A stretch of 58,982 nt of DNA, taken from positions 1-58,982 of the forward strand of contig JAFXGY010000040.1 in the NCBI GenBank assembly GCA_017536625.1, in the 5' to 3' direction. Source of the stretch: Oscillospiraceae bacterium. Lineage in GTDB: Bacteria > Bacillota > Clostridia > Oscillospirales > Ruminococcaceae. This document shows, one piece after another, positions 1-58,982 of this stretch. Numbering within the stretch: position 1 is the stretch's first letter; each line of letters begins with the position of its first letter. The translations under genes and the position numbers were made by a program. A model generated the notes under the pieces. The model was not told the origin of the DNA. It ran no database searches and saw only the letters and a list, made by a program, of their open reading frames with translations.

Positions 1-103
1 AAACAAAAACTTCCTTTACCGCCTGGAGAAATTCTTTTTCGCCGGGGTTTCTTTTTTCAACTTCTTCATAAACCTTTGAAAGATATTCGCTTTTAAATGC
101 CAT
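1..103 (-). CDS. gdhA: NADP-type glutamate dehydrogenase, N-terminal fragment
   Basis: Only the first 34 codons are inside the window; the gene runs off the left edge. The peptide begins MAFKSEYLSKVYEEVEKR and continues with NPGEKEFLQAVKEV. This matches the N-terminus of hexameric bacterial glutamate dehydrogenase, where a tyrosine and valine-rich helix is followed by a conserved PxExEFxQAVxEV segment. The enzyme interconverts glutamate with 2-oxoglutarate and ammonium and links nitrogen assimilation to carbon metabolism. The ATG at 103 is preceded by a GGGAGGG ribosome binding site at 113-119. The match is to a short but characteristic segment, so the family call is likely; cofactor preference cannot be read from it. 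Confidence 0.72.
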   Translation of the reverse strand, partial: MAFKSEYLSKVYEEVEKRNPGEKEFLQAVKEVFV

Positions 104-195
104 TTTGGGTTTCCCTCCCATAAAAATAGAATATATCTCATTATATGCTTTAATGCTTTAAATTGCAAGATTATTTGACAAAAATTTCAGAATTT

Positions 196-342
196 TTTGT
201 AAATGGCTCCCCAGAGGGGGAGCTGTCTGCGAAGCAGACCGGGGAGGGATAATCCCTGACCATTTTGGATAAGCGCTCCGCGTCACCTGTTGATCCCTCT
301 TCCGTCATTTCCTTTGGAAATGCCACCTTCCCCTCCGGGAAG
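196..342. repeat. Degenerate hairpin repeat (third repeat family), copy 1
   Basis: This GC-rich stretch contains short palindromes (CTCCCC...GGGGGAG, then TCTGCGAAGCAGA) followed by GGGGAGGGATAATCCCTGA and GATAAGCGCTCCGCGT. A second copy with the same order and about 80 percent identity lies at 985-1072. It has the same hairpin-hairpin-GGGGGATT style as the arms of the large palindromic elements elsewhere in the window but a different sequence and no TAAATTATTGTTTA ends. It does not encode a plausible protein. Confidence 0.55.
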
Positions 343-353
343 GCAATTAACAT

Positions 354-382
354 TTGACATAATTCTCCGGATAGTTTCTCAT
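354..382 (+). promoter_or_regulatory. Probable promoter of rnpB
   Basis: A perfect -35 hexamer TTGACA at 354-359 lies 17 bp upstream of TCTCAT at 377-382, a weak -10. The predicted start near 389 coincides with the 5' strand of the P1 helix of RNase P RNA. Position supports it better than the -10 sequence does. Confidence 0.4.
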
Positions 383-388
383 ATTAAC

Positions 389-739
389 CCGTGAGCGGAA
401 AGGACGGCAGCGGACACAGTTCCGAAAGGACGTGCGCGAGGAAAGTCCGGGCTCCAAGGGCAAGGATAGCTGCTAACGGCAGCCGGGGGTGACCCCAGGG
501 AGAGTGCAACAGAGATATACCGCCATGCTTTGCATGGTAAGGGTGGAAAGGCGAGGTAAGAGCTCACCACGTCCTATGGTAACATAGGGGGTCTGTAAAC
601 CCTATCCGGAGCAACACCGTACAGAAGGCAAAAGCACCGGCCCGGTGCTCTTCGCAAAGGTGGCAAAAAAGCCGCACGGGCGACCGGCGGCGAAGATAGA
701 TTGTCGTCATTACAGAACCCGGCTTATTTTCCGGTCACT
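389..739 (+). ncRNA. rnpB: RNase P RNA, bacterial type A
   Basis: This is the catalytic RNA that removes 5' leaders from precursor tRNAs. Hallmark conserved blocks are visible in order: GAGGAAAGTCCGGGCTC near 438-454 (P4 and CR-I), AACAGAGATATACCGCC near 508-524, GGTGGAAAGGCGAGGTAAGAG near 542-562, and ACAGAACCCGGCTTA near 712-726, which closes P4. The ends pair as helix P1 (GTGAGCGGAAA at 391-401 with TTTCCGGTCAC near 728-738, one mismatch). A strong terminator follows at once. The large GC-rich stems in the specificity domain and the insertion loops fit ancestral type A rather than the Bacillus type B RNA, which is the rule in Clostridia. The reading frame on the opposite strand is not a gene. 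Confidence 0.96.
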
Positions 740-742
740 TCA

Positions 743-779
743 AAAAGGACTGTTCCGTTTTTGCGGAATAGTCCTTTTT
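743..779 (+). terminator. Intrinsic terminator of rnpB
   Basis: AAAAAGGACTGTTCCG pairs with CGGAATAGTCCTTTTT around a short T-rich loop. The T run at its 3' end makes a strong plus-strand terminator directly behind the RNase P RNA. Confidence 0.85.
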
Positions 780-922
780 GGAATATAACTTTACATTTTA
801 TTAAAAAAATCAGCGAAATATGCTCATATTTGGGGGATATAATATAGTCACAGCAACAGAAATAAGTTCGAAATCATTTTCATCGCTTCCCCCTCTTTTC
901 TTTTCAAAAAACCAACCTGAAA
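780..922. other. AT-rich spacer with no recognised gene
   Basis: No convincing reading frame or RNA family is seen. A TATAAT at 838-843 and a strong terminator at 923-957 bracket about 110 nt containing a pyrimidine-rich tract, so a small transcript is possible. There is no good -35 element. Confidence 0.3.
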
Positions 923-957
923 AAAATCAGCCCGCCGAAAAGCGGGCTGATTTTTTT
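923..957. terminator. Strong bidirectional terminator without an obvious gene
   Basis: AAAATCAGCCCGCC and GGCGGGCTGATTTT form a 10+ bp GC-rich stem with an A run on the left and a T7 run on the right. It could stop transcription in either direction. The nearest upstream plus-strand gene, rnpB, already has its own terminator. Confidence 0.75.
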
Positions 958-984
958 GTTAGCCTTTATCTTGAAGTAATCAAG

Positions 985-1072
985 CTCCTCGGAGGAGCTG
1001 TCAGCGAAGCTGACTGAGGAGGGATAATCCCTGACAAATAATGATAAGCGTTCCGCGTTACTTTTTCGGCGG
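985..1072. repeat. Degenerate hairpin repeat (third repeat family), copy 2
   Basis: Second copy of the repeat at 196-342: GCTCCTCGGAGGAGC, then TGTCAGCGAAGCTGACTG, then AGGAGGGATAATCCCTGACA and GATAAGCGTTCCGCGTTAC. The inner hairpins have changed compensatorily between the copies (TCTGCGAAGCAGA against TCAGCGAAGCTGA), which argues for conserved structure. A further fragment GGCGGGAGCAAGC follows at about 1068 and recurs at 1989. Confidence 0.5.
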
Positions 1073-1191
1073 GAGCAAGCCACTGCCCTCCTGTTATTCG
1101 TTCGTTCAGTTTAAGATTTTATTAAGATTTTTCGTTTTGGTTGATAATATTATCCGGGTAAGCTATAATCGCCTTAAAAGAAGGTGATTAA

Positions 1192-1983
1192 ATGGGAAAA
1201 CTTATCTTAAAAGAATTTAAAGAAACGGCGAAATATTTTTTGCCCTGCTGGGGATTTTGCATTGCAGTCTATCTTCTTAGAAGATTATATATCTTTGCTG
1301 AATTGTACGAGTTCCATTTTTTGGACGTGCTTTTCAGCCTTTTTTTCAACCTTTTCGTAATTTGTGCTGTGTTTATTCCTCTGATTATTTCTGTTTTCAG
1401 ATTCGATGATTCTGTTTTAATAAAAAACGAACCAGTATATAACCCTTTGAAAACAATAATTTCCAAAGTTTTTGTATCCTCTTTTTGGTATATTTTTGTT
1501 CTTTTTTCAATTTACAATATTTACGAACCCACAATTTTGGATAACATTATAAACGATCCGGATTATTTTGATAACATTGATCACTATCTCTTTAACCCCT
1601 TTCCCGGTGGTTTTGATATTGAACTCATTGATTTTTACGCAATCAGGACTATTGTTGACAGCATTTACATTTTCTTTTTCCTCATAATTATTTTTACTGT
1701 TTTCTACATCTGTGTTTGCATAAGCCACGCTTACTGCTTCGGCAGCAAAGTTCTGACAGCCGCTTTTATTTATGCTTCTTTTCACATAATAATTTTTGGT
1801 TATGGCGGAATAGCAATACCGCTTTTGCATCTAAGTGATTATTTTTCCAGAATTTCGGAACTTTACAGCGGAGTTCTTTCCACCTGTGTCGGCATTATCA
1901 TAGAGATAATCCTTGCGGTGATTTTATTTTTCATCTGCAGAAAACTGCTTGAAAAGGCGCTTTTGAAAAACAGCGAAAATTGA
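1192..1983 (+). CDS. Six-helix integral membrane protein of unknown function
   Basis: The 263-residue product is almost wholly hydrophobic. About six membrane segments can be seen near residues 14-35, 42-70, 90-108, 150-182, 190-215 and 226-252, and there is a lysine-rich C-terminus. The segment count and the N-terminal amphipathic start resemble ABC-2 type permease subunits, but no ATPase gene lies next to it and no diagnostic motif is visible, so that is only a guess. The ATG is preceded by AAGGTG with good spacing. The gene is clearly more AT-rich than its neighbours (many ATT, TTT and AAT codons), which suggests recent acquisition or relaxed selection. It stands alone between a repeat and a terminator. 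Confidence 0.65.
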   Translation: MGKLILKEFKETAKYFLPCWGFCIAVYLLRRLYIFAELYEFHFLDVLFSLFFNLFVICAVFIPLIISVFRFDDSVLIKNEPVYNPLKTIISKVFVSSFWYIFVLFSIYNIYEPTILDNIINDPDYFDNIDHYLFNPFPGGFDIELIDFYAIRTIVDSIYIFFFLIIIFTVFYICVCISHAYCFGSKVLTAAFIYASFHIIIFGYGGIAIPLLHLSDYFSRISELYSGVLSTCVGIIIEIILAVILFFICRKLLEKALLKNSEN

Positions 1984-1987
1984 TTTC

Positions 1988-2012
1988 CCGGCGGGAGCAA
2001 GCTCCCGCCCTA
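1988..2012. repeat. Short palindromic fragment
   Basis: GGCGGGAGCAAGCTCCCGCC is a perfect palindromic hairpin just after the membrane-protein stop codon. The same first half occurs near 1068 in a degenerate repeat. It has no T run, so it is probably a repeat remnant rather than a terminator. Confidence 0.4.
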
Positions 2013-2030
2013 CAGTAAAATGCCTAAAGA

Positions 2031-2062
2031 AAAAGAAGCCCCGCATTGCGGGGCTTCTTTAT
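2031..2062. terminator. Bidirectional terminator between convergent genes
   Basis: AAAAGAAGCCCCGC and GCGGGGCTTCTTT form a stable stem with a 4 nt loop. It lies between the plus-strand membrane-protein gene and the minus-strand ruvX operon and has A/T runs on both flanks, so it can serve both. Confidence 0.85.
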
Positions 2063-2122
2063 TATGGAACGGTCAAAACTGTTCCCTACGGTTTGAATGA
2101 ATCCCTTTGGCAAGGGGCGCAA

Positions 2123-2551
2123 TTAAAATTCGCCGGGGTGGTTTTTGCGCCACTGAAGGTAGCTGTCAAGGATTATGACAGCCGCAACGGCATCGATGAC
2201 TGCTTTGCGCTTTTTACCGCGGGTATCTGTTTCGTTAAGGAATCCGGCGGCGGAAACGGTGGTCTGGCGCTCGTCCCACATTCTTACCGGAACTTCGATT
2301 TTTTCGGAAAGTTTTGCGGCAAATTCGCGGCAAAGTTCAGCCCTGGGGCCTTCGCTTCCGTTCATATTAAGCGGCAGACCGACTATAACCGCTTCCGCTT
2401 TGTTTTCGATGGCAGCGGCGGCGGTTTTTTCGATGGCGTGCTCGAAGCGCTTTTCGTGGATAACGGTAATCGGGGAGGCAAGAAATTCGGTTTTATCGCA
2501 CATGGCGATTCCGGTTCTCGCATCGCCGAAATCAACGGACATTATCTTCAT
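2123..2551 (-). CDS. ruvX: Putative pre-16S rRNA nuclease / Holliday junction resolvase family, YqgF/RuvX
   Basis: The product has 142 residues, the normal family length. It is an RNase H-like fold with the acidic residues of the family: Asp7 in MSVDFGDARTGIA, the glutamate region before VGLPLNMNGSEGP, the WDERQTT motif, and the aspartate of KAVIDAVAAVIIL near the C-terminus. YqgF proteins trim the 5' end of 16S rRNA in E. coli; some members have been described as junction resolvases or antitermination factors. The ATG overlaps the upp stop codon by one base (TAATG), so translation is coupled. It is the last gene of the tsaE-tsaB-rpiB-upp-ruvX operon and ends before the shared terminator. Confidence 0.9.
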   Translation of the reverse strand: MKIMSVDFGDARTGIAMCDKTEFLASPITVIHEKRFEHAIEKTAAAAIENKAEAVIVGLPLNMNGSEGPRAELCREFAAKLSEKIEVPVRMWDERQTTVSAAGFLNETDTRGKKRKAVIDAVAAVIILDSYLQWRKNHPGEF

Positions 2552-3180
2552 TATTTGGTACCGAAGATTCTGTCGCCCGCATCGCCAAGACCGGGAACGA
2601 TATAGTTTACTTCGTTAAGGTGGTCGTCAAGTGCCGCGCAGTAAATCTGAACGTCCGGGTGTGCAACGTTTACTTTTTCAAGACCTTCCGGAGCGGCAAT
2701 GATGCAAAGGAAGCTGATATTTTTTACGCCGCGTTTTTTAAGCTGACCGATGGCATCGATGGCGCTGCCGCCGGTTGCGAGCATCGGGTCAACAAGGAAA
2801 ACTCTGCAGTCGGCAATATCAACGGGCAGTTTACAGAAATATTCGATGGGCTGTGCGGTTTCTTCATCGCGGTAAAGGCCGATGTGACCGACTCTTGCGC
2901 TGGGGATAAGCTTTTGTACGCCATCAACCATGCCAAGTCCTGCGCGGAGAATCGGAACGATTACGGGTGCTTTGCCTTTAATCTGTTTTGCGGTGCATTT
3001 GCAGATGGGGGTTTCAATTTCCACAGGTTCAAGCTCTATATCACGGGTTGCTTCATAGCAGAGAAGGGTTCCGATTTCGCTGATAAGTTCGCGGAAATCC
3101 TTGGTTCCGGTGGAAGTTCTTCTGAGGATGGAAAGTTTGTGCTGAACGAGCGGATGGTCAAGAATGAAAGGTTTTTTCAT
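2551..3180 (-). CDS. upp: Uracil phosphoribosyltransferase
   Basis: This salvage enzyme makes UMP from uracil and PRPP. The 209-residue product from the chosen start equals the usual bacterial length. It begins [17 protein letters not shown] and carries [14 protein letters not shown], the catalytic region [12 protein letters not shown], and the PRPP-binding loop [10 protein letters not shown]; the C-terminus [12 protein letters not shown] is also typical. An upstream in-frame start at 3249 would add 23 unconserved residues, whereas the ATG at 3180 has the ribosome site AAGGGGGA. It follows rpiB closely and overlaps ruvX by one base. The rpiB-upp order is also seen in Bacillus. Confidence 0.96.
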
Positions 3181-3250
3181 GATATTTGGTTCCCCCTTAA
3201 AAAAGATGTCATAAAAATTATCGTAATCAAATTTTGATATAACGGGCATA

Positions 3251-3688
3251 TTATTCTTCCTCGAATGCGGTTATCATATCAACGCGTTTCTGGTGGCGTC
3301 CGCCTTCAAATTCGGTGGAAAGGAAGATATCCGCAAGCTGAAGAGCGACTCCGGCGCCGATGGTTCTTGCACCCATGCAAAGGACGTTGGAATCGTTATG
3401 TTTTCTGGTGAATTCGGCGGAAAAATGGTCGCCGCAGCAAGCCGCACGAATTCCTTTGAATTTGTTTGCGCAGATGCTCATGCCGATGCCGGTTCCGCAG
3501 ATGAGAATGCCTTTTTCACATTCGCCGGACTGAATCGCCCTGCAGACTTTTTCAGCATAAACGGGATAATCGCAGGAAGCGGTGCTTTCGGTACCGAAAT
3601 CGATATATTCGATACCTTTTTCATCAAGATGTTTTTTAAGCTCCTCTTTATAGAGGTAGCCGCCGTGGTCGGAGCCGAGTGCGATCAT
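3251..3688 (-). CDS. rpiB: Ribose 5-phosphate isomerase B
   Basis: This enzyme interconverts ribose 5-phosphate and ribulose 5-phosphate in the non-oxidative pentose phosphate pathway. The 145-residue product is of RpiB/LacAB type: GSDHGG at residues 5-10, DYPVYAEKV, and [13 protein letters not shown], where the cysteine is the catalytic base. [15 protein letters not shown] and HQKRVDMI are further family motifs. Its ATG overlaps the end of tsaB by four bases (ATGA type), so the genes are translationally coupled. The single-copy isomerase feeds PRPP synthesis, which fits with upp next to it. Confidence 0.95.
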
Positions 3689-4395
3689 AATTTACCTTCT
3701 TTCTGAAGTTTTTCTCTTTCCGCCTGGGCAAGGCGAAGATAGTTCGGCATAAGTTCACCGGCGGAAAGAACCTTTCCGCTTTCAAAAAGCTTTTCTGCGG
3801 CAATGCATGTGCCGGAAGCGTGTCCCAAAACAAGCTGTGGCGGCGCAATGCGCACAAATTCATCGCCGAATTTTTTAAGGCAAAGGTTTGCGCCGTCACC
3901 CACAAGCCAGATTTTCTCTCCCTTTTCGGCAGAAAGCTTTTTGATATCCTCGAAAAGGACATCGGTGGTTATGGCTCTGTCTTCGCAAAGCCGGGTGATA
4001 TTTATTCCGTCGCTTTCAAAGAAAGCGGTATAAACCTGGTTGCATCTTGCGTCCATGGCGGCACAGATGATTCCGCCGGTGCTCTGCATATTATAAGCAA
4101 GAGCTTCAAGAGTGGAAACCGCCGCGCAGGGTTTATCAAGGCTCATGCCAAGGGCTTTTACTGCCGCAATTCCGATGCGAAGACCGGTGAAGGAACCGGG
4201 TCCGCAGTTTACGGCAAAAAGATCGACGTCGGAAGGTGTTATCCTTGCGGCATCAAGGACTGCTTTCGCCATGGGCAAAACCGTTTCGCTGTGGGTGAAG
4301 CCGCTGTCGAGATAAAATTCGGAAATCAGCTTTCCGTTTTCGGAAAGAGCAACGGAAGCCGCCTTTGCGGAAGTATCAAAACCGAGTATTCTCAT
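3685..4395 (-). CDS. tsaB: tRNA threonylcarbamoyladenosine biosynthesis protein TsaB
   Basis: TsaB is the non-catalytic partner of TsaD and TsaE in forming the t6A37 modification of ANN-decoding tRNAs. The 236-residue product has the ASKHA-type N-terminus ILGFDTSAKAASVAL and the family signature NCGPGSFTGLRIG. The rest matches YeaZ-type proteins, ending in a region rich in LMPNYLRLAQAE. Its start follows the tsaE stop immediately, with the ribosome site AAAGGAG inside tsaE. Many Firmicutes have rimI and tsaD next; here rpiB follows instead, so TsaD must be encoded elsewhere. Confidence 0.95.
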   Translation of the reverse strand: MRILGFDTSAKAASVALSENGKLISEFYLDSGFTHSETVLPMAKAVLDAARITPSDVDLFAVNCGPGSFTGLRIGIAAVKALGMSLDKPCAAVSTLEALAYNMQSTGGIICAAMDARCNQVYTAFFESDGINITRLCEDRAITTDVLFEDIKKLSAEKGEKIWLVGDGANLCLKKFGDEFVRIAPPQLVLGHASGTCIAAEKLFESGKVLSAGELMPNYLRLAQAEREKLQKEGKL

Positions 4396-4821
4396 TCAGC
4401 TTTCACTCCTTTCGATGGTGATTTCCCTTTCGGTATCACCAAGCCTTTTTATTTCGATGGTGATGATATTTTCATCGCCGATAAAATCGATTACATTTTC
4501 GCTCCATTCGATTACAAGTACCGCGCCGGAATCGAGATAATCGAAAAAGCCGGTGGAATAAAGGTCATCAAAGGTGTTTATGCGGTACATATCAAAATGG
4601 CATACCGGAATTTTTGCCCTGTAGCAATGAACAAGGGCAAAAGTCGGGCTTGAAACATCGTCCTTTGTTTCAAGCGCTTCGCACATATAGCGGGTGAAGG
4701 TCGTTTTTCCAACTCCCAGACCGCCTTTGAACGCGATTATATCCCCGGGCTTTAAGGTTTTTGCAAATTCTTTTGCGGCGGCGGCGGTTTCCGCTTCGCT
4801 TTTTGTTATGATTTTTTCCAA
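4396..4821 (-). CDS. tsaE: tRNA threonylcarbamoyladenosine biosynthesis ATPase TsaE
   Basis: The 141-residue P-loop ATPase powers the t6A-forming complex. Walker A is GGLGVGKTT at residues 33-41, followed by SSPTFALVHCY and HFDMYRI, both diagnostic for the YjeE/TsaE family. The chosen start is a TTG at 4821, because no ATG lies upstream and an AGGAGG site is present about 12 bases before it; the N-terminus EKIITKSEAET is conserved in style. It is the first gene of the operon, with a likely promoter at 4864-4892. Confidence 0.93.
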   Translation of the reverse strand: MEKIITKSEAETAAAAKEFAKTLKPGDIIAFKGGLGVGKTTFTRYMCEALETKDDVSSPTFALVHCYRAKIPVCHFDMYRINTFDDLYSTGFFDYLDSGAVLVIEWSENVIDFIGDENIITIEIKRLGDTEREITIERSES

Positions 4822-4863
4822 AGGGCTTTTCCGCCTCCTTAAAACATAATTCTCTAACTTAAT

Positions 4864-4892
4864 ATAATACTATATTTCGCGCCTTTTCGCAA
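4864..4892 (-). promoter_or_regulatory. Probable vegetative promoter of the tsaE operon
   Basis: On the minus strand TTGCGA (4887-4892) and TATTAT (4864-4869) are separated by 17 bp. The transcript start would fall about 35 bp ahead of tsaE. Confidence 0.5.
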
Positions 4893-4905
4893 CCGAAAAA
4901 AGAAA

Positions 4906-5099
4906 TAAATTATTGTTTAGCAAAATAACCTCCCTTGTCAAAGGGAGGGGGACCATCGCCTTTTTTGGCGATGGTGGAGGGATTCATAATAAAAATATCT
5001 GTGATTAAAGAAAGAATCCTCCAGTCTTTTTTAACCGCAAGCGGTTAAAAAATCCAGCCCCCTTTAACAAGGGGGCTTAATAGGATAAACAATAATTTA
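4906..5099. repeat. Palindromic MITE-like element, copy A (z-w subfamily)
   Basis: A 194 bp non-coding element bounded by TAAATTATTGTTTA (4906-4919) and its inverse TAAACAATAATTTA (5086-5099). Arm z has CCTCCCTTGTCAAAGGGAGG then CCATCGCC/GGCGATGG then GGAGGGATTCAT. Arm w has AACCGCAAGCGGTT and GCCCCCTTTAACAAGGGGGC. Nearly identical elements lie at 18203-18393 and 52430-52621. The ends begin with TA, suggesting a TA target as used by Tc1/mariner/IS630-type transposases. No transposase is encoded. Confidence 0.85.
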
Positions 5100-5154
5100 T
5101 CCGGCATAAATTGGTTCTTTCCGGAATATAAATTCCGAAAGGGGGTGGCGTTTT

Positions 5155-6696
5155 TTGTCAAGACTTCGGAATTTTGCTTTGAATGCCGGGGTGCTTACCG
5201 CGACTTCGCTCTCTCTCGGCGCGGTTGGGGTAATATATAACGCCTGGCTGACAAGAAACCTCGGTTCCGCGGGAATGGGGCTTTTTTCGCTTATGATGGC
5301 GGTATATCGCTTTGCGGTGACTTTTGCCTGTTCCGGTTCAGGTCTTGCGGCAACGCGGCTTGTTGCGGAAGAAAACGCCCTCCAAAATGGGGAAGGCGCT
5401 TCTTCCGCCATGAAGAAAACCCTTCTCTACAGCCTTTTCTTCGGTGTTTTCGGCGGGGTTTTGCTTTGGCTTTCAAGCGATTTTGCGGCTGGCGCAATGG
5501 TTGGGGATATAAGGGCGGCAAAGCCTTTTCGGATTCTTGCTTTTTCCTTGCCCTTCGTCGGTGTTTCGGCGGCTTTCAGCGGATATTTCACCGCTGTGAC
5601 AAGGGTTTTTCCTTCTTCTGCGGCGCAGATTTTTGAACAGCTTTCACAGATGGCATTTACCGTCGGGGTTTTTGCGGTTATGAAGCCTTCGGATCTCGGC
5701 GAAGCCTGCGTTCTTGTGGCGCTCGGAAGCACCGTTTCGGAAGGGCTTGCCTTCCTTTTGCATTTTGCGCTTTATAAAAATGACAAAAGAAAACACCCTT
5801 TTTCCGGCGGGAAAAGCAGAGAAAATTTTTCGGTATGGAAAAGAGTTGTTGCAATAGCTCTTCCGGTGGGCGCATCGGCGGTGCTACGTTCTGCTTTGAG
5901 CACGGTAAAGCATCTTCTTGTTCCGGTTTCGCTTATGAAAAGCGGAATGAGCAACGAAACCGCCCTGTCCGAATACGGAATAGTCGGCGGAATGGTGCTT
6001 CCGGTGCTCACTTTTCCATGCGCATTTCTTCTTGGGTTTTCAAATCTGCTCGTCCCGGAAGTAACCCGCTGCAAAACCCTTGGTCTTGAGGAAAGAATAG
6101 ACAGAATAATGGGATATGTTTTCCGAATGACCTTGATTTTTGCGGTGGCGGTGGCGGCGGTGCTTATATGCTGGGCGGATGAATTTGCCGTTTTGCTTTA
6201 TAACGAGCCTGAAGCTGGCAACGCCATAAGGGCGCTTGCGCCCATTGTGACGGTTATGTATCTCGATTCGGCGGTGGACGGAATCCTTAAAGGGTTGGGG
6301 GAACAGGTGGCTGTGGTGCGGTATAATGTCTATGATACTGCAATGTGTGTCGGGCTTGTTTATGGCCTTGTTCCTTTTTTCGGAACAGCCGGATATCTTG
6401 CGACGATAGTTATAAGCGAAGTTTTTAATATGGCGCTTTCGGCATCAAGACTTGTTTTTGTAACGGGTTTTCGGGTGAATATGCTCCGCTGGGCGGCGGT
6501 GCCTGTTTTTTGCGCCGTTTTGAGCACGGCGGCATCTTCCACCGTGCTCAAAACCTTCGGAACAAAAATAAAAGAAACACCGCTTCTTGTTTTTGCGGTG
6601 CTCATCATGCTCGTAATATATTATTTCCTTCTCAGAATTTCCAAATGCATCACAAAAGGGGATATTGCCTTTGCAAAACGCGTTTTTTCAAAATAA
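5155..6696 (+). CDS. spoVB: Stage V sporulation protein B-like lipid flippase (MOP/MATE family)
   Basis: The 513-residue polytopic membrane protein has about 14 helices. It begins SRLRNFALNAGVLTATSLSL and continues with YNAWLTRNLGSAGMGLFSL, the N-terminal signature of SpoVB-type polysaccharide/lipid flippases. SpoVB is needed for spore cortex peptidoglycan synthesis; paralogues such as MurJ-type flippases are an alternative. The start is a TTG at 5155, chosen because AAAGGGGGTGG lies 7 bases upstream and no ATG fits. With spoIVA downstream on the same strand, a spore role is the better reading. The right end of palindromic element A lies only 55 bp upstream, so the promoter must be inside or overlap it. 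Confidence 0.82.
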   Translation: MSRLRNFALNAGVLTATSLSLGAVGVIYNAWLTRNLGSAGMGLFSLMMAVYRFAVTFACSGSGLAATRLVAEENALQNGEGASSAMKKTLLYSLFFGVFGGVLLWLSSDFAAGAMVGDIRAAKPFRILAFSLPFVGVSAAFSGYFTAVTRVFPSSAAQIFEQLSQMAFTVGVFAVMKPSDLGEACVLVALGSTVSEGLAFLLHFALYKNDKRKHPFSGGKSRENFSVWKRVVAIALPVGASAVLRSALSTVKHLLVPVSLMKSGMSNETALSEYGIVGGMVLPVLTFPCAFLLGFSNLLVPEVTRCKTLGLEERIDRIMGYVFRMTLIFAVAVAAVLICWADEFAVLLYNEPEAGNAIRALAPIVTVMYLDSAVDGILKGLGEQVAVVRYNVYDTAMCVGLVYGLVPFFGTAGYLATIVISEVFNMALSASRLVFVTGFRVNMLRWAAVPVFCAVLSTAASSTVLKTFGTKIKETPLLVFAVLIMLVIYYFLLRISKCITKGDIAFAKRVFSK

Positions 6697-6720
6697 TATG
6701 TAACCGCCGCAAGGGCGGCA

Positions 6721-6882
6721 TCAGCCTTTATATTTAAAGGATCTGCAGTCGGTGCATTCGGATTTGGTGGGGTTGGTTTCGTGGCTGCCGACTTCGATGT
6801 GGTCAAGGCTGCAGCAGTTGCAGTCTTTGCAGTGATATGCGCAGTTGTTGACGTTGCATCCAATGTGTCTGTTTGCTTCCAT
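6721..6882 (-). CDS. DUF1540 small cysteine-rich protein
   Basis: This 53-residue protein contains GCNVNNCAYHC, CNCCSLDHIEVG and SECTDCRSF. The pattern CxVxxCxYH with later paired cysteines and an I-x-V-G strand is the DUF1540 family, of unknown function and widespread in Clostridia and Bacilli; it probably binds a metal. The ATG is preceded by a strong AAAGGAGG site at about 6892-6899. The gene lies on the opposite strand between spoVB and spoIVA and converges with spoVB. A short GC hairpin lies between the two stop codons (6703-6718). Confidence 0.85.
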   Translation of the reverse strand: MEANRHIGCNVNNCAYHCKDCNCCSLDHIEVGSHETNPTKSECTDCRSFKYKG

Positions 6883-6954
6883 AATAAAAAAACCTCCTTT
6901 TTCTTTTGCTATTATTTTTAACAGGAGTGGCTTTTTTATTCAGAAAAAAACTTG

Positions 6955-6983
6955 TTCTATTTGAAAAATTTTCCGCATAGGAT
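6955..6983 (+). promoter_or_regulatory. Candidate SigE-type promoter of spoIVA
   Basis: TTCTATT at 6955-6961 and GCATAGGAT at 6975-6983 resemble the mother-cell SigE elements (ATATT-like -35, CATACAAT-like -10) at 14 bp spacing. In Bacillus, spoIVA is transcribed by SigE. The match is partial and rests partly on that precedent. Confidence 0.3.
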
Positions 6984-7022
6984 TTGACGACATAAATAAA
7001 AAGAAGCGAGGAAGGGAAACTT

Positions 7023-8501
7023 ATGAAAGAAACAAGCGTTTACCGCGATATTGCCGCAAGGACAAACGGCGATATATATATCGGTGTTGTGGGACCTGTT
7101 CGAACCGGAAAAAGCACCTTCATAAAAAAATTCATGGAAACTCTTGTGATTCCGAATATAGAAAATGATTATAAAAGGGAAAGGGCAACGGATGAACTTC
7201 CCCAATCCGCCGCGGGAAAAACCATAATGACTACCGAGCCGAAATTTGTTCCGGAAGAAGCGGCGGAAATAAATCTTGACGGAGAAACGAACCTGAAAGT
7301 AAGGCTCATCGACTGCGTCGGATACATAGTTCCCTCCGCCATCGGATATTTTGAAAACAATGCGCCGCGGATGGTTCTTACCCCGTGGTTCGAGGAAGAA
7401 ATTCCTTTTAATATGGCGGCGGAAGTGGGAACGGATAAAGTTATCGCAGAACATTCGACCATAGGCCTTGTGGTTACTTCCGACGGTTCCATAAGCGATA
7501 TTCCGCGGGAGGAATATCACGAAGCGGAACAAAGGGTCATTTCCGAACTTCGGGAAATCAATAAGCCCTTTGCGGTAATCCTTAACTGCGCGGAACCGGA
7601 TTCCCCGGAATCGGTAAATATCGCGAAGGAAATGGAAAAAGAATACGGCGTTCCGGTAATCGCCCTTAACTGCCTTAAAATGAACGAAAAACACATCCGT
7701 GAAATCCTTTATGGCGTTCTCGGAACTTTCCCCATAAGGGAAGTTGCCATTGATATACCGAAGTGGCTTATGGGGCTCGAAAAGGAACATTGGCTCCGGA
7801 AGGCGGTTATGGAACCGATTGTTTCCGCGGCGAAGGATATTTCACGGATTTCCGAAGTGCGGAATATTATTCCGGCCATTGGGGAATGCGAGCATGTAAA
7901 AGATGTTTCCCTCAAAAACATCGATCTTGGCACCGGCAGAGCAGATATCACAATTATCATCAATCCGGAGCTTTTTTACAGGATACTCAGCGATGAAACC
8001 GGGCTTGAGATAAACGGCGAAAGCGGACTTTTGCCCTGTATGCGGGAACTTGCGGAAATAAAACGCAAATATGAACGCATAAGAGGCGCTCTTGACCAGG
8101 TGGAAGCCGTGGGCTACGGAATCGTTATGCCGACCATTGATGAACTTACCCTTGAAGAACCTGAAATAGTCCGCCAGGGCGGAAAATACGGAGTGAAGCT
8201 GAGAGCTTCCGCACCTTCCATACACATGATGCGCGCGGACATCACTACGGAAGTTGCGCCGATTGTCGGCAGCGAAAAACAAAGCGAAGACCTTGTGCGG
8301 TATCTCCTTGATGAATTTGAGGAGGATCCGGCGAAAATCTGGGAATCGAACATCTTCGGAAAATCACTCCACGAACTTGTGAACGAAGGGCTGCACACAA
8401 AGCTTGGAAGAATGCCTCAGGAAGCAAGAATGAAGCTTCAGGAAACCATAAGCCGAATAATCAACGAAGGCTGCAGCGGGCTTATCTGCCTTATACTTTG
8501 A
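7023..8501 (+). CDS. spoIVA: Stage IV sporulation protein A, spore coat ATPase
   Basis: SpoIVA polymerises on the forespore surface using ATP hydrolysis and forms the basement layer of the spore coat. The 492-residue product has the same length as the Bacillus protein. It has the Walker A loop GPVRTGKST at residues 24-32, the TRAFAC-type RATDELPQS and GKTIMTTEPKFVP segments, the switch DCVGYIVPSAIGY, and an NCAEP motif, and it ends CSGLICLIL. The region around the P-loop is almost invariant in spore formers. AAGGG precedes the ATG. It is a single-gene transcript ending in a strong terminator. Its presence is the clearest proof that this organism forms endospores. Confidence 0.98.
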   Translation: MKETSVYRDIAARTNGDIYIGVVGPVRTGKSTFIKKFMETLVIPNIENDYKRERATDELPQSAAGKTIMTTEPKFVPEEAAEINLDGETNLKVRLIDCVGYIVPSAIGYFENNAPRMVLTPWFEEEIPFNMAAEVGTDKVIAEHSTIGLVVTSDGSISDIPREEYHEAEQRVISELREINKPFAVILNCAEPDSPESVNIAKEMEKEYGVPVIALNCLKMNEKHIREILYGVLGTFPIREVAIDIPKWLMGLEKEHWLRKAVMEPIVSAAKDISRISEVRNIIPAIGECEHVKDVSLKNIDLGTGRADITIIINPELFYRILSDETGLEINGESGLLPCMRELAEIKRKYERIRGALDQVEAVGYGIVMPTIDELTLEEPEIVRQGGKYGVKLRASAPSIHMMRADITTEVAPIVGSEKQSEDLVRYLLDEFEEDPAKIWESNIFGKSLHELVNEGLHTKLGRMPQEARMKLQETISRIINEGCSGLICLIL

Positions 8502-8512
8502 ATAAAACCAAA

Positions 8513-8545
8513 AAAGGCGCGATTTATAAAAAATCGCGCCTTTAA
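8513..8545 (+). terminator. Terminator of spoIVA
   Basis: AAAGGCGCGATTT and AAATCGCGCCTTT pair with a small AT loop and T-rich flank. Confidence 0.85.
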
Positions 8546-8553
8546 ATTTGCAT

Positions 8554-8582
8554 AAAAAAACAGCGAACCTTTCGGTTCACTG
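8554..8582 (-). terminator. Minus-strand terminator with no intact upstream gene
   Basis: On the minus strand CAGTGAACC and GGTTCGCTG form a stem with a GAAA loop, followed by T7. Nothing intact lies upstream; element B occupies that position. Confidence 0.7.
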
Positions 8583-8747
8583 TGATTTCAGCTGTTAGAA
8601 TTGCTCGGAAACTAACATCTTTTGCTCTTTTTTGCTCTGGTTATATAATACCTGCCATTTGTGATGACTTTGTGATGATGTATTTTCACTTTGGTTACAA
8701 TCCAAAACCAGTTTGGTTAAACTTTTCGCGGAAGATGTTACAAAAGA
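8583..8747 (-). other. Possible gene-end remnant between a terminator and element B
   Basis: The minus strand has a short open frame ending NQSKKEQKMLVSEQF just before the orphan terminator, and the frame enters from inside palindromic element B. The polar, lysine-rich tail resembles C-termini of mobile-element recombinases, but no catalytic part remains, so this is a weak guess at a decayed gene. Confidence 0.2.
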
Positions 8748-8920
8748 TAAATTATTGTTTATCCTATTAAGCCTCCCTTGTGTAAAGGGAGGTGGCACGG
8801 CATAGCCGTGACGGAGGGATTGTCTATATATCATGATTTGATAGGATTACAATCCCCCAGTCATCTTCGATGACAGCCCCTTTTGCACAAGGGGGCCCTT
8901 ATGACATAAACAATAATTTA
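8748..8920. repeat. Palindromic MITE-like element, copy B (x-y subfamily)
   Basis: A 173 bp element with TAAATTATTGTTTA at 8748-8761 and TAAACAATAATTTA at 8907-8920. Arm x has CCTCCCTTGTGTAAAGGGAGG, GGCACGGCATAGCCGTG and ACGGAGGGATT; arm y has AATCCCCCAGTCATC, GATGAC and a CCCC..GGGG hairpin. The outer TTA at 8918-8920 is, on the minus strand, the TAA stop codon of the next gene. Confidence 0.85.
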
Positions 8921-10012
8921 CCCGATATATTCGAGTTTGGAAAAATCTATGCCCGCGGTAAAGGTTGCGGTGCTGTAAGCAAAAAGCACCTGGTCATAAT
9001 TAGAGGTTTTGATTTTTGAAATCACTTCCGGATTTGCGGAATTGAGATCGACAAAGGTTATTTTTTTATAATTTACCGCAAGGAAGGGAAGCCAGCTTTT
9101 TGCGGTTTCGTCGCCGAAAACAAGAATCGAACCGCCCGCCGCGGAAGAATTCATGCAGGTTATGTTCATCATTGGGGAAATTCCGCCAAGGAACATATCT
9201 GTGGGATTTTCAAAATCATTACTGTAAACGAAAAGCCCTTTTTGGATTTTCGGGCGTCCGCCTGCGCTGTAATGTTCCACAACAAAGTTTGTTTCTTCAC
9301 CCATATATTCATAAAGAGTTATGAAATCGGAAGAAGCATAGGGACGGAAAAAATCCGTCGCAAGGCTTCCGTAAAAACCGTGGGCAAGATATGCGGAGGA
9401 AAAATCATCCATAACCTTCTGTCTGATTCCGAGCCTGGAACAGATTTCACCGTAAATATAATATCCGCCAAGGGAAGTGGGCATATCTTCGGTGTGGTAG
9501 TAGATATATTCTCCGCGGTGGTCATAAAGAGTCTGAAAAACATCCGCCGTGCGAACTTTTTCGTCGAATTGGGAATACATCTGGCTTATCATATAGCGCT
9601 GGTTATAAATATCCTCCCGGGCAAAATCGTCGATTTCCTGCTGAATAATGACGGATGCCGTGGGAATCAGCATAAAATAAGGCTTTATCTGATTTTTTTC
9701 GGAATAGCTGAGGATATAGTTTTTCGCAGCGGAAAAAGTTCGGGAAGTAGGCTTTTCTATATCCTTGAGAAGGCTGCCTTCGCTTCCGATATAAATATCG
9801 TCAAAGTGGCGTACTCCGGAAGCATAGCGCAGCATGGAGGATGCATCGAGAAGCTCGCTGCGGAAAGGGATTTTTCCGGAGATGAGTTCTTCGACGTTTT
9901 CAAAACTGATTTCATCAAAAGGGGGAATTTCCTCCGAAGAAATATTTGCGGTTACAGAAACACTTACAAAAAGAATTATTGTTATGATAAAAAAAGATGC
10001 AATCTTTTTCAC
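8918..10012 (-). CDS. DHHW/AlgX-like secreted protein lacking the catalytic motif
   Basis: The 364-residue product has an N-terminal signal or anchor (residues 4-22) and the layout of DHHW/AlgJ-type SGNH-like acetyltransferase partners: GKIPFRSELLDASS near the N-terminus, YIGSEGSLL, and a late VFGDETAKSWLPFL strand. In active members a TDHHWT segment follows a YY strand; here the equivalent reads IYYHTEDMPTSLGGYY (residues 175-178 are EDMP), so the His-His-Trp is gone. The gene follows an MBOAT gene by 34 bp, as DHHW proteins normally do in polymer O-acetylation systems. The start is a GTG with a GGAGG site. Its stop codon is supplied by the end of element B. Confidence 0.65.
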   Translation of the reverse strand: MKKIASFFIITIILFVSVSVTANISSEEIPPFDEISFENVEELISGKIPFRSELLDASSMLRYASGVRHFDDIYIGSEGSLLKDIEKPTSRTFSAAKNYILSYSEKNQIKPYFMLIPTASVIIQQEIDDFAREDIYNQRYMISQMYSQFDEKVRTADVFQTLYDHRGEYIYYHTEDMPTSLGGYYIYGEICSRLGIRQKVMDDFSSAYLAHGFYGSLATDFFRPYASSDFITLYEYMGEETNFVVEHYSAGGRPKIQKGLFVYSNDFENPTDMFLGGISPMMNITCMNSSAAGGSILVFGDETAKSWLPFLAVNYKKITFVDLNSANPEVISKIKTSNYDQVLFAYSTATFTAGIDFSKLEYIG

Positions 10013-10046
10013 GGAAAGAAAAACCTCCTTTCATTTTTTATGTGAA

Positions 10047-11372
10047 TCAGAGAAGATTTGCGGTTATAAGGGATAGCAGAATTACCGTTTCGGTCACTGC
10101 GGAAAAGCCGAAAAGCGCAGGGTGCTTTTTTTCAAGGGAATGCATGAACATGCTGAAAGCGCTGATGAAAAAAACCGCACCGGGAATGAGAATGAGCATA
10201 TTCTGGGAAACGATGAAGGATATTTCATCCGTTACAATTTCCGTTCCGATTCCGAACATGGCTTTAAAGGAAGAGATTATTCCGAGAACGGATTTTGCGG
10301 AAAAAACAGTCATGGAAAACATAGTGACCGCAAAGGTATATATCCTTGCAAAAATGCGCGGAATTTGCAGAAGAAACTTCCCGAGGAAGAATTCTTCGAT
10401 GATGATGAAAAAGGCAATATAAATTCCCCAGATGATAAAGTTCATCTCAATTCCGAACCAGAGCCCGCAAAGCATACAGATGAGAAGGGTGTTTACGATG
10501 AACTGGGGTTTTGAATTTTTATCGTTGCGAAGAACGTCATAAACATAGTGGCGGAAAAACCCGGTTACGGTCATGTTGAATCTATCAAGGAAATCCGTAA
10601 CAAGGGGGCTTTGGAACGGGAAATAGAAGTTTTTCGGAAGTTCGATTCCAAAGCATCTTCCAAGCCCCATCGCCATATCGCAAAAGCCCGAAAGATCGAA
10701 GAAAATCATCATGGAAAAAACAATCATTCCAAGCCATGCGCCGAAAACGGAAGGTTCCGCTTCGTTTGCTGCAGAAAGCTTTTCGTTAAGTTCCGCAAGC
10801 GGAAGGGCAAGAACGACATATTTTGCAAGACCTTTGATGAAAAGATAAAGCCCGTTTCCGGTTTCGGTAAGAGAAAATTTTTCGGAACAGGGAAGGGCAG
10901 AAACTTCGGAAGCCCGGATAAGCGGTCCCCGGAAGAGTTTTCCGAAGAATCCCATAAAAACAAAGAATTCCGAAAAATTTCTTATGGGTTTTGCTTCGCC
11001 TTTATAAATATCGACAAAATATCCTATGGCGGTAAAGGAAATTACCATTGCGCCGAAGGGAACAAATTTTCCCGAAAAAGGATTCGAAAGGGAAAAGGCA
11101 AAAATTATAGCGCAGTTTAAAATTATGGAAAGAAGAAAAACCGCCTTTCCGGCTTTGCCTTTTTCCTTAAACCTGATAAAGGCTTCCGAAAGAAGATAAA
11201 GAAGGCTTATATCCCCCACGAAAAGGAAAAAAAGATTTCTGTCGAAAAAAAAGACGAATGCCGCCGAAATAAAAGCAAGGGCGGTGTTTTTTAATTTTTG
11301 CGGAGTGAGATTAAAAAGAATCAGCGCCGCGGGAAGAAAGAAATATAAAAACGTAAGGCTAGAAAATTCCAA
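10047..11372 (-). CDS. MBOAT-family (AlgI/DltB-like) membrane protein with altered active site
   Basis: The 441-residue protein has about 11-12 membrane helices and the AlgI-like start FSSLTFLYFFLPAAL. Family landmarks are present but degraded. Where active members have FWRRWHISLS-FRDYLY, this protein has FLDRFNMTVTGFFRHYVY with Asn266 in place of His. Where they have GLWHGA, it has GLWFGIEMNFIIWG with Phe306 in place of the essential His. The fold and the tyrosine/asparagine surroundings are kept, so the protein is probably expressed but not an ordinary acyltransferase. A TTG start is used, with AAAGGGGG about 11 bases upstream. It lies between the toprim gene and the DHHW-like gene. Confidence 0.75.
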   Translation of the reverse strand: MEFSSLTFLYFFLPAALILFNLTPQKLKNTALAFISAAFVFFFDRNLFFLFVGDISLLYLLSEAFIRFKEKGKAGKAVFLLSIILNCAIIFAFSLSNPFSGKFVPFGAMVISFTAIGYFVDIYKGEAKPIRNFSEFFVFMGFFGKLFRGPLIRASEVSALPCSEKFSLTETGNGLYLFIKGLAKYVVLALPLAELNEKLSAANEAEPSVFGAWLGMIVFSMMIFFDLSGFCDMAMGLGRCFGIELPKNFYFPFQSPLVTDFLDRFNMTVTGFFRHYVYDVLRNDKNSKPQFIVNTLLICMLCGLWFGIEMNFIIWGIYIAFFIIIEEFFLGKFLLQIPRIFARIYTFAVTMFSMTVFSAKSVLGIISSFKAMFGIGTEIVTDEISFIVSQNMLILIPGAVFFISAFSMFMHSLEKKHPALFGFSAVTETVILLSLITANLL

Positions 11373-11390
11373 AAAAAGCGGCGCCCCCTT

Positions 11391-12002
11391 TCATAAGTTT
11401 CTGATTTTTTCAAGGGAGGAAAGAAGTTCCTCCTCGGTTGTGATTATCGGAAGAATTTCCGCAAGGGAATTTGCGGAAAGCATTGCCGGAAGGGAATAAA
11501 ATTCGCAGAGTTTTTTGCGGAGCGCTGCGGAACCTTCCCCGCCGGAAAGACCGATTTCATAAAGAAAAGCCTTCGAAAAAGGAGGTTTTCTCTCTTCGCT
11601 TCCGTTTTCGGGGTCAATTCCGGCTTTTCGAAAGGCATCAAGAAGGATTTCGGTGCTCATACCTTCGACCCCAATAAGGTTTTCTTTCCCGGGTTTTGCC
11701 TTTCTTTTTTCCTTGCCGAAAACATTTGGAATAAAGACGTTTTTTATGTTTGCCTTTGGAACAGCGGAAGAAAGGTAATGCCGGAGTCTGAAACCCGCGG
11801 AATCCGAATCCGTAAGGATTATTATTCCGTTTTTTTCAGCAATGCGGCGAATAAGGGCAAGGCGGTCTTTGTTGTTATAAATCTGAAAACCGCCGAGTTC
11901 GATTATATTTGCATCAAAAAGAGGGGAAAGACGCATTTTATCATATTTTCCCTCCACTATGATGGTTTCTTTTATTTTAATACGTTTTTGTGAATTTTCC
12001 AT
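11391..12002 (-). CDS. Toprim-domain protein, RNase M5-like (DUF4093)
   Basis: The 203-residue product has the toprim signature: IIVEGKYDKMRL with the catalytic glutamate, ELGGFQIYNNKDRL, and the acidic pair in ILTDSDSAG. RNase M5 (RnmV) uses this fold to mature 5S rRNA. This longer clostridial version has a C-terminal extension with KPGKENLIGVEGMS and a helical tail; whether it does the same job is unproven. GGAGG precedes the ATG by five bases and the gene follows holA by 10 bp, so the two are co-transcribed. Confidence 0.8.
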   Translation of the reverse strand: MENSQKRIKIKETIIVEGKYDKMRLSPLFDANIIELGGFQIYNNKDRLALIRRIAEKNGIIILTDSDSAGFRLRHYLSSAVPKANIKNVFIPNVFGKEKRKAKPGKENLIGVEGMSTEILLDAFRKAGIDPENGSEERKPPFSKAFLYEIGLSGGEGSAALRKKLCEFYSLPAMLSANSLAEILPIITTEEELLSSLEKIRNL

Positions 12003-12012
12003 GAATCCTCCG

Positions 12013-13089
12013 CTATTTTATGGAGAATAATTTTGCAACGGTTTCATCAAGAATGATATCTTCGTTTCCACCGGTGCTTTTCATACGCTGTTCCGCATCA
12101 AGAAGAACGTCGATGCACCGCAAAAGCGCAGAAGAGGAATAGCGGCTTTGAGCGGTAAGAGCCTTGTCAATAAGGAACTGCCTTGGCTTCGGGTAGCTTT
12201 TGGGCCAGTCGGAAGCGATATCCGCCTTTGTTTTTCCGCAGGAGCGGGCTGATTTTGCCCGGAACATATCAATATAGCTGCCGGAAAGAATATTGAGGAT
12301 AAGCGGAGCTTTTTCTCCCATTTCCCGAAGTTCCTCAAGAACCGCAAAAGCTCCGGTCCTGTCCTTCGCGGCAATTTTTGCGGAAAGGTCAAAAACCTTT
12401 GCGTCCGGTGTTGAGCAGGTCATAAGGTCGATATCCGCCTTTGTAATGATTCCGCTTCCTTTATATTCCGCAACCTTTCTCGCCTCGTTCTGCAAAAGAG
12501 CGCTGTCGTTTCCGCAGCGTTCAACCATATATGCGCAAAGGTCCCGGTGGATGCTGCATTTATACTTCGAGCAGGTTTTTTCGATTATGCTGCAAAGTTC
12601 CGCTGTTGTGGGGGTTTCGCATCTGATGATTCCGCCGCCGCATTTATCAATAAGCTTTTTAAGCGCTTCAAAGCGGTTTTTCTTTCCGGAGGAGGATTTT
12701 GAATCCTTTTTCACGGTATCCGCATCGGCAGAAGTGAAGATGAAAACAAGAACGGTGGAACCGCCCATTCCGGAAACTTCGGTTATGAGCTGTTCGAATT
12801 TTTTATATTCATTATCACCCATGTTGCCGAAGGGGATATCTTCGCAGACCACTGCTCTTCTTCCGCCGCCGAAGGTGATTTCGAAGGCCGCGTCGGCAAC
12901 GGCATCCGCGGAAACATTTCCGGAAAAACGGTGGTTATCAAAGCCGCTTCCGCCTTCGGTGGTTATGGAAACAATCTTATTGAGTATGGTTCTTTTTCTC
13001 TTGTCGTCCGCGCCGCCGATAAAATAGCAGGGAAGGGGAATCCCGATTTTAAGATGGCGGCGGATTTCATCCATATCCTTGAATATCAT
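12013..13089 (-). CDS. holA: DNA polymerase III subunit delta
   Basis: This 358-residue clamp-loader subunit opens the sliding clamp. It shows the HolA pattern: PCYFIGGADDKRKRTILNKI at the N-terminus, a cysteine- and serine-rich middle with FTSADADTVKKDSK, then a helical region containing YMVERCGNDSALLQNEARK, which is the most conserved stretch, and LDAEQRMKSTG near the C-terminus. It starts immediately after the comEC stop codon, using AAAGGA inside comEC. The comEC-holA order is classic in Firmicutes. Confidence 0.92.
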   Translation of the reverse strand: MIFKDMDEIRRHLKIGIPLPCYFIGGADDKRKRTILNKIVSITTEGGSGFDNHRFSGNVSADAVADAAFEITFGGGRRAVVCEDIPFGNMGDNEYKKFEQLITEVSGMGGSTVLVFIFTSADADTVKKDSKSSSGKKNRFEALKKLIDKCGGGIIRCETPTTAELCSIIEKTCSKYKCSIHRDLCAYMVERCGNDSALLQNEARKVAEYKGSGIITKADIDLMTCSTPDAKVFDLSAKIAAKDRTGAFAVLEELREMGEKAPLILNILSGSYIDMFRAKSARSCGKTKADIASDWPKSYPKPRQFLIDKALTAQSRYSSSALLRCIDVLLDAEQRMKSTGGNEDIILDETVAKLFSIK

Positions 13090-15222
13090 TCAAAACATTC
13101 CTTTCAAAAGGCCGAAGCCATGGGCGAAGAAGGAAACTTCCCCTTCTTCCAATGTGATGATTTCGGAACTTCCGCTGTAATATCCTTCCGTTTTGCGGAA
13201 GATGAGATAATCGGAGCGGAGAACGGAAAATTCATCCGGCGAAATTCCGTCAAGAATTATTATATCCGCTCTGCGGAACTTCGGTTCTATATCCATTATA
13301 TCAAATTTTTCGGAAATGTATAGAAGATTTATTTCATCAAATTCCGCGGAAAAAACTCCTTCCGAAATAACATGGAGTTTTCCGCCTTCCCAAAGGGAGA
13401 TATATCCGGGTTTGAAGGGCATTGAGTGTTCGTTTTCCGCGGCGTAATCTTCAAAAGTGAGCATGGCAAAATCGCAGTCGGAAACAAACATAATTTCCGC
13501 TTCCGCCCCATCGGAAAGAGCTTCAAGGCTTATGATTCCGTCATAGCTGTCGCCGTCGGAATAAAGCCGGAATCTGTCATAGGGAGCAAGATTATGCACG
13601 ATGAGCACGGAATCTTTTCCCTTTGAGCACGAAACTGCGGTGCCGTGCTCAAGAGCGGTAATATCAATTTCCGTGACGCCGGAAAAGAAGACCGCAGAGG
13701 ATATTATTCCGGCCGCAAAGACGGCAAATGACATAATGAACGCCGCCGGAATATAGCGAAAGCTTTGGGAAAGAAGAGAGGGAACGATTATGAGCACGGC
13801 GGAACCTGTTACCCATAAAAACAGCCAGAAGGAATCCGTTTCTGCTTCGGAAAAAGAAAAAGCCCTTGCGGTTTCGAGCATGATTCTGTCAGAAACCATT
13901 GCAATAAATGCGCTTCCACTTGCAAAAAAGCCAAGGAAAGGCACCGCGCCGAAGATAACTGCAAAAATTCCGAAAATCAGCGATATCATCGCGAAATTGC
14001 CGGCGATGATGTTCGAAACCGGCGCAAGAAGCGAAACTTCGCCAAAATATATAACAGCCACAGGAAGCACAGCCAGAAAAGGAATGATGCTTACTGCGGC
14101 GGAAGCGGTGAATTTTTCAGTAAGGCGGTTTTCGCTTTCAAGGTGCAGAATTTTTGCAAGGAAATCCGCAAAAGGCCTTGCGAAAACCGCAAGAGAAAGG
14201 GAAGAAACCGATGACATGATGAATCCCGCATCACAGCATGACATTGGGCTGTAAAGAAGAATGACGATGACCGCGATGCCAAGGTTATCCGGGGCTTTTG
14301 AACCGCGGAAGAAGGTCTTTGCGGCATAGTGTATCATAAGCATAAAGCCGGAACGGAGGATTGAAGCCCCAAGCCCGCCGATGAGCATATAAAATGCCGT
14401 TGCGGCTAAAAGGATTCCGTCACGGAGATTCGGCCCGATCTTTTTCCAGGCAAAGCGCCGCAGAAACATTTCGAGGGAACCGATTATCACCGACATATGA
14501 AGTCCGGAAATTGCGAGAATGTGGCTCATTCCGCTTTTGCGGAAAGGCGAGGATATTTCCGTGGGAAGATCCCCGCGGGTTCCGATAAGAAGCTGTTCCA
14601 TAAAAGGGGCGTGCCAATCCGCAAAATACCGATAAATCACGGAAGAGATTCCTTCACGAATGAGATATATGTAATATCCGGGGGAAGAATGGTCGCTTCC
14701 GGTGACATTCATCGCTGTTTTAGTATAAGCATAAACGGAAATTCCCCGGGAACGGTCGGTAAGGATTTCCTCATCTGTCTTTTCGGAATAGGAGATAAAG
14801 CTTACCCTGCAGGAAATTTTATCGAAAGGTTTTGCGGAATTATCTTCCCAGCCGGTTATTTTTATCTTTATATTCTGCGGTGCACCTTCAATGCCGATAT
14901 AATCCGTTTCAACGGTAAAAACGGGGTTTCCTCCGGCGGCGGAAACTTCCGTTACTTTTCCGGAAACATCGGCCGTCATGCCGTCAAGAGCCATTACCGG
15001 ATAAAAATTCAGAAGAAGTTCGAAGGCGACTATGGCACAGCCGGCGGAAAACGCACAGAAAACAACGGCAAAATCGCGGTATTTTTTGCCGAAAAAGAAA
15101 AGGCAGAATCCGAAAACGGCAAAAACCGCCGCCGTGGCAAAGATTATATCCATCCGCAGAAACGAAGAAAGGAAGGCGGCGAAAAACATTGCAAAACCGA
15201 CTTTTGCAAAGAAGTAAAGCAT
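13090..15222 (-). CDS. comEC: ComEC/Rec2-type DNA uptake channel protein
   Basis: The 710-residue membrane protein has an N-terminal helical pair, an OB-like extracellular domain (about residues 70-190), and the competence core with HILAISGLHMSVIIG followed by many helices. ComEC forms the inner-membrane channel for single-stranded DNA in transformation. The C-terminal part (about 520-710) sits where a metallo-beta-lactamase-like nuclease domain is usual, but no HxHxDH motif can be seen, so that domain appears non-catalytic or replaced. AAGGGGAG precedes the ATG. No other competence genes are in the window. Confidence 0.9.
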   Translation of the reverse strand: MLYFFAKVGFAMFFAAFLSSFLRMDIIFATAAVFAVFGFCLFFFGKKYRDFAVVFCAFSAGCAIVAFELLLNFYPVMALDGMTADVSGKVTEVSAAGGNPVFTVETDYIGIEGAPQNIKIKITGWEDNSAKPFDKISCRVSFISYSEKTDEEILTDRSRGISVYAYTKTAMNVTGSDHSSPGYYIYLIREGISSVIYRYFADWHAPFMEQLLIGTRGDLPTEISSPFRKSGMSHILAISGLHMSVIIGSLEMFLRRFAWKKIGPNLRDGILLAATAFYMLIGGLGASILRSGFMLMIHYAAKTFFRGSKAPDNLGIAVIVILLYSPMSCCDAGFIMSSVSSLSLAVFARPFADFLAKILHLESENRLTEKFTASAAVSIIPFLAVLPVAVIYFGEVSLLAPVSNIIAGNFAMISLIFGIFAVIFGAVPFLGFFASGSAFIAMVSDRIMLETARAFSFSEAETDSFWLFLWVTGSAVLIIVPSLLSQSFRYIPAAFIMSFAVFAAGIISSAVFFSGVTEIDITALEHGTAVSCSKGKDSVLIVHNLAPYDRFRLYSDGDSYDGIISLEALSDGAEAEIMFVSDCDFAMLTFEDYAAENEHSMPFKPGYISLWEGGKLHVISEGVFSAEFDEINLLYISEKFDIMDIEPKFRRADIIILDGISPDEFSVLRSDYLIFRKTEGYYSGSSEIITLEEGEVSFFAHGFGLLKGMF

Positions 15223-15258
15223 ATCACCGACTCCCCTTTTATAACAATATTAAATTAT

Positions 15259-15287
15259 ATTATGCACCGTTTCTCCGGATTTTGCAA
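15259..15287 (-). promoter_or_regulatory. Probable promoter of the comEC operon
   Basis: Minus-strand TTGCAA (15282-15287) and CATAAT (15259-15264) are spaced by 17 bp, placing the start about 30 bp ahead of comEC. Confidence 0.45.
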
Positions 15288-15339
15288 GAGAAAAGCTGAA
15301 ATTACGACAGCTCCTGCTTGCTTATTGGCGAAAGAAGGC

Positions 15340-15369
15340 AAAAAACAAGCCCCTCGAAAGAGGGGCTTA
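15340..15369 (-). terminator. Terminator behind the PH-like membrane gene
   Basis: On the minus strand AAGCCCCTC and GAGGGGCTT pair around a short loop, followed by GTTTTTT. It separates this gene from the comEC promoter. Confidence 0.8.
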
Positions 15370-15428
15370 TTTCTTTTTATTGTTGTCCGTTTTTACTGGA
15401 CTTGTTCAAAATAAGTGACTTTTAAATA

Positions 15429-15968
15429 TTATGGAAGGAAATTCACTTTAGGTGCTTTTATGTCTTTGAATTGATTCACAAGAGATAACGAAAGTCTTGG
15501 CGGAAGAAGTTTTGAAAGTGTTTCAAAACTTTTCTTGTTATACTTTAATCTTATTACCTTTTCAGAAACCGGAATGCTATTTATTTTTGTAAGTTCACAC
15601 ATCTTTAGTTTATAAGTTGAAAGAACAATGTAATAACTTGGAAAAGCACCATAATAAAGGTAATATCCTTTTTCACAATAGCCGTAATAATCCCAATGGT
15701 GAAAAACTGGTTTTTTAAAACCATGATGGAATTCAACACCTTTTTCTGAAAGGACAATGTGTGCACCGGATATGGACAATGCATAAAAATAATAGAAAAT
15801 ACAGAAAACATCAATGATAATACACATTATTTTTGCAAACAAATCATAATTTTCTGCCAAACTAAGAGCATAATGTATAAAAAAACCCATGGCTACAATA
15901 AGAGGACAAAAAATCAAACACTCAAGAAATAGTGAGGGGGTTAATAATAGTTTTATTTTATTGTTCAT
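15429..15968 (-). CDS. Two-helix membrane protein with a PH-like cytoplasmic part
   Basis: The 179-residue product starts MNNKIKLLLTPSLFLECL. It has two membrane segments near residues 10-33 and 42-64, then a soluble beta-rich part with AHIVLSEKGVEFHHG and YYIVLSTYKLKMCELTKI, the arrangement of small bacterial PH-domain membrane proteins. The function is unknown. An upstream in-frame start at 16007 is possible, but AAGGTG sits correctly only for the ATG at 15968. The gene is AT-rich (many ATT, TTT and AAA codons) against its neighbours and lies next to the tRNA with a duplicated end, so it may belong to an acquired segment. Confidence 0.6.
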   Translation of the reverse strand: MNNKIKLLLTPSLFLECLIFCPLIVAMGFFIHYALSLAENYDLFAKIMCIIIDVFCIFYYFYALSISGAHIVLSEKGVEFHHGFKKPVFHHWDYYGYCEKGYYLYYGAFPSYYIVLSTYKLKMCELTKINSIPVSEKVIRLKYNKKSFETLSKLLPPRLSLSLVNQFKDIKAPKVNFLP

Positions 15969-16007
15969 ATTATTCACCTTACCTAATCGAACTTGTATAT
16001 CTAGCAT

Positions 16008-16170
16008 ATATATTTCCGCTGCCGGCTACAATTAAAGAATTAGCAATTTCTGTGGCAACATTACTTAATACGCATGTAACTGAAGCCAACGGAAAGGATT
16101 TTTCTACAATACCTCAATTACAATATACATTATTATATAAATAAAAACAAGATGTTCTCCCCGAAAAGCA
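16008..16170. other. AT-rich non-coding stretch
   Basis: No gene, RNA family or terminator is recognised. A short plus-strand open frame ends near 16144 but has no ribosome site and unknown composition. The base composition matches the neighbouring AT-rich gene rather than the chromosome core. Confidence 0.3.
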
Positions 16171-16201
16171 AAAAATCCGGCACAAAAGTGCCGGATTTTT
16201 T
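16171..16201. terminator. Bidirectional terminator before the tRNA-end copy
   Basis: AAAAATCCGGCAC and GTGCCGGATTTTT form a perfect stem with an AAAA loop. It occupies the same position relative to the tRNA-end copy as the tRNA's own terminator does to the intact tRNA. Confidence 0.75.
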
Positions 16202-16224
16202 ATGGTGGAGACGGCCGGACTTGA
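16193..16224 (-). repeat. Duplicated 3' end of tRNA-Ala (direct repeat, left copy)
   Basis: These 32 bp are identical to 16443-16474, which include the CCA end, acceptor strand and part of the T arm of the tRNA gene. The two copies are exactly 250 bp apart and in the same orientation. This is what remains when an integrative element inserts in a tRNA 3' end (att sites); a decayed tandem tRNA copy is the other reading. Confidence 0.75.
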
Positions 16225-16413
16225 TAAGCTTTTGCTGCGCAAAATCTTAATGCTTTGCTCGGCACTCGGCGGGCGGAAATATGGTGAAAACATAAGAACA
16301 AATATCCGCCTCGTTTACACTCGCAAACCTCTCCGGCTAAAAACGATTCACAGAATCGTTTTATTAACGCCGTCGTCCGGTTTGGTTCTGCGTCCGCCCG
16401 TCCTTTGAACAAA
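16225..16413. other. Short segment between the two tRNA-end copies
   Basis: No gene is seen. It contains a perfect hairpin AAAACGATTC-ACA-GAATCGTTTT at 16340-16362 and an imperfect inverted repeat around GGCGGAAATATG and CAAATATCCGCC near 16270-16315. It may be the remains of an excised or decayed element. Confidence 0.35.
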
Positions 16414-16448
16414 AATAAAAAAATCCTCCGGCAAAAGCCGAAGGATTT
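16414..16448 (-). terminator. Terminator of tRNA-Ala
   Basis: On the minus strand AAATCCTTCGGC and GCCGGAGGATTT pair around TTTT and are followed by TTTATTTTT, a few bases after the tRNA CCA end. Confidence 0.8.
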
Positions 16449-16452
16449 TTTA

Positions 16453-16528
16453 TGGTGGAGACGGCCGGACTTGAACCGGTTACCTCGACAATGCGAATGT
16501 CGCGCTCTCCCAGGTGAGCTACGCCCCC
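16453..16528 (-). tRNA. tRNA-Ala, anticodon CGC
   Basis: The 76 nt minus-strand gene folds as a full cloverleaf with an encoded CCA. The acceptor stem GGGGGCG pairs with CGTCTCC and includes the G3-U70 pair that defines alanine tRNAs. The D arm is GCTC-ACCTGGGA-GAGC. The anticodon stem is CGACA/TGTCG with loop TTCGCAT, giving anticodon CGC, which reads GCG. The T arm is ACCGG-TTCAAGT-CCGGC with one mismatched outer pair. It is a stand-alone gene with its own terminator. Confidence 0.93.
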
Positions 16529-16660
16529 ATAACAGATGTTATTGTACCACAAAAAATGTGCTTTTACAAGTAAAATTTTGACGATTTGGGAATAAGTTAT
16601 TTTCAAATTTGAAATAATATGGTAATATAATAATATAATATTAAAAGAGGTGAGCGTTTT

Positions 16661-16957
16661 ATGGGTGAAATGTTCGGTTTGCTGATTCCGGTAATCATAA
16701 TGGCGGTTGCTGTTTTTGCGGCGGCGCCCCTTATCAATATGTTCAAAGGCGCCTTCGGCGAATCTTCCGGGCAAACACACCAGAAGGACGCAAAATATTC
16801 CCGCCAGGTTCACCAGATGCACGTCAAGGATGCCGAAGGTGAACGCCGCCACCGTCTTGACCAGCTTAAAAGCCTTTATGAAGCGGGAATGATGGAGCGC
16901 GACGAATATAACGAACGGGTCGCCGCGGTGGAAACGGAATATCAGAGCAGACATTAA
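16661..16957 (+). CDS. Small membrane-anchored SHOCT-domain protein
   Basis: The 98-residue protein has one N-terminal membrane helix (residues 5-27), a charged linker, and a C-terminal SHOCT-like segment: LDQLKSLYEAGMMERDEYN. SHOCT domains are short oligomerisation-type C-terminal helices found on many membrane and zinc-ribbon proteins. The ATG is preceded by AAAGAGGTG. Several TATAAT-like hexamers lie just upstream in an AT-rich run. No partner protein is indicated by the neighbours. Confidence 0.75.
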   Translation: MGEMFGLLIPVIIMAVAVFAAAPLINMFKGAFGESSGQTHQKDAKYSRQVHQMHVKDAEGERRHRLDQLKSLYEAGMMERDEYNERVAAVETEYQSRH

Positions 16958-16967
16958 TAAAAAAATT

Positions 16968-16996
16968 GCCGTCCGGTTTCTTTCGGGCGGCATTAT
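16968..16996 (+). terminator. Hairpin after the SHOCT gene
   Basis: GCCGTCCG and CGGGCGGC pair around an 8 nt T-rich loop. The following ATTATTATG is only a weak T tract, so read-through into the CDF gene is possible. Confidence 0.5.
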
Positions 16997-17023
16997 TATG
17001 AAAACGAGAGGTGAGCTTTTTTT

Positions 17024-18205
17024 ATGATAAAGCTTCTTTCAAAAATTTTTATAAAAGATAATGAAAATTATTCAAAACCGGAAGTGCGCTTTGCCTATGG
17101 CTATCTTTGCGGCGCCGTCGGAATCGTCATAAACATTATTCTTTTTGCCGGGAAATTCGCCGCCGGTTTTATAAGCGGTTCCATGGCCGTGGTCGCGGAT
17201 GCTTTCAACAATCTTTCGGATGCGGGTTCTTCTGCAATAAGCCTTATCGGCTTCCGCCTTGCTTCCCAAAAGCCGGATCCCCATCACCCCTTTGGCCACG
17301 GAAGATTTGAATACATATCGAGCTTAATAATTTCCATCATCATAATAACCATGGGCTTCAGCCTTGGAAGAGATTCCATTGCGCTGATAATAAAACCGGA
17401 AAAAGTGGAATATTCCGCGCTTACGTTTATTATCCTCGGAATTTCCATAGCGGCGAAGCTTTATATGTTCCTTTATAACCGCATCGTCGGAAAAAAGATC
17501 AATTCCGCTTCGCTAAAAGCCACCGCTATGGACAGCATCTCCGATGCGGTTTCGACCTTCACCGTTCTTGCTTCGGCAATTCTTACGGTGAAAACCGGAA
17601 TCATCATTGATGGCTGGGTCGGACTTGCGGTTTCCGGATTCATTGTTTTTGCGGGATTATCCGGCGCGAAGGAAACTGTTGATTCCCTTCTCGGAACACC
17701 TCCGGAGGAGGATTTTTGCCAAAAAATCGAAGAAATCGTCCTTTCCCACGAAGGGATGATCGGAATCCACGATATGATTGTCCACAACTATGGTCCCGGA
17801 AGAGTTTTTATCTCCCTTCATGCGGAAGTTCCTTCCGACGGGAACTTTGTGGATATCCACGATACCATTGATAATATCGAGCGGGATATTATGAGAGAAG
17901 TTGGCTGCCTTGCAACCATCCACATGGATCCTGTGGACGTTCGCGATGAGCTTACCGCTTCGCTGAAAGGGCAGGTGGGGAAAATCATTGCCGGAATCGA
18001 CGAAAAGATATCTTTCCACGATTTCAGAATAGTAAGCGGCCCCACCCATACGAACGTTATCTTCGATATCGTCGTTCCCTATGATTATAAATACAGCGAC
18101 GAGGAAATAGTGAATATAATAGCGGAAAAAATCAATCTCGAAAACGAAAATTGCTTTGCGGTAATTGACGTTGACCACGACTTCATCGAACATCGTCAGA
18201 AATAA
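17024..18205 (+). CDS. Cation diffusion facilitator metal efflux protein
   Basis: The 393-residue product is a proton-coupled divalent metal exporter with six membrane helices and a C-terminal cytoplasmic domain. Family marks are VADAFNNLSDAGSS in helix 2, HHPFGHGRFEYI, and MDSISDAVST in helix 5. The metal-site pattern with Asp/Asn in helix 2 and two Asp in helix 5, rather than HxxxD, is closer to manganese-type CDF proteins (MntE) than to zinc exporters; this is inference. A GAGGTGAG site precedes the ATG. The TAA stop codon (18203-18205) is the first triplet of palindromic element C. Confidence 0.9.
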   Translation: MIKLLSKIFIKDNENYSKPEVRFAYGYLCGAVGIVINIILFAGKFAAGFISGSMAVVADAFNNLSDAGSSAISLIGFRLASQKPDPHHPFGHGRFEYISSLIISIIIITMGFSLGRDSIALIIKPEKVEYSALTFIILGISIAAKLYMFLYNRIVGKKINSASLKATAMDSISDAVSTFTVLASAILTVKTGIIIDGWVGLAVSGFIVFAGLSGAKETVDSLLGTPPEEDFCQKIEEIVLSHEGMIGIHDMIVHNYGPGRVFISLHAEVPSDGNFVDIHDTIDNIERDIMREVGCLATIHMDPVDVRDELTASLKGQVGKIIAGIDEKISFHDFRIVSGPTHTNVIFDIVVPYDYKYSDEEIVNIIAEKINLENENCFAVIDVDHDFIEHRQK

Positions 18206-18393
18206 ATTATTGTTTAGCAAAAACCTCCCTTGTCAAAGGGAGGGGGACCATCGCCATTTTGGCGATGGTGGAGGGATTCATAATAAAAATACTGGTAATT
18301 AATTAAGGAATCCCCCAGTCTTTTTTAACCGCAAGCGGTTAAAAAATCCAGCCCCCTTTAACAAGGGGGCTTAATAGGATAAACAATAATTTA
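18203..18393. repeat. Palindromic MITE-like element, copy C (z-w subfamily)
   Basis: A 191 bp element from TAAATTATTGTTTA (18203-18216) to TAAACAATAATTTA (18380-18393), with the same z and w arms in the same order as copy A and only a few differences. Its first three bases are the stop codon of the CDF gene. Confidence 0.88.
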
Positions 18394-18408
18394 ATGTATA
18401 ATAATAAA

Positions 18409-18441
18409 TAAAAAAGGCGCCGGAAAATCCGGCGCCTTTTT
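18409..18441. terminator. Bidirectional terminator between CDF/element C and the Gx gene
   Basis: AAAAAGGCGCCGGA and TCCGGCGCCTTTTT form a strong stem with A and T runs, between convergent genes. Confidence 0.88.
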
Positions 18442-18445
18442 GCTT

Positions 18446-18943
18446 TTAATCAAGCCTTATTTTTTTGAATCTGTTGATAACAATTCCGGAAACGATTCCG
18501 ATGACGATTCCGGTTGCCGTTCCGGTAATAAGAAGCACCGGAAGATAAAGGGCAATCTGTTTTGTTCCAAGAAGGATAACCGCCATAATAATCTGTCCGA
18601 CGTTATGCATAATTCCGCCTGCGACGGAAACGCCGATGACGGAAAATTTATCGGTTTTCTTAAGAATCCACATCACCCCAAGGGAAAGCACCGCGCCAGC
18701 AATGCTGTAAGCCATTGCCATAACGTTGCTGAAAAGGAGCGAAACAAGAATTACCCTTATAAGTGAAACAAGGATTGCTTCCTTTGTGCCGATTTTATAA
18801 AGCACAAAGATTATAACTATATTTGCAAGGCCCATTTTGATTCCCGGAACCGCAAAGGAAAGGGGAACAAGAACCTCTATATACGACATTATCATCGCAA
18901 GGGCAATGCAAAGCCCAAGCATAGCAACTTTTTTTGTTTTCAT
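18446..18943 (-). CDS. Gx transporter family membrane protein, EetB-like
   Basis: The 165-residue hydrophobic protein begins MKTKKVAMLGLCIALAMIMS and has glycine-rich helices containing GIKMGLANIVIIFVLY and GGIMHNVGQIIMA. This is the Gx transporter / heptaprenyl diphosphate synthase component I family (Hpre_diP_synt_I). Members are found with NusG-II proteins and Rnf or ApbE genes, and one is EetB of Listeria-type extracellular electron transfer loci; a role in moving a flavin or quinone-related ligand has been suggested but is not settled. The start codon directly follows the stop of the NusG-II gene. It is the last gene of the minus-strand block led by rnfC. Confidence 0.83.
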   Translation of the reverse strand: MKTKKVAMLGLCIALAMIMSYIEVLVPLSFAVPGIKMGLANIVIIFVLYKIGTKEAILVSLIRVILVSLLFSNVMAMAYSIAGAVLSLGVMWILKKTDKFSVIGVSVAGGIMHNVGQIIMAVILLGTKQIALYLPVLLITGTATGIVIGIVSGIVINRFKKIRLD

Positions 18944-19327
18944 TTAAGACACCAGATCAACTTCAGCCTCTTGGGGGCCTTCAATAGTAATTACGGTTTT
19001 GTTCGGAAGGCAGGTAATAGCCTCACCGGTTTTGCTTATGGAACGCTGGTCAACGCAGACATGATCCGGGCAGGAAGCTTCGGTGATATCTGCCTTGCCG
19101 TCCTTTATAACAAGGATATTATATCCGCCGTTTTCAGATTCAAGGCGGATTTCAGCATCGGTATCAAGCGGATATTTTTCCGTAACGACGCTGTCCACGG
19201 TTACGACGGCGAAAGCACCGTCTTCTTTCAAAAGCTCGAATCCAAGCCAGATTCCGGCGGCGGCAATAATTACCGCGGCGCCAAGGATTAAGTCGTTTCT
19301 GAATTTTTTATCTTTAAACATATCCAT
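18944..19327 (-). CDS. NusG domain II protein, membrane-anchored, EetA-like
   Basis: The 127-residue protein has one N-terminal membrane helix (residues 13-30) and an extracytoplasmic NusG_II domain with ENGGYNILVIKDGKADI and the cysteine-containing EASCPDHVCVDQ. The same domain with CPDxxC is typical of the small proteins encoded next to Gx transporters and of EetA in flavin electron-transfer loci. The CxxxxC pair could be redox-active or metal-binding. The ribosome site is weak (ACTCAATGG). A hairpin lies between rnfB and this gene, so expression may be partly uncoupled from rnf. Confidence 0.82.
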   Translation of the reverse strand: MDMFKDKKFRNDLILGAAVIIAAAGIWLGFELLKEDGAFAVVTVDSVVTEKYPLDTDAEIRLESENGGYNILVIKDGKADITEASCPDHVCVDQRSISKTGEAITCLPNKTVITIEGPQEAEVDLVS

Positions 19328-19339
19328 TGAGTTTTTTTA

Positions 19340-19375
19340 ACGCTCCGCCGCAAAATGCGGCGGAGCGTTTTTCCT
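19340..19375. terminator. Hairpin between rnfB and the NusG-II gene
   Basis: CGCTCCGCCGCA and TGCGGCGGAGCG form a very stable stem. The T run lies on the plus-strand side; on the minus strand, where rnf is transcribed, the stem is followed by TTAAAAAAAC. It may attenuate or stabilise the rnf mRNA rather than end it. Confidence 0.55.
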
Positions 19376-19394
19376 TTTAAAAGAGATTTTGCAA

Positions 19395-20195
19395 TTATGC
19401 TTTGAGCATGGAAAGGCAGCCAACGGGACAATCGGAAACGCATTTTCCGCAGCCGATGCATTTTTCATAATCAACGGTTGCAAGGAAGTTTTCGACTTTG
19501 ATTGCCTCTGCGGGGCAGTTCTTCTGGCATTTCATGCAGCCGATACAGCCATTCTGGCATTCTTTGCGAACGACAGCGCCTTTTTCATGGTTGGAGCAGG
19601 TGATGACTGCTTTTTCAGCTTTGGGAACCAGAGAGATAAGGTGGTTGGGGCATTTTGCAACGCAAAGTCCGCAGCCTGCGCATTTTCTGGGGTCAACTTT
19701 TGCAATGCCGTTTACGATGCAGATAGCATCGCTGGTGCAAACGGTTGCGCAGTCTCCGCAGCCAAGGCAGCCATAAAGGCAAGCGCCTTTGCCGCCATAA
19801 AGCATTTTTGCGGCAGCACAGGAATTGAGTCCCTGATAAATTTCTTTCTGGACCTGTTTGTTGCAGTCACCGCCGCAATGAACAAAGGCGGTGAGGGGTT
19901 CTGCGGCTTCGGCTTCAACACCGAGAACTGCGCAGAGAGCGCTGGTGGTTGCTTCGCCGCCGGGACGGCAAAGGTTTGCGGGGGTTCCGGGAACTTCTGC
20001 AAGAGCTTTTGCGTAAGCATCGCAACCGGAAAAACCGCAGGCGCCGCAGTTTGCGCCCGGAAGACAGTCGCGTGCTTCGGCTTCGATGGGGTTGGTTTTA
20101 ACGCCCATGAAAGTATCAGCGAGAACAAGAAGAATTGCGCAGGCAAGGCCGATTCCGGCAACAACAAGGGTAGCGTTCAATATAATTTCAGTCAT
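19395..20195 (-). CDS. rnfB: Rnf complex subunit B, iron-sulfur protein
   Basis: RnfB takes electrons from reduced ferredoxin and passes them through the membrane part of Rnf. The 266-residue product has an N-terminal membrane helix, the [4Fe-4S] motif GANCGACGFSGCDAYA, then ferredoxin-type clusters: CLGCGDCATVCTSDAICI, CAGCGLCVAKCPNHL, CIGCMKCQKNCPAEA and CIGCGKCVSDCPVGC. The four CxxCxxCxxxC sets match clostridial RnfB. AAGGAG precedes the ATG. It is the last rnf gene in the order C-D-G-E-A-B. Confidence 0.97.
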   Translation of the reverse strand: MTEIILNATLVVAGIGLACAILLVLADTFMGVKTNPIEAEARDCLPGANCGACGFSGCDAYAKALAEVPGTPANLCRPGGEATTSALCAVLGVEAEAAEPLTAFVHCGGDCNKQVQKEIYQGLNSCAAAKMLYGGKGACLYGCLGCGDCATVCTSDAICIVNGIAKVDPRKCAGCGLCVAKCPNHLISLVPKAEKAVITCSNHEKGAVVRKECQNGCIGCMKCQKNCPAEAIKVENFLATVDYEKCIGCGKCVSDCPVGCLSMLKA

Positions 20196-20210
20196 CTTTT
20201 TATTATCTCC

Positions 20211-20801
20211 TTATGCGAAGAGTTTATCGATAATGCCGCCGAAGCCCATGAATGCAACAGAAACAATGGATGCTGCAACAAGGGTGATCGGAATGCCTTT
20301 GAAGCATTCGGGAGCATCTGCCTCTTCAAGACGATTTCTTACGCCGGCGAAGAGCCACATCGCAAGAAGGAAGCCAAGTCCGCAGCCGAGGGAGCTTGCC
20401 ATGGATTCAACAAAGCTGTATTCAGCAGTAATGTTGTTGATGGTAACGCCAAGAACTGCGCAGTTGGTGGTGATGAGAGGAAGATAAACGCCAAGGGATC
20501 TGTGGAGTGCGGGGATGAATTTTTTGAGGAAGATCTCAACAAACTGAACAAGAGCAGCGATTACAAGAATGAAAACGATGGTCTGAAGATATCCAAGTTC
20601 GTTGGGGTCGAGAAGATAGGTCTGGATGGGCCAGGTTGCGGCGGTTGCAACAAGCATTACGAAAATAACGGAAACGCCCATGCCGACTGCCTGGTCGGAT
20701 TTTTTGGAAACGCCGAGGAAGGGGCAGATGCCGAGGAACTTGCTGAGAACATAGTTATCAACAAGAACAGCACTCATAATGATGATAAGAAGTTCTTTCA
20801 T
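20211..20801 (-). CDS. rnfA: Rnf complex subunit A
   Basis: The 196-residue protein has six membrane helices and begins MKELLIIIMSAVLVDNYVLS with the family motif KFLGICPFLGVS. RnfA and RnfE are inverted homologues that bind an iron-sulfur cluster between their half-helices within the membrane; the conserved cysteines (GICPF and TTNCAVLG) are visible. The start overlaps the rnfE stop by one base. Confidence 0.97.
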   Translation of the reverse strand: MKELLIIIMSAVLVDNYVLSKFLGICPFLGVSKKSDQAVGMGVSVIFVMLVATAATWPIQTYLLDPNELGYLQTIVFILVIAALVQFVEIFLKKFIPALHRSLGVYLPLITTNCAVLGVTINNITAEYSFVESMASSLGCGLGFLLAMWLFAGVRNRLEEADAPECFKGIPITLVAASIVSVAFMGFGGIIDKLFA

Positions 20802-21487
20802 TATTTAGATTCCTCCTTTACATCAGTTTCGCAGCTTTCTTTATTGCAAGCTGCGGCATTGGGGCAGCCTTCGCAGGAGAAGGATTTCTTTGCGGGGGCT
20901 TTGCCGGAAGTGATTTTTGCAACGAGAGCAACAAGGCAGCCGAATGCAAGGAAACCACCGGGAGAAGCTGTCATGATGGAAACAGCGTAATCTTTGATTA
21001 CGGGAATTTCAATTCCTGCCCAGGTGCCTGCGCCGATAACTTCACGGAAGGAAGCCATGAGAACAAGTGCAAGGGTAAAACCGATTCCCATGCCAAGACC
21101 GTCGAGTGCGGAATCGATAACGCCGTTTTTGCGTGCGAACATTTCGGCACGGCCGAGAATGATGCAGTTTACTACGATGAGTGCAAGATAAACGCCGAGC
21201 ATATCGTAAAGATCCGGGAAGTATGCGTGCATAAGCATCTGAACAACGGAAACGAAGCCTGCGATAACAACGATATAGCAGGGAATGCGGACTTTGTCCG
21301 GAACTGCTTTGCGGAGCATGGAAATTACGATGTTGGAGCAGAAGAGAACTGCGGTTGCGGCAATGCCCATTGCAAGTGCGGAAACAACTCCGGTGGTGGT
21401 TGCAAGTGCGGGGCAGGTGCCAAGAAGGAGAACAAGAACGGGGTTCTCCTTAATAATGCCTTTGGAGAAAATTTCACATTTTTTCAT
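20801..21487 (-). CDS. rnfE: Rnf complex subunit E
   Basis: The 228-residue membrane protein is homologous to RnfA, with GIIKENPVLVLLLGTCPALA at the N-terminus and VVNCIILGRAEMFARKNG as the conserved cysteine half-helix region. It has a C-terminal soluble tail with four cysteines (CEGCPNAAACNKESC), an extension that could bind a metal and is not in all homologues. One-base overlaps (TAATG) with rnfG and rnfA indicate tight coupling. Confidence 0.96.
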   Translation of the reverse strand: MKKCEIFSKGIIKENPVLVLLLGTCPALATTTGVVSALAMGIAATAVLFCSNIVISMLRKAVPDKVRIPCYIVVIAGFVSVVQMLMHAYFPDLYDMLGVYLALIVVNCIILGRAEMFARKNGVIDSALDGLGMGIGFTLALVLMASFREVIGAGTWAGIEIPVIKDYAVSIMTASPGGFLAFGCLVALVAKITSGKAPAKKSFSCEGCPNAAACNKESCETDVKEESK

Positions 21488-22755
21488 TATCCGACAACCT
21501 CCTTAATGAGATTGAAAGCTTCGAAAGCGCTGTTGAAGTTGCTTGCAACTGCGTTTGCGGTCATGGTTGCACCGGCAACAAGGGTCATATCATCGGAATA
21601 AGTGCTTTCGGAAAGGCCGACGAACTGTGCTCTGTAAGCGCCTTCATCGGTAAGCTCATGTGCGGAATAATATTCACCGTGAAGAATAAGTTCGGTAAGG
21701 GTTTTATAAACAACGATTTCGCCGTTTGCGTTGAAGATAGTAAGCATCTTCATTGCTTCATCGCCATAGCCGAGAGGCTGGGTGATTACTGCATACTGGG
21801 TTTCTTCACCAACGGTTACGGTGAATGCTGCGGTTACGTCTTCAAATCCGCCAAGGTTTTCAACAGGGGTTACAACTGCGCCTTCTTCGAAGCAGGCTGC
21901 AACGGTTGCGGTGTTTGCTTCAAGGTTTGCGGTTGCGATTACGGGGTTTGCAGCTGCTGCGGTTTCAATAAGACCTGCGCAGTCTGCGGTGATATCGCTG
22001 CCGTCAAGGCTGTAAACTCTGCCGACACCGAATGCGTTGATACCGACGATAACGGAACCATAGCTGCCGCCGTTCATTACGTAAATATAACCGCAGTTAT
22101 TCTTTGCTTTATAAGCCTGGGTGATCGGGTCAGAGAATCCTTCGATAGGATCTGCGATCGGAATATTGGTTGCGTTGACGCATCCGGAAAGTGCAAGAGG
22201 AAGTGCTTCGGAAATAAGCTGTTCTTCGCTCTTCTGTGCTTCTGCAACAAGGTTGTTTTCAATAAGAACATTGAAAGCGGAAGTAATGGAATCTTTGAAT
22301 GCGACGGAAGAATAAGTGCATCCTGCAACAAGAGTGATGTCTGCAAGAGTGGAGTTCTGGCCGACATAGCTCTGGGGATAATCGGGACCGAAGTCTTTGG
22401 AATCATAATAGCCGGTAAGCTCAACAGCGGAAATGGTGCCGGTGGCATCAATTGCAACGGTAAAGGTCATGGGATTGCCGCCGGAATAATCGGAAGTTGC
22501 GTTTACAAGCATTACGAAGCCGAGTCCGGAGGTTTCTTTATAAACGCCGGTTACGGTTTCGGGAAGGGTAAGGCTCGGGGTAAGATCTTCAAAACCGGTT
22601 GCATCGGGCATAACGATGGTAAGAGATTCGTTTGCGGCTGCAGCCTGGTTTTCGGCAATGATAGGTGCGGTGATGGAGTTGGTGTATGCAAGAAGAACCG
22701 CAACAACAAGGCAGATAGCAGTAAGAACGACTACGCTTTTAATGTTTTCTTTCAT
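21487..22755 (-). CDS. rnfG: Rnf complex subunit G, double-length with two FMN-binding-like domains
   Basis: RnfG is the extracytoplasmic subunit carrying covalent FMN. The usual length is about 190-220 residues; this one has 422. After one membrane helix (7-26) it has a first FMN-binding-like domain (about 55-185) with LVAGCTYSSVAFKDS, and a second (about 205-415) with LVAGATMTANAVASNF. The second has the classical [S/A]GATxT flavinylation motif. The first has GCTYS, which keeps the acceptor threonine but not the alanine. The protein may therefore carry one or two flavins outside the membrane. ApbE, the transferase, is encoded 4 kb away. It overlaps rnfD by four bases. Confidence 0.93.
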   Translation of the reverse strand: MKENIKSVVVLTAICLVVAVLLAYTNSITAPIIAENQAAAANESLTIVMPDATGFEDLTPSLTLPETVTGVYKETSGLGFVMLVNATSDYSGGNPMTFTVAIDATGTISAVELTGYYDSKDFGPDYPQSYVGQNSTLADITLVAGCTYSSVAFKDSITSAFNVLIENNLVAEAQKSEEQLISEALPLALSGCVNATNIPIADPIEGFSDPITQAYKAKNNCGYIYVMNGGSYGSVIVGINAFGVGRVYSLDGSDITADCAGLIETAAAANPVIATANLEANTATVAACFEEGAVVTPVENLGGFEDVTAAFTVTVGEETQYAVITQPLGYGDEAMKMLTIFNANGEIVVYKTLTELILHGEYYSAHELTDEGAYRAQFVGLSESTYSDDMTLVAGATMTANAVASNFNSAFEAFNLIKEVVG

Positions 22756-23711
22756 GCTTTAACACCTCCAAACGGTTTTTTCATGGTCCATTTGTCAATA
22801 TAAGGATTGAGAATGTTCATGAAGAGGATAGAGAAGGAAACGCCTTCCGGATAGCTTCCATAGAAACGGATGAGGGTGGTGATGATTGCGCATCCGAGTG
22901 CAAAGACAATTTTGCCTTTTGCGGTGGAAGGGGAGGTAACATAGTCGGTTGCCATGAAGATAGCGCCGATGAAGGTACCGCCGGAAAGGGTGTAATAAAG
23001 TGCAAGGGTCATATCACCGGTGATGAGATAAGCAAAAGCAAAAACAGCGCCGATGAAAACAACGGGGGTGTGCCAGGTGATGACTTTGCGTACTACAAGA
23101 TAAATTCCGCCAAGGAGAAGTCCTGCTGCGCAGGTTTCGCCAAGAGCACCGCCGCGAACGCCGAGGAACATATCCATAAGTGAAGTGCTTTCCATGAAAG
23201 CAGAAACAGCGTCGCCGCCCTGGGGAAGAACGGAAAGGGGAGTTGCGTATGTAGCAACGTCAACTTCTGCGGATTTGGGCGGAACTGCAGCAGCCATGGT
23301 GCCGGTGAATGCGATGAGCATTACAACACGGGCGGTGATGGCAGGGTTTGCAAAGTTGCAGCCGATGCCGCCGAAAAGGCATTTGGTGATTACGATTGCA
23401 ACGAAGGAACCGACAACTGCCTGCCAAACGGGAAGGGTTGCGGGAAGGTTCATCGCAAGGATAAGACCGGTAACTACTGCGGAAAGGTCGCCGATGGTGG
23501 TGGGGCGATGGCAGAGTTTGGTGAAAAGGAACTCGAAGAGAACGCAGGAAGCTACGCATACTGCGCAAAGGATAGCGGCGTTCATTCCAAAAATCACAAC
23601 GCCTGCGATTGCTGCAGGAAGAAGTGCGATTACAACGTCAAGCATGACGTTGGTGGTAGTTCTTTTTCCGTGAACATGAGGAGATACGGAAACAATAAGA
23701 TTATTATCCAT
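22752..23711 (-). CDS. rnfD: Rnf complex subunit D
   Basis: The 319-residue membrane protein begins NLIVSVSPHVHGKRTT, the conserved start of RnfD/NqrB. It carries a covalent FMN on the threonine of IFMATDYVTSPST, which is present near residue 265. GGIGCNFANPAITARV and GGAGxxLxETC-like segments complete the family pattern. It forms the membrane core with RnfA and RnfE that couples electron flow to ion translocation. Start and stop overlap rnfC and rnfG. Confidence 0.97.
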   Translation of the reverse strand: MDNNLIVSVSPHVHGKRTTTNVMLDVVIALLPAAIAGVVIFGMNAAILCAVCVASCVLFEFLFTKLCHRPTTIGDLSAVVTGLILAMNLPATLPVWQAVVGSFVAIVITKCLFGGIGCNFANPAITARVVMLIAFTGTMAAAVPPKSAEVDVATYATPLSVLPQGGDAVSAFMESTSLMDMFLGVRGGALGETCAAGLLLGGIYLVVRKVITWHTPVVFIGAVFAFAYLITGDMTLALYYTLSGGTFIGAIFMATDYVTSPSTAKGKIVFALGCAIITTLIRFYGSYPEGVSFSILFMNILNPYIDKWTMKKPFGGVKA

Positions 23712-25051
23712 TATTTATTTTCCTCCTCTTTCTTTTTCTGTTCAGCAAGCTTGGTCTGGTAAGCACGAAGCTCTGCCTTTGCAAGTTTGTTTCTGTGAAC
23801 GATCATGCGGTGTGCGGGGCAAACGAAAACGCAGGCGCCGCATTCCATGCAGATGTTTACTTTGGTTTTTGCAATCTCTGCGCCGTCGCCGGATTTGAGT
23901 GCTTTTGCAATTGCGGGCGGGTTAAGGTTGAGCGGGCAGTGGTTGATGCAGTTGCCGCAGCGGATGCAGGGGGTTTCATCCGGAAGAGTTGCGTCCTTGT
24001 CGTTGAAAGCAAGGATTGCGTTGGTGTTCTTGAGGATGGGTTCATCAAGGGTGGGAACCGCAATACCCATCATGGGGCCGCCGTACATAACTTTTCTGGG
24101 TTCTTCTTTAAAGCCGCCGCAGAAGTCAAATACGTCTTTCATGGAAGTGCCGATGGGGGCGATTACGTTTTTGGGGGTTGCAACTGCGGAACCGTCAACG
24201 GTAAGGCACTTTTCAACAAGGGGCATACCGGTTCTGACATATTCTGCGATGCATGCAAGGGTGGTTACGTTCATAACAATGCAGCCGACATCAAGGGGAA
24301 GTTTGCCTTCCGGAACGGTTTTGCCGGTGGTGTTGTAAATAAGAACTTTCTCACCGCCCTGGGGATATGCTGCGGGCATGGGTTTTACAACGATTGCGCT
24401 GTCTTTTTTGGAAAGTTCCTGCATTGCTTTGATAGCCTGGGGTTTGTTATCTTCGATGCCGATGATAACTTTTTTAACTCCGAGATATTTTTCAAGGAGC
24501 TGGATACCTTCGAAAATATCGTCTGCTCTGTCGGTCATGGTAAGGGTATCAGCGGTGATGTAGGGTTCACACTCTGCACCGTTGAGGACTACTTCCTGAA
24601 CCTTGGAGAGATCTTTTACGGAAAGTTTTACGAAGGTGGGGAAGCCTGCGCCGCCGAGACCGACAATGCCGCTTGCGCGGACTGCTGCTACGAATTCATC
24701 ATAGTTGGTAACGGTGGGCGGAACAACGCTTTCGTGGGGGCGCATTTCACCGTCGGATTCGATGGTGATGGCGGTCATGGTGCCGCCGTTGCTGTTGGCC
24801 ATGGTATCGATTTTTTTGACGGTACCGGAAACAGAAGCGTGAACAGGAGCGGAAATGAATCCTGCTGCTTCGCCGATGACCTGACCGACGCCTACGGTAT
24901 CACCGACATTTACGACGGGTTTTGCAGGTGCGCCGATGTGCTGTGCCATGGGGATGACTACAGTTTTCGGAATAGGCATACGTTCCGGGTGGCAGTCAGC
25001 GGTGTGCTTTCTGTGGGGAACGTGAACGCCTTTGATGCCGAAAAGGGACAT
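23711..25051 (-). CDS. rnfC: Rnf complex subunit C, NADH-binding
   Basis: The 446-residue cytoplasmic subunit exchanges electrons with NAD. It begins MSLFGIKGVHVPHRKHTA, then has the NADH/FMN site VGLGGAGFPTFVKL, the LNGAECEPYIT motif, and two [4Fe-4S] motifs CIRCGNCINHCPLNLNP and CMECGACVFVCPAHRMI. An in-frame start at 25117 would add 22 residues, but AAGAGG lies eight bases before the ATG at 25051 and the family starts here. It is the first gene of the rnf operon, with a promoter at 25132-25161. Confidence 0.97.
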   Translation of the reverse strand: MSLFGIKGVHVPHRKHTADCHPERMPIPKTVVIPMAQHIGAPAKPVVNVGDTVGVGQVIGEAAGFISAPVHASVSGTVKKIDTMANSNGGTMTAITIESDGEMRPHESVVPPTVTNYDEFVAAVRASGIVGLGGAGFPTFVKLSVKDLSKVQEVVLNGAECEPYITADTLTMTDRADDIFEGIQLLEKYLGVKKVIIGIEDNKPQAIKAMQELSKKDSAIVVKPMPAAYPQGGEKVLIYNTTGKTVPEGKLPLDVGCIVMNVTTLACIAEYVRTGMPLVEKCLTVDGSAVATPKNVIAPIGTSMKDVFDFCGGFKEEPRKVMYGGPMMGIAVPTLDEPILKNTNAILAFNDKDATLPDETPCIRCGNCINHCPLNLNPPAIAKALKSGDGAEIAKTKVNICMECGACVFVCPAHRMIVHRNKLAKAELRAYQTKLAEQKKKEEENK

Positions 25052-25131
25052 GGACAAAAACCTCTTTTCTATTTCTGCGTTCTTTGGTTTGTTTATTTTT
25101 TGACGTATTTCAGTCAATCTAAACCGAGTAT

Positions 25132-25161
25132 ATTATATTACAACCTTTATTTAAAAGTCAA
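25132..25161 (-). promoter_or_regulatory. Promoter of the rnf operon
   Basis: Minus-strand TTGACT (25156-25161) and TATAAT (25132-25137) with an 18 bp spacer, about 80 bp ahead of rnfC. Confidence 0.6.
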
Positions 25162-25192
25162 TCAGTAAATCCTACTTATTATAACATTTTAA

Positions 25193-25219
25193 GACAAAGT
25201 TTTTGTCAGTTTCGACAAA
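25193..25219. promoter_or_regulatory. Operator-like cluster between rnfC and the lipoprotein gene
   Basis: Three GACAAA half-sites alternate in orientation: GACAAA (25193-25198), TTTGTC (25202-25207), GACAAA (25214-25219). They form two overlapping palindromes, and the larger one pairs TTTTTGTC with GACAAAAA. They lie between the divergent rnf and lipoprotein promoters, where a shared repressor or activator would be expected. Confidence 0.4.
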
Positions 25220-25341
25220 AAGCCCGAAGGCGAATTGTTGAAAAAATCAAAAGAATCTGTCGTCTTTTGTGAATTTGCGAAAAAAGTTTTCCAAAAACAG
25301 AAAAATTTATGTAATTTTATGATAATTTAATAACATAACGC

Positions 25342-25370
25342 TTGACAAATCACATTTCTGTGACTATAAT
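25342..25370 (+). promoter_or_regulatory. Consensus vegetative promoter of the two-repeat lipoprotein gene
   Basis: TTGACA (25342-25347) and TATAAT (25365-25370) are perfect consensus hexamers with the ideal 17 bp spacer. The start near 25377 leaves a leader of about 67 nt. The promoter predicts very strong expression. Confidence 0.88.
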
Positions 25371-25443
25371 ATATGCTGAATTACGGCGTAAAGTCGTAAT
25401 AGAAAAAAGAAAAAAATAAAATTGAAAGTTGGGAGTATTTATT

Positions 25444-26520
25444 ATGAAAAAACTTCTCGCAATGCTTCTCGCACTCGTAATGGTTCTCTCCTTCGCAGCT
25501 TGCTCCAACGAAGAGCCTGTTGAAGAACCTACCGACGATCCCGTAGTAGAAGAACCCACCGACGAACCCGAAGAAGAACCTACCGAAGAACCCGCTGCAG
25601 CAACCTATACCCTTGGTATGGGCGTATCCGCTTCCACCGGTTCCACCAAAGACGGCAATGCACAGGCTGACGTAACTGTTGCAGTTGTTGTTCTCGACGC
25701 AGAAGGCAAAATCGTTAAAGCACAGATCGACTGCGCACAGACCAAACTCAACACTGCTGAATTCCCTGCAGACCTCTCCACCGTTGATGTACGTTCCAAA
25801 TGGACCAAAAAAGAAGATTACGGCATGGTCGTAGCTTCCCCCATCGGTGCAGAATGGTACACCCAGGTTGACGCTCTCGAAGAAGCTGTTGTCGGCATGA
25901 CCGCTGCAGATCTCGAAGCTCTCGAACTCGTAGAATCCAACGGCCACATGGTAACCACCAACGAAGCAATCTACGCTGGCTGCACCATGGATATGACCGG
26001 CTTCAAAGCTGCTCTTGTTAAAGCTTGCAACGACGAATACGCAAAAGAATTCTCTGCTGATTCCTTCACCCTTGGTCTCGCAGTAGAAACTTCTGTTGGT
26101 TCCTCCAAAGCTGCAACTGCTGATGCTGCTGGCCTTGCTGCTCTCTACACCAACTTCACTGGTGTTGCTTACGACGCTGAAGGCAAAGTTCTTGCTTGCC
26201 TCCTCGACGTAATCCAGGTTAAAATCAGCTTCGACGCTGCTGGCGTTTGCACTCAGCCCGAAGACCTCAGAACCAAAAAAGAACTCAAAGGCGATTACGG
26301 CATGCTTCCTGCATCTGCAATCGGTGTTGAATGGATGGATCAGGCAACCGCTTTCGAAGCAGCTGTTGTTGGCATGACTGCTGAAGAAGTTGCTGCAATC
26401 GAAACCGTTGAATCCAACGGCCATCAGGTTCCTGCAGACGAAACCCTCCATGCAGCTTGCTCCATGGATATCACTGGTTTCCAGTCCGGTTTCACTGCTT
26501 CTCTTAACAACGTTAAATAA
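25444..26520 (+). CDS. Surface lipoprotein with two repeats carrying FMN-attachment-like motifs
   Basis: The 358-residue product has a lipoprotein signal ending LSFAAC (Cys20), an acidic proline-rich spacer (21-55), then two homologous domains of about 150 residues. Matching segments are GKIVKAQIDCAQTK with GKVLACLLDVIQVK, EEAVVGMTAADLEAL with EAAVVGMTAEEVAAI, and IYAGCTMDMTGF with LHAACSMDITGF. The last pair resembles the flavinylation region of RnfG (VAGATMTAN, VAGCTYSS). With rnf divergent and apbE downstream, I infer a flavin-bearing electron carrier analogous to the two-domain lipoprotein PplA of Listeria. No named family is recognised. The start is the ATG after GGGAG. Codon use is strongly biased (CTC, GAA, AAA), unlike most neighbours, fitting high expression. 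Confidence 0.8.
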   Translation: MKKLLAMLLALVMVLSFAACSNEEPVEEPTDDPVVEEPTDEPEEEPTEEPAAATYTLGMGVSASTGSTKDGNAQADVTVAVVVLDAEGKIVKAQIDCAQTKLNTAEFPADLSTVDVRSKWTKKEDYGMVVASPIGAEWYTQVDALEEAVVGMTAADLEALELVESNGHMVTTNEAIYAGCTMDMTGFKAALVKACNDEYAKEFSADSFTLGLAVETSVGSSKAATADAAGLAALYTNFTGVAYDAEGKVLACLLDVIQVKISFDAAGVCTQPEDLRTKKELKGDYGMLPASAIGVEWMDQATAFEAAVVGMTAEEVAAIETVESNGHQVPADETLHAACSMDITGFQSGFTASLNNVK

Positions 26521-26545
26521 TTTTAACTGAATTAAGAAATAATAG

Positions 26546-26576
26546 AAGGGGGATTTTAATCCCCCTTTTATTTTTA
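26546..26576 (+). terminator. Terminator of the lipoprotein gene
   Basis: AGAAGGGGGATT and AATCCCCCTTTT pair with a TT loop and are followed by a T-rich tail. Confidence 0.88.
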
Positions 26577-26692
26577 TATTACCCCTCAGTTAAAAAATAA
26601 AGGAACCATTTTTTCCAAAATTCCGATAAGAACGTTTTGTGATAATAAAACGCTGTTACCGAAATTTTGTAAAGTTTAAACAGGAGGAAAAT

Positions 26693-27757
26693 ATGAAGAA
26701 GATTCTTTCCCTTTTGCTTTCCGTGCTCATGCTCATGGGTGTTTCCGGCTGTGCTCAAAACGAACCGCTTCCGGAAGAACCGCAGAAAAACAGCTATTCC
26801 GCAAGATATTATGATTATTTCGATACCGAATCTCTGATAATCGGTTACGAAGAAAGCCAGGAAGATTTTGATGCTGTCTGCGCTGTTATCAAAGAAGAGC
26901 TGGAGCATTATCATCAGCTTTATGATATATATCATTGGTATGACGGAATAAACAATGTTTATACCGTAAACCGCGATGCGGGAACCGCCCCGGTTGAAGT
27001 TCACGAAGATATCATCGCGCTTTTTGAATTTTGCAGAGAGATGTATGACCTTACCGGCGGAAAGACCAACTTTGCCATGGGAAGGGTGCTCAGCCTTTGG
27101 CATGAATGCAGGGAAGATTATAACTACAGCCCTCTTTCTGTCGAACTTCCCACCGATGAGGAACTTTCCGTTGCGGCAAGCCACATGAACATCGACGATA
27201 TCGTTATCGATAAAGAAAACAACACGATATTTTTCAAAGATCCCGGTCTTAAAGTTGACGTTGGCGCCATAGGAAAAGGCTATGCAACCGAAATGGTCGC
27301 GCGCAAACTCGAAGAAATGGGCGTTGATAATTACACTTTGAGCATCGGCGGAAATATCCGCACCATTGGCGGAAAAGCTGACGGCAGCAAATGGGTCGCA
27401 GGCATCACCAATCCGGACAGAACTTCGGAAGAACCTTTCCTTCTCAAGGTCCAGTTTGAAAGCCTTGCTCTTGTAACCAGCGGTTCCTATCAGCGTTATT
27501 TTTATTATGATAACGTGAAATATCACCATATAATCGACCCCGAAACCCTTTATCCGAAGGATACCTTCACTTCCGTTTCGATTCTTACTCCGGATTCGGG
27601 TCTTGCAGATGCGGTTTCCACCGCTTGCTTTAACCTCACCCTTGAGGAAGGCATGGCGCTCATAGAATCTTTGGAAAACACCGAAGCCATGTGGGTCGAA
27701 CCGGACGGAACGGAACATTATTCTTCCGGTTTTCTCGATTTCCTTTACGAAGAATAA
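26693..27757 (+). CDS. apbE: FAD:protein FMN transferase, lipoprotein
   Basis: ApbE attaches FMN from FAD to a threonine or serine of exported proteins, including RnfG, RnfD and extracellular flavoproteins. The 354-residue product has a lipoprotein signal (GVSGCAQ), FDTES near the start, GGKTNFAMGRVLSLWHE, VDVGAIGKGYATE, LSIGGNIRTIGGK, and SGSYQRYFYYDNVKYHHI followed by IDPETLYP, all classic ApbE blocks. AGGAGG lies just before the ATG at 26693; an upstream in-frame start is rejected. It is the natural maturation enzyme for the rnf products and for the adjacent lipoprotein. Confidence 0.96.
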   Translation: MKKILSLLLSVLMLMGVSGCAQNEPLPEEPQKNSYSARYYDYFDTESLIIGYEESQEDFDAVCAVIKEELEHYHQLYDIYHWYDGINNVYTVNRDAGTAPVEVHEDIIALFEFCREMYDLTGGKTNFAMGRVLSLWHECREDYNYSPLSVELPTDEELSVAASHMNIDDIVIDKENNTIFFKDPGLKVDVGAIGKGYATEMVARKLEEMGVDNYTLSIGGNIRTIGGKADGSKWVAGITNPDRTSEEPFLLKVQFESLALVTSGSYQRYFYYDNVKYHHIIDPETLYPKDTFTSVSILTPDSGLADAVSTACFNLTLEEGMALIESLENTEAMWVEPDGTEHYSSGFLDFLYEE

Positions 27758-27763
27758 AGCTGA

Positions 27764-27800
27764 AAAACCCGTGCTCAAATTTTGAGCACGGGTTTTTATT
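27764..27800 (+). terminator. Terminator of apbE
   Basis: AAACCCGTGCTCAAA and TTTGAGCACGGGTTT form a perfect long stem followed by TTATTTTT. Confidence 0.9.
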
Positions 27801-27846
27801 TTTGCAGATTTTGTTATTGAATGGCGGGAATTTTCTCCCGCCAACA

Positions 27847-28239
27847 TTATTTTTCTCTGAAACTTCTTATCGAAAATGAAAGAACGGCAATTGCAAGAAG
27901 GGTAGCGGCGTCTTCCCAATATAATTGATCAACAAAGGTAAGGATAATTACCGCAACGCTCATAGCAAGGGGAATCGCTTTGAGCACCATATCTAAAGTA
28001 TCCTTCTTTTCGCCCTGATCACTTTTTGCACTGGCGTTTGCCTGCAAAAGTTCATCAACGGAAACCCCAAGTATTTCCGCAAGTTTGGGGAAGGTGTTTA
28101 TATCCGGGCAGGAAATATCCCTTTCCCATTTTGAAACAGCCTTATCTGTTATATTCAGCATTGCCGCAAGTTCCAGCTGGGTCATATTCTTTTCTTTGCG
28201 AAGCTGCGCAATTTTATTTCCAAGAGTCTGTTTTTCCAT
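27847..28239 (-). CDS. XRE-family regulator with a C-terminal membrane hairpin
   Basis: The 130-residue product has an N-terminal Cro/CI-type helix-turn-helix (residues 5-60: LGNKIAQLRKEKNMTQLELA, ITDKAVSKWERDISCPD, LAEILGVSVDELL) and two hydrophobic helices at 88-104 and 112-124, so it is probably membrane-tethered. The chosen ATG at 28239 has AGGAGG eight bases upstream. A promoter and a pair of direct repeats lie directly upstream, suggesting autoregulation. The neighbouring apbE transcript is convergent. Its targets are unknown; the flavin genes next door are candidates only by position. Confidence 0.88.
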   Translation of the reverse strand: MEKQTLGNKIAQLRKEKNMTQLELAAMLNITDKAVSKWERDISCPDINTFPKLAEILGVSVDELLQANASAKSDQGEKKDTLDMVLKAIPLAMSVAVIILTFVDQLYWEDAATLLAIAVLSFSIRSFREK

Positions 28240-28266
28240 AGTCAAAACCTCCTTTTCTTTGAATTC

Positions 28267-28295
28267 ATTATAATATTTTTGAATGAAAACCTCAA
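28267..28295 (-). promoter_or_regulatory. Promoter of the XRE regulator gene
   Basis: Minus-strand TTGAGG (28290-28295) and TATAAT (28267-28272) with a 17 bp spacer; the start would lie about 20 bp ahead of the start codon. Confidence 0.65.
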
Positions 28296-28303
28296 CCGAA
28301 GGG

Positions 28304-28335
28304 AAGTTTAGTTTACTGAACCGAAAGTTTAGTTT
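28304..28335. promoter_or_regulatory. Direct repeats, likely regulator binding sites
   Basis: AAGTTTAGTTT occurs at 28304-28314 and 28325-28335, start to start 21 bp or two helical turns, just upstream of the -35 box. The phasing would let two proteins bind on one face of the DNA. Confidence 0.5.
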
Positions 28336-28346
28336 CGGTTTATGGA

Positions 28347-28516
28347 TAAATTGTTGTTTATGTCATAAGGCCCCCTTGTGCAAAGGGGGCTGTCATCGAA
28401 GATGACTGGGGGATTGTAATCCTATCCAACCATGATGTATAGACAATCCCTCCGTCACGGCTTTGCCGTGCCACCTCCCTTTAACAAGGGGGCTTAATGA
28501 TATAAACAATAATTTC
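28347..28516. repeat. Palindromic MITE-like element, copy D (y-x subfamily)
   Basis: A 170 bp element from TAAATTGTTGTTTA to TAAACAATAATTTC. Arm y (CCCCCTTGTGCAAAGGGGG, TGTCATCGAAGATGAC, TGGGGGATTG) comes first and arm x (CAATCCCTCCGTCACGGC ... CCTCCC) second, i.e. the reverse orientation of copy B. One base has changed in each end. Confidence 0.87.
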
Positions 28517-28605
28517 TCCGCCCAAAAATTGACAAAACGGTGGACTTAAAGCCCTTGCTGTGATAAAATATAAAAGGTTAAGTATATTCGCTTGGAGGGA
28601 TTTTT

Positions 28606-30117
28606 GTGTATCTTAAAGACGAACATAAAGTCTGGCTCGGAACCGGAGAAAAAAGAGTTTATCTCGAACCCGGAATGGCAAACCGCCATGGACTTATTGC
28701 CGGTGCAACCGGTACCGGAAAAACCGTAACTTTAAAAGTTCTTGCGGAAGCGTTCAGCGATATGGGCGTTCCGGTTTTTCTTGGGGATATCAAAGGTGAC
28801 CTTACCGGAATGTGCAACGCCGGCAAGGAAACAAAGCATATCCGCCGAAGCATTGATAACATGGGACTCGATAAAGTCGGATATGATTACGCAAGCTATC
28901 CCGCAAGATTTTTTGACGTTTACGGCGAAAAAGGCCATCCGGTCAGAACTACCGTTTCTTCCATGGGGCCGGAACTTCTTTCGCGGCTTCTCGGGCTTAC
29001 CCCGGTGCAGGATGGTGTTTTGCGCATCGCTTTCAGAATTGCCGATGATGAAGGGCTTGTCCTTTCGGACCTTAAGGATCTGCGCGCCATGATGCAGTAT
29101 GTGGGCGATAACGCAAAGGAATATAAGCTCACTTACGGAAATATTTCTTCCCAAAGCGTCGGCGCTATCCAGCGCGCGCTGCTTGCTCTCGAAGATGAGG
29201 GCGGAAATATCTTCTTCGGCGAGCCGGAGCTTGAACTTTCCGACTGGATAGACTGGGACGAAAACGGCAGGGGAGTTATGAACATTCTTGAATGTCAGGA
29301 ACTTTTCCAGCATCCTCTTCTTTATGGAACATTCCTTCTTTGGATGCTTTCGGAAATTTATGAAATGTTCCCGGAAGCAGGCGACCTTGAAAAACCGAAG
29401 CTGGCCTTCTTCTTTGATGAAGCGCACCTTCTTTTTGATGATGCGCCGAAGGCTCTTGTTGAAACGGTCGAAAGAATGGTTCGCCTTATCCGTTCAAAAG
29501 GCGTTTCCGTATGGTTCATCACCCAGCAGCCCTCCGATATCCCGGATTCCGTTCTCAGCCAGATAGGAAACCGTGTTCAGCATGGGCTTCGTGCATATAC
29601 CCCTGCGGACCAGAAAGCTCTTCGTGCCGCGGCAAATTCCTTCAGAACCAACCCGAATTTCGATACGGAAGAAACCCTTGTTGCTCTCGGAGTTGGCGAA
29701 GCGCTTGTTTCCGTCCTTGATGAAAAAGGCGTTCCCACTATTGTGGAAAAAGTCGGAATTCTTCCGCCCCAAAGTTCTATGGATGCCGCTTCGGAAGCGG
29801 ATGTTGAATTTGCCATAAAGCAAAGTCCCCTTTTCGAAAAATATGCAAAAACCGTTGACGAAAAATCCGCTTATGAAATCATAACCGAACAGATGGAAAA
29901 GGAAGCGGAAGAAGAAAAGGAAGCGGCCGAAAAAGAAGCAAAAGAAAAGGAAAAAGAAAAGAAAGCGAAGGAAAAGGCAAAGAAAACTTCTTCCAAAGCC
30001 ACCCAAAAAGCCACCAGCGCTTTTAATAAAACTGTGAACTCCGCCGCGAATACCATCGGCCGCGAAGTCGGCAAAAAGATAGTCCGCGGAATTTTTGATA
30101 CGTTCTTCAAAGGCTGA
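28606..30117 (+). CDS. HerA-like ATPase, DUF853 family
   Basis: The 503-residue P-loop ATPase of the HerA/FtsK superfamily has Walker A GATGTGKT at residues 33-40, the segment FLGDIKGDLTGM, Walker B FFFDEAHLLF, and WFITQQPSDIPDSVLSQ with the sensor/arginine region NRVQHGLRAYTPADQKA. This matches DUF853 (YjgR) proteins, which are bacterial and of unknown role, possibly DNA translocases. The C-terminus (about 425-475) is a highly charged Glu/Lys coiled coil followed by a short amphipathic tail (IGREVGKKIVRGIFDTF). A GTG start with GGAGGG seven bases upstream is used. It is followed by two genes in the same direction. Confidence 0.92.
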   Translation: MYLKDEHKVWLGTGEKRVYLEPGMANRHGLIAGATGTGKTVTLKVLAEAFSDMGVPVFLGDIKGDLTGMCNAGKETKHIRRSIDNMGLDKVGYDYASYPARFFDVYGEKGHPVRTTVSSMGPELLSRLLGLTPVQDGVLRIAFRIADDEGLVLSDLKDLRAMMQYVGDNAKEYKLTYGNISSQSVGAIQRALLALEDEGGNIFFGEPELELSDWIDWDENGRGVMNILECQELFQHPLLYGTFLLWMLSEIYEMFPEAGDLEKPKLAFFFDEAHLLFDDAPKALVETVERMVRLIRSKGVSVWFITQQPSDIPDSVLSQIGNRVQHGLRAYTPADQKALRAAANSFRTNPNFDTEETLVALGVGEALVSVLDEKGVPTIVEKVGILPPQSSMDAASEADVEFAIKQSPLFEKYAKTVDEKSAYEIITEQMEKEAEEEKEAAEKEAKEKEKEKKAKEKAKKTSSKATQKATSAFNKTVNSAANTIGREVGKKIVRGIFDTFFKG

Positions 30118-30133
30118 GAAAAAGGAGAAAAAC

Positions 30134-30385
30134 ATGGATATCATTAAAGAAAAAATAAATGAAATCGTCGAAAAAATAAAGAACGATAAGGATATTGCCG
30201 CAAAATTCAAAAAGGACCCCATCACAACCGTTGAAGGACTTCTTGGGGTGGATCTTCCCAATGACCAGATCGAAAAAATCGTCGATGGCATCAAAGCGAA
30301 GATATCTCTTGATAAAATCGACCTTGATAATATCGATCTTGGAAAAGCCGCCGGAATGCTTGGCGGAATTTTCGGCAAAAAATAA
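30134..30385 (+). CDS. Small conserved-looking hypothetical protein
   Basis: The 83-residue product begins MDIIKEKINEIVEKIKNDKD and contains KKDPITTVEGLLGVDLP followed by helical, aspartate-rich turns and a glycine-rich end (GMLGGIFGKK). No family is recognised. AAGGAG precedes the ATG and the gap to the HerA-like gene is 16 bp, so the two are co-transcribed. The glycine-rich end resembles the tail of the HerA-like protein, which could mean the two interact, but this is only suggestive. Confidence 0.75.
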   Translation: MDIIKEKINEIVEKIKNDKDIAAKFKKDPITTVEGLLGVDLPNDQIEKIVDGIKAKISLDKIDLDNIDLGKAAGMLGGIFGKK

Positions 30386-30406
30386 TTGAAGCGAGGTTTT
30401 TTCAGC

Positions 30407-32329
30407 GTGATACCGAAGGTTTATTCCTCCGATGATTTCGAATCAAAATTCACTTATTCCGGCGATGACCTTGGAGCAAGATGGTCGCCGGAAAAAACAG
30501 CTTTTCGCCTTTGGGCGCCAACTGCATCAAAAGCAGGTTTAAGGCTTTATAAAAGCGGAAATATAAACGAAAAATCGCCCTATCTTGAAATCCCGATGAA
30601 AGAGGATATAAAAGGAACCTGGGTTGCTGAAGTTTCCGGCAACCTTAACGGCGCTTTTTATACCTTTTTTGTGATTATCGACGGAGAAGAAAGAGAAGCC
30701 TGCGACCCTTATGCAAGGGCAGTGGGCCTTAACGGCGAAAGAGCCATGGTAATCGACCTTTCCGCAACAAATCCCGAAGGATGGGAAAACGATGAAGGCG
30801 TTTTTTATGATAAATGCATAACCGATGCGGTTATTTATGAAATGCATGTGCGCGACCTTTCTTCCGATGAAAATTCCGGAATAGAGCATAAGGGAAAATT
30901 CCTTGGAGTCTGCGAAAGCGGAAGAAAAACCCCCGGCGGAAAATCCACCGGAATGGACCATATAAAAGAACTTGGCATTACCCACGTTCATCTTCTTCCA
31001 AGCTTCGATTACGGAAGTGTCGATGAATCAAAGCCGGATGGTGAACAGTATAACTGGGGATATGACCCCATGAACTTCAATGTTCCGGAAGGAAGCTATG
31101 CAACCTCTGCCGAAGACGGTGCCGTGCGCATAAAAGAAATGAAGCAGATGGTAAAAACTCTTCATGAAAATAAACTCGGCGTAGTAATGGATATGGTTTA
31201 TAACCATGTGTATAAAACGGAAGAATTTTGTCTTAATAAGCTGGTTCCCGGATATTTCAGCAGAACGGACGAAAACGGAAAATATTCTGCCGGTTCCGGC
31301 TGCGGAAACGACACCGCTTCCGAAAGAAGCATGGTGAAAAAATATATCGTCGATTCCGTGAAATATTGGGCGGATGAATATCATATCGATGGCTTCCGCT
31401 TCGATCTTTCTGGGCTTCTTGATGTTGCGACCATGAACGAAATAACAAGGGTCGTTCATGGGGAACACCCCAACATCATTTTTTACTGCGAAGGCTGGAT
31501 GATGGATACCCACGTCACAAAGCCCATAGTGGAACTTGCGCATCAATATAATTCAGAAAAAATGCCGGGATGTTCCTTCTTCAGCGATACCGTTCGTGAT
31601 GCCCTCCGGGGAAGATCTTTCGGTGAAGAAGGAAGCGGATTCATAACCGGGGGAGGTTTTGAATCGGTTCTCAAAAAATGCTTCTTCGGAATGCCGGATT
31701 GGTGCAAAAACCCGGCAAAGAGCATAAACTATGTTTCCTGCCACGATGGTCTTACCCTTTTCGATAAAATCGGGGCTGCCGTTCCGGATGCGGATTTTGC
31801 CGAAAAAGTAAAGCGCAATAACCTTGCCGCAGCTTTTTATATCCTTGCCCAAGGGGTTCCGCTTATGCTTGCCGGGGAAGAAATGCTTAGGGTAAAGCAT
31901 CACCCGGACGGCAAAGCCGAACACAACAGCTATAACTGCCCGGATGAGCTGAACAGCATCAAATGGCTTGACCTTGAAAAACCGGAATACGGAAAGGTGT
32001 TCGATTATTACAAAGGCCTTATCGCCTTCAGAAAGGCACATGGTGCTCTTCGTCTTCGCAATGCTCAGGACGTTTGTTCCCATATAACGATTATCGAGGA
32101 TACAAAGCCGAACACCCTTGCTTTCCATATCTGGGGCAACATAAACGGTGAAACCGCCGAGGCAATTTACGTTATTTATAACGCGAACAAAACTGAAGAG
32201 GAATTCGAACTTCCCATAGGAAACTGGCATATCTGCATTGACGGTGAAACCGCCGGAACGGATATTCTTTATTCCGTCGAAGGAAAGATAACTGTTCCTG
32301 CTCTTTCGGCGGTTGTTATGATAAAATAA
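30407..32329 (+). CDS. pulA: Type I pullulanase
   Basis: This glycoside hydrolase family 13 enzyme debranches alpha-1,6 linkages in pullulan, glycogen and starch. The 640-residue product has an N-terminal carbohydrate-associated domain (RLWAPTASKAGLRLY) and the barrel with YNWGYDPMNFNVPEGSYAT, the pullulanase signature, DMVYNHVYKTEEF, DGFRFDLSG with the catalytic Asp, and FYCEGWMMD with the acid/base Glu. No signal peptide is present, so it acts inside the cell on glycogen or imported dextrins. The likely start is the GTG at 30407 after AGCGAGG; a TTG at 30386 is also in frame. Confidence 0.94.
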   Translation: MIPKVYSSDDFESKFTYSGDDLGARWSPEKTAFRLWAPTASKAGLRLYKSGNINEKSPYLEIPMKEDIKGTWVAEVSGNLNGAFYTFFVIIDGEEREACDPYARAVGLNGERAMVIDLSATNPEGWENDEGVFYDKCITDAVIYEMHVRDLSSDENSGIEHKGKFLGVCESGRKTPGGKSTGMDHIKELGITHVHLLPSFDYGSVDESKPDGEQYNWGYDPMNFNVPEGSYATSAEDGAVRIKEMKQMVKTLHENKLGVVMDMVYNHVYKTEEFCLNKLVPGYFSRTDENGKYSAGSGCGNDTASERSMVKKYIVDSVKYWADEYHIDGFRFDLSGLLDVATMNEITRVVHGEHPNIIFYCEGWMMDTHVTKPIVELAHQYNSEKMPGCSFFSDTVRDALRGRSFGEEGSGFITGGGFESVLKKCFFGMPDWCKNPAKSINYVSCHDGLTLFDKIGAAVPDADFAEKVKRNNLAAAFYILAQGVPLMLAGEEMLRVKHHPDGKAEHNSYNCPDELNSIKWLDLEKPEYGKVFDYYKGLIAFRKAHGALRLRNAQDVCSHITIIEDTKPNTLAFHIWGNINGETAEAIYVIYNANKTEEEFELPIGNWHICIDGETAGTDILYSVEGKITVPALSAVVMIK

Positions 32330-32330
32330 G

Positions 32331-32366
32331 AAAAATCCCTTTGCCGAAAAAGGCAAAGGGATTTTT
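32331..32366. terminator. Bidirectional terminator after pulA
   Basis: AAAAATCCCTTTGCC and GGCAAAGGGATTTTT form a perfect stem with A and T runs between convergent genes. Confidence 0.9.
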
Positions 32367-32396
32367 AATTATTGCGGTAAAAAATTTTTTGGAGTT

Positions 32397-33311
32397 TTAT
32401 AAACCCGCTTTTTCGAAAAATTCTTTTGTTTTGTTTTCATATCTTTCCGTATGAAGAATATAGCTGAAGCCGTGCGCGGCATCCGGAAAAGTTTCAAGAG
32501 TGACCATCTTCGGGTTTGCGGCTTTGATTTTTCTGCTCATATCGCAGGGAACAAAATCATCCGCTTCACCATGAAGAATAAGGATCGGCACTTTCGTATT
32601 TTTAACTGCTTCTTCTGCACCGCCGGAAAGACGCAGATTTCCGAAAAGAAGGGCACCAAGCCTTATAAGGGGCATTCCGATAAATGGCGGAATGCCGGTT
32701 TTTGCACATTCCTTGCTGATGATTTCTTCCGGGGAAGAATATGGGCAGTCCGCAACGATGCATTTAACATTTTCGGGAAGCTCCAGCCCCGAAGCCATAA
32801 GAACCGTTGCGCCCCCCATAGAAACGCCTGAAAGCACGATCGGAATATCACCGAAGCGTTCCAAAGCGTAATTAATCCAGGAAAGGCAGTCGTATTTTTC
32901 TTTTATGCCGAAGCAGATGGTTTTGCCTTCGCTTTTTCCGTGAGCGCGCTGATCGACCACAAGGGTGTTCTGTCCCAAATTTCGGGCAAGCTTGTTGCCG
33001 CCGCAAAAATCCCTTATGGCTGTGCCTTTATAGCCGTGGAATTCGATCTGGAGCGGAGCACCGTTTGCAACGTGATAATATCTTGCGGCAAGCCGAAGTC
33101 CATCGAAGGAGGTTATATAAACCTGTTCAAAAGGAAGAGCATCGAAATCTTTAATAAGACCAAGCATATAATCCCTTCCGGCGGAATATTGTGGGCTGTT
33201 CGGAACGTTGAAAATATTTTCCTTACGTTTTGGGGAATGATAGAACGCCCTTCGGTATGCAAGATATGAAGAAAGCAGGATAATCAGAATAAGAATAATA
33301 AAAATCGCCAT
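32397..33311 (-). CDS. Membrane-anchored alpha/beta hydrolase
   Basis: The 304-residue product has one N-terminal membrane helix and an alpha/beta hydrolase fold. The oxyanion region is EFHGYKGTA, the nucleophile elbow is LSGVSMGGA, the acid is in LILHGEADDFVP, and the histidine is in PDAAHGFSY. This matches the YqkD/BAAT-like serine hydrolase group often annotated as dipeptidyl or lipase-like. The substrate is unknown. The ATG at 33311 has AAAAGG correctly spaced, whereas a TTG five codons upstream would overlap that site. Confidence 0.88.
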   Translation of the reverse strand: MAIFIILILIILLSSYLAYRRAFYHSPKRKENIFNVPNSPQYSAGRDYMLGLIKDFDALPFEQVYITSFDGLRLAARYYHVANGAPLQIEFHGYKGTAIRDFCGGNKLARNLGQNTLVVDQRAHGKSEGKTICFGIKEKYDCLSWINYALERFGDIPIVLSGVSMGGATVLMASGLELPENVKCIVADCPYSSPEEIISKECAKTGIPPFIGMPLIRLGALLFGNLRLSGGAEEAVKNTKVPILILHGEADDFVPCDMSRKIKAANPKMVTLETFPDAAHGFSYILHTERYENKTKEFFEKAGL

Positions 33312-33452
33312 TTTTCGCCTTTTCAAAGATGTTTTTTTCTATTATACCACCGTTTTTTCAAAATAAATAAAAAATCGGAAAAACCACGCAACAAAAACGG
33401 AAAAATATGTTACTATTATAGTGTAATGATTCAAAAAAAGGGGGATTTTTTT

Positions 33453-34178
33453 ATGAAAAAAGCGGTTTCGGTTTTTCTTTTTCTGGTTTTGATAATCTCT
33501 TTCGGAATTCCGGCCTTAGGAGCGGAAATGCAGGTTTTTCTGTATGCTCCGGAAGAGGAAATCCTTGCTATGCTTGAAAACAGCGAAAGCTATCTTGTGA
33601 AATCCCTCGAAGCGGATAATATATCGATCGATGCAAAAAAGGTTATGCCGGTTTTCCATGCAAATTTTTCGGAATATGCCGAAAAGGGAGTTTTGAAATA
33701 TGAGCAGGATCACGTTGACGGAAAACCGCTTTATGCCTGTGACGTTTTTGATAAAAACGGGAAGCACGCGGGCTATATCACCTTCACGAAAGATGATCTT
33801 ATGATGTTTGCGCCGAAGGAAAGCGGCGGAGGAACAAGCATCGATTATTCCGCCGCGCTCAATGCGGCAGGCGTTGAAAACTGCATTTTTGCAAGACTTA
33901 TGTGGCTTGAAGGAGCAGGATATGTTTTTTACGCGGAAGAAACAAACGGCGAATATCTTGTAAGATCTTATATAAAAGGTTCAAACGAAGATTTGTTTTC
34001 CGGAAAGAGGAAAGTGAGCGTTTCGGAAGCTTTTTCCTTTGTCCAAAAAAGCTCTGTGGAATCGGTAAAGGATGTTCCTGCTTTTGTGCCGAACGAAAAC
34101 CCTCCGACCGGTGCGGCTGTTCCGTTTGCTGTTTTTGCGATGATTGCTTTTTCCGCCGCATTGAGCGGTAAAAAATAA
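33453..34178 (+). CDS. Secreted protein with a sortase-like NPPTG cell-wall signal
   Basis: The 241-residue product has a signal peptide (ending GIPALGA), a soluble domain of unknown family with KPLYACDVFDKNGKHAGYI, and a C-terminus ENPPTG followed by a hydrophobic helix and GKK. This is the order of a sortase sorting signal (NPxTG, helix, positive tail), so it is probably wall-anchored. The helix is short and no sortase gene is in the window. AAAGGGGG precedes the ATG. Confidence 0.7.
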   Translation: MKKAVSVFLFLVLIISFGIPALGAEMQVFLYAPEEEILAMLENSESYLVKSLEADNISIDAKKVMPVFHANFSEYAEKGVLKYEQDHVDGKPLYACDVFDKNGKHAGYITFTKDDLMMFAPKESGGGTSIDYSAALNAAGVENCIFARLMWLEGAGYVFYAEETNGEYLVRSYIKGSNEDLFSGKRKVSVSEAFSFVQKSSVESVKDVPAFVPNENPPTGAAVPFAVFAMIAFSAALSGKK

Positions 34179-34226
34179 ATCTTTATTAATCCGCCTGCAA
34201 CATCGGTAATAATTAGTCTGAACCAT

Positions 34227-34259
34227 AAAAAAACCGCCGTCCATCGGACGGCGGTTTTG
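34227..34259. terminator. Terminator between convergent genes
   Basis: AAACCGCCGTCC and GGACGGCGGTTT pair around ATC. T7 follows on the minus strand and TTTT on the plus strand. Confidence 0.87.
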
Positions 34260-34272
34260 CTATGCATAAAAA

Positions 34273-34803
34273 TTATTCTTCGTCTTCAAGTCTTCCAAGG
34301 GCGCGCATTACTTTATCATAAGCGGCTTTGGTATTGAAATCGAAGCAAACCATAGAAACTTCTTCAAGGCAGGTATCCTGCTCGAGATATTCAAGAATGG
34401 TGTTGATTGCAATTTCTGCTGCTTTTGCAAGGGGGAAGCGATATGCGCCGGTGGAAATGGAGGGGAATGCTACGGTTTTGCAGTTATATTCAACAGCAAG
34501 ATCAAGAGATTTGATGTAGCACTGGCGGAGAAGTTCCGCTTCGTTGGTAAGACCGTTGTTCCAAACGGGGCCGACGGTATGGATGATATATTTTGCGTCG
34601 AGCTTGAATCCGGGAGTGATAACAGCATCGCCGGTTTTGCAGCCACCGATTCTTCTGCAGCAGCTGAGGAGTTCGGCGCCTGCTGCTCTGTGGATGGCGC
34701 CGTCAACACCGTCGCCGCCAAGAAGGCTGGTGTTTGCTGCGTTTACGATTGCGTCAACTTTCATATTGACGATATTGCCTTTAACAACGGAAAAATTGGT
34801 CAT
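34273..34803 (-). CDS. Macro-domain ADP-ribose hydrolase
   Basis: The 176-residue single macro domain has VDAIVNAANTSLLGGDGVDGAIHRAAG, shown here in its two parts VDAIVNAANTSLLGG and GVDGAIHRAAG, then YIIHTVGPVW and FPSISTGAYRFPLAKAA. These are the ADP-ribose-binding loops of the MacroD/YmdB group, which remove O-acetyl-ADP-ribose or mono-ADP-ribose from proteins. The catalytic asparagine and aspartate loop are intact. No sirtuin or ADP-ribosyltransferase gene is adjacent. Confidence 0.94.
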   Translation of the reverse strand: MTNFSVVKGNIVNMKVDAIVNAANTSLLGGDGVDGAIHRAAGAELLSCCRRIGGCKTGDAVITPGFKLDAKYIIHTVGPVWNNGLTNEAELLRQCYIKSLDLAVEYNCKTVAFPSISTGAYRFPLAKAAEIAINTILEYLEQDTCLEEVSMVCFDFNTKAAYDKVMRALGRLEDEE

Positions 34804-34827
34804 TTGAGAATCTGTCCTTTCTTTTTA

Positions 34828-35202
34828 TCAAAGCTCGCCATCCAGATCGCCGTCAACGTCTGCATCGATATTAAGCGTGTTGATCGTTCTTCTCTTCAAG
34901 CGCTGTTCTTCGGAACATTCAACGATGAAGTCCTTTATGGTTTTGGCGTTTTTAATGTTTTTCAAAACAAGCTGCCCATGTGTAACGTCGCTCGTTTTGC
35001 AGATAACAGTAGCAATTCCGAATACCCTTTGAAGAAGAGAAACGGAAAGAACAGTATCCTGGATTTTGTACATATAACAGTCATTTTCGACTCTTGTGAA
35101 AAGACCGGAATTAATGGTAATCTGCTCTTCGGTGATGGTGTACTTTGTAAAAGTGAACGGAAGACCGAAGAAGAGCCATCTTTTTCTTTCAATGAATGCC
35201 AT
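34828..35202 (-). CDS. PH-domain protein
   Basis: The 124-residue product from the chosen start is a single bacterial PH domain: WLFFGLPFTFTKYTITEEQI, GLFTRVENDCYMYKIQDTVL and LLQRVFGIATVICKTSD. The ERxxxYKIQD-like strand is a bPH2 signature. The C-terminus ends in an acidic tail (NIDADVDGDLDGEL). Upstream in-frame starts exist, but AAAGGGTGG is spaced only for the ATG at 35202. It follows the macro-domain gene's promoter region on the same strand and may form one transcript with it. Confidence 0.8.
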   Translation of the reverse strand: MAFIERKRWLFFGLPFTFTKYTITEEQITINSGLFTRVENDCYMYKIQDTVLSVSLLQRVFGIATVICKTSDVTHGQLVLKNIKNAKTIKDFIVECSEEQRLKRRTINTLNIDADVDGDLDGEL

Positions 35203-35267
35203 AAAAAACACCACCCTTTCTATCATATTATAACATCTTTTGGGCAAATATCAAGGCTTTTCGGGCT

Positions 35268-37301
35268 TTATAAAAAGAGTTTTGACATTATATTTATAAA
35301 AAAGCAGAGCGAAAGCCCGGTTATAAGCGGAACGACAGTGGAAAGAAGAACCCACTTGATGCTTTTTGTTTCTTTTTGTATTGTAATAAGGGTGGTTGCG
35401 CAGGGCCAGTGGAAAAGAAAGAATATGGCTGTGCAAAGCGCGGTAATTCCGCTGAATCCGTTTGCGGAAAAAAGCGCAGCAGTTTTTGCCATGGAGCCAA
35501 GTTCCGAAAGTTCTCCGCCGGCATATCCCATTGCCATTATGGGAAGGGCAATTTCGTTTGCGGGGAAGGAAAGAAGAAAGCCGCAGAAAATCGTTCCGTC
35601 AAGCCCGAAAATCTTTGCAAAGGGGTCAAAAGCGGCGGAAAGAATTCCGAGCACCGTTCTGCCATCAATAATAATATTTGAGCACAGCCAGATTATTATC
35701 CCGGCGGGAACAGCGACGATTATTGCCCGCCAAAGGATTTTAAGAGTTCTGTCAAAGATGGAACGGATGATTACTTTGCCAAAATCGGGCATTCTGTATG
35801 GCGGAAGTTCAAGGGTGAATCCGGTCGGAACACCTTTCAGAACGGTTTTTGAAAGAATTTTTGATACAATAAAAGTCATGAGCACGGAAAAAGCAACCGC
35901 AAGAGTAAGAATTGCAGCTCCGAGCACGGACGAATCCGTGAAAAACATTGAAGTAAGCGCAATTATCGCCGGAAGCCTTCCGTTGCAGGGCATAAAGCTG
36001 TTTGTGATTATGGAAATCAGCCTTTCCCTTGGGGAATCGATTATTCTTGCGCCGGTTACGCCAACAGCTCCGCAGCCAAGCCCCATGCACATTGTAAGAG
36101 CCTGTTTTCCGCATGCTCCTGCGGATTTAAAGCCTCTGTCAAGGTTGAAAGCCACCCTCGGAAGATAGCCGATATCCTCCAGAATTGTGAAAAGCGGAAA
36201 GAAAATCGCCATTGGCGGAAGCATCACCGCCACCACCCAGCCAAGGACTTTCCATACCCCGTCAACGAGCAGACTTTTGAGCACCAAAGGAGCATTGGCG
36301 GCGGAAAGCAAAGCTTCGAGCCATGTTCCAACCTTTTCAAATGCAAGCGAAAGCCACGCGGAAGGATAGTTTGCGCCGGAAACGGTTATCCAGAAGATAA
36401 AACCGAAAAGCAGAAGCATGATGGGAATTCCAAGGAGCCTTCCGGTGAGCACGGAATCTATTCTGTCATCTTTCAAGCGGTGCTCGCTTCTGCTCGCCGA
36501 TACTGCCGAAAGGCAGATTTCTTCTGCGCGGAAAACATTGCAGGATGCAATTTTTGCCGCAATATCTTCTTCTGCAATACCTTCATCTGCAAGATGAAGG
36601 ATGGCTTTTTCCCTTTCTGATGCGGTTTTTTCGCCGTGGCCGAAGCACTTTTCAAGTTCCAAGGCAAAGCCGTGCTCGTTTTCGAGCACCCTGAGCACGG
36701 GAAAAACCGTTTTGAATCCGAAATCTTCGAAAACAGCGGGGGCAAGTGCTTTTATTGCATTTTCAAGGGCTTTCGGGTATCTTATCGGAATAAATTCCGG
36801 TGCCGGTTCTTCCAGAAGTTTAAGCATGGCGGCTTTAAGCTCTTCGATTCCTTCACCCTTTGCGGCGGAAATTCCGATTGCGGGAAGTCCGGTTTCTTCT
36901 GAAAGAGCCTTGATATCAATTTTTATTCCTTTTTTCTCAGCATCGTCAAGCATATTTACGCAAAGAAGCGTTTTTGGAATAAGCTGGGCAGTCTGCAGTG
37001 CAAAAATAAGACCGCGTTCAAGGCAGCAGGCATCGCAAAGGATAACGGCACCGTCAAATTCTTCGAAGCAAAGAAAATTCCTTGTAATTTCCTCCTCGGC
37101 GGAATCGGTTATCAGGGAATATGTACCCGGAAGATCGATCAGCTCGATTTCTTTTCCGCCGGCTTTGAATCTTCCTTTTGCGGTGCCGACTGTTTTTCCG
37201 CTCCAGTTGCCGGTGTGCTGCTTCATGCCGGTAAGGGAATTGAAAAGGGTGCTTTTACCAACATTCGGATTTCCCGCAAGAACGATTTTTCCGTATATCA
37301 T
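35268..37301 (-). CDS. feoB: Ferrous iron transporter FeoB
   Basis: The 677-residue product has an N-terminal G domain with GNPNVGKST at residues 10-18, DLPGTYSL (G3) and a G4-like NMLDD, a helical linker, and a polytopic membrane domain with two Gate repeats (CGxxxPAI-like NGRLPAIIALTSMF). FeoB imports Fe(II) under anoxic conditions. It overlaps feoA by four bases. FeoC is absent, as in most Firmicutes. Confidence 0.96.
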   Translation of the reverse strand: MIYGKIVLAGNPNVGKSTLFNSLTGMKQHTGNWSGKTVGTAKGRFKAGGKEIELIDLPGTYSLITDSAEEEITRNFLCFEEFDGAVILCDACCLERGLIFALQTAQLIPKTLLCVNMLDDAEKKGIKIDIKALSEETGLPAIGISAAKGEGIEELKAAMLKLLEEPAPEFIPIRYPKALENAIKALAPAVFEDFGFKTVFPVLRVLENEHGFALELEKCFGHGEKTASEREKAILHLADEGIAEEDIAAKIASCNVFRAEEICLSAVSASRSEHRLKDDRIDSVLTGRLLGIPIMLLLFGFIFWITVSGANYPSAWLSLAFEKVGTWLEALLSAANAPLVLKSLLVDGVWKVLGWVVAVMLPPMAIFFPLFTILEDIGYLPRVAFNLDRGFKSAGACGKQALTMCMGLGCGAVGVTGARIIDSPRERLISIITNSFMPCNGRLPAIIALTSMFFTDSSVLGAAILTLAVAFSVLMTFIVSKILSKTVLKGVPTGFTLELPPYRMPDFGKVIIRSIFDRTLKILWRAIIVAVPAGIIIWLCSNIIIDGRTVLGILSAAFDPFAKIFGLDGTIFCGFLLSFPANEIALPIMAMGYAGGELSELGSMAKTAALFSANGFSGITALCTAIFFLFHWPCATTLITIQKETKSIKWVLLSTVVPLITGLSLCFFINIMSKLFL

Positions 37302-37534
37302 GGAATTTTCACCCCCAAAATTCCGGAAGAATCCTCGCTCCGAAGGGCAATTACCGACCCGCGGACCAGGAATGCCTTCGGGTCACCAAAGGGGCTTATC
37401 CTTACGCACCGAACTTCCGTGCCCTCCACAAAACCCATATCCATCAGCCTTTGGCGAAGCTTTTCGCATGTTTTTATTTCCCGGATCACTGCTTTTTCTC
37501 CTTTTTTTATATCGGAAAGCGGAATCAGCCGCAT
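37298..37534 (-). CDS. feoA: FeoA, SH3-like regulator of FeoB
   Basis: The 78-residue SH3-like protein begins MRLIPLSDIKKGEKAVIREI and has LRQRLMDMGFVEGTEVR and RGSVIALRSED, the usual FeoA features. GGGAGAG lies five bases before the ATG at 37534; an upstream in-frame start adds 14 unconserved residues. It overlaps feoB by four bases. Confidence 0.94.
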   Translation of the reverse strand: MRLIPLSDIKKGEKAVIREIKTCEKLRQRLMDMGFVEGTEVRCVRISPFGDPKAFLVRGSVIALRSEDSSGILGVKIP

Positions 37535-37715
37535 AAAATCTCTCCCTTGTTTTTTTATTGGTTTTACCCTTACCAAAATATGAAAAAAGCGGACTGCGGG
37601 TTAAATTTAAACAATTATTGAGATTTTATATTCAGTTTGTTCGCAATTTCCGATGACTTTTGCAGTAAAATATAGTAAAATAAATATGTAATATTTTTAT
37701 GGAGGAGGCTTTTTT

Positions 37716-38093
37716 ATGGCATTTCTTGATAAAATAAATGATTTTGCAAAGGTAGCGACCGAAAAAACCAATAACGCGATAGAAAGCACAAGGCTTTCAG
37801 TAAAAATCGAAGGCGAACAGCGCACCATTGATGCAATCATCAAAAAAATCGGCGAATATTATGTGGCAAAAATCGATTCGGGAGAAATCCTTGAAGAGGA
37901 AGTTATGTCCATGTATGAAGGAATCCTTTCCGGAAGGGAAAAAATTGAAGAACTCCGTACGGAGATAGAAAGCCTTAAATCGCCGAAGGAAGTTCCCGCA
38001 GAGGATGAACCCGCAAAGAAAATCTGCAAAAACTGCGGAAAAGAAATTGATGCATCCGCAAAATTCTGCCTTAACTGCGGTACACAGCAATAA
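37716..38093 (+). CDS. Coiled-coil protein with C-terminal zinc ribbon
   Basis: The 125-residue product has a helical N-terminal part (residues 1-90, MAFLDKINDFAKVATEKTNN) likely to form a coiled coil, and a C-terminal zinc ribbon CKNCGKEIDASAKFCLNCGT. This pattern is common in clostridial zinc-ribbon proteins of unknown function. GGAGGAGG precedes the ATG. It is a single gene. Confidence 0.85.
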   Translation: MAFLDKINDFAKVATEKTNNAIESTRLSVKIEGEQRTIDAIIKKIGEYYVAKIDSGEILEEEVMSMYEGILSGREKIEELRTEIESLKSPKEVPAEDEPAKKICKNCGKEIDASAKFCLNCGTQQ

Positions 38094-38172
38094 AGAACCG
38101 GCTTTATATTGACAAATGGGAATTTTCAATGCAAAATATATTTTGTAAAAAACTTTTACGGAGGATGAAATT

Positions 38173-38733
38173 ATGAGAAAAAATTTCGGCGCAAAGCCAA
38201 TGGTATATCCCATGCCCGTATTCATTCTTGCGGCTTATGATGAAAACGGCGTTCCGGACGCAATGAACGCCGCCTGGGGTGGAATCTGCGGAAGCGATGA
38301 GATTTGCATGGCCATAAGCCCGAACCACAAAACCACCAAAAACTTCCTCGCAACCGGTGCTTTCACCGTCAGCATGGCGGATGCGGAGCACGTAGTTGCA
38401 TGCGATTACGTCGGGGTTGAATCCGCAAACAAAGTTCCGGATAAATTTGAAAAAGCGGGCTTCCACGCCACCAAATCCGAATTTGTGAACGCTCCGATTA
38501 TCGATGAACTTCCCATGGCGCTGGAATGCGAAGTGAAAAGCTATGACCCGGAAAGCCATATTCTCATCGGAAAAATCATCAATATCTGCGCGGATGAGAA
38601 AATTCTTAACGAGAACGGAAAAATCGACCCGGCGAAGCTTCGCCCCATTACTTTTGACGCGGCAAACAGTAAATATATCGCCCTTGGCGAAATTGTCGGC
38701 AACGCCTTCAGCGACGGCAACGCACTTAAATAA
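38173..38733 (+). CDS. Flavin reductase-like FMN-binding split-barrel protein
   Basis: The 186-residue product has MVYPMPVFILAAYDENG at the N-terminus, a NAAWGGICGSDEICMAIS strand pair, and HKTTKNFLATGAFTVSMA. This is the flavoredoxin/flavin reductase family seen in anaerobes, which binds FMN in a split barrel. The substrate is unknown. The ATG has ACGGAGG upstream. Confidence 0.92.
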   Translation: MRKNFGAKPMVYPMPVFILAAYDENGVPDAMNAAWGGICGSDEICMAISPNHKTTKNFLATGAFTVSMADAEHVVACDYVGVESANKVPDKFEKAGFHATKSEFVNAPIIDELPMALECEVKSYDPESHILIGKIINICADEKILNENGKIDPAKLRPITFDAANSKYIALGEIVGNAFSDGNALK

Positions 38734-38745
38734 TTTTAACAAAGC

Positions 38746-38776
38746 AAAAAAGGCACCTGATGGTGCCTTTTTCTTT
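38746..38776 (+). terminator. Terminator of the flavin reductase gene
   Basis: AAAAAGGCACC and GGTGCCTTTTT pair around TGAT. Confidence 0.85.
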
Positions 38777-38874
38777 GCAATTTTTGAAAAAATCAAAAGC
38801 TATGCAGCCGGCATATTGTTTTTTGCGTTTTAAAGGAGTAGTATGTAATTATCAAATCCGAAAAGAGTGATAAA

Positions 38875-40200
38875 ATGAAGAAAATTATATCTTTGATTAT
38901 CTTTGTGGTTCTTGTGCTTGCGCTTTCGGTGACGGCGTTTGCGGAAAAGACGGATGAAAAAGAATACGATCCGCTATACGCCAAAATTATAGCGAGCGGT
39001 CATTGTGGCGCAGAAAATAATGGATACAATATTCGTTGGTTTATTAATGAGTATGGTGATCTTGTTTTATCCGGTCCGGGGAAAATGGTCGATTATGATT
39101 ATCTCGGTTTTTCAGCGTCAACATCGCCTTGGGCAGATTACAATTATTTTGTTAAAACGCTGACTATTCATGTCGGAATGACGAATATAGGAGATTATGC
39201 TTTTTTTAGACTTGAAAATTTAAGAGGAAAACTTGAAATTCCAGATGGCATAGTAACAATAGGTGATCATGCATTTGATGGTTGCAGTGGATTTACGGGA
39301 AATCTTGTAATACCAAAAAGTGTGAAATACATAAGGCAATTTGCATTTGAAAATTGCAGCGGTTTTACAGGGGATGTAATTATTCCGGGAAGTGTAATTC
39401 TCATTGAAAAAGGTGCATTTGGAGGAACAAGTAATGTAAATAATCTTTTTGTTTTCGAGGATAATAACAGTTATTGCTCAAAAAACGGAATACTTTATAC
39501 TAAAAATAAAAAGGAAATAGTTGCTTGTCCGGGAGGAAAATCAGGATTTCTTGAAATACCGGAGAATGTAACAACTATTGGTGAATATGCTTTCAGCGGA
39601 TGTGATAAATTTACTGGGGATCTAATAATACCAAATAGTGTAACCGTCATAGAAGACGGTGCTTTTGATAATTGCGATGGCTTTTCGGGAAATTTAATAT
39701 TGTCAGAAAATGTAACAACAATCGGGAATTTTGCCTTTAACTTTTGCGAGAAATTGACGGGAAAACTTGTGTTCCCGAGCACAGTAAAAACGATTGGCAA
39801 TGGAGCATTTTCTTTCTGCGGAATAGATGAATATTATTTTAAAGGTGATGCACCGTCCGTTTATGATGCATTGGATTATAGACGTTCTTTTGATAAAGAT
39901 GTTACAATATATTATCCGGAAAATAATGCTACATGGATAATAGAAAATGGAAAATGGAATGGTTATACCGCAAAACCATGGAAGGCTGACATTGTATATG
40001 GTGATGTTGATGGAAATGAAAAGATAAATGTTCTCGATGCAAACCTGATTCGCCGCTATACAGCAAAGCTGGAAGAACTTGACGATATCCAGCTTAAAGG
40101 AGCAGATGTTGACAGCAACGGAAAGGTGAACGTCCTTGATGCGAACCTTATCCGCCGCTATTCCGCAAAACTTATTGATAAATTCCCTGCGGAGGGATAA
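38875..40200 (+). CDS. Secreted BspA-like leucine-rich repeat protein with dockerin
   Basis: The 441-residue product has a signal peptide (ending SVTAFA), about eight BspA/LRR_5 repeats (residues 90-330, for example TIGDHAFDGCSGFTG and TIGEYAFSGCDKFTG), and a C-terminal type I dockerin (about 375-438) with two calcium loops: GDVDGNEKINVLDANLIRRY and ADVDSNGKVNVLDANLIRRY. Dockerins bind cohesins, so the protein should attach to a scaffold or surface cohesin elsewhere in the genome. The LRR part is AT-rich while the dockerin has the base composition of the chromosome, suggesting a fusion of domains of different origin. Confidence 0.93.
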   Translation: MKKIISLIIFVVLVLALSVTAFAEKTDEKEYDPLYAKIIASGHCGAENNGYNIRWFINEYGDLVLSGPGKMVDYDYLGFSASTSPWADYNYFVKTLTIHVGMTNIGDYAFFRLENLRGKLEIPDGIVTIGDHAFDGCSGFTGNLVIPKSVKYIRQFAFENCSGFTGDVIIPGSVILIEKGAFGGTSNVNNLFVFEDNNSYCSKNGILYTKNKKEIVACPGGKSGFLEIPENVTTIGEYAFSGCDKFTGDLIIPNSVTVIEDGAFDNCDGFSGNLILSENVTTIGNFAFNFCEKLTGKLVFPSTVKTIGNGAFSFCGIDEYYFKGDAPSVYDALDYRRSFDKDVTIYYPENNATWIIENGKWNGYTAKPWKADIVYGDVDGNEKINVLDANLIRRYTAKLEELDDIQLKGADVDSNGKVNVLDANLIRRYSAKLIDKFPAEG

Positions 40201-40203
40201 AGA

Positions 40204-40243
40204 AAGCGCTCCGTGCTCAAATGAGCACGGAGCGCTTTTTTTC
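40204..40243. terminator. Terminator between the dockerin gene and nrdJ
   Basis: AAGCGCTCCGTGCTCA and TGAGCACGGAGCGCTT form a perfect stem followed by T7. Confidence 0.9.
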
Positions 40244-40251
40244 TTTAATTA

Positions 40252-42531
40252 TCAGCCGCAATGGGAAAAACCGCAGTCGCAGATGGTGCAGCCGCCTTCA
40301 TGGCGAAGGAGCTTTCCGCATTCGGGGCAATGGAGCTTGTCGTCAGCTCCTTTTACCGGTTTGTTTGAGGGGGCGGGCTTTGCGCCCTCAGCTTTTTTTG
40401 GTGCGGGTTCCTCCTCTTCGGAAGTAAAGGAACCGTTTCCTTCAAGCATTTTGCTCATCTTCACAATGGTTCTTGCAATAGCGTCCGGGCAGGAAGTGCA
40501 TTTTAAACCGGGCTGGCGAACAGTGCTCGGGCAGCGGATGCCTTTAAGCTGGGCAAGGATCTCGTCCTGGCTGATGCCTGCGCGAAGAGCGATGGAAACA
40601 AGTCTTGCGGTGGCTTCGCTCTGGGAAGGGCAGCCGCCGCCTTTTCCGGTGCTGGTGAAAACTTCGCAGATGCCGTGTTCATCGCGGTTTACGGTGATGA
40701 AAAGGCTTCCGCAGCCGATCTTCATCTTTTCGGTTGCGCCCCAGGTAAGGGTAGGTCTCGGTCTTGGAAGAATGGTATTGGGAATGGCAGAAACTTCGGG
40801 TTTCTGCGGTTCTTCTTCTTTCTTCTGGCTTCCGATGGTAAGAACCTGGCTGTCGCGGCTTCCGTCACGATAAACGGTGGTGCCTTTGCAGCCAAGCTTA
40901 TAGGCAAGAACATAAGCTTCCTTAACTTCTTCGCGGGTTGCGCTGTTGGGGAAGTTGATGGTTTTGGAAACAGCGTTGTCGGTATATTTCTGGAATGCCG
41001 CCTGGATTCTTATATGCCATTCGGGGGTGATATCGTGTGCGCAAACGAAGACTTTTCTGATATCTTCGGGGATTTCTTCGATATGGGCAAGGGTGCCTTC
41101 ATCGGCGATTCTCCGGATGAGTTCTTCGGAATAAATTCCGCGCTCTTTAAGCTTTTCAACAAGAAGGTCGTTGCAAACAAGAAGCTTGTCCCCGTCCATT
41201 ACGTTTTTGGTGAAAGCATAGGCGAAAAGGGGTTCACATCCGCCGGAAGCATCCGCAATGATGGAAATGGTGCCGGTGGGGGCAATGGTGGTTATGGTTG
41301 CGTTGCGAATTTCATATCTGTCGGCAAAAACGGAATCTTTCCATGCCGGGAAGGTGCCTCTTTCGATGGCAAGTTCGATGGAAGCTTTGGTGCCTTCGCT
41401 CTGGATAAGGCTCATAACTTCCTCTGCAACTCTTTCAGCTTCAACGGAGTTATAGGGAACACCGAGCTTGAGAAGAAGATCCGCAAAGCCCATGACGCCA
41501 AGACCGATTTTTCTGGTCTTTCTGGTCATTTCGTCAATGGCGGGAAGGGGATAGTGGTTCACGTCGATGACGTTATCAAGGAAGTGAACGGCTTTATGTA
41601 CGATATCGGTGATTTTGTCATAATCGATGGAAAGGATTCCGTCCTCTTCGCAGACGCAAAGACCAAGGTTGATGGAACCAAGGTTGCATGCTTCATAAGG
41701 AAGAAGGGGCTGTTCGCCGCAGGGGTTGGTGCTTTCAATTTCGCCGAGGGCGGGAGTAGGGTTATAACGGTTCATCTCATCGATGAAAACAATGCCGGGT
41801 TCGCCGTTGCGCCATGCGGCGTCAACGATTTTTTCGAATACTTCCCTTGCGTCAAGGGTTCCGGTAACTTCGCCGTTATGGGGCGCAACAAGTTCATATT
41901 CGGTGCCGTTTTCAACCGCTTCCATAAATTTATCGGTGATGGCGACGGAAATATTGAAGTTGTTTATTTCGTTGTTGTTTGCTTTGCAGTCGATGAATTT
42001 AAGAATATCCGGGTGGTCAATGCGGAGCATTCCCATGTTTGCGCCGCGGCGGGTTCCGCCCTGTTTAACAGCTTCGGTCGCTGCATTGAAAACCTTCATA
42101 AAGCTGACCGGGCCGGAAGAAGTTCCGCCGGTGGATTTTACAATGGAACCTTCCGGACGAAGTCTTGAGAAGGAAAAACCGGTTCCGCCGCCGGATTGGT
42201 GAACAAGTGCGGCGTATTTTACGGTATCAAAAATTCCCACCATGCTGTCTTCAACGGGAAGAACAAAACATGCGGAAAGCTGGCCGAGAGGACGACCCGC
42301 ATTCATAAGGGTGGGCGAGTTCGGCATGAACTCGCAGTTTGTCATCATTTCAAAAAATTCTTTTTCGGTGTTTTTGATTTCTTCTTCGGTTTTGCCATAA
42401 GCCGCATCCGCACCCGCAATGGTGGAAGCGACCCTTGTGAAGAGTTCTTCTATGGTTTCAACAACTTTGCCGTTTTCTTTGGCAAGGTATCTTCGCTCGA
42501 GAACGGTTTTTGCGTTCTGAGTAAAATTCAT
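40252..42531 (-). CDS. nrdJ: Adenosylcobalamin-dependent ribonucleotide reductase, class II
   Basis: The 759-residue enzyme reduces ribonucleotides using adenosylcobalamin. It has NCEFMPNSPTLMNAGRPLGQ, SGGGTGFSFSRLRP, NPCGEQPLLPYEACNLGSIN with the active-site cysteine, and PTGTISIIADASGGCEPLF. The C-terminus carries redox cysteines and a zinc ribbon (CPECGKLL and CTICDCGF). Two ATGs are close; the second (42531) has AAAGGGGG at the right distance. B12 dependence fits an anaerobe. Its leader contains a candidate transcription attenuator. Confidence 0.96.
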   Translation of the reverse strand: MNFTQNAKTVLERRYLAKENGKVVETIEELFTRVASTIAGADAAYGKTEEEIKNTEKEFFEMMTNCEFMPNSPTLMNAGRPLGQLSACFVLPVEDSMVGIFDTVKYAALVHQSGGGTGFSFSRLRPEGSIVKSTGGTSSGPVSFMKVFNAATEAVKQGGTRRGANMGMLRIDHPDILKFIDCKANNNEINNFNISVAITDKFMEAVENGTEYELVAPHNGEVTGTLDAREVFEKIVDAAWRNGEPGIVFIDEMNRYNPTPALGEIESTNPCGEQPLLPYEACNLGSINLGLCVCEEDGILSIDYDKITDIVHKAVHFLDNVIDVNHYPLPAIDEMTRKTRKIGLGVMGFADLLLKLGVPYNSVEAERVAEEVMSLIQSEGTKASIELAIERGTFPAWKDSVFADRYEIRNATITTIAPTGTISIIADASGGCEPLFAYAFTKNVMDGDKLLVCNDLLVEKLKERGIYSEELIRRIADEGTLAHIEEIPEDIRKVFVCAHDITPEWHIRIQAAFQKYTDNAVSKTINFPNSATREEVKEAYVLAYKLGCKGTTVYRDGSRDSQVLTIGSQKKEEEPQKPEVSAIPNTILPRPRPTLTWGATEKMKIGCGSLFITVNRDEHGICEVFTSTGKGGGCPSQSEATARLVSIALRAGISQDEILAQLKGIRCPSTVRQPGLKCTSCPDAIARTIVKMSKMLEGNGSFTSEEEEPAPKKAEGAKPAPSNKPVKGADDKLHCPECGKLLRHEGGCTICDCGFSHCG

Positions 42532-42554
42532 ACCCATTCCCCCTTTGCAATATT

Positions 42555-42588
42555 TAAAAAGCCTTCAAAATTTGGAGTCGCGAAGGCT
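42555..42588 (-). terminator. Terminator-like hairpin in the nrdJ leader
   Basis: On the minus strand AGCCTTC and GAAGGCT pair around a 15 nt loop and are followed by TTTT. It lies between the promoter and the start codon, so it would act as an attenuator. Confidence 0.5.
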
Positions 42589-42602
42589 CATAATTTATAA
42601 AA

Positions 42603-42633
42603 TTGTGCCGGAAGGTGACACAAAAATATTATA
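42603..42633 (-). promoter_or_regulatory. nrdJ promoter -10 and 5' leader hairpin
   Basis: TATAAT on the minus strand at 42628-42633 would start RNA near 42621. The first part of the RNA forms TTGTG/CACAA, whose loop has CACCTTCC. That CCTTC copies the 5' arm of the downstream terminator hairpin and could pair with its 3' arm (GAAGG), an antiterminator arrangement. No cobalamin riboswitch is recognised. Confidence 0.4.
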
Positions 42634-42710
42634 GCATAAAAGGGCCTTTTTTGAAACATGGAAAACGCTGTTAAAAGAAAAATATTTTAAAAAAGTCTTC
42701 CGGAAAATAA

Positions 42711-42741
42711 ATAAAAGGCACACCGCCGGGTGTGCCCTTTG
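42711..42741 (-). terminator. Terminator of the tandem lipoprotein genes
   Basis: On the minus strand AAAGGGCACACC and GGTGTGCCTTTT pair and are followed by ATTTATTTT. Confidence 0.83.
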
Positions 42742-42753
42742 AAAAATTTGCTT

Positions 42754-43893
42754 TTAATTTATTTCCATAAATTTTATATCATCGTTTTCTATCCAGCAAA
42801 GGGTCTTTCCGCCTGGCGAAAGGTCAAAGCCGTGAATAATCCCTCTGGTGGGGGAAATATAAAGTTCTTCGGCGGCGCCTTCTTCAAAGTTATAAAGCCA
42901 AAGGCGATAGCGAAAATGGCTTTGGGGAACATATTCGCTGATTACCGCGAAAGGATAGCTTTCTGTTATGTCGTTCTGAATATTATTAAATAAAAAATCA
43001 AGCGTTCTTTCTTCCGCAAATCCGCTGTTTATGTTATAAATTCTGATGGAAGAACTTTCTTCTTCGGCGTTTGCAAGAAGCAAAGCAAAATTTTCTTCGT
43101 TAAGCCAGCGCAAGTCGCGTATATTATAAAGAAAATCGTTTTCGAAGGATTCTTCGAAGATTATATTACCCCAAAAATCAATGCAGATAAGCCTTACGGT
43201 AACGGAAGCTTCATATTTGCAGTCCAGAAAAACAATATTTCCGGAATCGGAATTCACCTTTGGGTTATGGATAAAGCGGTGTTCGCCTTCACCGGAAACA
43301 TCGAAAAGAAGCTTTTCTTCGCCAGTTTCGATATTTTTTGAATACAGCCTTTCTTTGCCGTTCCCGTCAACAAAAATATATCTTTTGTTCCCGAAATCAA
43401 AATCGAAATCTCCGGGGCTCCCTTCAAAGGAATATTCAATGTCGCCGCGTTCTGTTATTCCTTTGCTGAAAATATTTTTACCGGTAAAAATCCACGGGTT
43501 GCTGAAATCCATTTTGTGAACGGAAAGCGTATCCCCATAATCAAAATAAGCGCTTCCGTAAAAAAGAATTTCCGCTTCGGCGGTTTCAAGGTCAAAGCTC
43601 GAAACTGTGGTTTTAAAACCGTCGCCCAAATCAATTTCTCGATTGAATGAGTGAACATAAGCGATATTATCGTTAAAAAGCCGGATTTCCTGAATATCGG
43701 TGGCTTCGAATTTTTCGAGCAGATTTTCGTGAGTTTTTACGGAAGGCTGTTCTTCTTTTTCTTCCGGCTGTTCTTCCGGTTCGGAAGAGGAAGGCTGTTC
43801 CTTCGGAGGTTCAGACGTTTTTTCCGGTTCTTCGGAAAAGGAACAGGAACAAAGCATAAGCAAAGCCAGAATCAGCACAAAAAGTTTTTTCAT
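42754..43893 (-). CDS. TolB-like propeller lipoprotein, paralogue 1
   Basis: The 379-residue product has a lipoprotein signal (LMLCSC, Cys17), an acidic proline/glutamate spacer, and about six beta-propeller-like repeats with short DG/NG turns (for example YIFVDGNGKERLYSKN and GIIHGFDLSPGGKTLCWIE). The LSPGGKTLCW blade is typical of TolB/WD40-like PD40 domains. Its function is unknown. It overlaps its paralogue by four bases and shares near-identical first 40 residues, so the two arose by tandem duplication. Confidence 0.78.
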   Translation of the reverse strand: MKKLFVLILALLMLCSCSFSEEPEKTSEPPKEQPSSSEPEEQPEEKEEQPSVKTHENLLEKFEATDIQEIRLFNDNIAYVHSFNREIDLGDGFKTTVSSFDLETAEAEILFYGSAYFDYGDTLSVHKMDFSNPWIFTGKNIFSKGITERGDIEYSFEGSPGDFDFDFGNKRYIFVDGNGKERLYSKNIETGEEKLLFDVSGEGEHRFIHNPKVNSDSGNIVFLDCKYEASVTVRLICIDFWGNIIFEESFENDFLYNIRDLRWLNEENFALLLANAEEESSSIRIYNINSGFAEERTLDFLFNNIQNDITESYPFAVISEYVPQSHFRYRLWLYNFEEGAAEELYISPTRGIIHGFDLSPGGKTLCWIENDDIKFMEIN

Positions 43894-45032
43894 GGTAACA
43901 CCTCCGTTATGATTTTTAAACAGTCATTTTCAAGGTCGCTTTCTATCCAGCCGATGGTTTTTCCGTTTGGTGAAAGGTCAAAACCGCTGATATAAATTTC
44001 CGGCGGAGCGGTATAAATTTCTTCGGCGGTGCCTTCCTCAAAATTTATTCGCCAAAGACGGTGAGAAAAGCTTTCGTCACTGCTCATTTCACAGATCATT
44101 CCGTAAGGATAACTTTTCGCGAAATTGTTCTGAATTGCGGAATGAGCAAAATTAAAAGTAATGATTTCTTCCGTTCCCTCGGGAAGAGAGTAAATCCTTG
44201 CGCCGGTTTTGTTTTCGGGTTCACTTGTAAAAACGGCAAATTTTTCCGCGTTTATCCATCTGATTTCGAAGCTGTAATAACGAAAATCTTTGCCGAATTC
44301 CGAAGTATAGAGCAGGTTTCCTTCAAAATCAATGCACATAAGATATCTTGTCCCCATGTCGGTTCCCGAATCCAAATCGGGTCCGGAATCTGCGACAAAA
44401 GCGATGTATTCCCCGGAGGGGCATGCTTTTGTGGTTATAATCCGCGGATTTTCCCATTCTGTATATTCATAAACGGTTCTTGTTTCCCCGGCGGGAATGG
44501 ATTTTGCAATGATTTTTCCGCCATCTGACCAATAAAGAGTCTGTGTATCAAAACAGATATCATAACCAAAGGTTACTTCCGGAAATTTTTCGTGCATATC
44601 ATCGCTTTCGCCGATGCCATTGCTGAAAACCTCTGAACCGGTAAAAATCCACGGGCTGCTGAGGGCAACTTCACTTACCGAGAAAGAACGGTTGATGAAA
44701 TCGCTGCCGGAAAAAACAAATTCGGCTTCCCCGGTTTCAAGGTCGATTCCGCAGACGGAATATTCAAAGCCTTTTTCTGCGCCTTGATATCCGTGGAAAA
44801 GATTGAGATAAGCATAATTTTCGTCAAGGAACTGGATCTGCCCAATGGAAGTTGCGCCAAAATCTTCGTAAATATTTTCATAAGTTTTCACGGAAGGCTG
44901 TTCTTCTTTTTCTTCCGGTTCGGAAGAGGAAGGCTGTTCCTTCGGTGGTTCAGCCGGTTTTTCCAGTTCTTCGAAAATGGAACAGGAACAAAGCATAAGC
45001 AAAGCCAAAATCAGCGCAAAAAGTTTTTTCAT
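43890..45032 (-). CDS. TolB-like propeller lipoprotein, paralogue 2
   Basis: The 380-residue product is built like its downstream neighbour: MKKLFALILALLMLCSCS signal, acidic spacer, then propeller repeats ending with ISGFDLSPNGKTIGWIE. Signal and spacer are nearly identical to paralogue 1, the propeller only partly so, which suggests duplication followed by divergence of the binding surface or local gene conversion at the 5' ends. A consensus-like promoter precedes it. No enzyme or transport partner gene is adjacent. Confidence 0.78.
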   Translation of the reverse strand: MKKLFALILALLMLCSCSIFEELEKPAEPPKEQPSSSEPEEKEEQPSVKTYENIYEDFGATSIGQIQFLDENYAYLNLFHGYQGAEKGFEYSVCGIDLETGEAEFVFSGSDFINRSFSVSEVALSSPWIFTGSEVFSNGIGESDDMHEKFPEVTFGYDICFDTQTLYWSDGGKIIAKSIPAGETRTVYEYTEWENPRIITTKACPSGEYIAFVADSGPDLDSGTDMGTRYLMCIDFEGNLLYTSEFGKDFRYYSFEIRWINAEKFAVFTSEPENKTGARIYSLPEGTEEIITFNFAHSAIQNNFAKSYPYGMICEMSSDESFSHRLWRINFEEGTAEEIYTAPPEIYISGFDLSPNGKTIGWIESDLENDCLKIITEVLP

Positions 45033-45078
45033 TTCAGCACCTCCGATGCACGTTTTACTTGCGTCTAACTGTAATTAT

Positions 45079-45107
45079 ATTGTACGCATGTAAAATAAGT
45101 TTGTCAA
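45079..45107 (-). promoter_or_regulatory. Promoter of the tandem lipoprotein genes
   Basis: Minus-strand TTGACA (45102-45107) and TACAAT (45079-45084) with a 17 bp spacer, about 45 bp ahead of the start codon. Confidence 0.75.
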
Positions 45108-45196
45108 TACTTTTTCATCAATATTCACAAACGGAATAAAAAAACGGCGCAATTTAAAGCACTAAAATATTTTTTGATAAAATCCGCAAAAAAGGC

Positions 45197-45225
45197 TTGC
45201 TTTTTTTCATAATTTGCGCTATACT
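45197..45225 (+). promoter_or_regulatory. Promoter of the glycine riboswitch transcript
   Basis: TTGCTT (45197-45202) and TATACT (45220-45225) with 17 bp spacing; the start would lie just ahead of the first aptamer. Confidence 0.5.
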
Positions 45226-45246
45226 CACTTCATTCAACTGAATAGC

Positions 45247-45428
45247 GTCAGATGAAGTTCGCAGGAAAAAGCTTTTTTGCTTGCCGAAGGAGTAACACTC
45301 TCAGGCGTTCCGTTTTCGGAATAAGGACTGTGAATGGATGAAAGACTGGAGAAGTTCGCTTAATGCGGATGCCGAAGGTGCAAGCTCCCGGATTTTCGGG
45401 GTGAATCTCTCAGGCAAAAGGACAGTTT
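45247..45428 (+). promoter_or_regulatory. Tandem glycine riboswitch
   Basis: Two glycine aptamers in series. The first has GCCGAAGGAGTAACACTCTC, then AGGCG and AAGGACTGTGAA; the second has GCCGAAGGTGCAAGCTCCCG, then AATCTCTCAGGCAAAAGGAC. The GCCGAAGG, CTCTCAGG and AAGGAC blocks are diagnostic. It lies directly ahead of an alanine/glycine symporter gene, a known arrangement for sodium:amino acid symporters. The second aptamer leads into a terminator-type expression platform. Confidence 0.95.
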
Positions 45429-45490
45429 TTTTCGATAGCTTGAAGCAAGGGTAGGGGATACCTTTGCCATAACTTTCGATTTTTGTTTCC

Positions 45491-45537
45491 ACAGCGAAAA
45501 AATCCGTCTTTCGGGTCTTTTCGCTGTTTTTGTTTTT
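45491..45537 (+). terminator. Expression-platform terminator of the glycine riboswitch
   Basis: ACAGCGAAAA and TTTTCGCTGT pair, followed by TTTTGTTTTT. Between the aptamer and this hairpin lies a further hairpin GCAAGGGTA/TACCTTTGC near 45445-45467 that may take part in switching. Whether glycine turns the gene on or off cannot be read with certainty. Confidence 0.8.
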
Positions 45538-45557
45538 GGAGAAAAGGAGAAATCATC

Positions 45558-47051
45558 ATGGAAGAATTTCTTGCAAAAGTAGCTGAAGTCAACGGAGTTA
45601 TCTACAATTTTGTCTGGGTAACAATTGGAATTGTGCTCCTTTTGGGAGCGGGTGTAATTTGTACAATCGTTACAAAAGGTTTTCAGTTCGCCCATTTCGG
45701 ACATTGGGTAAAGGAAACCATTGGTTCCATTTTTACCGATAAATCCGTAACGGATGAATCCGATAAACACAATATTTCCCAGTTCCAGGCCCTTTGCACC
45801 GCTCTTTCCGCAACGGTAGGTACCGGCAACATTTCGGGTACTGCAACGGCAATCGTTTTCGGCGGTCCCGGAGCGATTTTCTGGATGTGGGTCGCGGCGA
45901 TCCTTGGTATGATGACCAACTATTCCGAAAATGTCCTCGGTATTTTCTATCGCCGCAAAAATGAATTCGGCGAATGGTGCGGCGGCGCAATGTATTACCT
46001 CAAAGACGGCCTTGGCGCAAAAAAAGGCTGCAAATGGATTGGTGTTATTCTTGCGGTTCTGTTCAGCATCTTCTGCCTTTTTGCTTCCTTCGGTATAGGA
46101 AACCTCAGCCAGATGAACTCCATTGCGGTAAACCTTGATTCCGCATTCGGAATTCCAAACTGGATAACCGGTGCTGTTTTTGTTATCATTGCCGGACTTG
46201 TTATTGTAGGCGGTCTTAAAAGAATTGCCGCGGTTACAGAAAGAATAGTTCCTTTCATGGTTATTCTTTATCTTGCCGGTACAATTGCAATTTTCATTGC
46301 CAATATTGAAATGGTCGGTGCTGTTTTTGCTTCAATTTTCCAAAATGCTTTCGGCATCGATGCCGTTGCCGGCGGTTTTGCGGGTATTGTTATGAAGGAA
46401 GTTATAACCTGGGGATGCAAGCGCGGCGTTTTCTCTAACGAAGCTGGTCTTGGCTCTTCCGTAATGGTACATTCCTGCTCCAACGTAAAAGAACCCGTAA
46501 AACAGGGTATGTGGGGAATCTTCGAAGTGTTTGTAGATACCCTCATCGTTTGCACTCTTACTGCAGTTGCCGTTCTTTCTTCCGGTGTTGTGGATCTTAC
46601 CACCGGCCAGATTATTGCAAGCGGTGTTACTGAAGCCTCCGCGCTTGTTGGCGCTTCGTTTGAAACCCTTTTCGGCGGTTTCGGAAAATATTTCATCGCA
46701 GTTGCGATTATGCTTTTTGCGTTTTCCACCGTCCTCGGCTGGAGCGTTTACGGAACAAAAGCATGGGAATATCTCTTTGGCACAAAATCCACCATCATTT
46801 ATAAAATCATCTTCGTTTCCGCGGTTTTCATCGGCCCGATGCTCCATTCCTCCCTTGCATGGGATATTTCCGATACTTTCAACGGACTTATGATGATTCC
46901 GAACCTTATCGGCGTAATCGTTCTTTGCCCGATAGTTTATAAAATCACCCAAAACTATGTTGACCGCCGTATCAAAGGAAAAGATGTTAAGCCTATGCTT
47001 TCTGTTTTCAAGGAAATCAATGACGAAAACAGCGAAGAAATTATGAAATGA
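45558..47051 (+). CDS. Sodium:alanine/glycine symporter, AGCS family
   Basis: The 497-residue membrane transporter has LCTALSATVGTGNISGTATAIV, shown in part as LSATVGTGNISG, the AGCS signature, and FGGPGAIFWMWVAAILGMMT. VFSNEAGLGSSVMVHSC marks the sodium-dependent site. The start ATG follows AAAAGGAG. With a glycine riboswitch upstream, glycine is the likely main substrate. It is a single-gene transcript. Confidence 0.95.
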   Translation: MEEFLAKVAEVNGVIYNFVWVTIGIVLLLGAGVICTIVTKGFQFAHFGHWVKETIGSIFTDKSVTDESDKHNISQFQALCTALSATVGTGNISGTATAIVFGGPGAIFWMWVAAILGMMTNYSENVLGIFYRRKNEFGEWCGGAMYYLKDGLGAKKGCKWIGVILAVLFSIFCLFASFGIGNLSQMNSIAVNLDSAFGIPNWITGAVFVIIAGLVIVGGLKRIAAVTERIVPFMVILYLAGTIAIFIANIEMVGAVFASIFQNAFGIDAVAGGFAGIVMKEVITWGCKRGVFSNEAGLGSSVMVHSCSNVKEPVKQGMWGIFEVFVDTLIVCTLTAVAVLSSGVVDLTTGQIIASGVTEASALVGASFETLFGGFGKYFIAVAIMLFAFSTVLGWSVYGTKAWEYLFGTKSTIIYKIIFVSAVFIGPMLHSSLAWDISDTFNGLMMIPNLIGVIVLCPIVYKITQNYVDRRIKGKDVKPMLSVFKEINDENSEEIMK

Positions 47052-47069
47052 TCTTTCTCTGAAATATGG

Positions 47070-47106
47070 AAAAAAGCCTTCGGTTGCCGTGCCGAAGGCT
47101 TTTTTC
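47070..47106 (+). terminator. Terminator of the AGCS gene
   Basis: AAAAAAGCCTTCGG and CCGAAGGCTTTTTT form a strong stem. Confidence 0.9.
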
Positions 47107-47117
47107 GTATTTTGGAA

Positions 47118-47289
47118 TAAATTATTGTTTATGCCATAAGGCCCCCTTGTGCAAAGGGGGCTGTCATCGAAGATGACTGGAGGATTGTAATCCTATCAAA
47201 TCATGATGTATAGACAATCCCTCCGTCACAGCTTTGCCGTGCCACCTCCCTTTACACAAGGGAGGCTTAATAGGGTAAATAATAAGTCA
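47118..47289. repeat. Palindromic MITE-like element, copy E (y-x subfamily)
   Basis: A 172 bp element from TAAATTATTGTTTA (47118-47131) to TAAATAATAAGTCA (47276-47289), where the right end has decayed. Arm order y then x, as in copy D; internal changes keep most hairpin pairs (for example CCCTCCGTCACAGC for CCCTCCGTCACGGC). Confidence 0.87.
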
Positions 47290-47292
47290 CCC

Positions 47293-47330
47293 CAATTAAA
47301 TATGTATAATATATAACACATATTTAATTG
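47293..47330. promoter_or_regulatory. Perfect inverted repeat upstream of the CaCA transcript
   Basis: CAATTAAATATGT (47293-47305) and its exact complement ACATATTTAATTG (47318-47330) flank a 12 bp AT spacer, ending three bases before the -35 box. It looks like a binding site for a dimeric regulator; it is AT-rich and lacks a T run suited to a terminator. Confidence 0.45.
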
Positions 47331-47333
47331 AGG

Positions 47334-47362
47334 TTGACAAACCTTTTTGAAAGTGGTAACAT
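47334..47362 (+). promoter_or_regulatory. Promoter of the yybP-ykoY/CaCA transcript
   Basis: TTGACA (47334-47339) and TAACAT (47357-47362) with a 17 bp spacer. The start would lie just before the riboswitch. Confidence 0.7.
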
Positions 47363-47369
47363 ACAATAA

Positions 47370-47460
47370 CATAAGGGAGTAGTTGGCGTGCCGGAAAGGT
47401 TCCGGGGCGTTATGTTATTCGTCATCACGCCGAAAGGCCGGATAATGTATTAAACGACAA
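47370..47460 (+). promoter_or_regulatory. yybP-ykoY type manganese riboswitch
   Basis: AAGGGAGTAGTTGGCGTG begins the motif; CCGGAAAGGTTCCGG forms an internal hairpin; CGTCATCACGCCGAAAGGCC and ACGACAAGAC are close to the family consensus (GGGGAGUAG, GUCAUCAC, CCGAAAGG, GACAAGAC). Some of these are recalled from the family, and no covariance scan was run. The motif senses Mn(II). A terminator hairpin starts inside its 3' end. Confidence 0.83.
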
Positions 47461-47503
47461 GACTTTTATTACAAATTCTGTAATGAGGGCCTTGTATTTT
47501 TTT
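47457..47503 (+). terminator. Expression-platform terminator of the Mn riboswitch
   Basis: ACAAGACTTTTATTACA pairs with TGTAATGAGGGCCTTGT (17 positions, one mismatch) and is followed by ATTTTTTT. Its 5' arm overlaps the end of the aptamer, as expected of a switch. Confidence 0.85.
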
Positions 47504-47540
47504 GCCTTCGTTACGGATAAAACGGAGGTTTTTTTATTTT

Positions 47541-48458
47541 ATGATGTATGTTTTTCTCATCATCGGCTTCATTCTTCTTATCAAGGGTGCGGATTTCTTT
47601 GTTGACGGTGCTTCTTCCGTCGCAAAACTTCTGAAGGTTCCGTCGGTAATAATCGGTCTTACCATAGTAGCCATGGGAACAAGCGCACCGGAAGCGGCAG
47701 TCAGCATTTCCGCGGGTATTGCGGGAAGCAGCGATATCGCTCTCAGCAACGTAATCGGTTCCAATATTTTCAATCTTCTGATCGTTGTGGGCGTTTCCGC
47801 AATCATCTGCCCCATGACGACGGAAAAAGTAATTATGCGGCGCGATATCTGGTGGAGCCTTGGCGCAACGGTTGCGGTTCTTATCATGATGATCGATATG
47901 AAAGTTTCCAACATCGAAGGTATTCTTCTTCTCATCGGTATGGTTGCCTATATTGTTGTTCTTATTCGTGCGGCAAAGAAAAACCGCGACGAAGGCGATG
48001 AAGTCAAGGCCATGTCCCCGATAAAAAGCGTTCTTTTCATAATCGGCGGCCTTGCGGCAATCGTTTTCGGCGGCGACCTTGTTGTTGATTCAGCCTGCGA
48101 TATAGCCGCAGCATTCGGCATGAGCGAAGCCCTTATCGGCCTTACCATTGTTGCAATGGGAACTTCCCTTCCGGAACTTGTAACTTCCGTTGTGGCCGCA
48201 AGAAAAGGTGACAGCGGCCTTGCGCTCGGAAACGTAATCGGTTCCAACATTTTCAATCTGCTCTTCATCCTCGGTGCGGCTTCCGCTCTTACAAGCATCA
48301 ACGTCGCTTCCGAACTCTTCATTGATACCGGAATCCTTATTGCTGTAACTCTTATGATGTATTTCCTTTGCCGTTCCAAAGAAAAAACCAGCAGAACCGA
48401 AGGTATAATCTGCGTATTGACTTATGCCGCATATATGGCGTATATTATTCTCAGATAA
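47541..48458 (+). CDS. CaCA-family cation exchanger (YrbG-like), likely manganese or calcium efflux
   Basis: The 305-residue protein has ten or so helices in two inverted alpha repeats: IVAMGTSAPEAAVSISAG with NVIGSNIFNLLIV, and IVAMGTSLPELVTSVVAA with NVIGSNIFNLLFI. CaCA proteins exchange Ca(II), and in some cases Mn(II), against Na or H. The yybP-ykoY riboswitch ahead of it indicates Mn(II) control, so Mn efflux is a fair inference. CGGAGG precedes the ATG. Confidence 0.9.
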   Translation: MMYVFLIIGFILLIKGADFFVDGASSVAKLLKVPSVIIGLTIVAMGTSAPEAAVSISAGIAGSSDIALSNVIGSNIFNLLIVVGVSAIICPMTTEKVIMRRDIWWSLGATVAVLIMMIDMKVSNIEGILLLIGMVAYIVVLIRAAKKNRDEGDEVKAMSPIKSVLFIIGGLAAIVFGGDLVVDSACDIAAAFGMSEALIGLTIVAMGTSLPELVTSVVAARKGDSGLALGNVIGSNIFNLLFILGAASALTSINVASELFIDTGILIAVTLMMYFLCRSKEKTSRTEGIICVLTYAAYMAYIILR

Positions 48459-48482
48459 AAAATCGAAAGGCCGGAAATAACT

Positions 48483-48749
48483 TTGGAAAAATATGAAGTT
48501 TATTATAAAGATGTTCTTATCGGATATCTTTCTGTAAATTCTGAATATAAATATTGCTATGAACCGGTTTTTGAGGGCGTTGAAAAGGTGAAGGATACTG
48601 CCTGCCTTTTAAAGGTTATGGAAAACGGAACGAAAGGAATTTTTGGGGAACCGATTCCGTTCTTTCAGGAACGATTGCGCTATATGAAGCTCTGGAAGCT
48701 GGGAGTAATTAATTATCAGACGGATAATTTTGTAATCAAAAGAATTTAA
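48483..48749 (+). CDS. Small hypothetical protein
   Basis: The 88-residue product begins MEKYEVYYKDVLIGYLSVNS and has FEGVEKVKDTACLLKVMENG. No family is assigned; the N-terminal beta pair resembles HipA-like or YopX-like small domains but without motifs. The start is a TTG at 48483 with only a distant GAAAGG; translation is possible but weak. It may be the end of the CaCA transcript, with a terminator behind it. Confidence 0.55.
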   Translation: MEKYEVYYKDVLIGYLSVNSEYKYCYEPVFEGVEKVKDTACLLKVMENGTKGIFGEPIPFFQERLRYMKLWKLGVINYQTDNFVIKRI

Positions 48750-48780
48750 AAAAATGCACCGCATTGCGGTGCATTTTTTT
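48748..48780. terminator. Terminator behind the small hypothetical gene
   Basis: AAAAAAATGCACCGC and GCGGTGCATTTTTTT form a strong stem with runs on both sides. Confidence 0.88.
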
Positions 48781-48846
48781 AGCTTATTTTTACAGTAAGG
48801 AGAAGAACCATAGATTTTGATGATGGCGGAGAGATTCTTTTAAAAA

Positions 48847-50598
48847 TCAGCTTTCAGCCATCATCTGAAGGTTATAATAAACGCCTTTTTTCGCCATAAG
48901 TTCTTCATGGTTTCCGTGCTCAACAATGCCCTCGTCATTGAGCACCAAAATGGTTTTTGCGTTTCGAATGGTGCTCAAACGGTGCGCAATGGTGAAAACC
49001 GTGCGTCCTTCGGAAAGACGTTCAAGGCTCTTCTGAACCATTCTTTCGCTTTCGTTATCAAGTGCGGAAGTGGCTTCGTCAAGAATGAGCACCGCCGGGT
49101 TTTTAAGGAATACTCTTGCGATGGAAATTCGCTGTTTCTGTCCGCCGGAAAGTTTGACTCCGCGTTCACCAACATAAGTATCATATCCTTCATCAAGTGC
49201 GGTGATGAATTCGTGCGCACCCGCAAGCTTTGCGGCTTCAATGACTTCTTCACGGGTTGCGTCGGGTTTTCCGTAAAGAATGTTTTCAAAAATGCTTCCG
49301 CTGAAAAGATAAACGTCCTGCTGAACAACGCCGATGTTGCTGCGAAGGCTTGAAAGAGTAATGCTTCTGATATCCCTTCCGTCAAGAAGTATGCGCCCTT
49401 CCGAAACGTCATAAAATCTCGGAATAAGGTTCGAAAGGGTGGTTTTTCCGCCGCCGGAAGGACCAACAAGGGCGATGTTATCGCCGGGGTTGACGTGAAG
49501 GTCGATTCCGGAAAGAACCTCGTCGTTGGAATCGCTGTACCTGAAAGCAACGTTTTCAAGAACGATGTCGCCGCTTACGTTTTCAATGGGTTTTGCGTCC
49601 GGGGCATCCTTGATTTCCGGTTCGACGTCAATAATTTCATAAAAACGCTCGATTCCGGAAAAGCCCTGCATAAATGTTTCGGTGAATTGGGCAAGACGAG
49701 AAACGGTATTAAGGAGAACGGTGGTATAAAGAAGATATGCCGCATAATCGCCGGGGGTGATTGCTCCGTTCATAAGGAAGATGCCGCCCGCAGCAACAAC
49801 GGAAATATACATGCAGCCGTCAAAAAGACGAATTACGCAATGGAGCTTGCCAAGGGCATTATAAGCCTTTTTCTTTATGCCAAGGAAAATTTCGTTGTTC
49901 TTTTTGAATTTTTCCTTTTCAATTTCCTCGTTGGCAAAGCTCTGAACAACGCGGATTCCAAGAAGGCTGTCTTCAATCTGCGCGTTGATTTCACCGATCT
50001 GGGAACGTTCGGAATAAAAAGCGTGCTGAAGTTCGTGGCGGATTTTGATGACAAAAAATCCAAGAACCGGGATCATCAGATAGATGAAAATTGTAAGCGG
50101 AACGTTGACGCTCATAAGTATGATAAAGGAAGTGACAAATTTTACGATGCCGATAAGAACTTCTTCCGGTGCATGGTGAGAAAATTCCGTAACGTCGAAA
50201 AGGTCTTTGGAAAGCCTTGCCATAAGCTGTCCGACTTTATTGTTGCTGTAAAAGCTGAAGCTTAAATCCTGAAGGTGAGAAAAGAAATCTCTTCTCATAT
50301 CCGCTTCAAGATGTGCGCCCATCATATGGCCGATGTTGACCATAAAATAGTTCGCGGCGGTATCGACCACACGGAGAAGAAGATAGATTCCGGCGATTTC
50401 GATAATCATTTTTACAGAAAGAGCACCGATATCTTCCGTTGCGGCGTTGGTGATGGTTCGTACGATCATCGGGAGCACAAGGTCGCAGACTGTTGTAAGA
50501 ATCGCGCAGAAAAGGTCCAGCGCAAGGGTCGGAAGATAGGGACGGTAATAGGGAAGGAAGCGGCGGAGATATCCGGCCTTACCCATTTTCTTTTCCAT
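48847..50598 (-). CDS. ABC exporter, fused permease and ATPase (MdlB/MsbA type)
   Basis: The 583-residue half-transporter has six membrane helices (about residues 20-310) and an ATPase domain with GPSGGGKTT (Walker A), the Q loop GVVQQDVYLF, KLSGGQKQRISIARV (signature), VLILDEATSALD (Walker B), and the switch histidine AHRLST. It acts as a dimer, probably homodimeric because no partner gene is adjacent. The ATG at 50598 has AAAGGA correctly placed. The substrate is unknown. Confidence 0.94.
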   Translation of the reverse strand: MEKKMGKAGYLRRFLPYYRPYLPTLALDLFCAILTTVCDLVLPMIVRTITNAATEDIGALSVKMIIEIAGIYLLLRVVDTAANYFMVNIGHMMGAHLEADMRRDFFSHLQDLSFSFYSNNKVGQLMARLSKDLFDVTEFSHHAPEEVLIGIVKFVTSFIILMSVNVPLTIFIYLMIPVLGFFVIKIRHELQHAFYSERSQIGEINAQIEDSLLGIRVVQSFANEEIEKEKFKKNNEIFLGIKKKAYNALGKLHCVIRLFDGCMYISVVAAGGIFLMNGAITPGDYAAYLLYTTVLLNTVSRLAQFTETFMQGFSGIERFYEIIDVEPEIKDAPDAKPIENVSGDIVLENVAFRYSDSNDEVLSGIDLHVNPGDNIALVGPSGGGKTTLSNLIPRFYDVSEGRILLDGRDIRSITLSSLRSNIGVVQQDVYLFSGSIFENILYGKPDATREEVIEAAKLAGAHEFITALDEGYDTYVGERGVKLSGGQKQRISIARVFLKNPAVLILDEATSALDNESERMVQKSLERLSEGRTVFTIAHRLSTIRNAKTILVLNDEGIVEHGNHEELMAKKGVYYNLQMMAES

Positions 50599-50613
50599 TT
50601 TTGTCACATCCTT

Positions 50614-51342
50614 TTATTTGATGATAAAGTTAAGCGCCCCAAGGACGCAAAGATGAGCGGGATAAAATCCGTAATTAAGCCAGCGGGGAATTTTTATTCC
50701 GGAATCGGTTTTTGCCGAAATTGGAAAAACCGCAAAGGCAGCAAAAAACTGAAGGTCAATGTACCCCGAAATAAAAAATTTGAAAAGCGGCGAAGCAAGC
50801 GAAATTGCAGAGGCGCTTTTGAACATTGCTTTTTCATAAAAGATGAAAAAATACGAAACCAGCATGAAGATAACGCCGTAAGCTCCGTATTCAACGTTCG
50901 GAACAAACGAAATCAAAAGAGCGAGCGCGGTATGCCAATATTTTCTTTTGTCAATTCCGAAAATTCCCCAAAGTCCGAGCATCATGGTGAAGCCGATGTT
51001 GAGCTGAATATCCGCAATTGAAAAAGCATCTGCCGCATCGAGCACCAATGAACTTCCCGGATAAAGCCCGATGCTTTCGGGATAAAAGCAAAAAGTATAT
51101 GGAATCTGCGAAACGAGAGAAAAAGAAAGAAGTCGCAGAAAATATTTTTTAAGATTTCGGGTGTGTATATATCCAAGAACAGCGCAGTAAGCGAAAATCG
51201 GGAATGAAATCCTTCCGATAATTCGCCAAATTATTTGTTCCGGAAAAAAGAGATAGCCGACATGGTCGGCTGTCATGGTTATGAATGCGATTATCTTGAG
51301 AAGGCCGGTATCACTGCTTCCGGCAATTTTTCTGTTATCCAT
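50614..51342 (-). CDS. TraX-family membrane protein
   Basis: The 242-residue protein has GLLKIIAFITMTADHVGYLFFP, shown in part as LKIIAFITMTADHVGYLF, RIIGRISFPIFAYCAVLGY, and later PNVEYGAYGVIFMLVSYF, all typical of TraX-like proteins (acyltransferase-like, with pilin acetylation known for the plasmid TraX). It overlaps mreB by eight bases with no visible ribosome site, so it depends on mreB translation. It is chromosomal here; the link with mreB suggests a role in the cell envelope. Confidence 0.87.
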   Translation of the reverse strand: MDNRKIAGSSDTGLLKIIAFITMTADHVGYLFFPEQIIWRIIGRISFPIFAYCAVLGYIHTRNLKKYFLRLLSFSLVSQIPYTFCFYPESIGLYPGSSLVLDAADAFSIADIQLNIGFTMMLGLWGIFGIDKRKYWHTALALLISFVPNVEYGAYGVIFMLVSYFFIFYEKAMFKSASAISLASPLFKFFISGYIDLQFFAAFAVFPISAKTDSGIKIPRWLNYGFYPAHLCVLGALNFIIK

Positions 51343-52351
51343 GAAGTCTGTTGTTCGCTTCGGAAATGCAGTCGCGAAGATATCCTTCAAGGTTAAAGGA
51401 TTCGCCGGTTCCGATGGCTACGCATTCTTCCGGGTTTTCCGCGACTTCGCATTTAAGGTTAAAGCGCTTTGCAAGATATTTATCAAGCCCGTGAAGCTTT
51501 GCTCCGCCGCCGGTAAGAAGGATTCCGTTGGTTTTAACGTCACCCGCAAGCTCCGGCGGGGTTTTTTCAAAAACTTTCTGAATCGCCGCCGCAAGCTGAT
51601 CCGCAAGGTCATAAAAAATATCGGAAAGTTCTTCCCAATGAAGAGTAACTCTTCCGGGAAGCCCGGTAAGAAGATTGCGGCCTTTTACTTCAAAGGTGCG
51701 GTCATCATCAAAATTCCAGCAGGTGCCGATGTTCTTTTTGACTTCCTCTGCCATTTTTTCGCCGATGAGAAGTCCGTGGCGCAGGCGGACATATTTGATT
51801 ATTTCTTCATCAAAGCGCTGCCCCGCAAGTTTTATGGAATGTTTGCAGACTACGCCGGAAAGGGAAAGCAAAGCAATATCCGAAGTTCCGCCGCCGATAT
51901 CAACAATAAGTCTTCCTTCCGCTTTTGAAATATCAAGTCCTGCTCCCATGGCGGCGGCAACCGGTTCTTCGATAAGAAAAACTTTTCTTGCGCCTGCCGC
52001 AAGGGCAGCGTCAACCACCGCGCGCTGTTCAACGTCGGTTATTATGGAAGGAACGCAGATTGCAACCCTTGGTTTAAGGTAACTGTCGCCGCAGACCTTT
52101 TTAAGGGCATGGCGGATGAGAACATTGGTGAGGTTATAATCGGAAATAACGCCGCCGCCCATGGGGCTCATGGCGGAGATATATCCGGGGGTTCTTCCCA
52201 CCATTTTATAAGCGTTTTCGCCCACGGCAAGAACTTCGCCGGTATCGTTATTGACGGCGACTATGTTCGGTTCGCGAAAAACAACTCCGCGGCCGATTTC
52301 ATAAACTATGATTTTTGTGGTTCCAAGATCTATTCCTATATCAGCAGGCAT
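51335..52351 (-). CDS. mreB: MreB/Mbl actin-like rod-shape protein
   Basis: The 338-residue actin-like ATPase has DIGIDLGTTKIIVYEIGRG (phosphate 1), VDIGGGTSDIALLSLSG (phosphate 2) and ILLTGGGAKLHGLD (adenosine), and family helices such as EEPVAAAMGAGLDI. It is closer to Mbl/MreBH than to a mreBCD-linked MreB, since mreC and mreD are absent here. A promoter lies at 52390-52418. TraX is translated from the same mRNA. Confidence 0.94.
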   Translation of the reverse strand: MPADIGIDLGTTKIIVYEIGRGVVFREPNIVAVNNDTGEVLAVGENAYKMVGRTPGYISAMSPMGGGVISDYNLTNVLIRHALKKVCGDSYLKPRVAICVPSIITDVEQRAVVDAALAAGARKVFLIEEPVAAAMGAGLDISKAEGRLIVDIGGGTSDIALLSLSGVVCKHSIKLAGQRFDEEIIKYVRLRHGLLIGEKMAEEVKKNIGTCWNFDDDRTFEVKGRNLLTGLPGRVTLHWEELSDIFYDLADQLAAAIQKVFEKTPPELAGDVKTNGILLTGGGAKLHGLDKYLAKRFNLKCEVAENPEECVAIGTGESFNLEGYLRDCISEANNRLHG

Positions 52352-52389
52352 TTTTATCCTCCGATTTCTTTATTATATATTATTTATAT

Positions 52390-52418
52390 AGTGTAAATCT
52401 TATTTAAAAGCTTGTCAA
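52390..52418 (-). promoter_or_regulatory. Promoter of mreB
   Basis: Minus-strand TTGACA (52413-52418) and TACACT (52390-52395) with a 17 bp spacer. It lies directly beside the left end of element F. Confidence 0.65.
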
Positions 52419-52429
52419 TAAAATTAATG

Positions 52430-52621
52430 TGAATTATTGTTTAGCTTACTTGCCTCCCCTGTCAAAGGGAGGGGGACCATCGCCATATGGCGATGGTGGA
52501 GGGATTCATTATAGAAATAACGGTAACATATAAATGAATCCCCCAGTCTTTTTTAAACGCAAGCGTTTAAAAAATCCAGCCCCCTTTAACAAGGGGGCAT
52601 TATAGTATAAACACCAACTCA
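52430..52621. repeat. Palindromic MITE-like element, copy F (z-w subfamily)
   Basis: A 192 bp element with left end TGAATTATTGTTTA (52430-52443) and a decayed right end TAAACACCAACTCA (52608-52621). Arms z and w follow the order of copies A and C; AAACGCAAGCGTTT replaces AACCGCAAGCGGTT by paired changes. The outermost TCA is the recD2 stop codon (TGA on the minus strand). Confidence 0.85.
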
Positions 52622-54829
52622 ATCTTTCATCATAAATCTGAGATTGGTGAACCTTCCGCTTTTGCGGTTGTTATCAACCATGGTCATAACCGCCTTTGCG
52701 CTTCCGACTATAACGAGCAGTTTTTTGGCTCTGGTCACCGCGGTATAAAGCAGATTGCGGAAATAAAGCCTGGAATTTGCTTCATAAAGAGGGATTATCA
52801 CCGCTTCGAACTCGCTTCCCTGACTTTTATGAACCGTTACCGCATAAGCATGGTCAAGTTCGTTTGCGCTGTCAAAAGGATATTCCGCAACGCGGTCATC
52901 AAAACGAATGGACATCATTCTTCCGATGGGGTCGATTTTTTCGATGATTCCGATATCGCCGTTAAAAACTCCTCTGCCGATTTCTCCATCGTCCTTCGAC
53001 CAGGTCATATCATAATCGTTGCGGGTCTGCATGACCTTATCGCCTTCGCGGAAAAGATGCCCGCCGTGGCGGAATTCCTTTTTCTTTCCGTCCGCGGGGT
53101 TAAGGCGTTTCTGCAGTTCGATATTAAGGTTCCAGGTTCCCGCTTCACCTCTTTTTCCGGGGCAGAGAACCTGAATATCCCAAAGGGGAGAAAAATTATA
53201 TGCCTTCGGAAGTCGCTTTTCGCAAAGCTGGCAGACAGTCCGGGCACATTCGCTTTCCGTCTGGCGGGGAAGAAAGAAGAAATCATTATCTTTAGATTCA
53301 AGATAAGGATATTCGCCATTCACGATATCATGGGCGTTGGTGACTATCATGCTTTCCGCCGCCTGGCGGAAAATGGTATCCAGCTTTACTGAAGGAAGAA
53401 CGTCGGAACGTATAAGGTCGTGGAGCACGTTTCCTGCCCCGACGGAAGGCAGCTGGTCGCTGTCGCCGACCATAACAAGGCGGCAATGGAAAGGCAGAGC
53501 GCGCAGAAGCGAATCGAAAAGAAGGGAATCCACCATGGACATCTCGTCCACGATAAGGGTATCGCATTTAAGCGGGTTGCGTTCGTTCCGGCGGAAAACC
53601 GGCGAAAGCTCGCTTCCGGAATAATCCACCTCAAGAAGGCGGTGGATGGTTTTTGCTTCGTGCCCGGTAAGTTCCGAAAGCCGCTTTGCGGCTCTTCCGG
53701 TGGGTGCCGCAAGCATAACTTCGTCGCCCTGCTGTTCAAGAAGCTTTATAAGCGCATTAAGGGTTGTGGTTTTTCCGGTGCCGGGTCCGCCGGTAAGGAC
53801 AAAAACATGGTTCTGAACGGCGTTTTTAAGAGCGCGCTTCTGAAGGGAATCATATTCTATGCCAAGTTCTTCCTCAAGAATCTCGATGGATTTATCGAGG
53901 GCGGAAGAAGCGGATTCCGCCGGGCTCATAAGCATCATTTTTATGCGTCCGGCGGCGGTGGTTTCCGCAATGAAAAGCTCCGGAAGATAGATGAATCTTC
54001 TTCCGTTTCTGTAATATTCGTTAAGTTCTTCCCGGAAGATAAGTTCCTCAAGCGCCTGGGACATTTCTTCCGCTTCGCCCAAAAGTCCCGCGGAAGCGGC
54101 AAGAAGGCTTTCTTCCGGAAGGCAGGTGTGTCCGTTATCAAGGTTATGGGCAAGAACATGCTTTATTCCTGCTTTAAGGCGGCGGATATCATTGGGATCG
54201 CCTTTTTTAGTAAAAATCGCGTCAGCATCGGCAAAATCAAGCCCGATATCATGGTCGCAAAGAAGATAGGGGTTTTCCTTTATGTAATCCATGGCGGGAA
54301 CGCCCCATTTTTTCCAGGCACGAACGGCGATTGCCGCCGGAAGACCGAATTCCTGGAGCGCGGTCATAACTTTTCTTGCACCGAAGGCACGCTGGAATTC
54401 AGTATTAATCTCAATCGCCATTTTTTCAGAAACGCCTTTTACCCTGGCAAGTTCCATGGGCGTGTTTTCTATGACGTCAAGGGTATATTCCCCGAACGCT
54501 TCAACAATTCGTTTTGCAAGTGCCGGTCCGACGCCTTTGAAGGAACCGCCGGAAAGATATTTTCTTATTGCTGTGGCAGAAGCCGGCAGACGTCTTTCAC
54601 AAACTTCTGCACGGAACTGGCTTCCATAAGTAGGATGGGACGCGAAATTGCCGGTGAGGGAAACTTCCTCGCCGGCTTCAACTTTTCCGAGCTCGCCCAC
54701 AACCGTGACGAGTTCGCCCTGCATATCAAGATCAAAAACCACAAAACCGCTTTCGGGCTTATAGGCAACTATTCCGTCAACCGTTCCGCTGATGCGTTCC
54801 GGTTCCTGTTTTTCGTTTTTATCGGGCAT
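52619..54829 (-). CDS. recD2: RecD2-type DNA helicase
   Basis: The 736-residue protein has an N-terminal OB-like and helix-hairpin-helix region (FKGVGPALAKRIVEAFG, RVKGVSEKMA) characteristic of RecD2, then a superfamily 1B helicase with GGPGTGKTTTLNAL, VDEMSMVD, VGDSDQLPSVGAG and the late YAVTVHKSQGSEF motif. RecD2 acts in mismatch repair and replication-fork stability without RecBC. Its stop codon lies in the end of element F. Confidence 0.95.
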   Translation of the reverse strand: MPDKNEKQEPERISGTVDGIVAYKPESGFVVFDLDMQGELVTVVGELGKVEAGEEVSLTGNFASHPTYGSQFRAEVCERRLPASATAIRKYLSGGSFKGVGPALAKRIVEAFGEYTLDVIENTPMELARVKGVSEKMAIEINTEFQRAFGARKVMTALQEFGLPAAIAVRAWKKWGVPAMDYIKENPYLLCDHDIGLDFADADAIFTKKGDPNDIRRLKAGIKHVLAHNLDNGHTCLPEESLLAASAGLLGEAEEMSQALEELIFREELNEYYRNGRRFIYLPELFIAETTAAGRIKMMLMSPAESASSALDKSIEILEEELGIEYDSLQKRALKNAVQNHVFVLTGGPGTGKTTTLNALIKLLEQQGDEVMLAAPTGRAAKRLSELTGHEAKTIHRLLEVDYSGSELSPVFRRNERNPLKCDTLIVDEMSMVDSLLFDSLLRALPFHCRLVMVGDSDQLPSVGAGNVLHDLIRSDVLPSVKLDTIFRQAAESMIVTNAHDIVNGEYPYLESKDNDFFFLPRQTESECARTVCQLCEKRLPKAYNFSPLWDIQVLCPGKRGEAGTWNLNIELQKRLNPADGKKKEFRHGGHLFREGDKVMQTRNDYDMTWSKDDGEIGRGVFNGDIGIIEKIDPIGRMMSIRFDDRVAEYPFDSANELDHAYAVTVHKSQGSEFEAVIIPLYEANSRLYFRNLLYTAVTRAKKLLVIVGSAKAVMTMVDNNRKSGRFTNLRFMMKD

Positions 54830-54877
54830 TGGGCAAATCTCCGTCCTTATAATATAAATATATTATAGCGTTTTTTC

Positions 54878-55222
54878 TTACGGATGTAAACCTTCCTTAA
54901 ATAATCGCAAAATTTCGTTTTCGCCCCGGAAAAGGGAACAATCAAGCCTTCTTTCAAGTCTTTCGCAGATGGCAAGCCCGGTTTCGGAAAGTCCTTCGCA
55001 GTCAACAAAAATTTCTCTTTTAAGTCCGGCAGTTTCAGCAAGAAGAAACATCAAAGCCGGTTCAAGTTCTTCTTCCGGGACGGAATCCGCCTTTGCCACA
55101 ACAAAAATTTTGTGTTTTATTTTCTTGCGGAAAGGGTTTTTCAAAAGCCATTCCGCGGCTTCAACCATCCCGATTGCGGCAAAAAAAGTGATTACAAGAA
55201 CGGCAAGAGCATCAAAAAACAT
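54878..55222 (-). CDS. Small membrane-anchored hypothetical protein next to dipicolinate synthase
   Basis: The 114-residue product has one N-terminal membrane helix (FFDALAVLVITFFAAIGMVE) and a soluble tail with KIFVVAKADSVPEEELEPAL and FVDCEGLSETGLAICERL. No family is named. Similar small proteins of this build occur in spore formers, but that memory is not strong. AAAGGAGG precedes the ATG at 55222. It is divergent from dpaA. Confidence 0.65.
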   Translation of the reverse strand: MFFDALAVLVITFFAAIGMVEAAEWLLKNPFRKKIKHKIFVVAKADSVPEEELEPALMFLLAETAGLKREIFVDCEGLSETGLAICERLERRLDCSLFRGENEILRLFKEGLHP

Positions 55223-55283
55223 AGAAAATCCTCCTTTCGGTCGGTAATATTCTATGAAAAATTTCCTGATGGCGTGAATGTAA

Positions 55284-55311
55284 CCCAAAAGGAAAAAAAC
55301 GCATAAAATAT
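55284..55311 (+). promoter_or_regulatory. SigK-type promoter of dpaAB
   Basis: AC at 55284-55285, 17 bp, then CATAAAATA at 55303-55311 match the SigK consensus AC-N16-17-CATANNNTA. Dipicolinate synthase genes are under SigK in Bacillus, so position and consensus agree. Confidence 0.75.
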
Positions 55312-55344
55312 AGCAATCGGAAACACAATGGAGGTTCCAAAGCC

Positions 55345-56223
55345 ATGAAAAAATCGTTTTACATAGCCGGCGGCGACCTTCGCTCGGTCTATCTTGCGAA
55401 GGCTCTGGCAAAAGAAGAAAACGAAGTTTTTGCATTTGCTCTCGAAGGGGCAAATCTTCCGGAAGATATAAAAATGATTGAAAATACAGCAGATTTCAAA
55501 AATGCAGAAAATGTAATTTTTCCGCTCCCTTGCTGTGATGATGAGGGCTTCCTGAAAACAGCTTTTTCAAAAGAAAAGATATCCGCGGAAGAAATAATTG
55601 ATAATATGAAAAAAGGTTCAGTGCTCATGGGCGGGCTTTTGCCGAAAAAGCTTTTTGAAAAAGCGCAGGAAAAGGGAATCGAAGTTTTTGATTATTACCG
55701 CAGGGAGGAATTTGCAGTTCGGAATGCCGCACTTACTGCGGAAGCGGCCGCTGCAATAGTTATGGAAATGCTCAGCGAATCCGTGAGCACCGTTCCGGTG
55801 CTCATCCTTGGCCACGGAAGAATCGGAAGGCTTCTTTCCGCTATTCTGAAGGCTCTTGACGCAAAGGTGACCGTTGCCGCAAGAAGATATTCCGAACTTG
55901 CATGGATCCGTTCCGAAGGGATGAACCCCCTTGAATTTCGGCTTATTGATGAGGAAATCGGGAAATATAAGGTAGTTTTCAATACCGTTCCGGCAATGGT
56001 GCTCAACCGCGAAAGACTCGTGCTCATGGATAAAAGCGCAATCATCATCGATCTTGCTTCCGAACCCTGCGGAACGGATTTCGAGGCTGCAAAAGAGCTT
56101 GGCATAACCGCAAAAAAGGCTCTTGGCCTTCCTGGAAAATTTGCGCCGAAAACCGCCGGAGAAATAGTCCGGGATACGGTGCTCAATATTCTTGAAGAAA
56201 GGGAGGCTTTTTATGGCGAATAA
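55345..56223 (+). CDS. dpaA: Dipicolinate synthase subunit A
   Basis: DpaA with DpaB oxidises dihydrodipicolinate to dipicolinic acid, the calcium chelator of the spore core, in the mother cell. The 292-residue product has an N-terminal NAD-like domain (YIAGGDLRSVYLAKAL) and a second Rossmann fold with VLILGHGRIGRLL, VTVAARRYSELAW, and the conserved DLASEPCGTDFEAA and GLPGKFAPKTAG segments. GGAGG precedes the ATG. It overlaps dpaB by 11 bases. Confidence 0.96.
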   Translation: MKKSFYIAGGDLRSVYLAKALAKEENEVFAFALEGANLPEDIKMIENTADFKNAENVIFPLPCCDDEGFLKTAFSKEKISAEEIIDNMKKGSVLMGGLLPKKLFEKAQEKGIEVFDYYRREEFAVRNAALTAEAAAAIVMEMLSESVSTVPVLILGHGRIGRLLSAILKALDAKVTVAARRYSELAWIRSEGMNPLEFRLIDEEIGKYKVVFNTVPAMVLNRERLVLMDKSAIIIDLASEPCGTDFEAAKELGITAKKALGLPGKFAPKTAGEIVRDTVLNILEEREAFYGE

Positions 56224-56785
56224 AAAAAGGCTCGGTTTTGCCCTTTGCGGTTCATTCTGCACTTTTGAAAAAGTGCTTCGGGAAATGGAAAAGCTGGCGG
56301 AAATATATGATATTACGCCAATTATGTCCGAAGGGGCTTCCTCCATAAACAGCAGATTCGGAAAATCGGAAGATTTTATCCGCCGGATAACCGAAATTAC
56401 CGGAAAACCGCCGATAACCACCATTGCCGGCGCAGAACCCATTGGACCGAAGGCTCTTCTCGATGTGCTTCTCATCGAACCCTGTACCGGGAACACTATC
56501 GGGAAACTTGCGAACGGAATAACCGATACCGCGGTGACCATGGCGGCGAAGGCTCATCTTCGGAACGGGAGGCCTCTTGTAATTGCCGTTTCGACCAACG
56601 ATGCCCTCGGTGCTTCGGCGCAGAACATCGGAAGGCTTATGAACGCGAAGAATGTTTTTTTTGTGCCCATGTCGCAGGATTCCCCGGAAGGGAAGCCTGC
56701 TTCGATGGTGGCACATTTTGAAAAAAGCGCCGAAGCGGTCGAAGCCGCCCTTTTGGGAAAACAGCTTCAGCCGGTGATAAAATAA
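56213..56785 (+). CDS. dpaB: Dipicolinate synthase subunit B
   Basis: The 190-residue product is a flavoprotein-like (UbiX/Dfp fold) subunit with LGFALCGSFCTFEKVLREME, the start of SpoVFB, then GPKALLDVLLIEPCTGNTIG, KLANGITDTAVTMAAKAHLR and PLVIAVSTNDALGASAQNIG. AAAGGGAGG lies before the ATG at 56213; an in-frame ATG seven codons upstream is less well placed. It completes the dipicolinate pathway gene pair. Confidence 0.96.
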   Translation: MANKKRLGFALCGSFCTFEKVLREMEKLAEIYDITPIMSEGASSINSRFGKSEDFIRRITEITGKPPITTIAGAEPIGPKALLDVLLIEPCTGNTIGKLANGITDTAVTMAAKAHLRNGRPLVIAVSTNDALGASAQNIGRLMNAKNVFFVPMSQDSPEGKPASMVAHFEKSAEAVEAALLGKQLQPVIK

Positions 56786-56809
56786 TCCAAAAATTCAAAA
56801 AAATGAATA

Positions 56810-56873
56810 AAAGCCCCGTTTTTTTCCAATGCTGAAATTGCGTAACAGCAAAATTTTAAAAACGGAGCTTTTA
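56810..56873 (+). promoter_or_regulatory. Structured leader hairpin ahead of the glucosaminidase gene
   Basis: AAAAGCCCCGTTTTT pairs with AAAACGGAGCTTTT (one mismatch), enclosing a second hairpin TGCTG/CAGCA. The right arm contains CGGAG, the only candidate ribosome site, and is followed by TATTTTT, so the fold both looks like a terminator and hides the ribosome site. Confidence 0.55.
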
Positions 56874-56878
56874 TTTTT

Positions 56879-57379
56879 ATGAAAAAACTTATCTCGATTC
56901 TGATATTATTTTCTGTTTTCCTCAATGGATGCGAAGCCTTTGCTCTTTCTCCGAAGGAAGCTTTGGCGATGGATCTTACGGTTCCATGCGGTTTTTCTGA
57001 AAGCGAGCTTTCCGCCGGACTTCGGGGCGAACTTCGCTCTCTTGCGCCGGAATTCATTGCGGCGGAAGAAAAATACGGCGTCAATGCGGTTTTTCTTTCG
57101 GCGGTGGCGGCGCTGGAATCCGGCTGGGGAAAAAGCTGTTTTCGTCCGAACAACATCTTCGGCTGGAGCGGAAAAAGCTTTGAATCAAAAAAAGAATGCA
57201 TTGATTTTGTTGCCTCGAAAATTTCCGAACATTATCTTTCCGAAAACGGAAAATATTATAACGGAAAAACAATTTCCGGCGTCAATAAATATTATAACGG
57301 AAATGATTTTTGGGAAAGAAAAATTGCGGAAATTATGGGGATGATTTTCCGGAATTCGGAAAAGAAAGAATATTTTTGA
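56879..57379 (+). CDS. Secreted glucosaminidase-domain peptidoglycan hydrolase
   Basis: The 166-residue product has a lipoprotein-like signal (LFSVFLNGC, Cys18) and a single glucosaminidase (lysozyme-like) domain: YGVNAVFLSAVAALESGWGKS with the catalytic Glu, FRPNNIFGWSG, and YYNGKTISGVNKYYNG. It cleaves the glycan strand of peptidoglycan. It is small for the family, with no binding repeats. Following dpaAB and with a structured leader, it may be active in sporulation (for example lysis or cortex turnover), but no spore promoter is seen. Confidence 0.88.
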   Translation: MKKLISILILFSVFLNGCEAFALSPKEALAMDLTVPCGFSESELSAGLRGELRSLAPEFIAAEEKYGVNAVFLSAVAALESGWGKSCFRPNNIFGWSGKSFESKKECIDFVASKISEHYLSENGKYYNGKTISGVNKYYNGNDFWERKIAEIMGMIFRNSEKKEYF

Positions 57380-57392
57380 TTTGGCAAAGGCT

Positions 57393-58322
57393 TTATCCGC
57401 CAAAAAAGCTGGAAACGTCTTTCAGGCAATTTTTCGGGGAATATCTCCAGCGGTCGATATGCCCTTTGGTAATATAATATTTCGGCAAAGCCGATGCGGG
57501 TTTACCATCAAAGGCATCGACTATAATAAGCTTTATCTTCATTTTTTCGGGGATAAGGCTTTTTATATAAACAGAAGTCTGCTGCCCGGGGGAAATTCGC
57601 GAACAACTTTCCGCAAGTCCAGCAAGGTTCGGCGCAAGTTCCACAAAAACGCCGTAATCTTCCACAGAACGGATTATTCCGCCGACTGTTTCTCCGGCAG
57701 AAAAATTTTCGGCATTTTCTTCCCATGTGCCAAGGAGTTCTTTGTGGGAAAGGCAGATTCTCCCGGAATCATCCCTTCCGGAAACCACTGCAAAAATTTC
57801 CTGACCGTTTCTGAATCTGTCGGAAGGATGACTGATTCGGGAAACGCTTATGCTGTCGATGGGAAGAAGGGAAGAGATTCCGCAGCCGATATCCGCAAAG
57901 CAGCCGAAGCTTTCCATATGTGTAACAACCGCAGGGATGATATCCCCGGGGACAAGCTTATCGTGATAATTTGCCTTGCATTCTTCCTGAACAGCCTTTC
58001 GTGAACAAAGCGCAATGATATTTCCGTTTTTATCCTTTTCAAAACCGGTTATAAGAAAGCAGACTGGCTTATTCACCCGCGAAATAATGGCGATATCCCT
58101 TGTTTCGCCGCTTTCAATGCCGATTGCGCATTCGCTCCGGGGGATAATGCCTTTCATCGCACCGAGTTCAAGGATAAGGTCGTGGTGCGCGTTGCATATT
58201 ATGGCTTTTGCTTCAAGAACAGTCTGGTTTTTCTGCGCTTCCCGAAGATTTTCGATGCTTGAAAGCGCGCGTTTATTTTTCGGTGAATCTATAAGGGAGC
58301 CTTCCGGCAGATATTCCGTCAT
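57393..58322 (-). CDS. S1 RNA-binding domain protein
   Basis: The 309-residue product has two S1 motifs near residues 125-200 and 205-275 (VVTHMESFGCFADIG and IIRSVEDYGVFVELAPNLAG) and a degenerate third at the N-terminus (GAMKGIIPRSEC). It is shorter than ribosomal protein S1 and lacks IspH fusion; such S1-like proteins are common in Oscillospirales and their role is not known. GGAGG lies eight bases before the ATG at 58322. A terminator-like stem from the mazG gene lies upstream. Confidence 0.86.
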   Translation of the reverse strand: MTEYLPEGSLIDSPKNKRALSSIENLREAQKNQTVLEAKAIICNAHHDLILELGAMKGIIPRSECAIGIESGETRDIAIISRVNKPVCFLITGFEKDKNGNIIALCSRKAVQEECKANYHDKLVPGDIIPAVVTHMESFGCFADIGCGISSLLPIDSISVSRISHPSDRFRNGQEIFAVVSGRDDSGRICLSHKELLGTWEENAENFSAGETVGGIIRSVEDYGVFVELAPNLAGLAESCSRISPGQQTSVYIKSLIPEKMKIKLIIVDAFDGKPASALPKYYITKGHIDRWRYSPKNCLKDVSSFFGG

Positions 58323-58384
58323 TTGTTTTTCCTCCATAAATTTTTATGGAATATTTATATTCGCCGGAAATGGATTTTATGAAA

Positions 58385-58414
58385 AGAAAAAAGCGGAGCC
58401 TTTTAGCTCCGCCG
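58385..58414 (-). terminator. Terminator of the MazG gene
   Basis: On the minus strand GGCGGAGC and GCTCCGC pair around TAAAAG and are followed by TTTTTTCTTTT. Confidence 0.82.
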
Positions 58415-58416
58415 GT

Positions 58417-58776
58417 TTATTTGCTGAATTTTTCCTCGTATTCTGTTTTATAATCTCTGCCCATATTTTTTTCGTGTTTTCGGATATAAGCTTCGGAAAT
58501 TTCATCCGGGGTTATGCCATAGCGCAAAAGTGTATCGTTATAATACATCATAACATCCGCCATTTCCTCACAAAAAGCCGCGCGGACTTTCTCATCCTCC
58601 ATGATGGAAGCATCGCCCTTCTTTTTTATAATTGCGATGGCTTCGCCCATTTCTTCCACCATAAAAAGAAGAAAATTCCTTGCATATTCCGGTTCAAGGG
58701 GGAACCATTCGTTTTTGTGGAGTTCAAAAAGTTCTTTCTGCATTGAAAGCATTTCGGAAAATTTAAGGTCGGGCAT
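58417..58776 (-). CDS. MazG-like nucleoside triphosphate pyrophosphohydrolase
   Basis: The 119-residue all-alpha NTP pyrophosphatase has MVEEMGEAIAIIKK and FCEEMADVMMYYNDTLL, the EExxE and ExxD metal-binding helices of MazG/dUTPase-like enzymes. Such proteins hydrolyse non-canonical or excess NTPs. AAAGGAG precedes the ATG at 58776. It is transcribed alone. Confidence 0.88.
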   Translation of the reverse strand: MPDLKFSEMLSMQKELFELHKNEWFPLEPEYARNFLLFMVEEMGEAIAIIKKKGDASIMEDEKVRAAFCEEMADVMMYYNDTLLRYGITPDEISEAYIRKHEKNMGRDYKTEYEEKFSK

Positions 58777-58839
58777 GGGCTTTCTCCTTTGCTGTTTGTT
58801 ATGTTTTATTATAAATCCTTTTCACCCTCCGCGCAACGA

Positions 58840-58982
58840 TGAATTATTGTTTATTTTATTAAGCCCCCTTGTTAAAGGGGGCTGGATTTTTTAACCGCTT
58901 GCGGTTAAAAAAGACTGGGGGATTCTTTCTTTAAATACCGATGTTTTTTGTTATGAATCCCTCCACCATCGCCAAAAAGGCG
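58840..58982. repeat. Palindromic MITE-like element, copy G (w-z subfamily), cut by the window edge
   Basis: The left end TGAATTATTGTTTA (58840-58853) is followed by arm w (GCCCCCTTGTTAAAGGGGGC, then AACCGCTTGCGGTT, then ACTGGGGGATT) and the beginning of arm z (GAATCCCTCCACCATCGCC). This is the opposite orientation to copies A, C and F. The right end lies outside the window. Confidence 0.85.

Follow-up and report, generated by a model that had tools for sequence, protein, structure and literature searches.

A divergent Rnf and apbE locus with a PplA-like two-repeat lipoprotein as a candidate flavin-based electron-export module in an Oscillospiraceae bacterium

In an Oscillospiraceae bacterium, a complete set of rnf genes lies back to back with genes for a two-repeat lipoprotein and an ApbE flavin transferase. 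Does this arrangement provide a route by which Rnf, in place of Ndh2, sends electrons out of the cell? The window, by which we mean the whole analysed stretch of 58,982 nucleotides, had been described in an initial annotation as holding a candidate flavin electron-export system. Judging from the genes of the window, the bacterium may expel electrons through a new combination of components, most of them known. The more specific reading, a flavin-based export module in which Rnf replaces Ndh2 and quinone and feeds a PplA-like flavolipoprotein, has in our estimate an even chance of being correct. The window genes were identified by ORF calls followed by Pfam and NCBIfam profile searches, and the locus is made up as follows.

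18446..18943, minus strand: eetB-like gene ('Gx'; Pfam Hpre_diP_synt_I, PF07456, E 2.2e-40)
18944..19327, minus strand: eetA-like gene for a NusG domain II protein (PF07009, NusG_II, E 9.1e-29)
19395..20195, minus strand: rnfB (TIGR01944, over cut-off)
20211..20801, minus strand: rnfA (TIGR01943, over cut-off)
20801..21487, minus strand: rnfE (TIGR01948, over cut-off)
21487..22755, minus strand: rnfG, 422 aa (PF04205 over cut-off, E 8.5e-10, in two stretches)
22752..23711, minus strand: rnfD (TIGR01946, over cut-off)
23711..25117, minus strand: rnfC (TIGR01945, E 1.3e-144)
25132..25161, minus strand: probable rnf operon promoter, TTGACT-18-TATAAT
25342..25370, plus strand: lipoprotein promoter, TTGACA-17-TATAAT, sigma-A-type, matching the consensus at 12/12 bases
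25380..25400, plus strand: lipoprotein leader hairpin, 8 pairs and a 5-nt loop
25444..26520, plus strand: PplA-like two-repeat lipoprotein, 358 aa, with lipobox; predicted acceptors T181 (AIYAGCT) and S340 (TLHAACS)
26541..26572, plus strand: intrinsic-terminator-like hairpin in the gap between lipoprotein gene and apbE
26693..27757, plus strand: apbE, flavin transferase with lipobox (by eye; PF02424, E 2.3e-64)

The order rnfCDGEAB-eetA-eetB on one strand, with the lipoprotein gene and apbE diverging from it, was thus confirmed. Profile searches matched the Rnf, EetA, EetB and ApbE proteins but not the lipoprotein, for which Pfam gave nothing at E<=0.01 and NCBIfam no family name. The ApbE protein is a flavin transferase by its Pfam match together with a Ser/His/Asp active site and a lipobox, the residues and the lipobox being recognised by eye. 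Its best PDB match is 7ESA (E 5.3e-37), which falls in the same sequence group as Listeria 7F39, and the alignment with 7ESA retains the stretches TSG..R, HHI.DP and aDa.STA. The window genome has one ApbE match and one PF07456 match.

PMC9973259 describes EetB as the S subunit of an ECF transporter by which FAD is exported to supply ApbE, a role that the window EetB probably shares. The same report gives wild-type EET activity for a Listeria eetA deletion and places eetB beside Rnf in 572 Clostridia genomes. We therefore rejected EetA/EetB as an electron conduit, the literature role being FAD supply. Of the export system first proposed, the gene set, the linkage to apbE and the PplA-like slot stand, whereas the part given to EetA/EetB falls away; an association of NusG-II and Gx genes with Rnf had already been taken to be known, and for eetB it is in print for the 572 genomes.

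All six Rnf subunits (C, D, G, E, A and B) are encoded co-directionally in the window, and, among the rnfC matches listed for the window genome, this rnfC alone passes the curated cut-off. RnfD has ATPL at residue 156, which we take to be the usual RnfD flavin site. RnfG is enlarged and scores below the TIGR01947 cut-off (37.5 bits vs 102); it has two acceptor sites of the FMN_bind type (AGCT and AGAT in the window), with the acceptor Thr present at both in 13/13 aligned sequences (12 from the genus and L063). Both window sites deviate from the strict ApbE motif in having Ala at -3. The two sites of the 422-aa RnfG had been missed in the earlier reading. For multi-flavinylated RnfG, Meheust et al. 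2021 (PMC8238504) describe a likely second exit path outward; the window RnfG resembles those complexes in having more than one FMN site and differs from what is described there in that the candidate recipient is a distinct lipoprotein.

The window lipoprotein is, by sequence comparison, a member of a large Firmicutes family, and we examined the neighbourhoods of its relatives in two sets. In 79 named loci, the best of 468 relatives from a scan requiring one peptide pattern, several of which stop at contig ends, apbE lies beside the lipoprotein gene in 76; the contigs of L109 and L134 run out immediately behind the gene, and L091 is a true miss. In a 76-genome set, where weak rows were left out of the counts, apbE adjoins 21 of 28 loci. 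From the underlying search we kept the 28 rows whose E was at most 3.5e-26, the next row (1.0e-6) covering only residues 1-61; a raw tally of the lipoprotein in 62/120 genomes was discarded, many of its rows being the signal peptide alone (query about 1-60). The expected conservation with apbE is therefore found in both sets.

Conservation with rnf is a different matter. Among the best 79 of 468, FLEET-type ndh2 is found in 47 loci, dmkB in 49 and dmkA in 46, and in the ndh2-dmkB-dmkA loci of relatives, though not in the window itself, the lipoprotein sits at the place of PplA. In the same 79 loci rnf is near the lipoprotein gene in only four, two of which also have ndh2. Outside the genus, 1/14 lipoprotein loci of the 76-genome set has an rnfC that passes the cut-off at a distance of 10 kb or less, and the Rnf linkage is for this reason lineage-specific. 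This rarity, together with a second, divergent Rnf-like cluster elsewhere in the window genome, counts against Rnf export.

At least four Rnf-lipoprotein layouts exist besides that of the window. L047 has rnfCDGEAB-lipo-apbE-FMN_bind-feoA-feoB, all co-directional. L066 and L080 have ndh2-dmkB-dmkA-lipo-apbE-rnfCDGEAB-eetB, the names ndh2, dmkA and dmkB in L066 coming from Pfam and NCBIfam families (NCBIfam below curated cut-offs) and from position; Anaerocolumna, a culturable and non-pathogenic relative, is an example of a carrier of this type of locus. L097 and L124 have eetA-eetB-lipo-apbE-rnfC-D-G without rnfE, A or B, and RnfA had no match in G121, the genome of L097. L052 is a third rnfC-D-G layout, with rnfC and rnfD found by tblastn and rnfG and FeoAB recognised by eye. 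In L050, the lipoprotein gene is followed by rnfC at the contig end with no apbE between them.

In the window genus, genomes were searched for Ndh2 and UbiA; complex I, hydrogenases or cytochromes may be other donors, which tells against Rnf export. Full-length FLEET-type Ndh2 was absent from the matches in 15/15 genus genomes searched, five of which gave weak partial matches (E 9e-5 to 4e-7), and UbiA had no match in the 10 genus genomes searched, with control matches in 14/14. As no quinone-making enzyme was found, these anaerobes seem to make no quinone. It is indeed Rnf, not Ndh2, that adjoins the lipoprotein. Compared with Listeria FLEET (Ndh2, DmkA/B, PplA, FmnB and EetA/B), the window has ApbE/FmnB, EetA, EetB and a candidate two-site flavolipoprotein, but its genome lacks a detected full-length Ndh2 or UbiA, and Rnf stands next to the lipoprotein instead.

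From these observations we infer FMN attachment, electron transfer from RnfG and an outside acceptor. EetB and EetA would help with FAD export, and the lipobox ApbE would put FMN on RnfD, on both RnfG sites and on the lipoprotein repeats. Electrons from NADH or ferredoxin would pass through RnfC/RnfB to RnfD and RnfG, a fraction would leave by way of the second RnfG flavin to the lipoprotein, and the lipoprotein would hand them to ferric iron, free flavin or another reductase outside. Should this be so, the role of Rnf would go beyond the ion pumping for which it is best known: in anaerobes with no recognisable Ndh2-quinone route it would send electrons outward as well, and ferric iron or flavin could be reduced without Ndh2 or menaquinone. 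For PplA of L. plantarum, PMC8837199 reports that it mattered for ferrihydrite reduction and not for anode current, a point against the export reading.

The main competing explanation is that the genes share only their maturation. Rnf (RnfG and RnfD) and the lipoprotein would depend, independently of each other, on the same ApbE and the same FAD exporter, with Rnf acting as the usual ferredoxin:NAD+ ion pump and the ApbE-flavinylated lipoprotein taking electrons from another donor, e.g., free reduced flavin or a second complex. A common need for ApbE would equally place rnf and the lipoprotein gene together; the one ApbE and one EetB found in the genome, its second Rnf-like cluster and the Ndh2 neighbour in 47 of the best 79 lipoprotein loci are as this explanation would have it. 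Moreover, 71 over-cut-off rnfC loci in the 76 genomes have eetB within 10 kb in 30 cases, apbE in 28 and the lipoprotein in 13 (outside the genus 18/58, 16/58 and 1/58, respectively), meaning that Rnf commonly stands beside apbE or eetB without the lipoprotein. Shared maturation fits less well with L097 and L124, which keep lipoprotein and apbE beside rnfC-D-G without RnfE, A and B, and with the unmatched RnfA of G121. The co-directional rnf-lipo-apbE-feo genes of L047, the lipoprotein-rnfC pair of L050 with no intervening apbE and the failure to find full-length Ndh2 or UbiA in the window genus likewise speak against it. We consider it possible, yet clearly short of an even chance.

Rnf export may also take a stronger form, which we put forward tentatively and at clearly less than an even chance. 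In Clostridia-like anaerobes that seem to make no quinone, Rnf would be a branched valve, in which the enlarged RnfG passes NADH or ferredoxin electrons to an abundant PplA-like flavolipoprotein on the outer side of the membrane. In other species RnfC-D-G without E, A and B would serve this lipoprotein family, Rnf parts having been recruited repeatedly as one-way exporters. This version would oppose the published mutual exclusion of cad-type lipoprotein-apbE pairs and rnf. According to PMC7074142, cad-apbE pairs occur only in rnf-less genomes, which for the Cad branch points in the opposite direction. The Cad/cAD1-precursor of that report resembles the window gene in encoding a two-site lipoprotein, and is linked with apbE, ndh2 and prenyl genes; it is unlike the window lipoprotein in its SGAT/TGAT-type motifs and in pairing with apbE only where rnf is lacking.

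Export through Rnf as proposed here would further require a lipoprotein that accepts FMN. Aligned to each other over 150 columns, the two window repeats share 41% identity (E 2e-35). The published ApbE motif, Dxx[ST]GA[ST], carries FMN on its final residue, and at this position both repeats have Ser or Thr in 102/102 aligned family sequences, which stand for 101 distinct loci (L064 and L048 are one locus, as are L072 and L053) and include some that are incomplete at the 5' end. Asp was considered as the acceptor and rejected, since the last residue of the motif aligns with the conserved Thr/Ser. Asp or Glu is present at -6 in both repeats of 97/102 lipoproteins, the strict motif in 0/102; 91/102 contain two copies of a relaxed motif derived from the family. 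The window copy is outside those 91: neither of its repeats retains Asp at -6, as is also the case in L032, L033, L034 and L035, and AACS supplies Ser as its second acceptor. The attachment motif is, in this alignment, degenerate across the family, most of all in the window copy. In fumarate reductase, PMC12052999 reports a minor effect of Asp->Ala, ~50% flavinylation with Gly->Ala or Ala->Val, and a tolerated Ser acceptor with a lower degree of flavinylation. The surface lipoprotein of the window is probably loaded with flavin.

PF04205 (FMN_bind) matched neither the window lipoprotein, nor its two halves, nor 48 family members, in which a Pfam scan found 12 other families, each in 1-2 members. 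Because of this, the 'FMN motif' of the lipoprotein rests on alignment; of the two attachment-like motifs first claimed, the acceptor residues hold and the strict form does not. The lipoprotein is nevertheless homologous to the FMN_bind superfamily through an intermediate, 2KZX, to which it is linked by sequence (E 1.9e-6 / 3.4e-4) and a fragment of which matches FMN_bind (E 1.7e-5, 25.8 bits vs a Pfam cut-off of 22). An AF2 model (pLDDT 92.6) has an element order that fits FMN_bind, namely three strands, helices, the acceptor and a last helix; in Foldseek, neither the two-repeat nor the single-repeat model had a PDB match at E<=0.001. An RnfG-type profile did not match 2KZX at E<=1, and hhalign of the lipoprotein profile with four RnfG-type sequences was not significant. 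The hhalign and Foldseek results, the missing strict motif, the altered sites of the window copy and the non-strict RnfG sites of the window weigh against Rnf export.

It is improbable that covalent FMN is missing from the window lipoprotein, whether lost or never acquired, and that the protein is an FMN_bind-like scaffold of other function (ligand binding, non-covalent flavin or metal) that stands beside apbE by ancestry: the strict motif missing throughout, the Asp lost from the window copy and four relatives and the lack of an FMN_bind match among 48 members would suit such a protein, but the invariant Ser/Thr acceptors, the linkage to apbE and the partial flavinylation retained by substituted fumarate reductase motifs would not.

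The acceptors of the family are 151-165 residues apart (159 in the window) vs 122 in Listeria PplA (T143/T265, PMC8906456), and by this spacing the lipoprotein likely differs from PplA in domain subtype. Huang et al. 2024 (PMC10979944/PMC11334425) describe FMN-bind2, found by BLAST, as about 160 aa and often in two copies, and FMN-bind1 as having a core of ~120 aa. The lipoprotein is like FMN-bind2 pairs in repeat length and copy number, a comparison by description only, and on that footing the family may well be the published one. The earlier view that both family and assembly were undescribed is thereby narrowed, as eetB with Rnf has also been reported (PMC9973259); relative to the accounts cited here, the combination of Rnf and lipoprotein would be new. 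Surveys based on Pfam FMN_bind or the strict motif would miss this family and its candidate degenerate ApbE site (DLxSSVT / YAGCT).

The lipoprotein promoter had been called strong, and its perfect consensus hexamers are invariant in 12/12 aligned genus sequences. In the rnf promoter, the second hexamer is invariant across the 12 and the first is off by one base in L034 and L038. The leader hairpin is conserved, with a two-sided change in L038, and has an MFE of -9 kcal/mol, with z at -2.9 both in the window and in L032 and at -1.8 in L038; a pattern derived from it has one match in the window, the leader hairpin itself. Codon bias is strong in the lipoprotein gene (ENC 29.3) and the six rnf genes (31.2-35.1), and weaker in eetB (40.0), eetA (41.5), apbE (43.6) and four other window genes (43.3-48.4).

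The genes reported at 18446-27757, with rnfCDGEAB and the genes for EetA- and EetB-like proteins on the minus strand and the divergent lipoprotein gene and apbE on the plus strand, were all borne out in order and strand by ORFs, Pfam, and NCBIfam. RnfA, B, C, D, and E exceeded their NCBIfam subfamily cut-offs; RnfG, a 422-aa protein with two FMN_bind-type stretches, fell under its own (37.5 bits vs 102). The top PDB match of the window ApbE was 7ESA, which shares one sequence group with 7F39, given as Listeria monocytogenes in the PMC12052999 listing. The window's own genome (1.9 Mb, 97% complete) yielded a single ApbE and a single EetB in the searches, and RnfG was the sole Pfam FMN_bind protein detected.

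Pfam did not match the 358-aa lipoprotein (25444-26520, plus strand) at E ≤ 0.01. The two halves of the protein are 41% identical to each other, and confident AlphaFold2 models (pLDDT 92.6 and 91.8) gave an element order of three strands, helices, acceptor, and final helix, resembling FMN-binding domains as described in PMC10339131. Foldseek of the models against the PDB returned nothing at E ≤ 0.001, and hhalign of the family against RnfG-type sequences gave no match. The family profile matched 2KZX (E 1.9e-6; one-repeat profile, E 3.4e-4), whose DAISGAT aligns with the lipoprotein acceptor and whose fragment Pfam assigns to FMN_bind; the RnfG-type profile did not reach 2KZX. By these profiles, the lipoprotein family connects to FMN_bind via 2KZX.

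In both repeats, the acceptor position is S or T in 102/102 lipoproteins, with D or E at -6 in 97 of the 102. The strict ApbE motif, Dxx[ST]GA[ST], occurred in none of them; a relaxed motif, derived from the same family, occurred 1.86 times per sequence compared to 0.03 in shuffled sequences. Neither of the two window motifs, AIYAGCT and TLHAACS, still has the Asp; relatives L032, L033, L034, and L035 have likewise lost it, and DLYAGCT is retained in L036-L043 of the same genus. The window RnfG sites, AGCT and AGAT, carry Ala at the motif's Ser/Thr position and hence are also non-strict, with both acceptor Thr retained in 13/13 aligned sequences. Because the sites of both proteins are degenerate, the single ApbE found would need to accept both. 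The lipoprotein is predicted to be flavinylated and to transfer electrons.

A contig scan of genomes yielded 468 lipoprotein relatives, and the best 79 loci were retained; apbE adjoins the lipoprotein gene in 76 of these 79. Using Anaerocolumna (locus L066) proteins as queries, which were checked with Pfam/NCBIfam, we found ndh2 in 47 of these best 79, dmkB in 49, dmkA in 46, and eetB in 40; NusG_II was present in 32. Given the ndh2, dmkB, dmkA, and apbE neighbours, we conclude that the family holds the PplA position in clostridial loci resembling Listeria-type flavin-based extracellular electron transfer (FLEET). At L035:4482-10214, the two-repeat domain forms the C-terminus of a 1910-aa protein in which leucine-rich and dockerin-like parts were recognised by eye; the species carries a normal locus as well.

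Within the genus, the lipoprotein was present in 13/15 genomes at 14 loci, 13 of which adjoin apbE and 12 of which lie near rnfC; the G001 contig is short. Neither lipoprotein nor ApbE was found in genome G007, and G011 yielded no lipoprotein, with ApbE and an rnfC with eetB on other contigs. Beyond the genus, 1 of 14 lipoprotein loci in the 76-genome set lay ≤10 kb from an over-cut-off rnfC, and rnf was near the lipoprotein in 4 of 79 named loci (best 79 of 468). The linkage is thus rare there, yet occurs in differing layouts:

L047 (genome G054): rnfCDGEAB-lipo-apbE-FMN_bind-feoA-feoB
L063 (also genome G054): layout close to the window's
L066/L080: ndh2-dmkB-dmkA-lipo-apbE-rnfCDGEAB-eetB
L050: lipo-rnfC, at contig end
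L097:5147-8453, L124:12226-15479, and L052:4532-7797 (L052 partly by eye, including rnfG): rnfC-rnfD-rnfG without rnfE/A/B

The position of feoA-feoB directly after the other genes in L047 is a hint that reduction of ferric iron may be coupled to its uptake. In L097, L124, and L052, eetA-eetB-lipo-apbE precede rnfC-D-G and a small protein (~140 aa) follows, with no Pfam match in the two scanned (L097, L124). These loci may possibly encode a stripped Rnf electron exporter. L124 and L052 each come from a genome with a complete Rnf at another site; RnfA was not found in the genome of L097, a MAG in which this absence is provisional. In L124, a DUF1622 protein is encoded ahead of the lipoprotein gene.

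Full-length FLEET-type Ndh2 was found in none of the 15 genus genomes and in 3 of 31 others, and UbiA prenyltransferase in none of the 10 genus genomes searched (control positive, 14/14). Since evidence for neither Ndh2 nor quinone synthesis, the alternatives looked for, was obtained, Rnf is left as the only membrane donor identified beside the lipoprotein. A possible alternative donor is a second, very divergent cluster in the window's own genome (L143:1751-5224, contig C14). Its products resemble RnfC (348 aa), RnfD (with a charged tail), RnfE, and RnfA; neither RnfG nor RnfB was matched within the 9 kb read.

The gene set behind the candidate flavin electron-export system proposed in the initial annotation held as an observation. 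The inclusion of EetAB as an electron-export part did not, because EetB is described as exporting FAD for ApbE and EET activity was retained after eetA deletion (PMC9973259). That paper also reports eetB near Rnf across 572 Clostridia genomes, and PMC8238504 considers a second outward path likely for multi-flavinylated RnfG. The lipoprotein family may well correspond to the published FMN-bind2 pairs (PMC10979944/PMC11334425). The component parts are mostly known already; judging by titles, opening lines of abstracts, and passages, we recognised no description of a PplA-like lipoprotein and Rnf in one locus among the papers listed, which came from outside subscription journals and supplements. 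The export idea for the Rnf-lipoprotein-ApbE locus is strengthened and plausible.

The lipoprotein promoter matches consensus at 12/12 bases with a 17-nt spacer, and its hexamers are unchanged in 12/12 aligned genus sequences. Because a 10-kb stretch gave 22 promoter-like sites vs 12 expected, the weaker ones carry little meaning. At the divergent rnf promoter, hexamer 2 is invariant in the 12 genus sequences and hexamer 1 is one base off in two. A conserved hairpin of 8 pairs (25380-25400), with a two-sided, compensatory change in L038, opens the lipoprotein leader and could be an mRNA stabiliser or operator; a terminator-like hairpin lies 3' of the gene. Codon bias was strongest for the lipoprotein (ENC 29.3), strong for rnf (31.2-35.1), and weaker for eetB/eetA (40.0, 41.5), apbE (43.6), and four further window genes (43.3-48.4). 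This pattern would fit an abundant redox protein with a scarcer modifying enzyme.

Other features of the window were:

392-741: RNase P RNA
35268-37576: feoA-feoB, about 7.5-10 kb away from apbE
38173-38733: flavin-reductase-like protein (PF01613, E 2.5e-15), close to feoAB
45252-45430: glycine riboswitch with two aptamers in tandem (Rfam RF00504)
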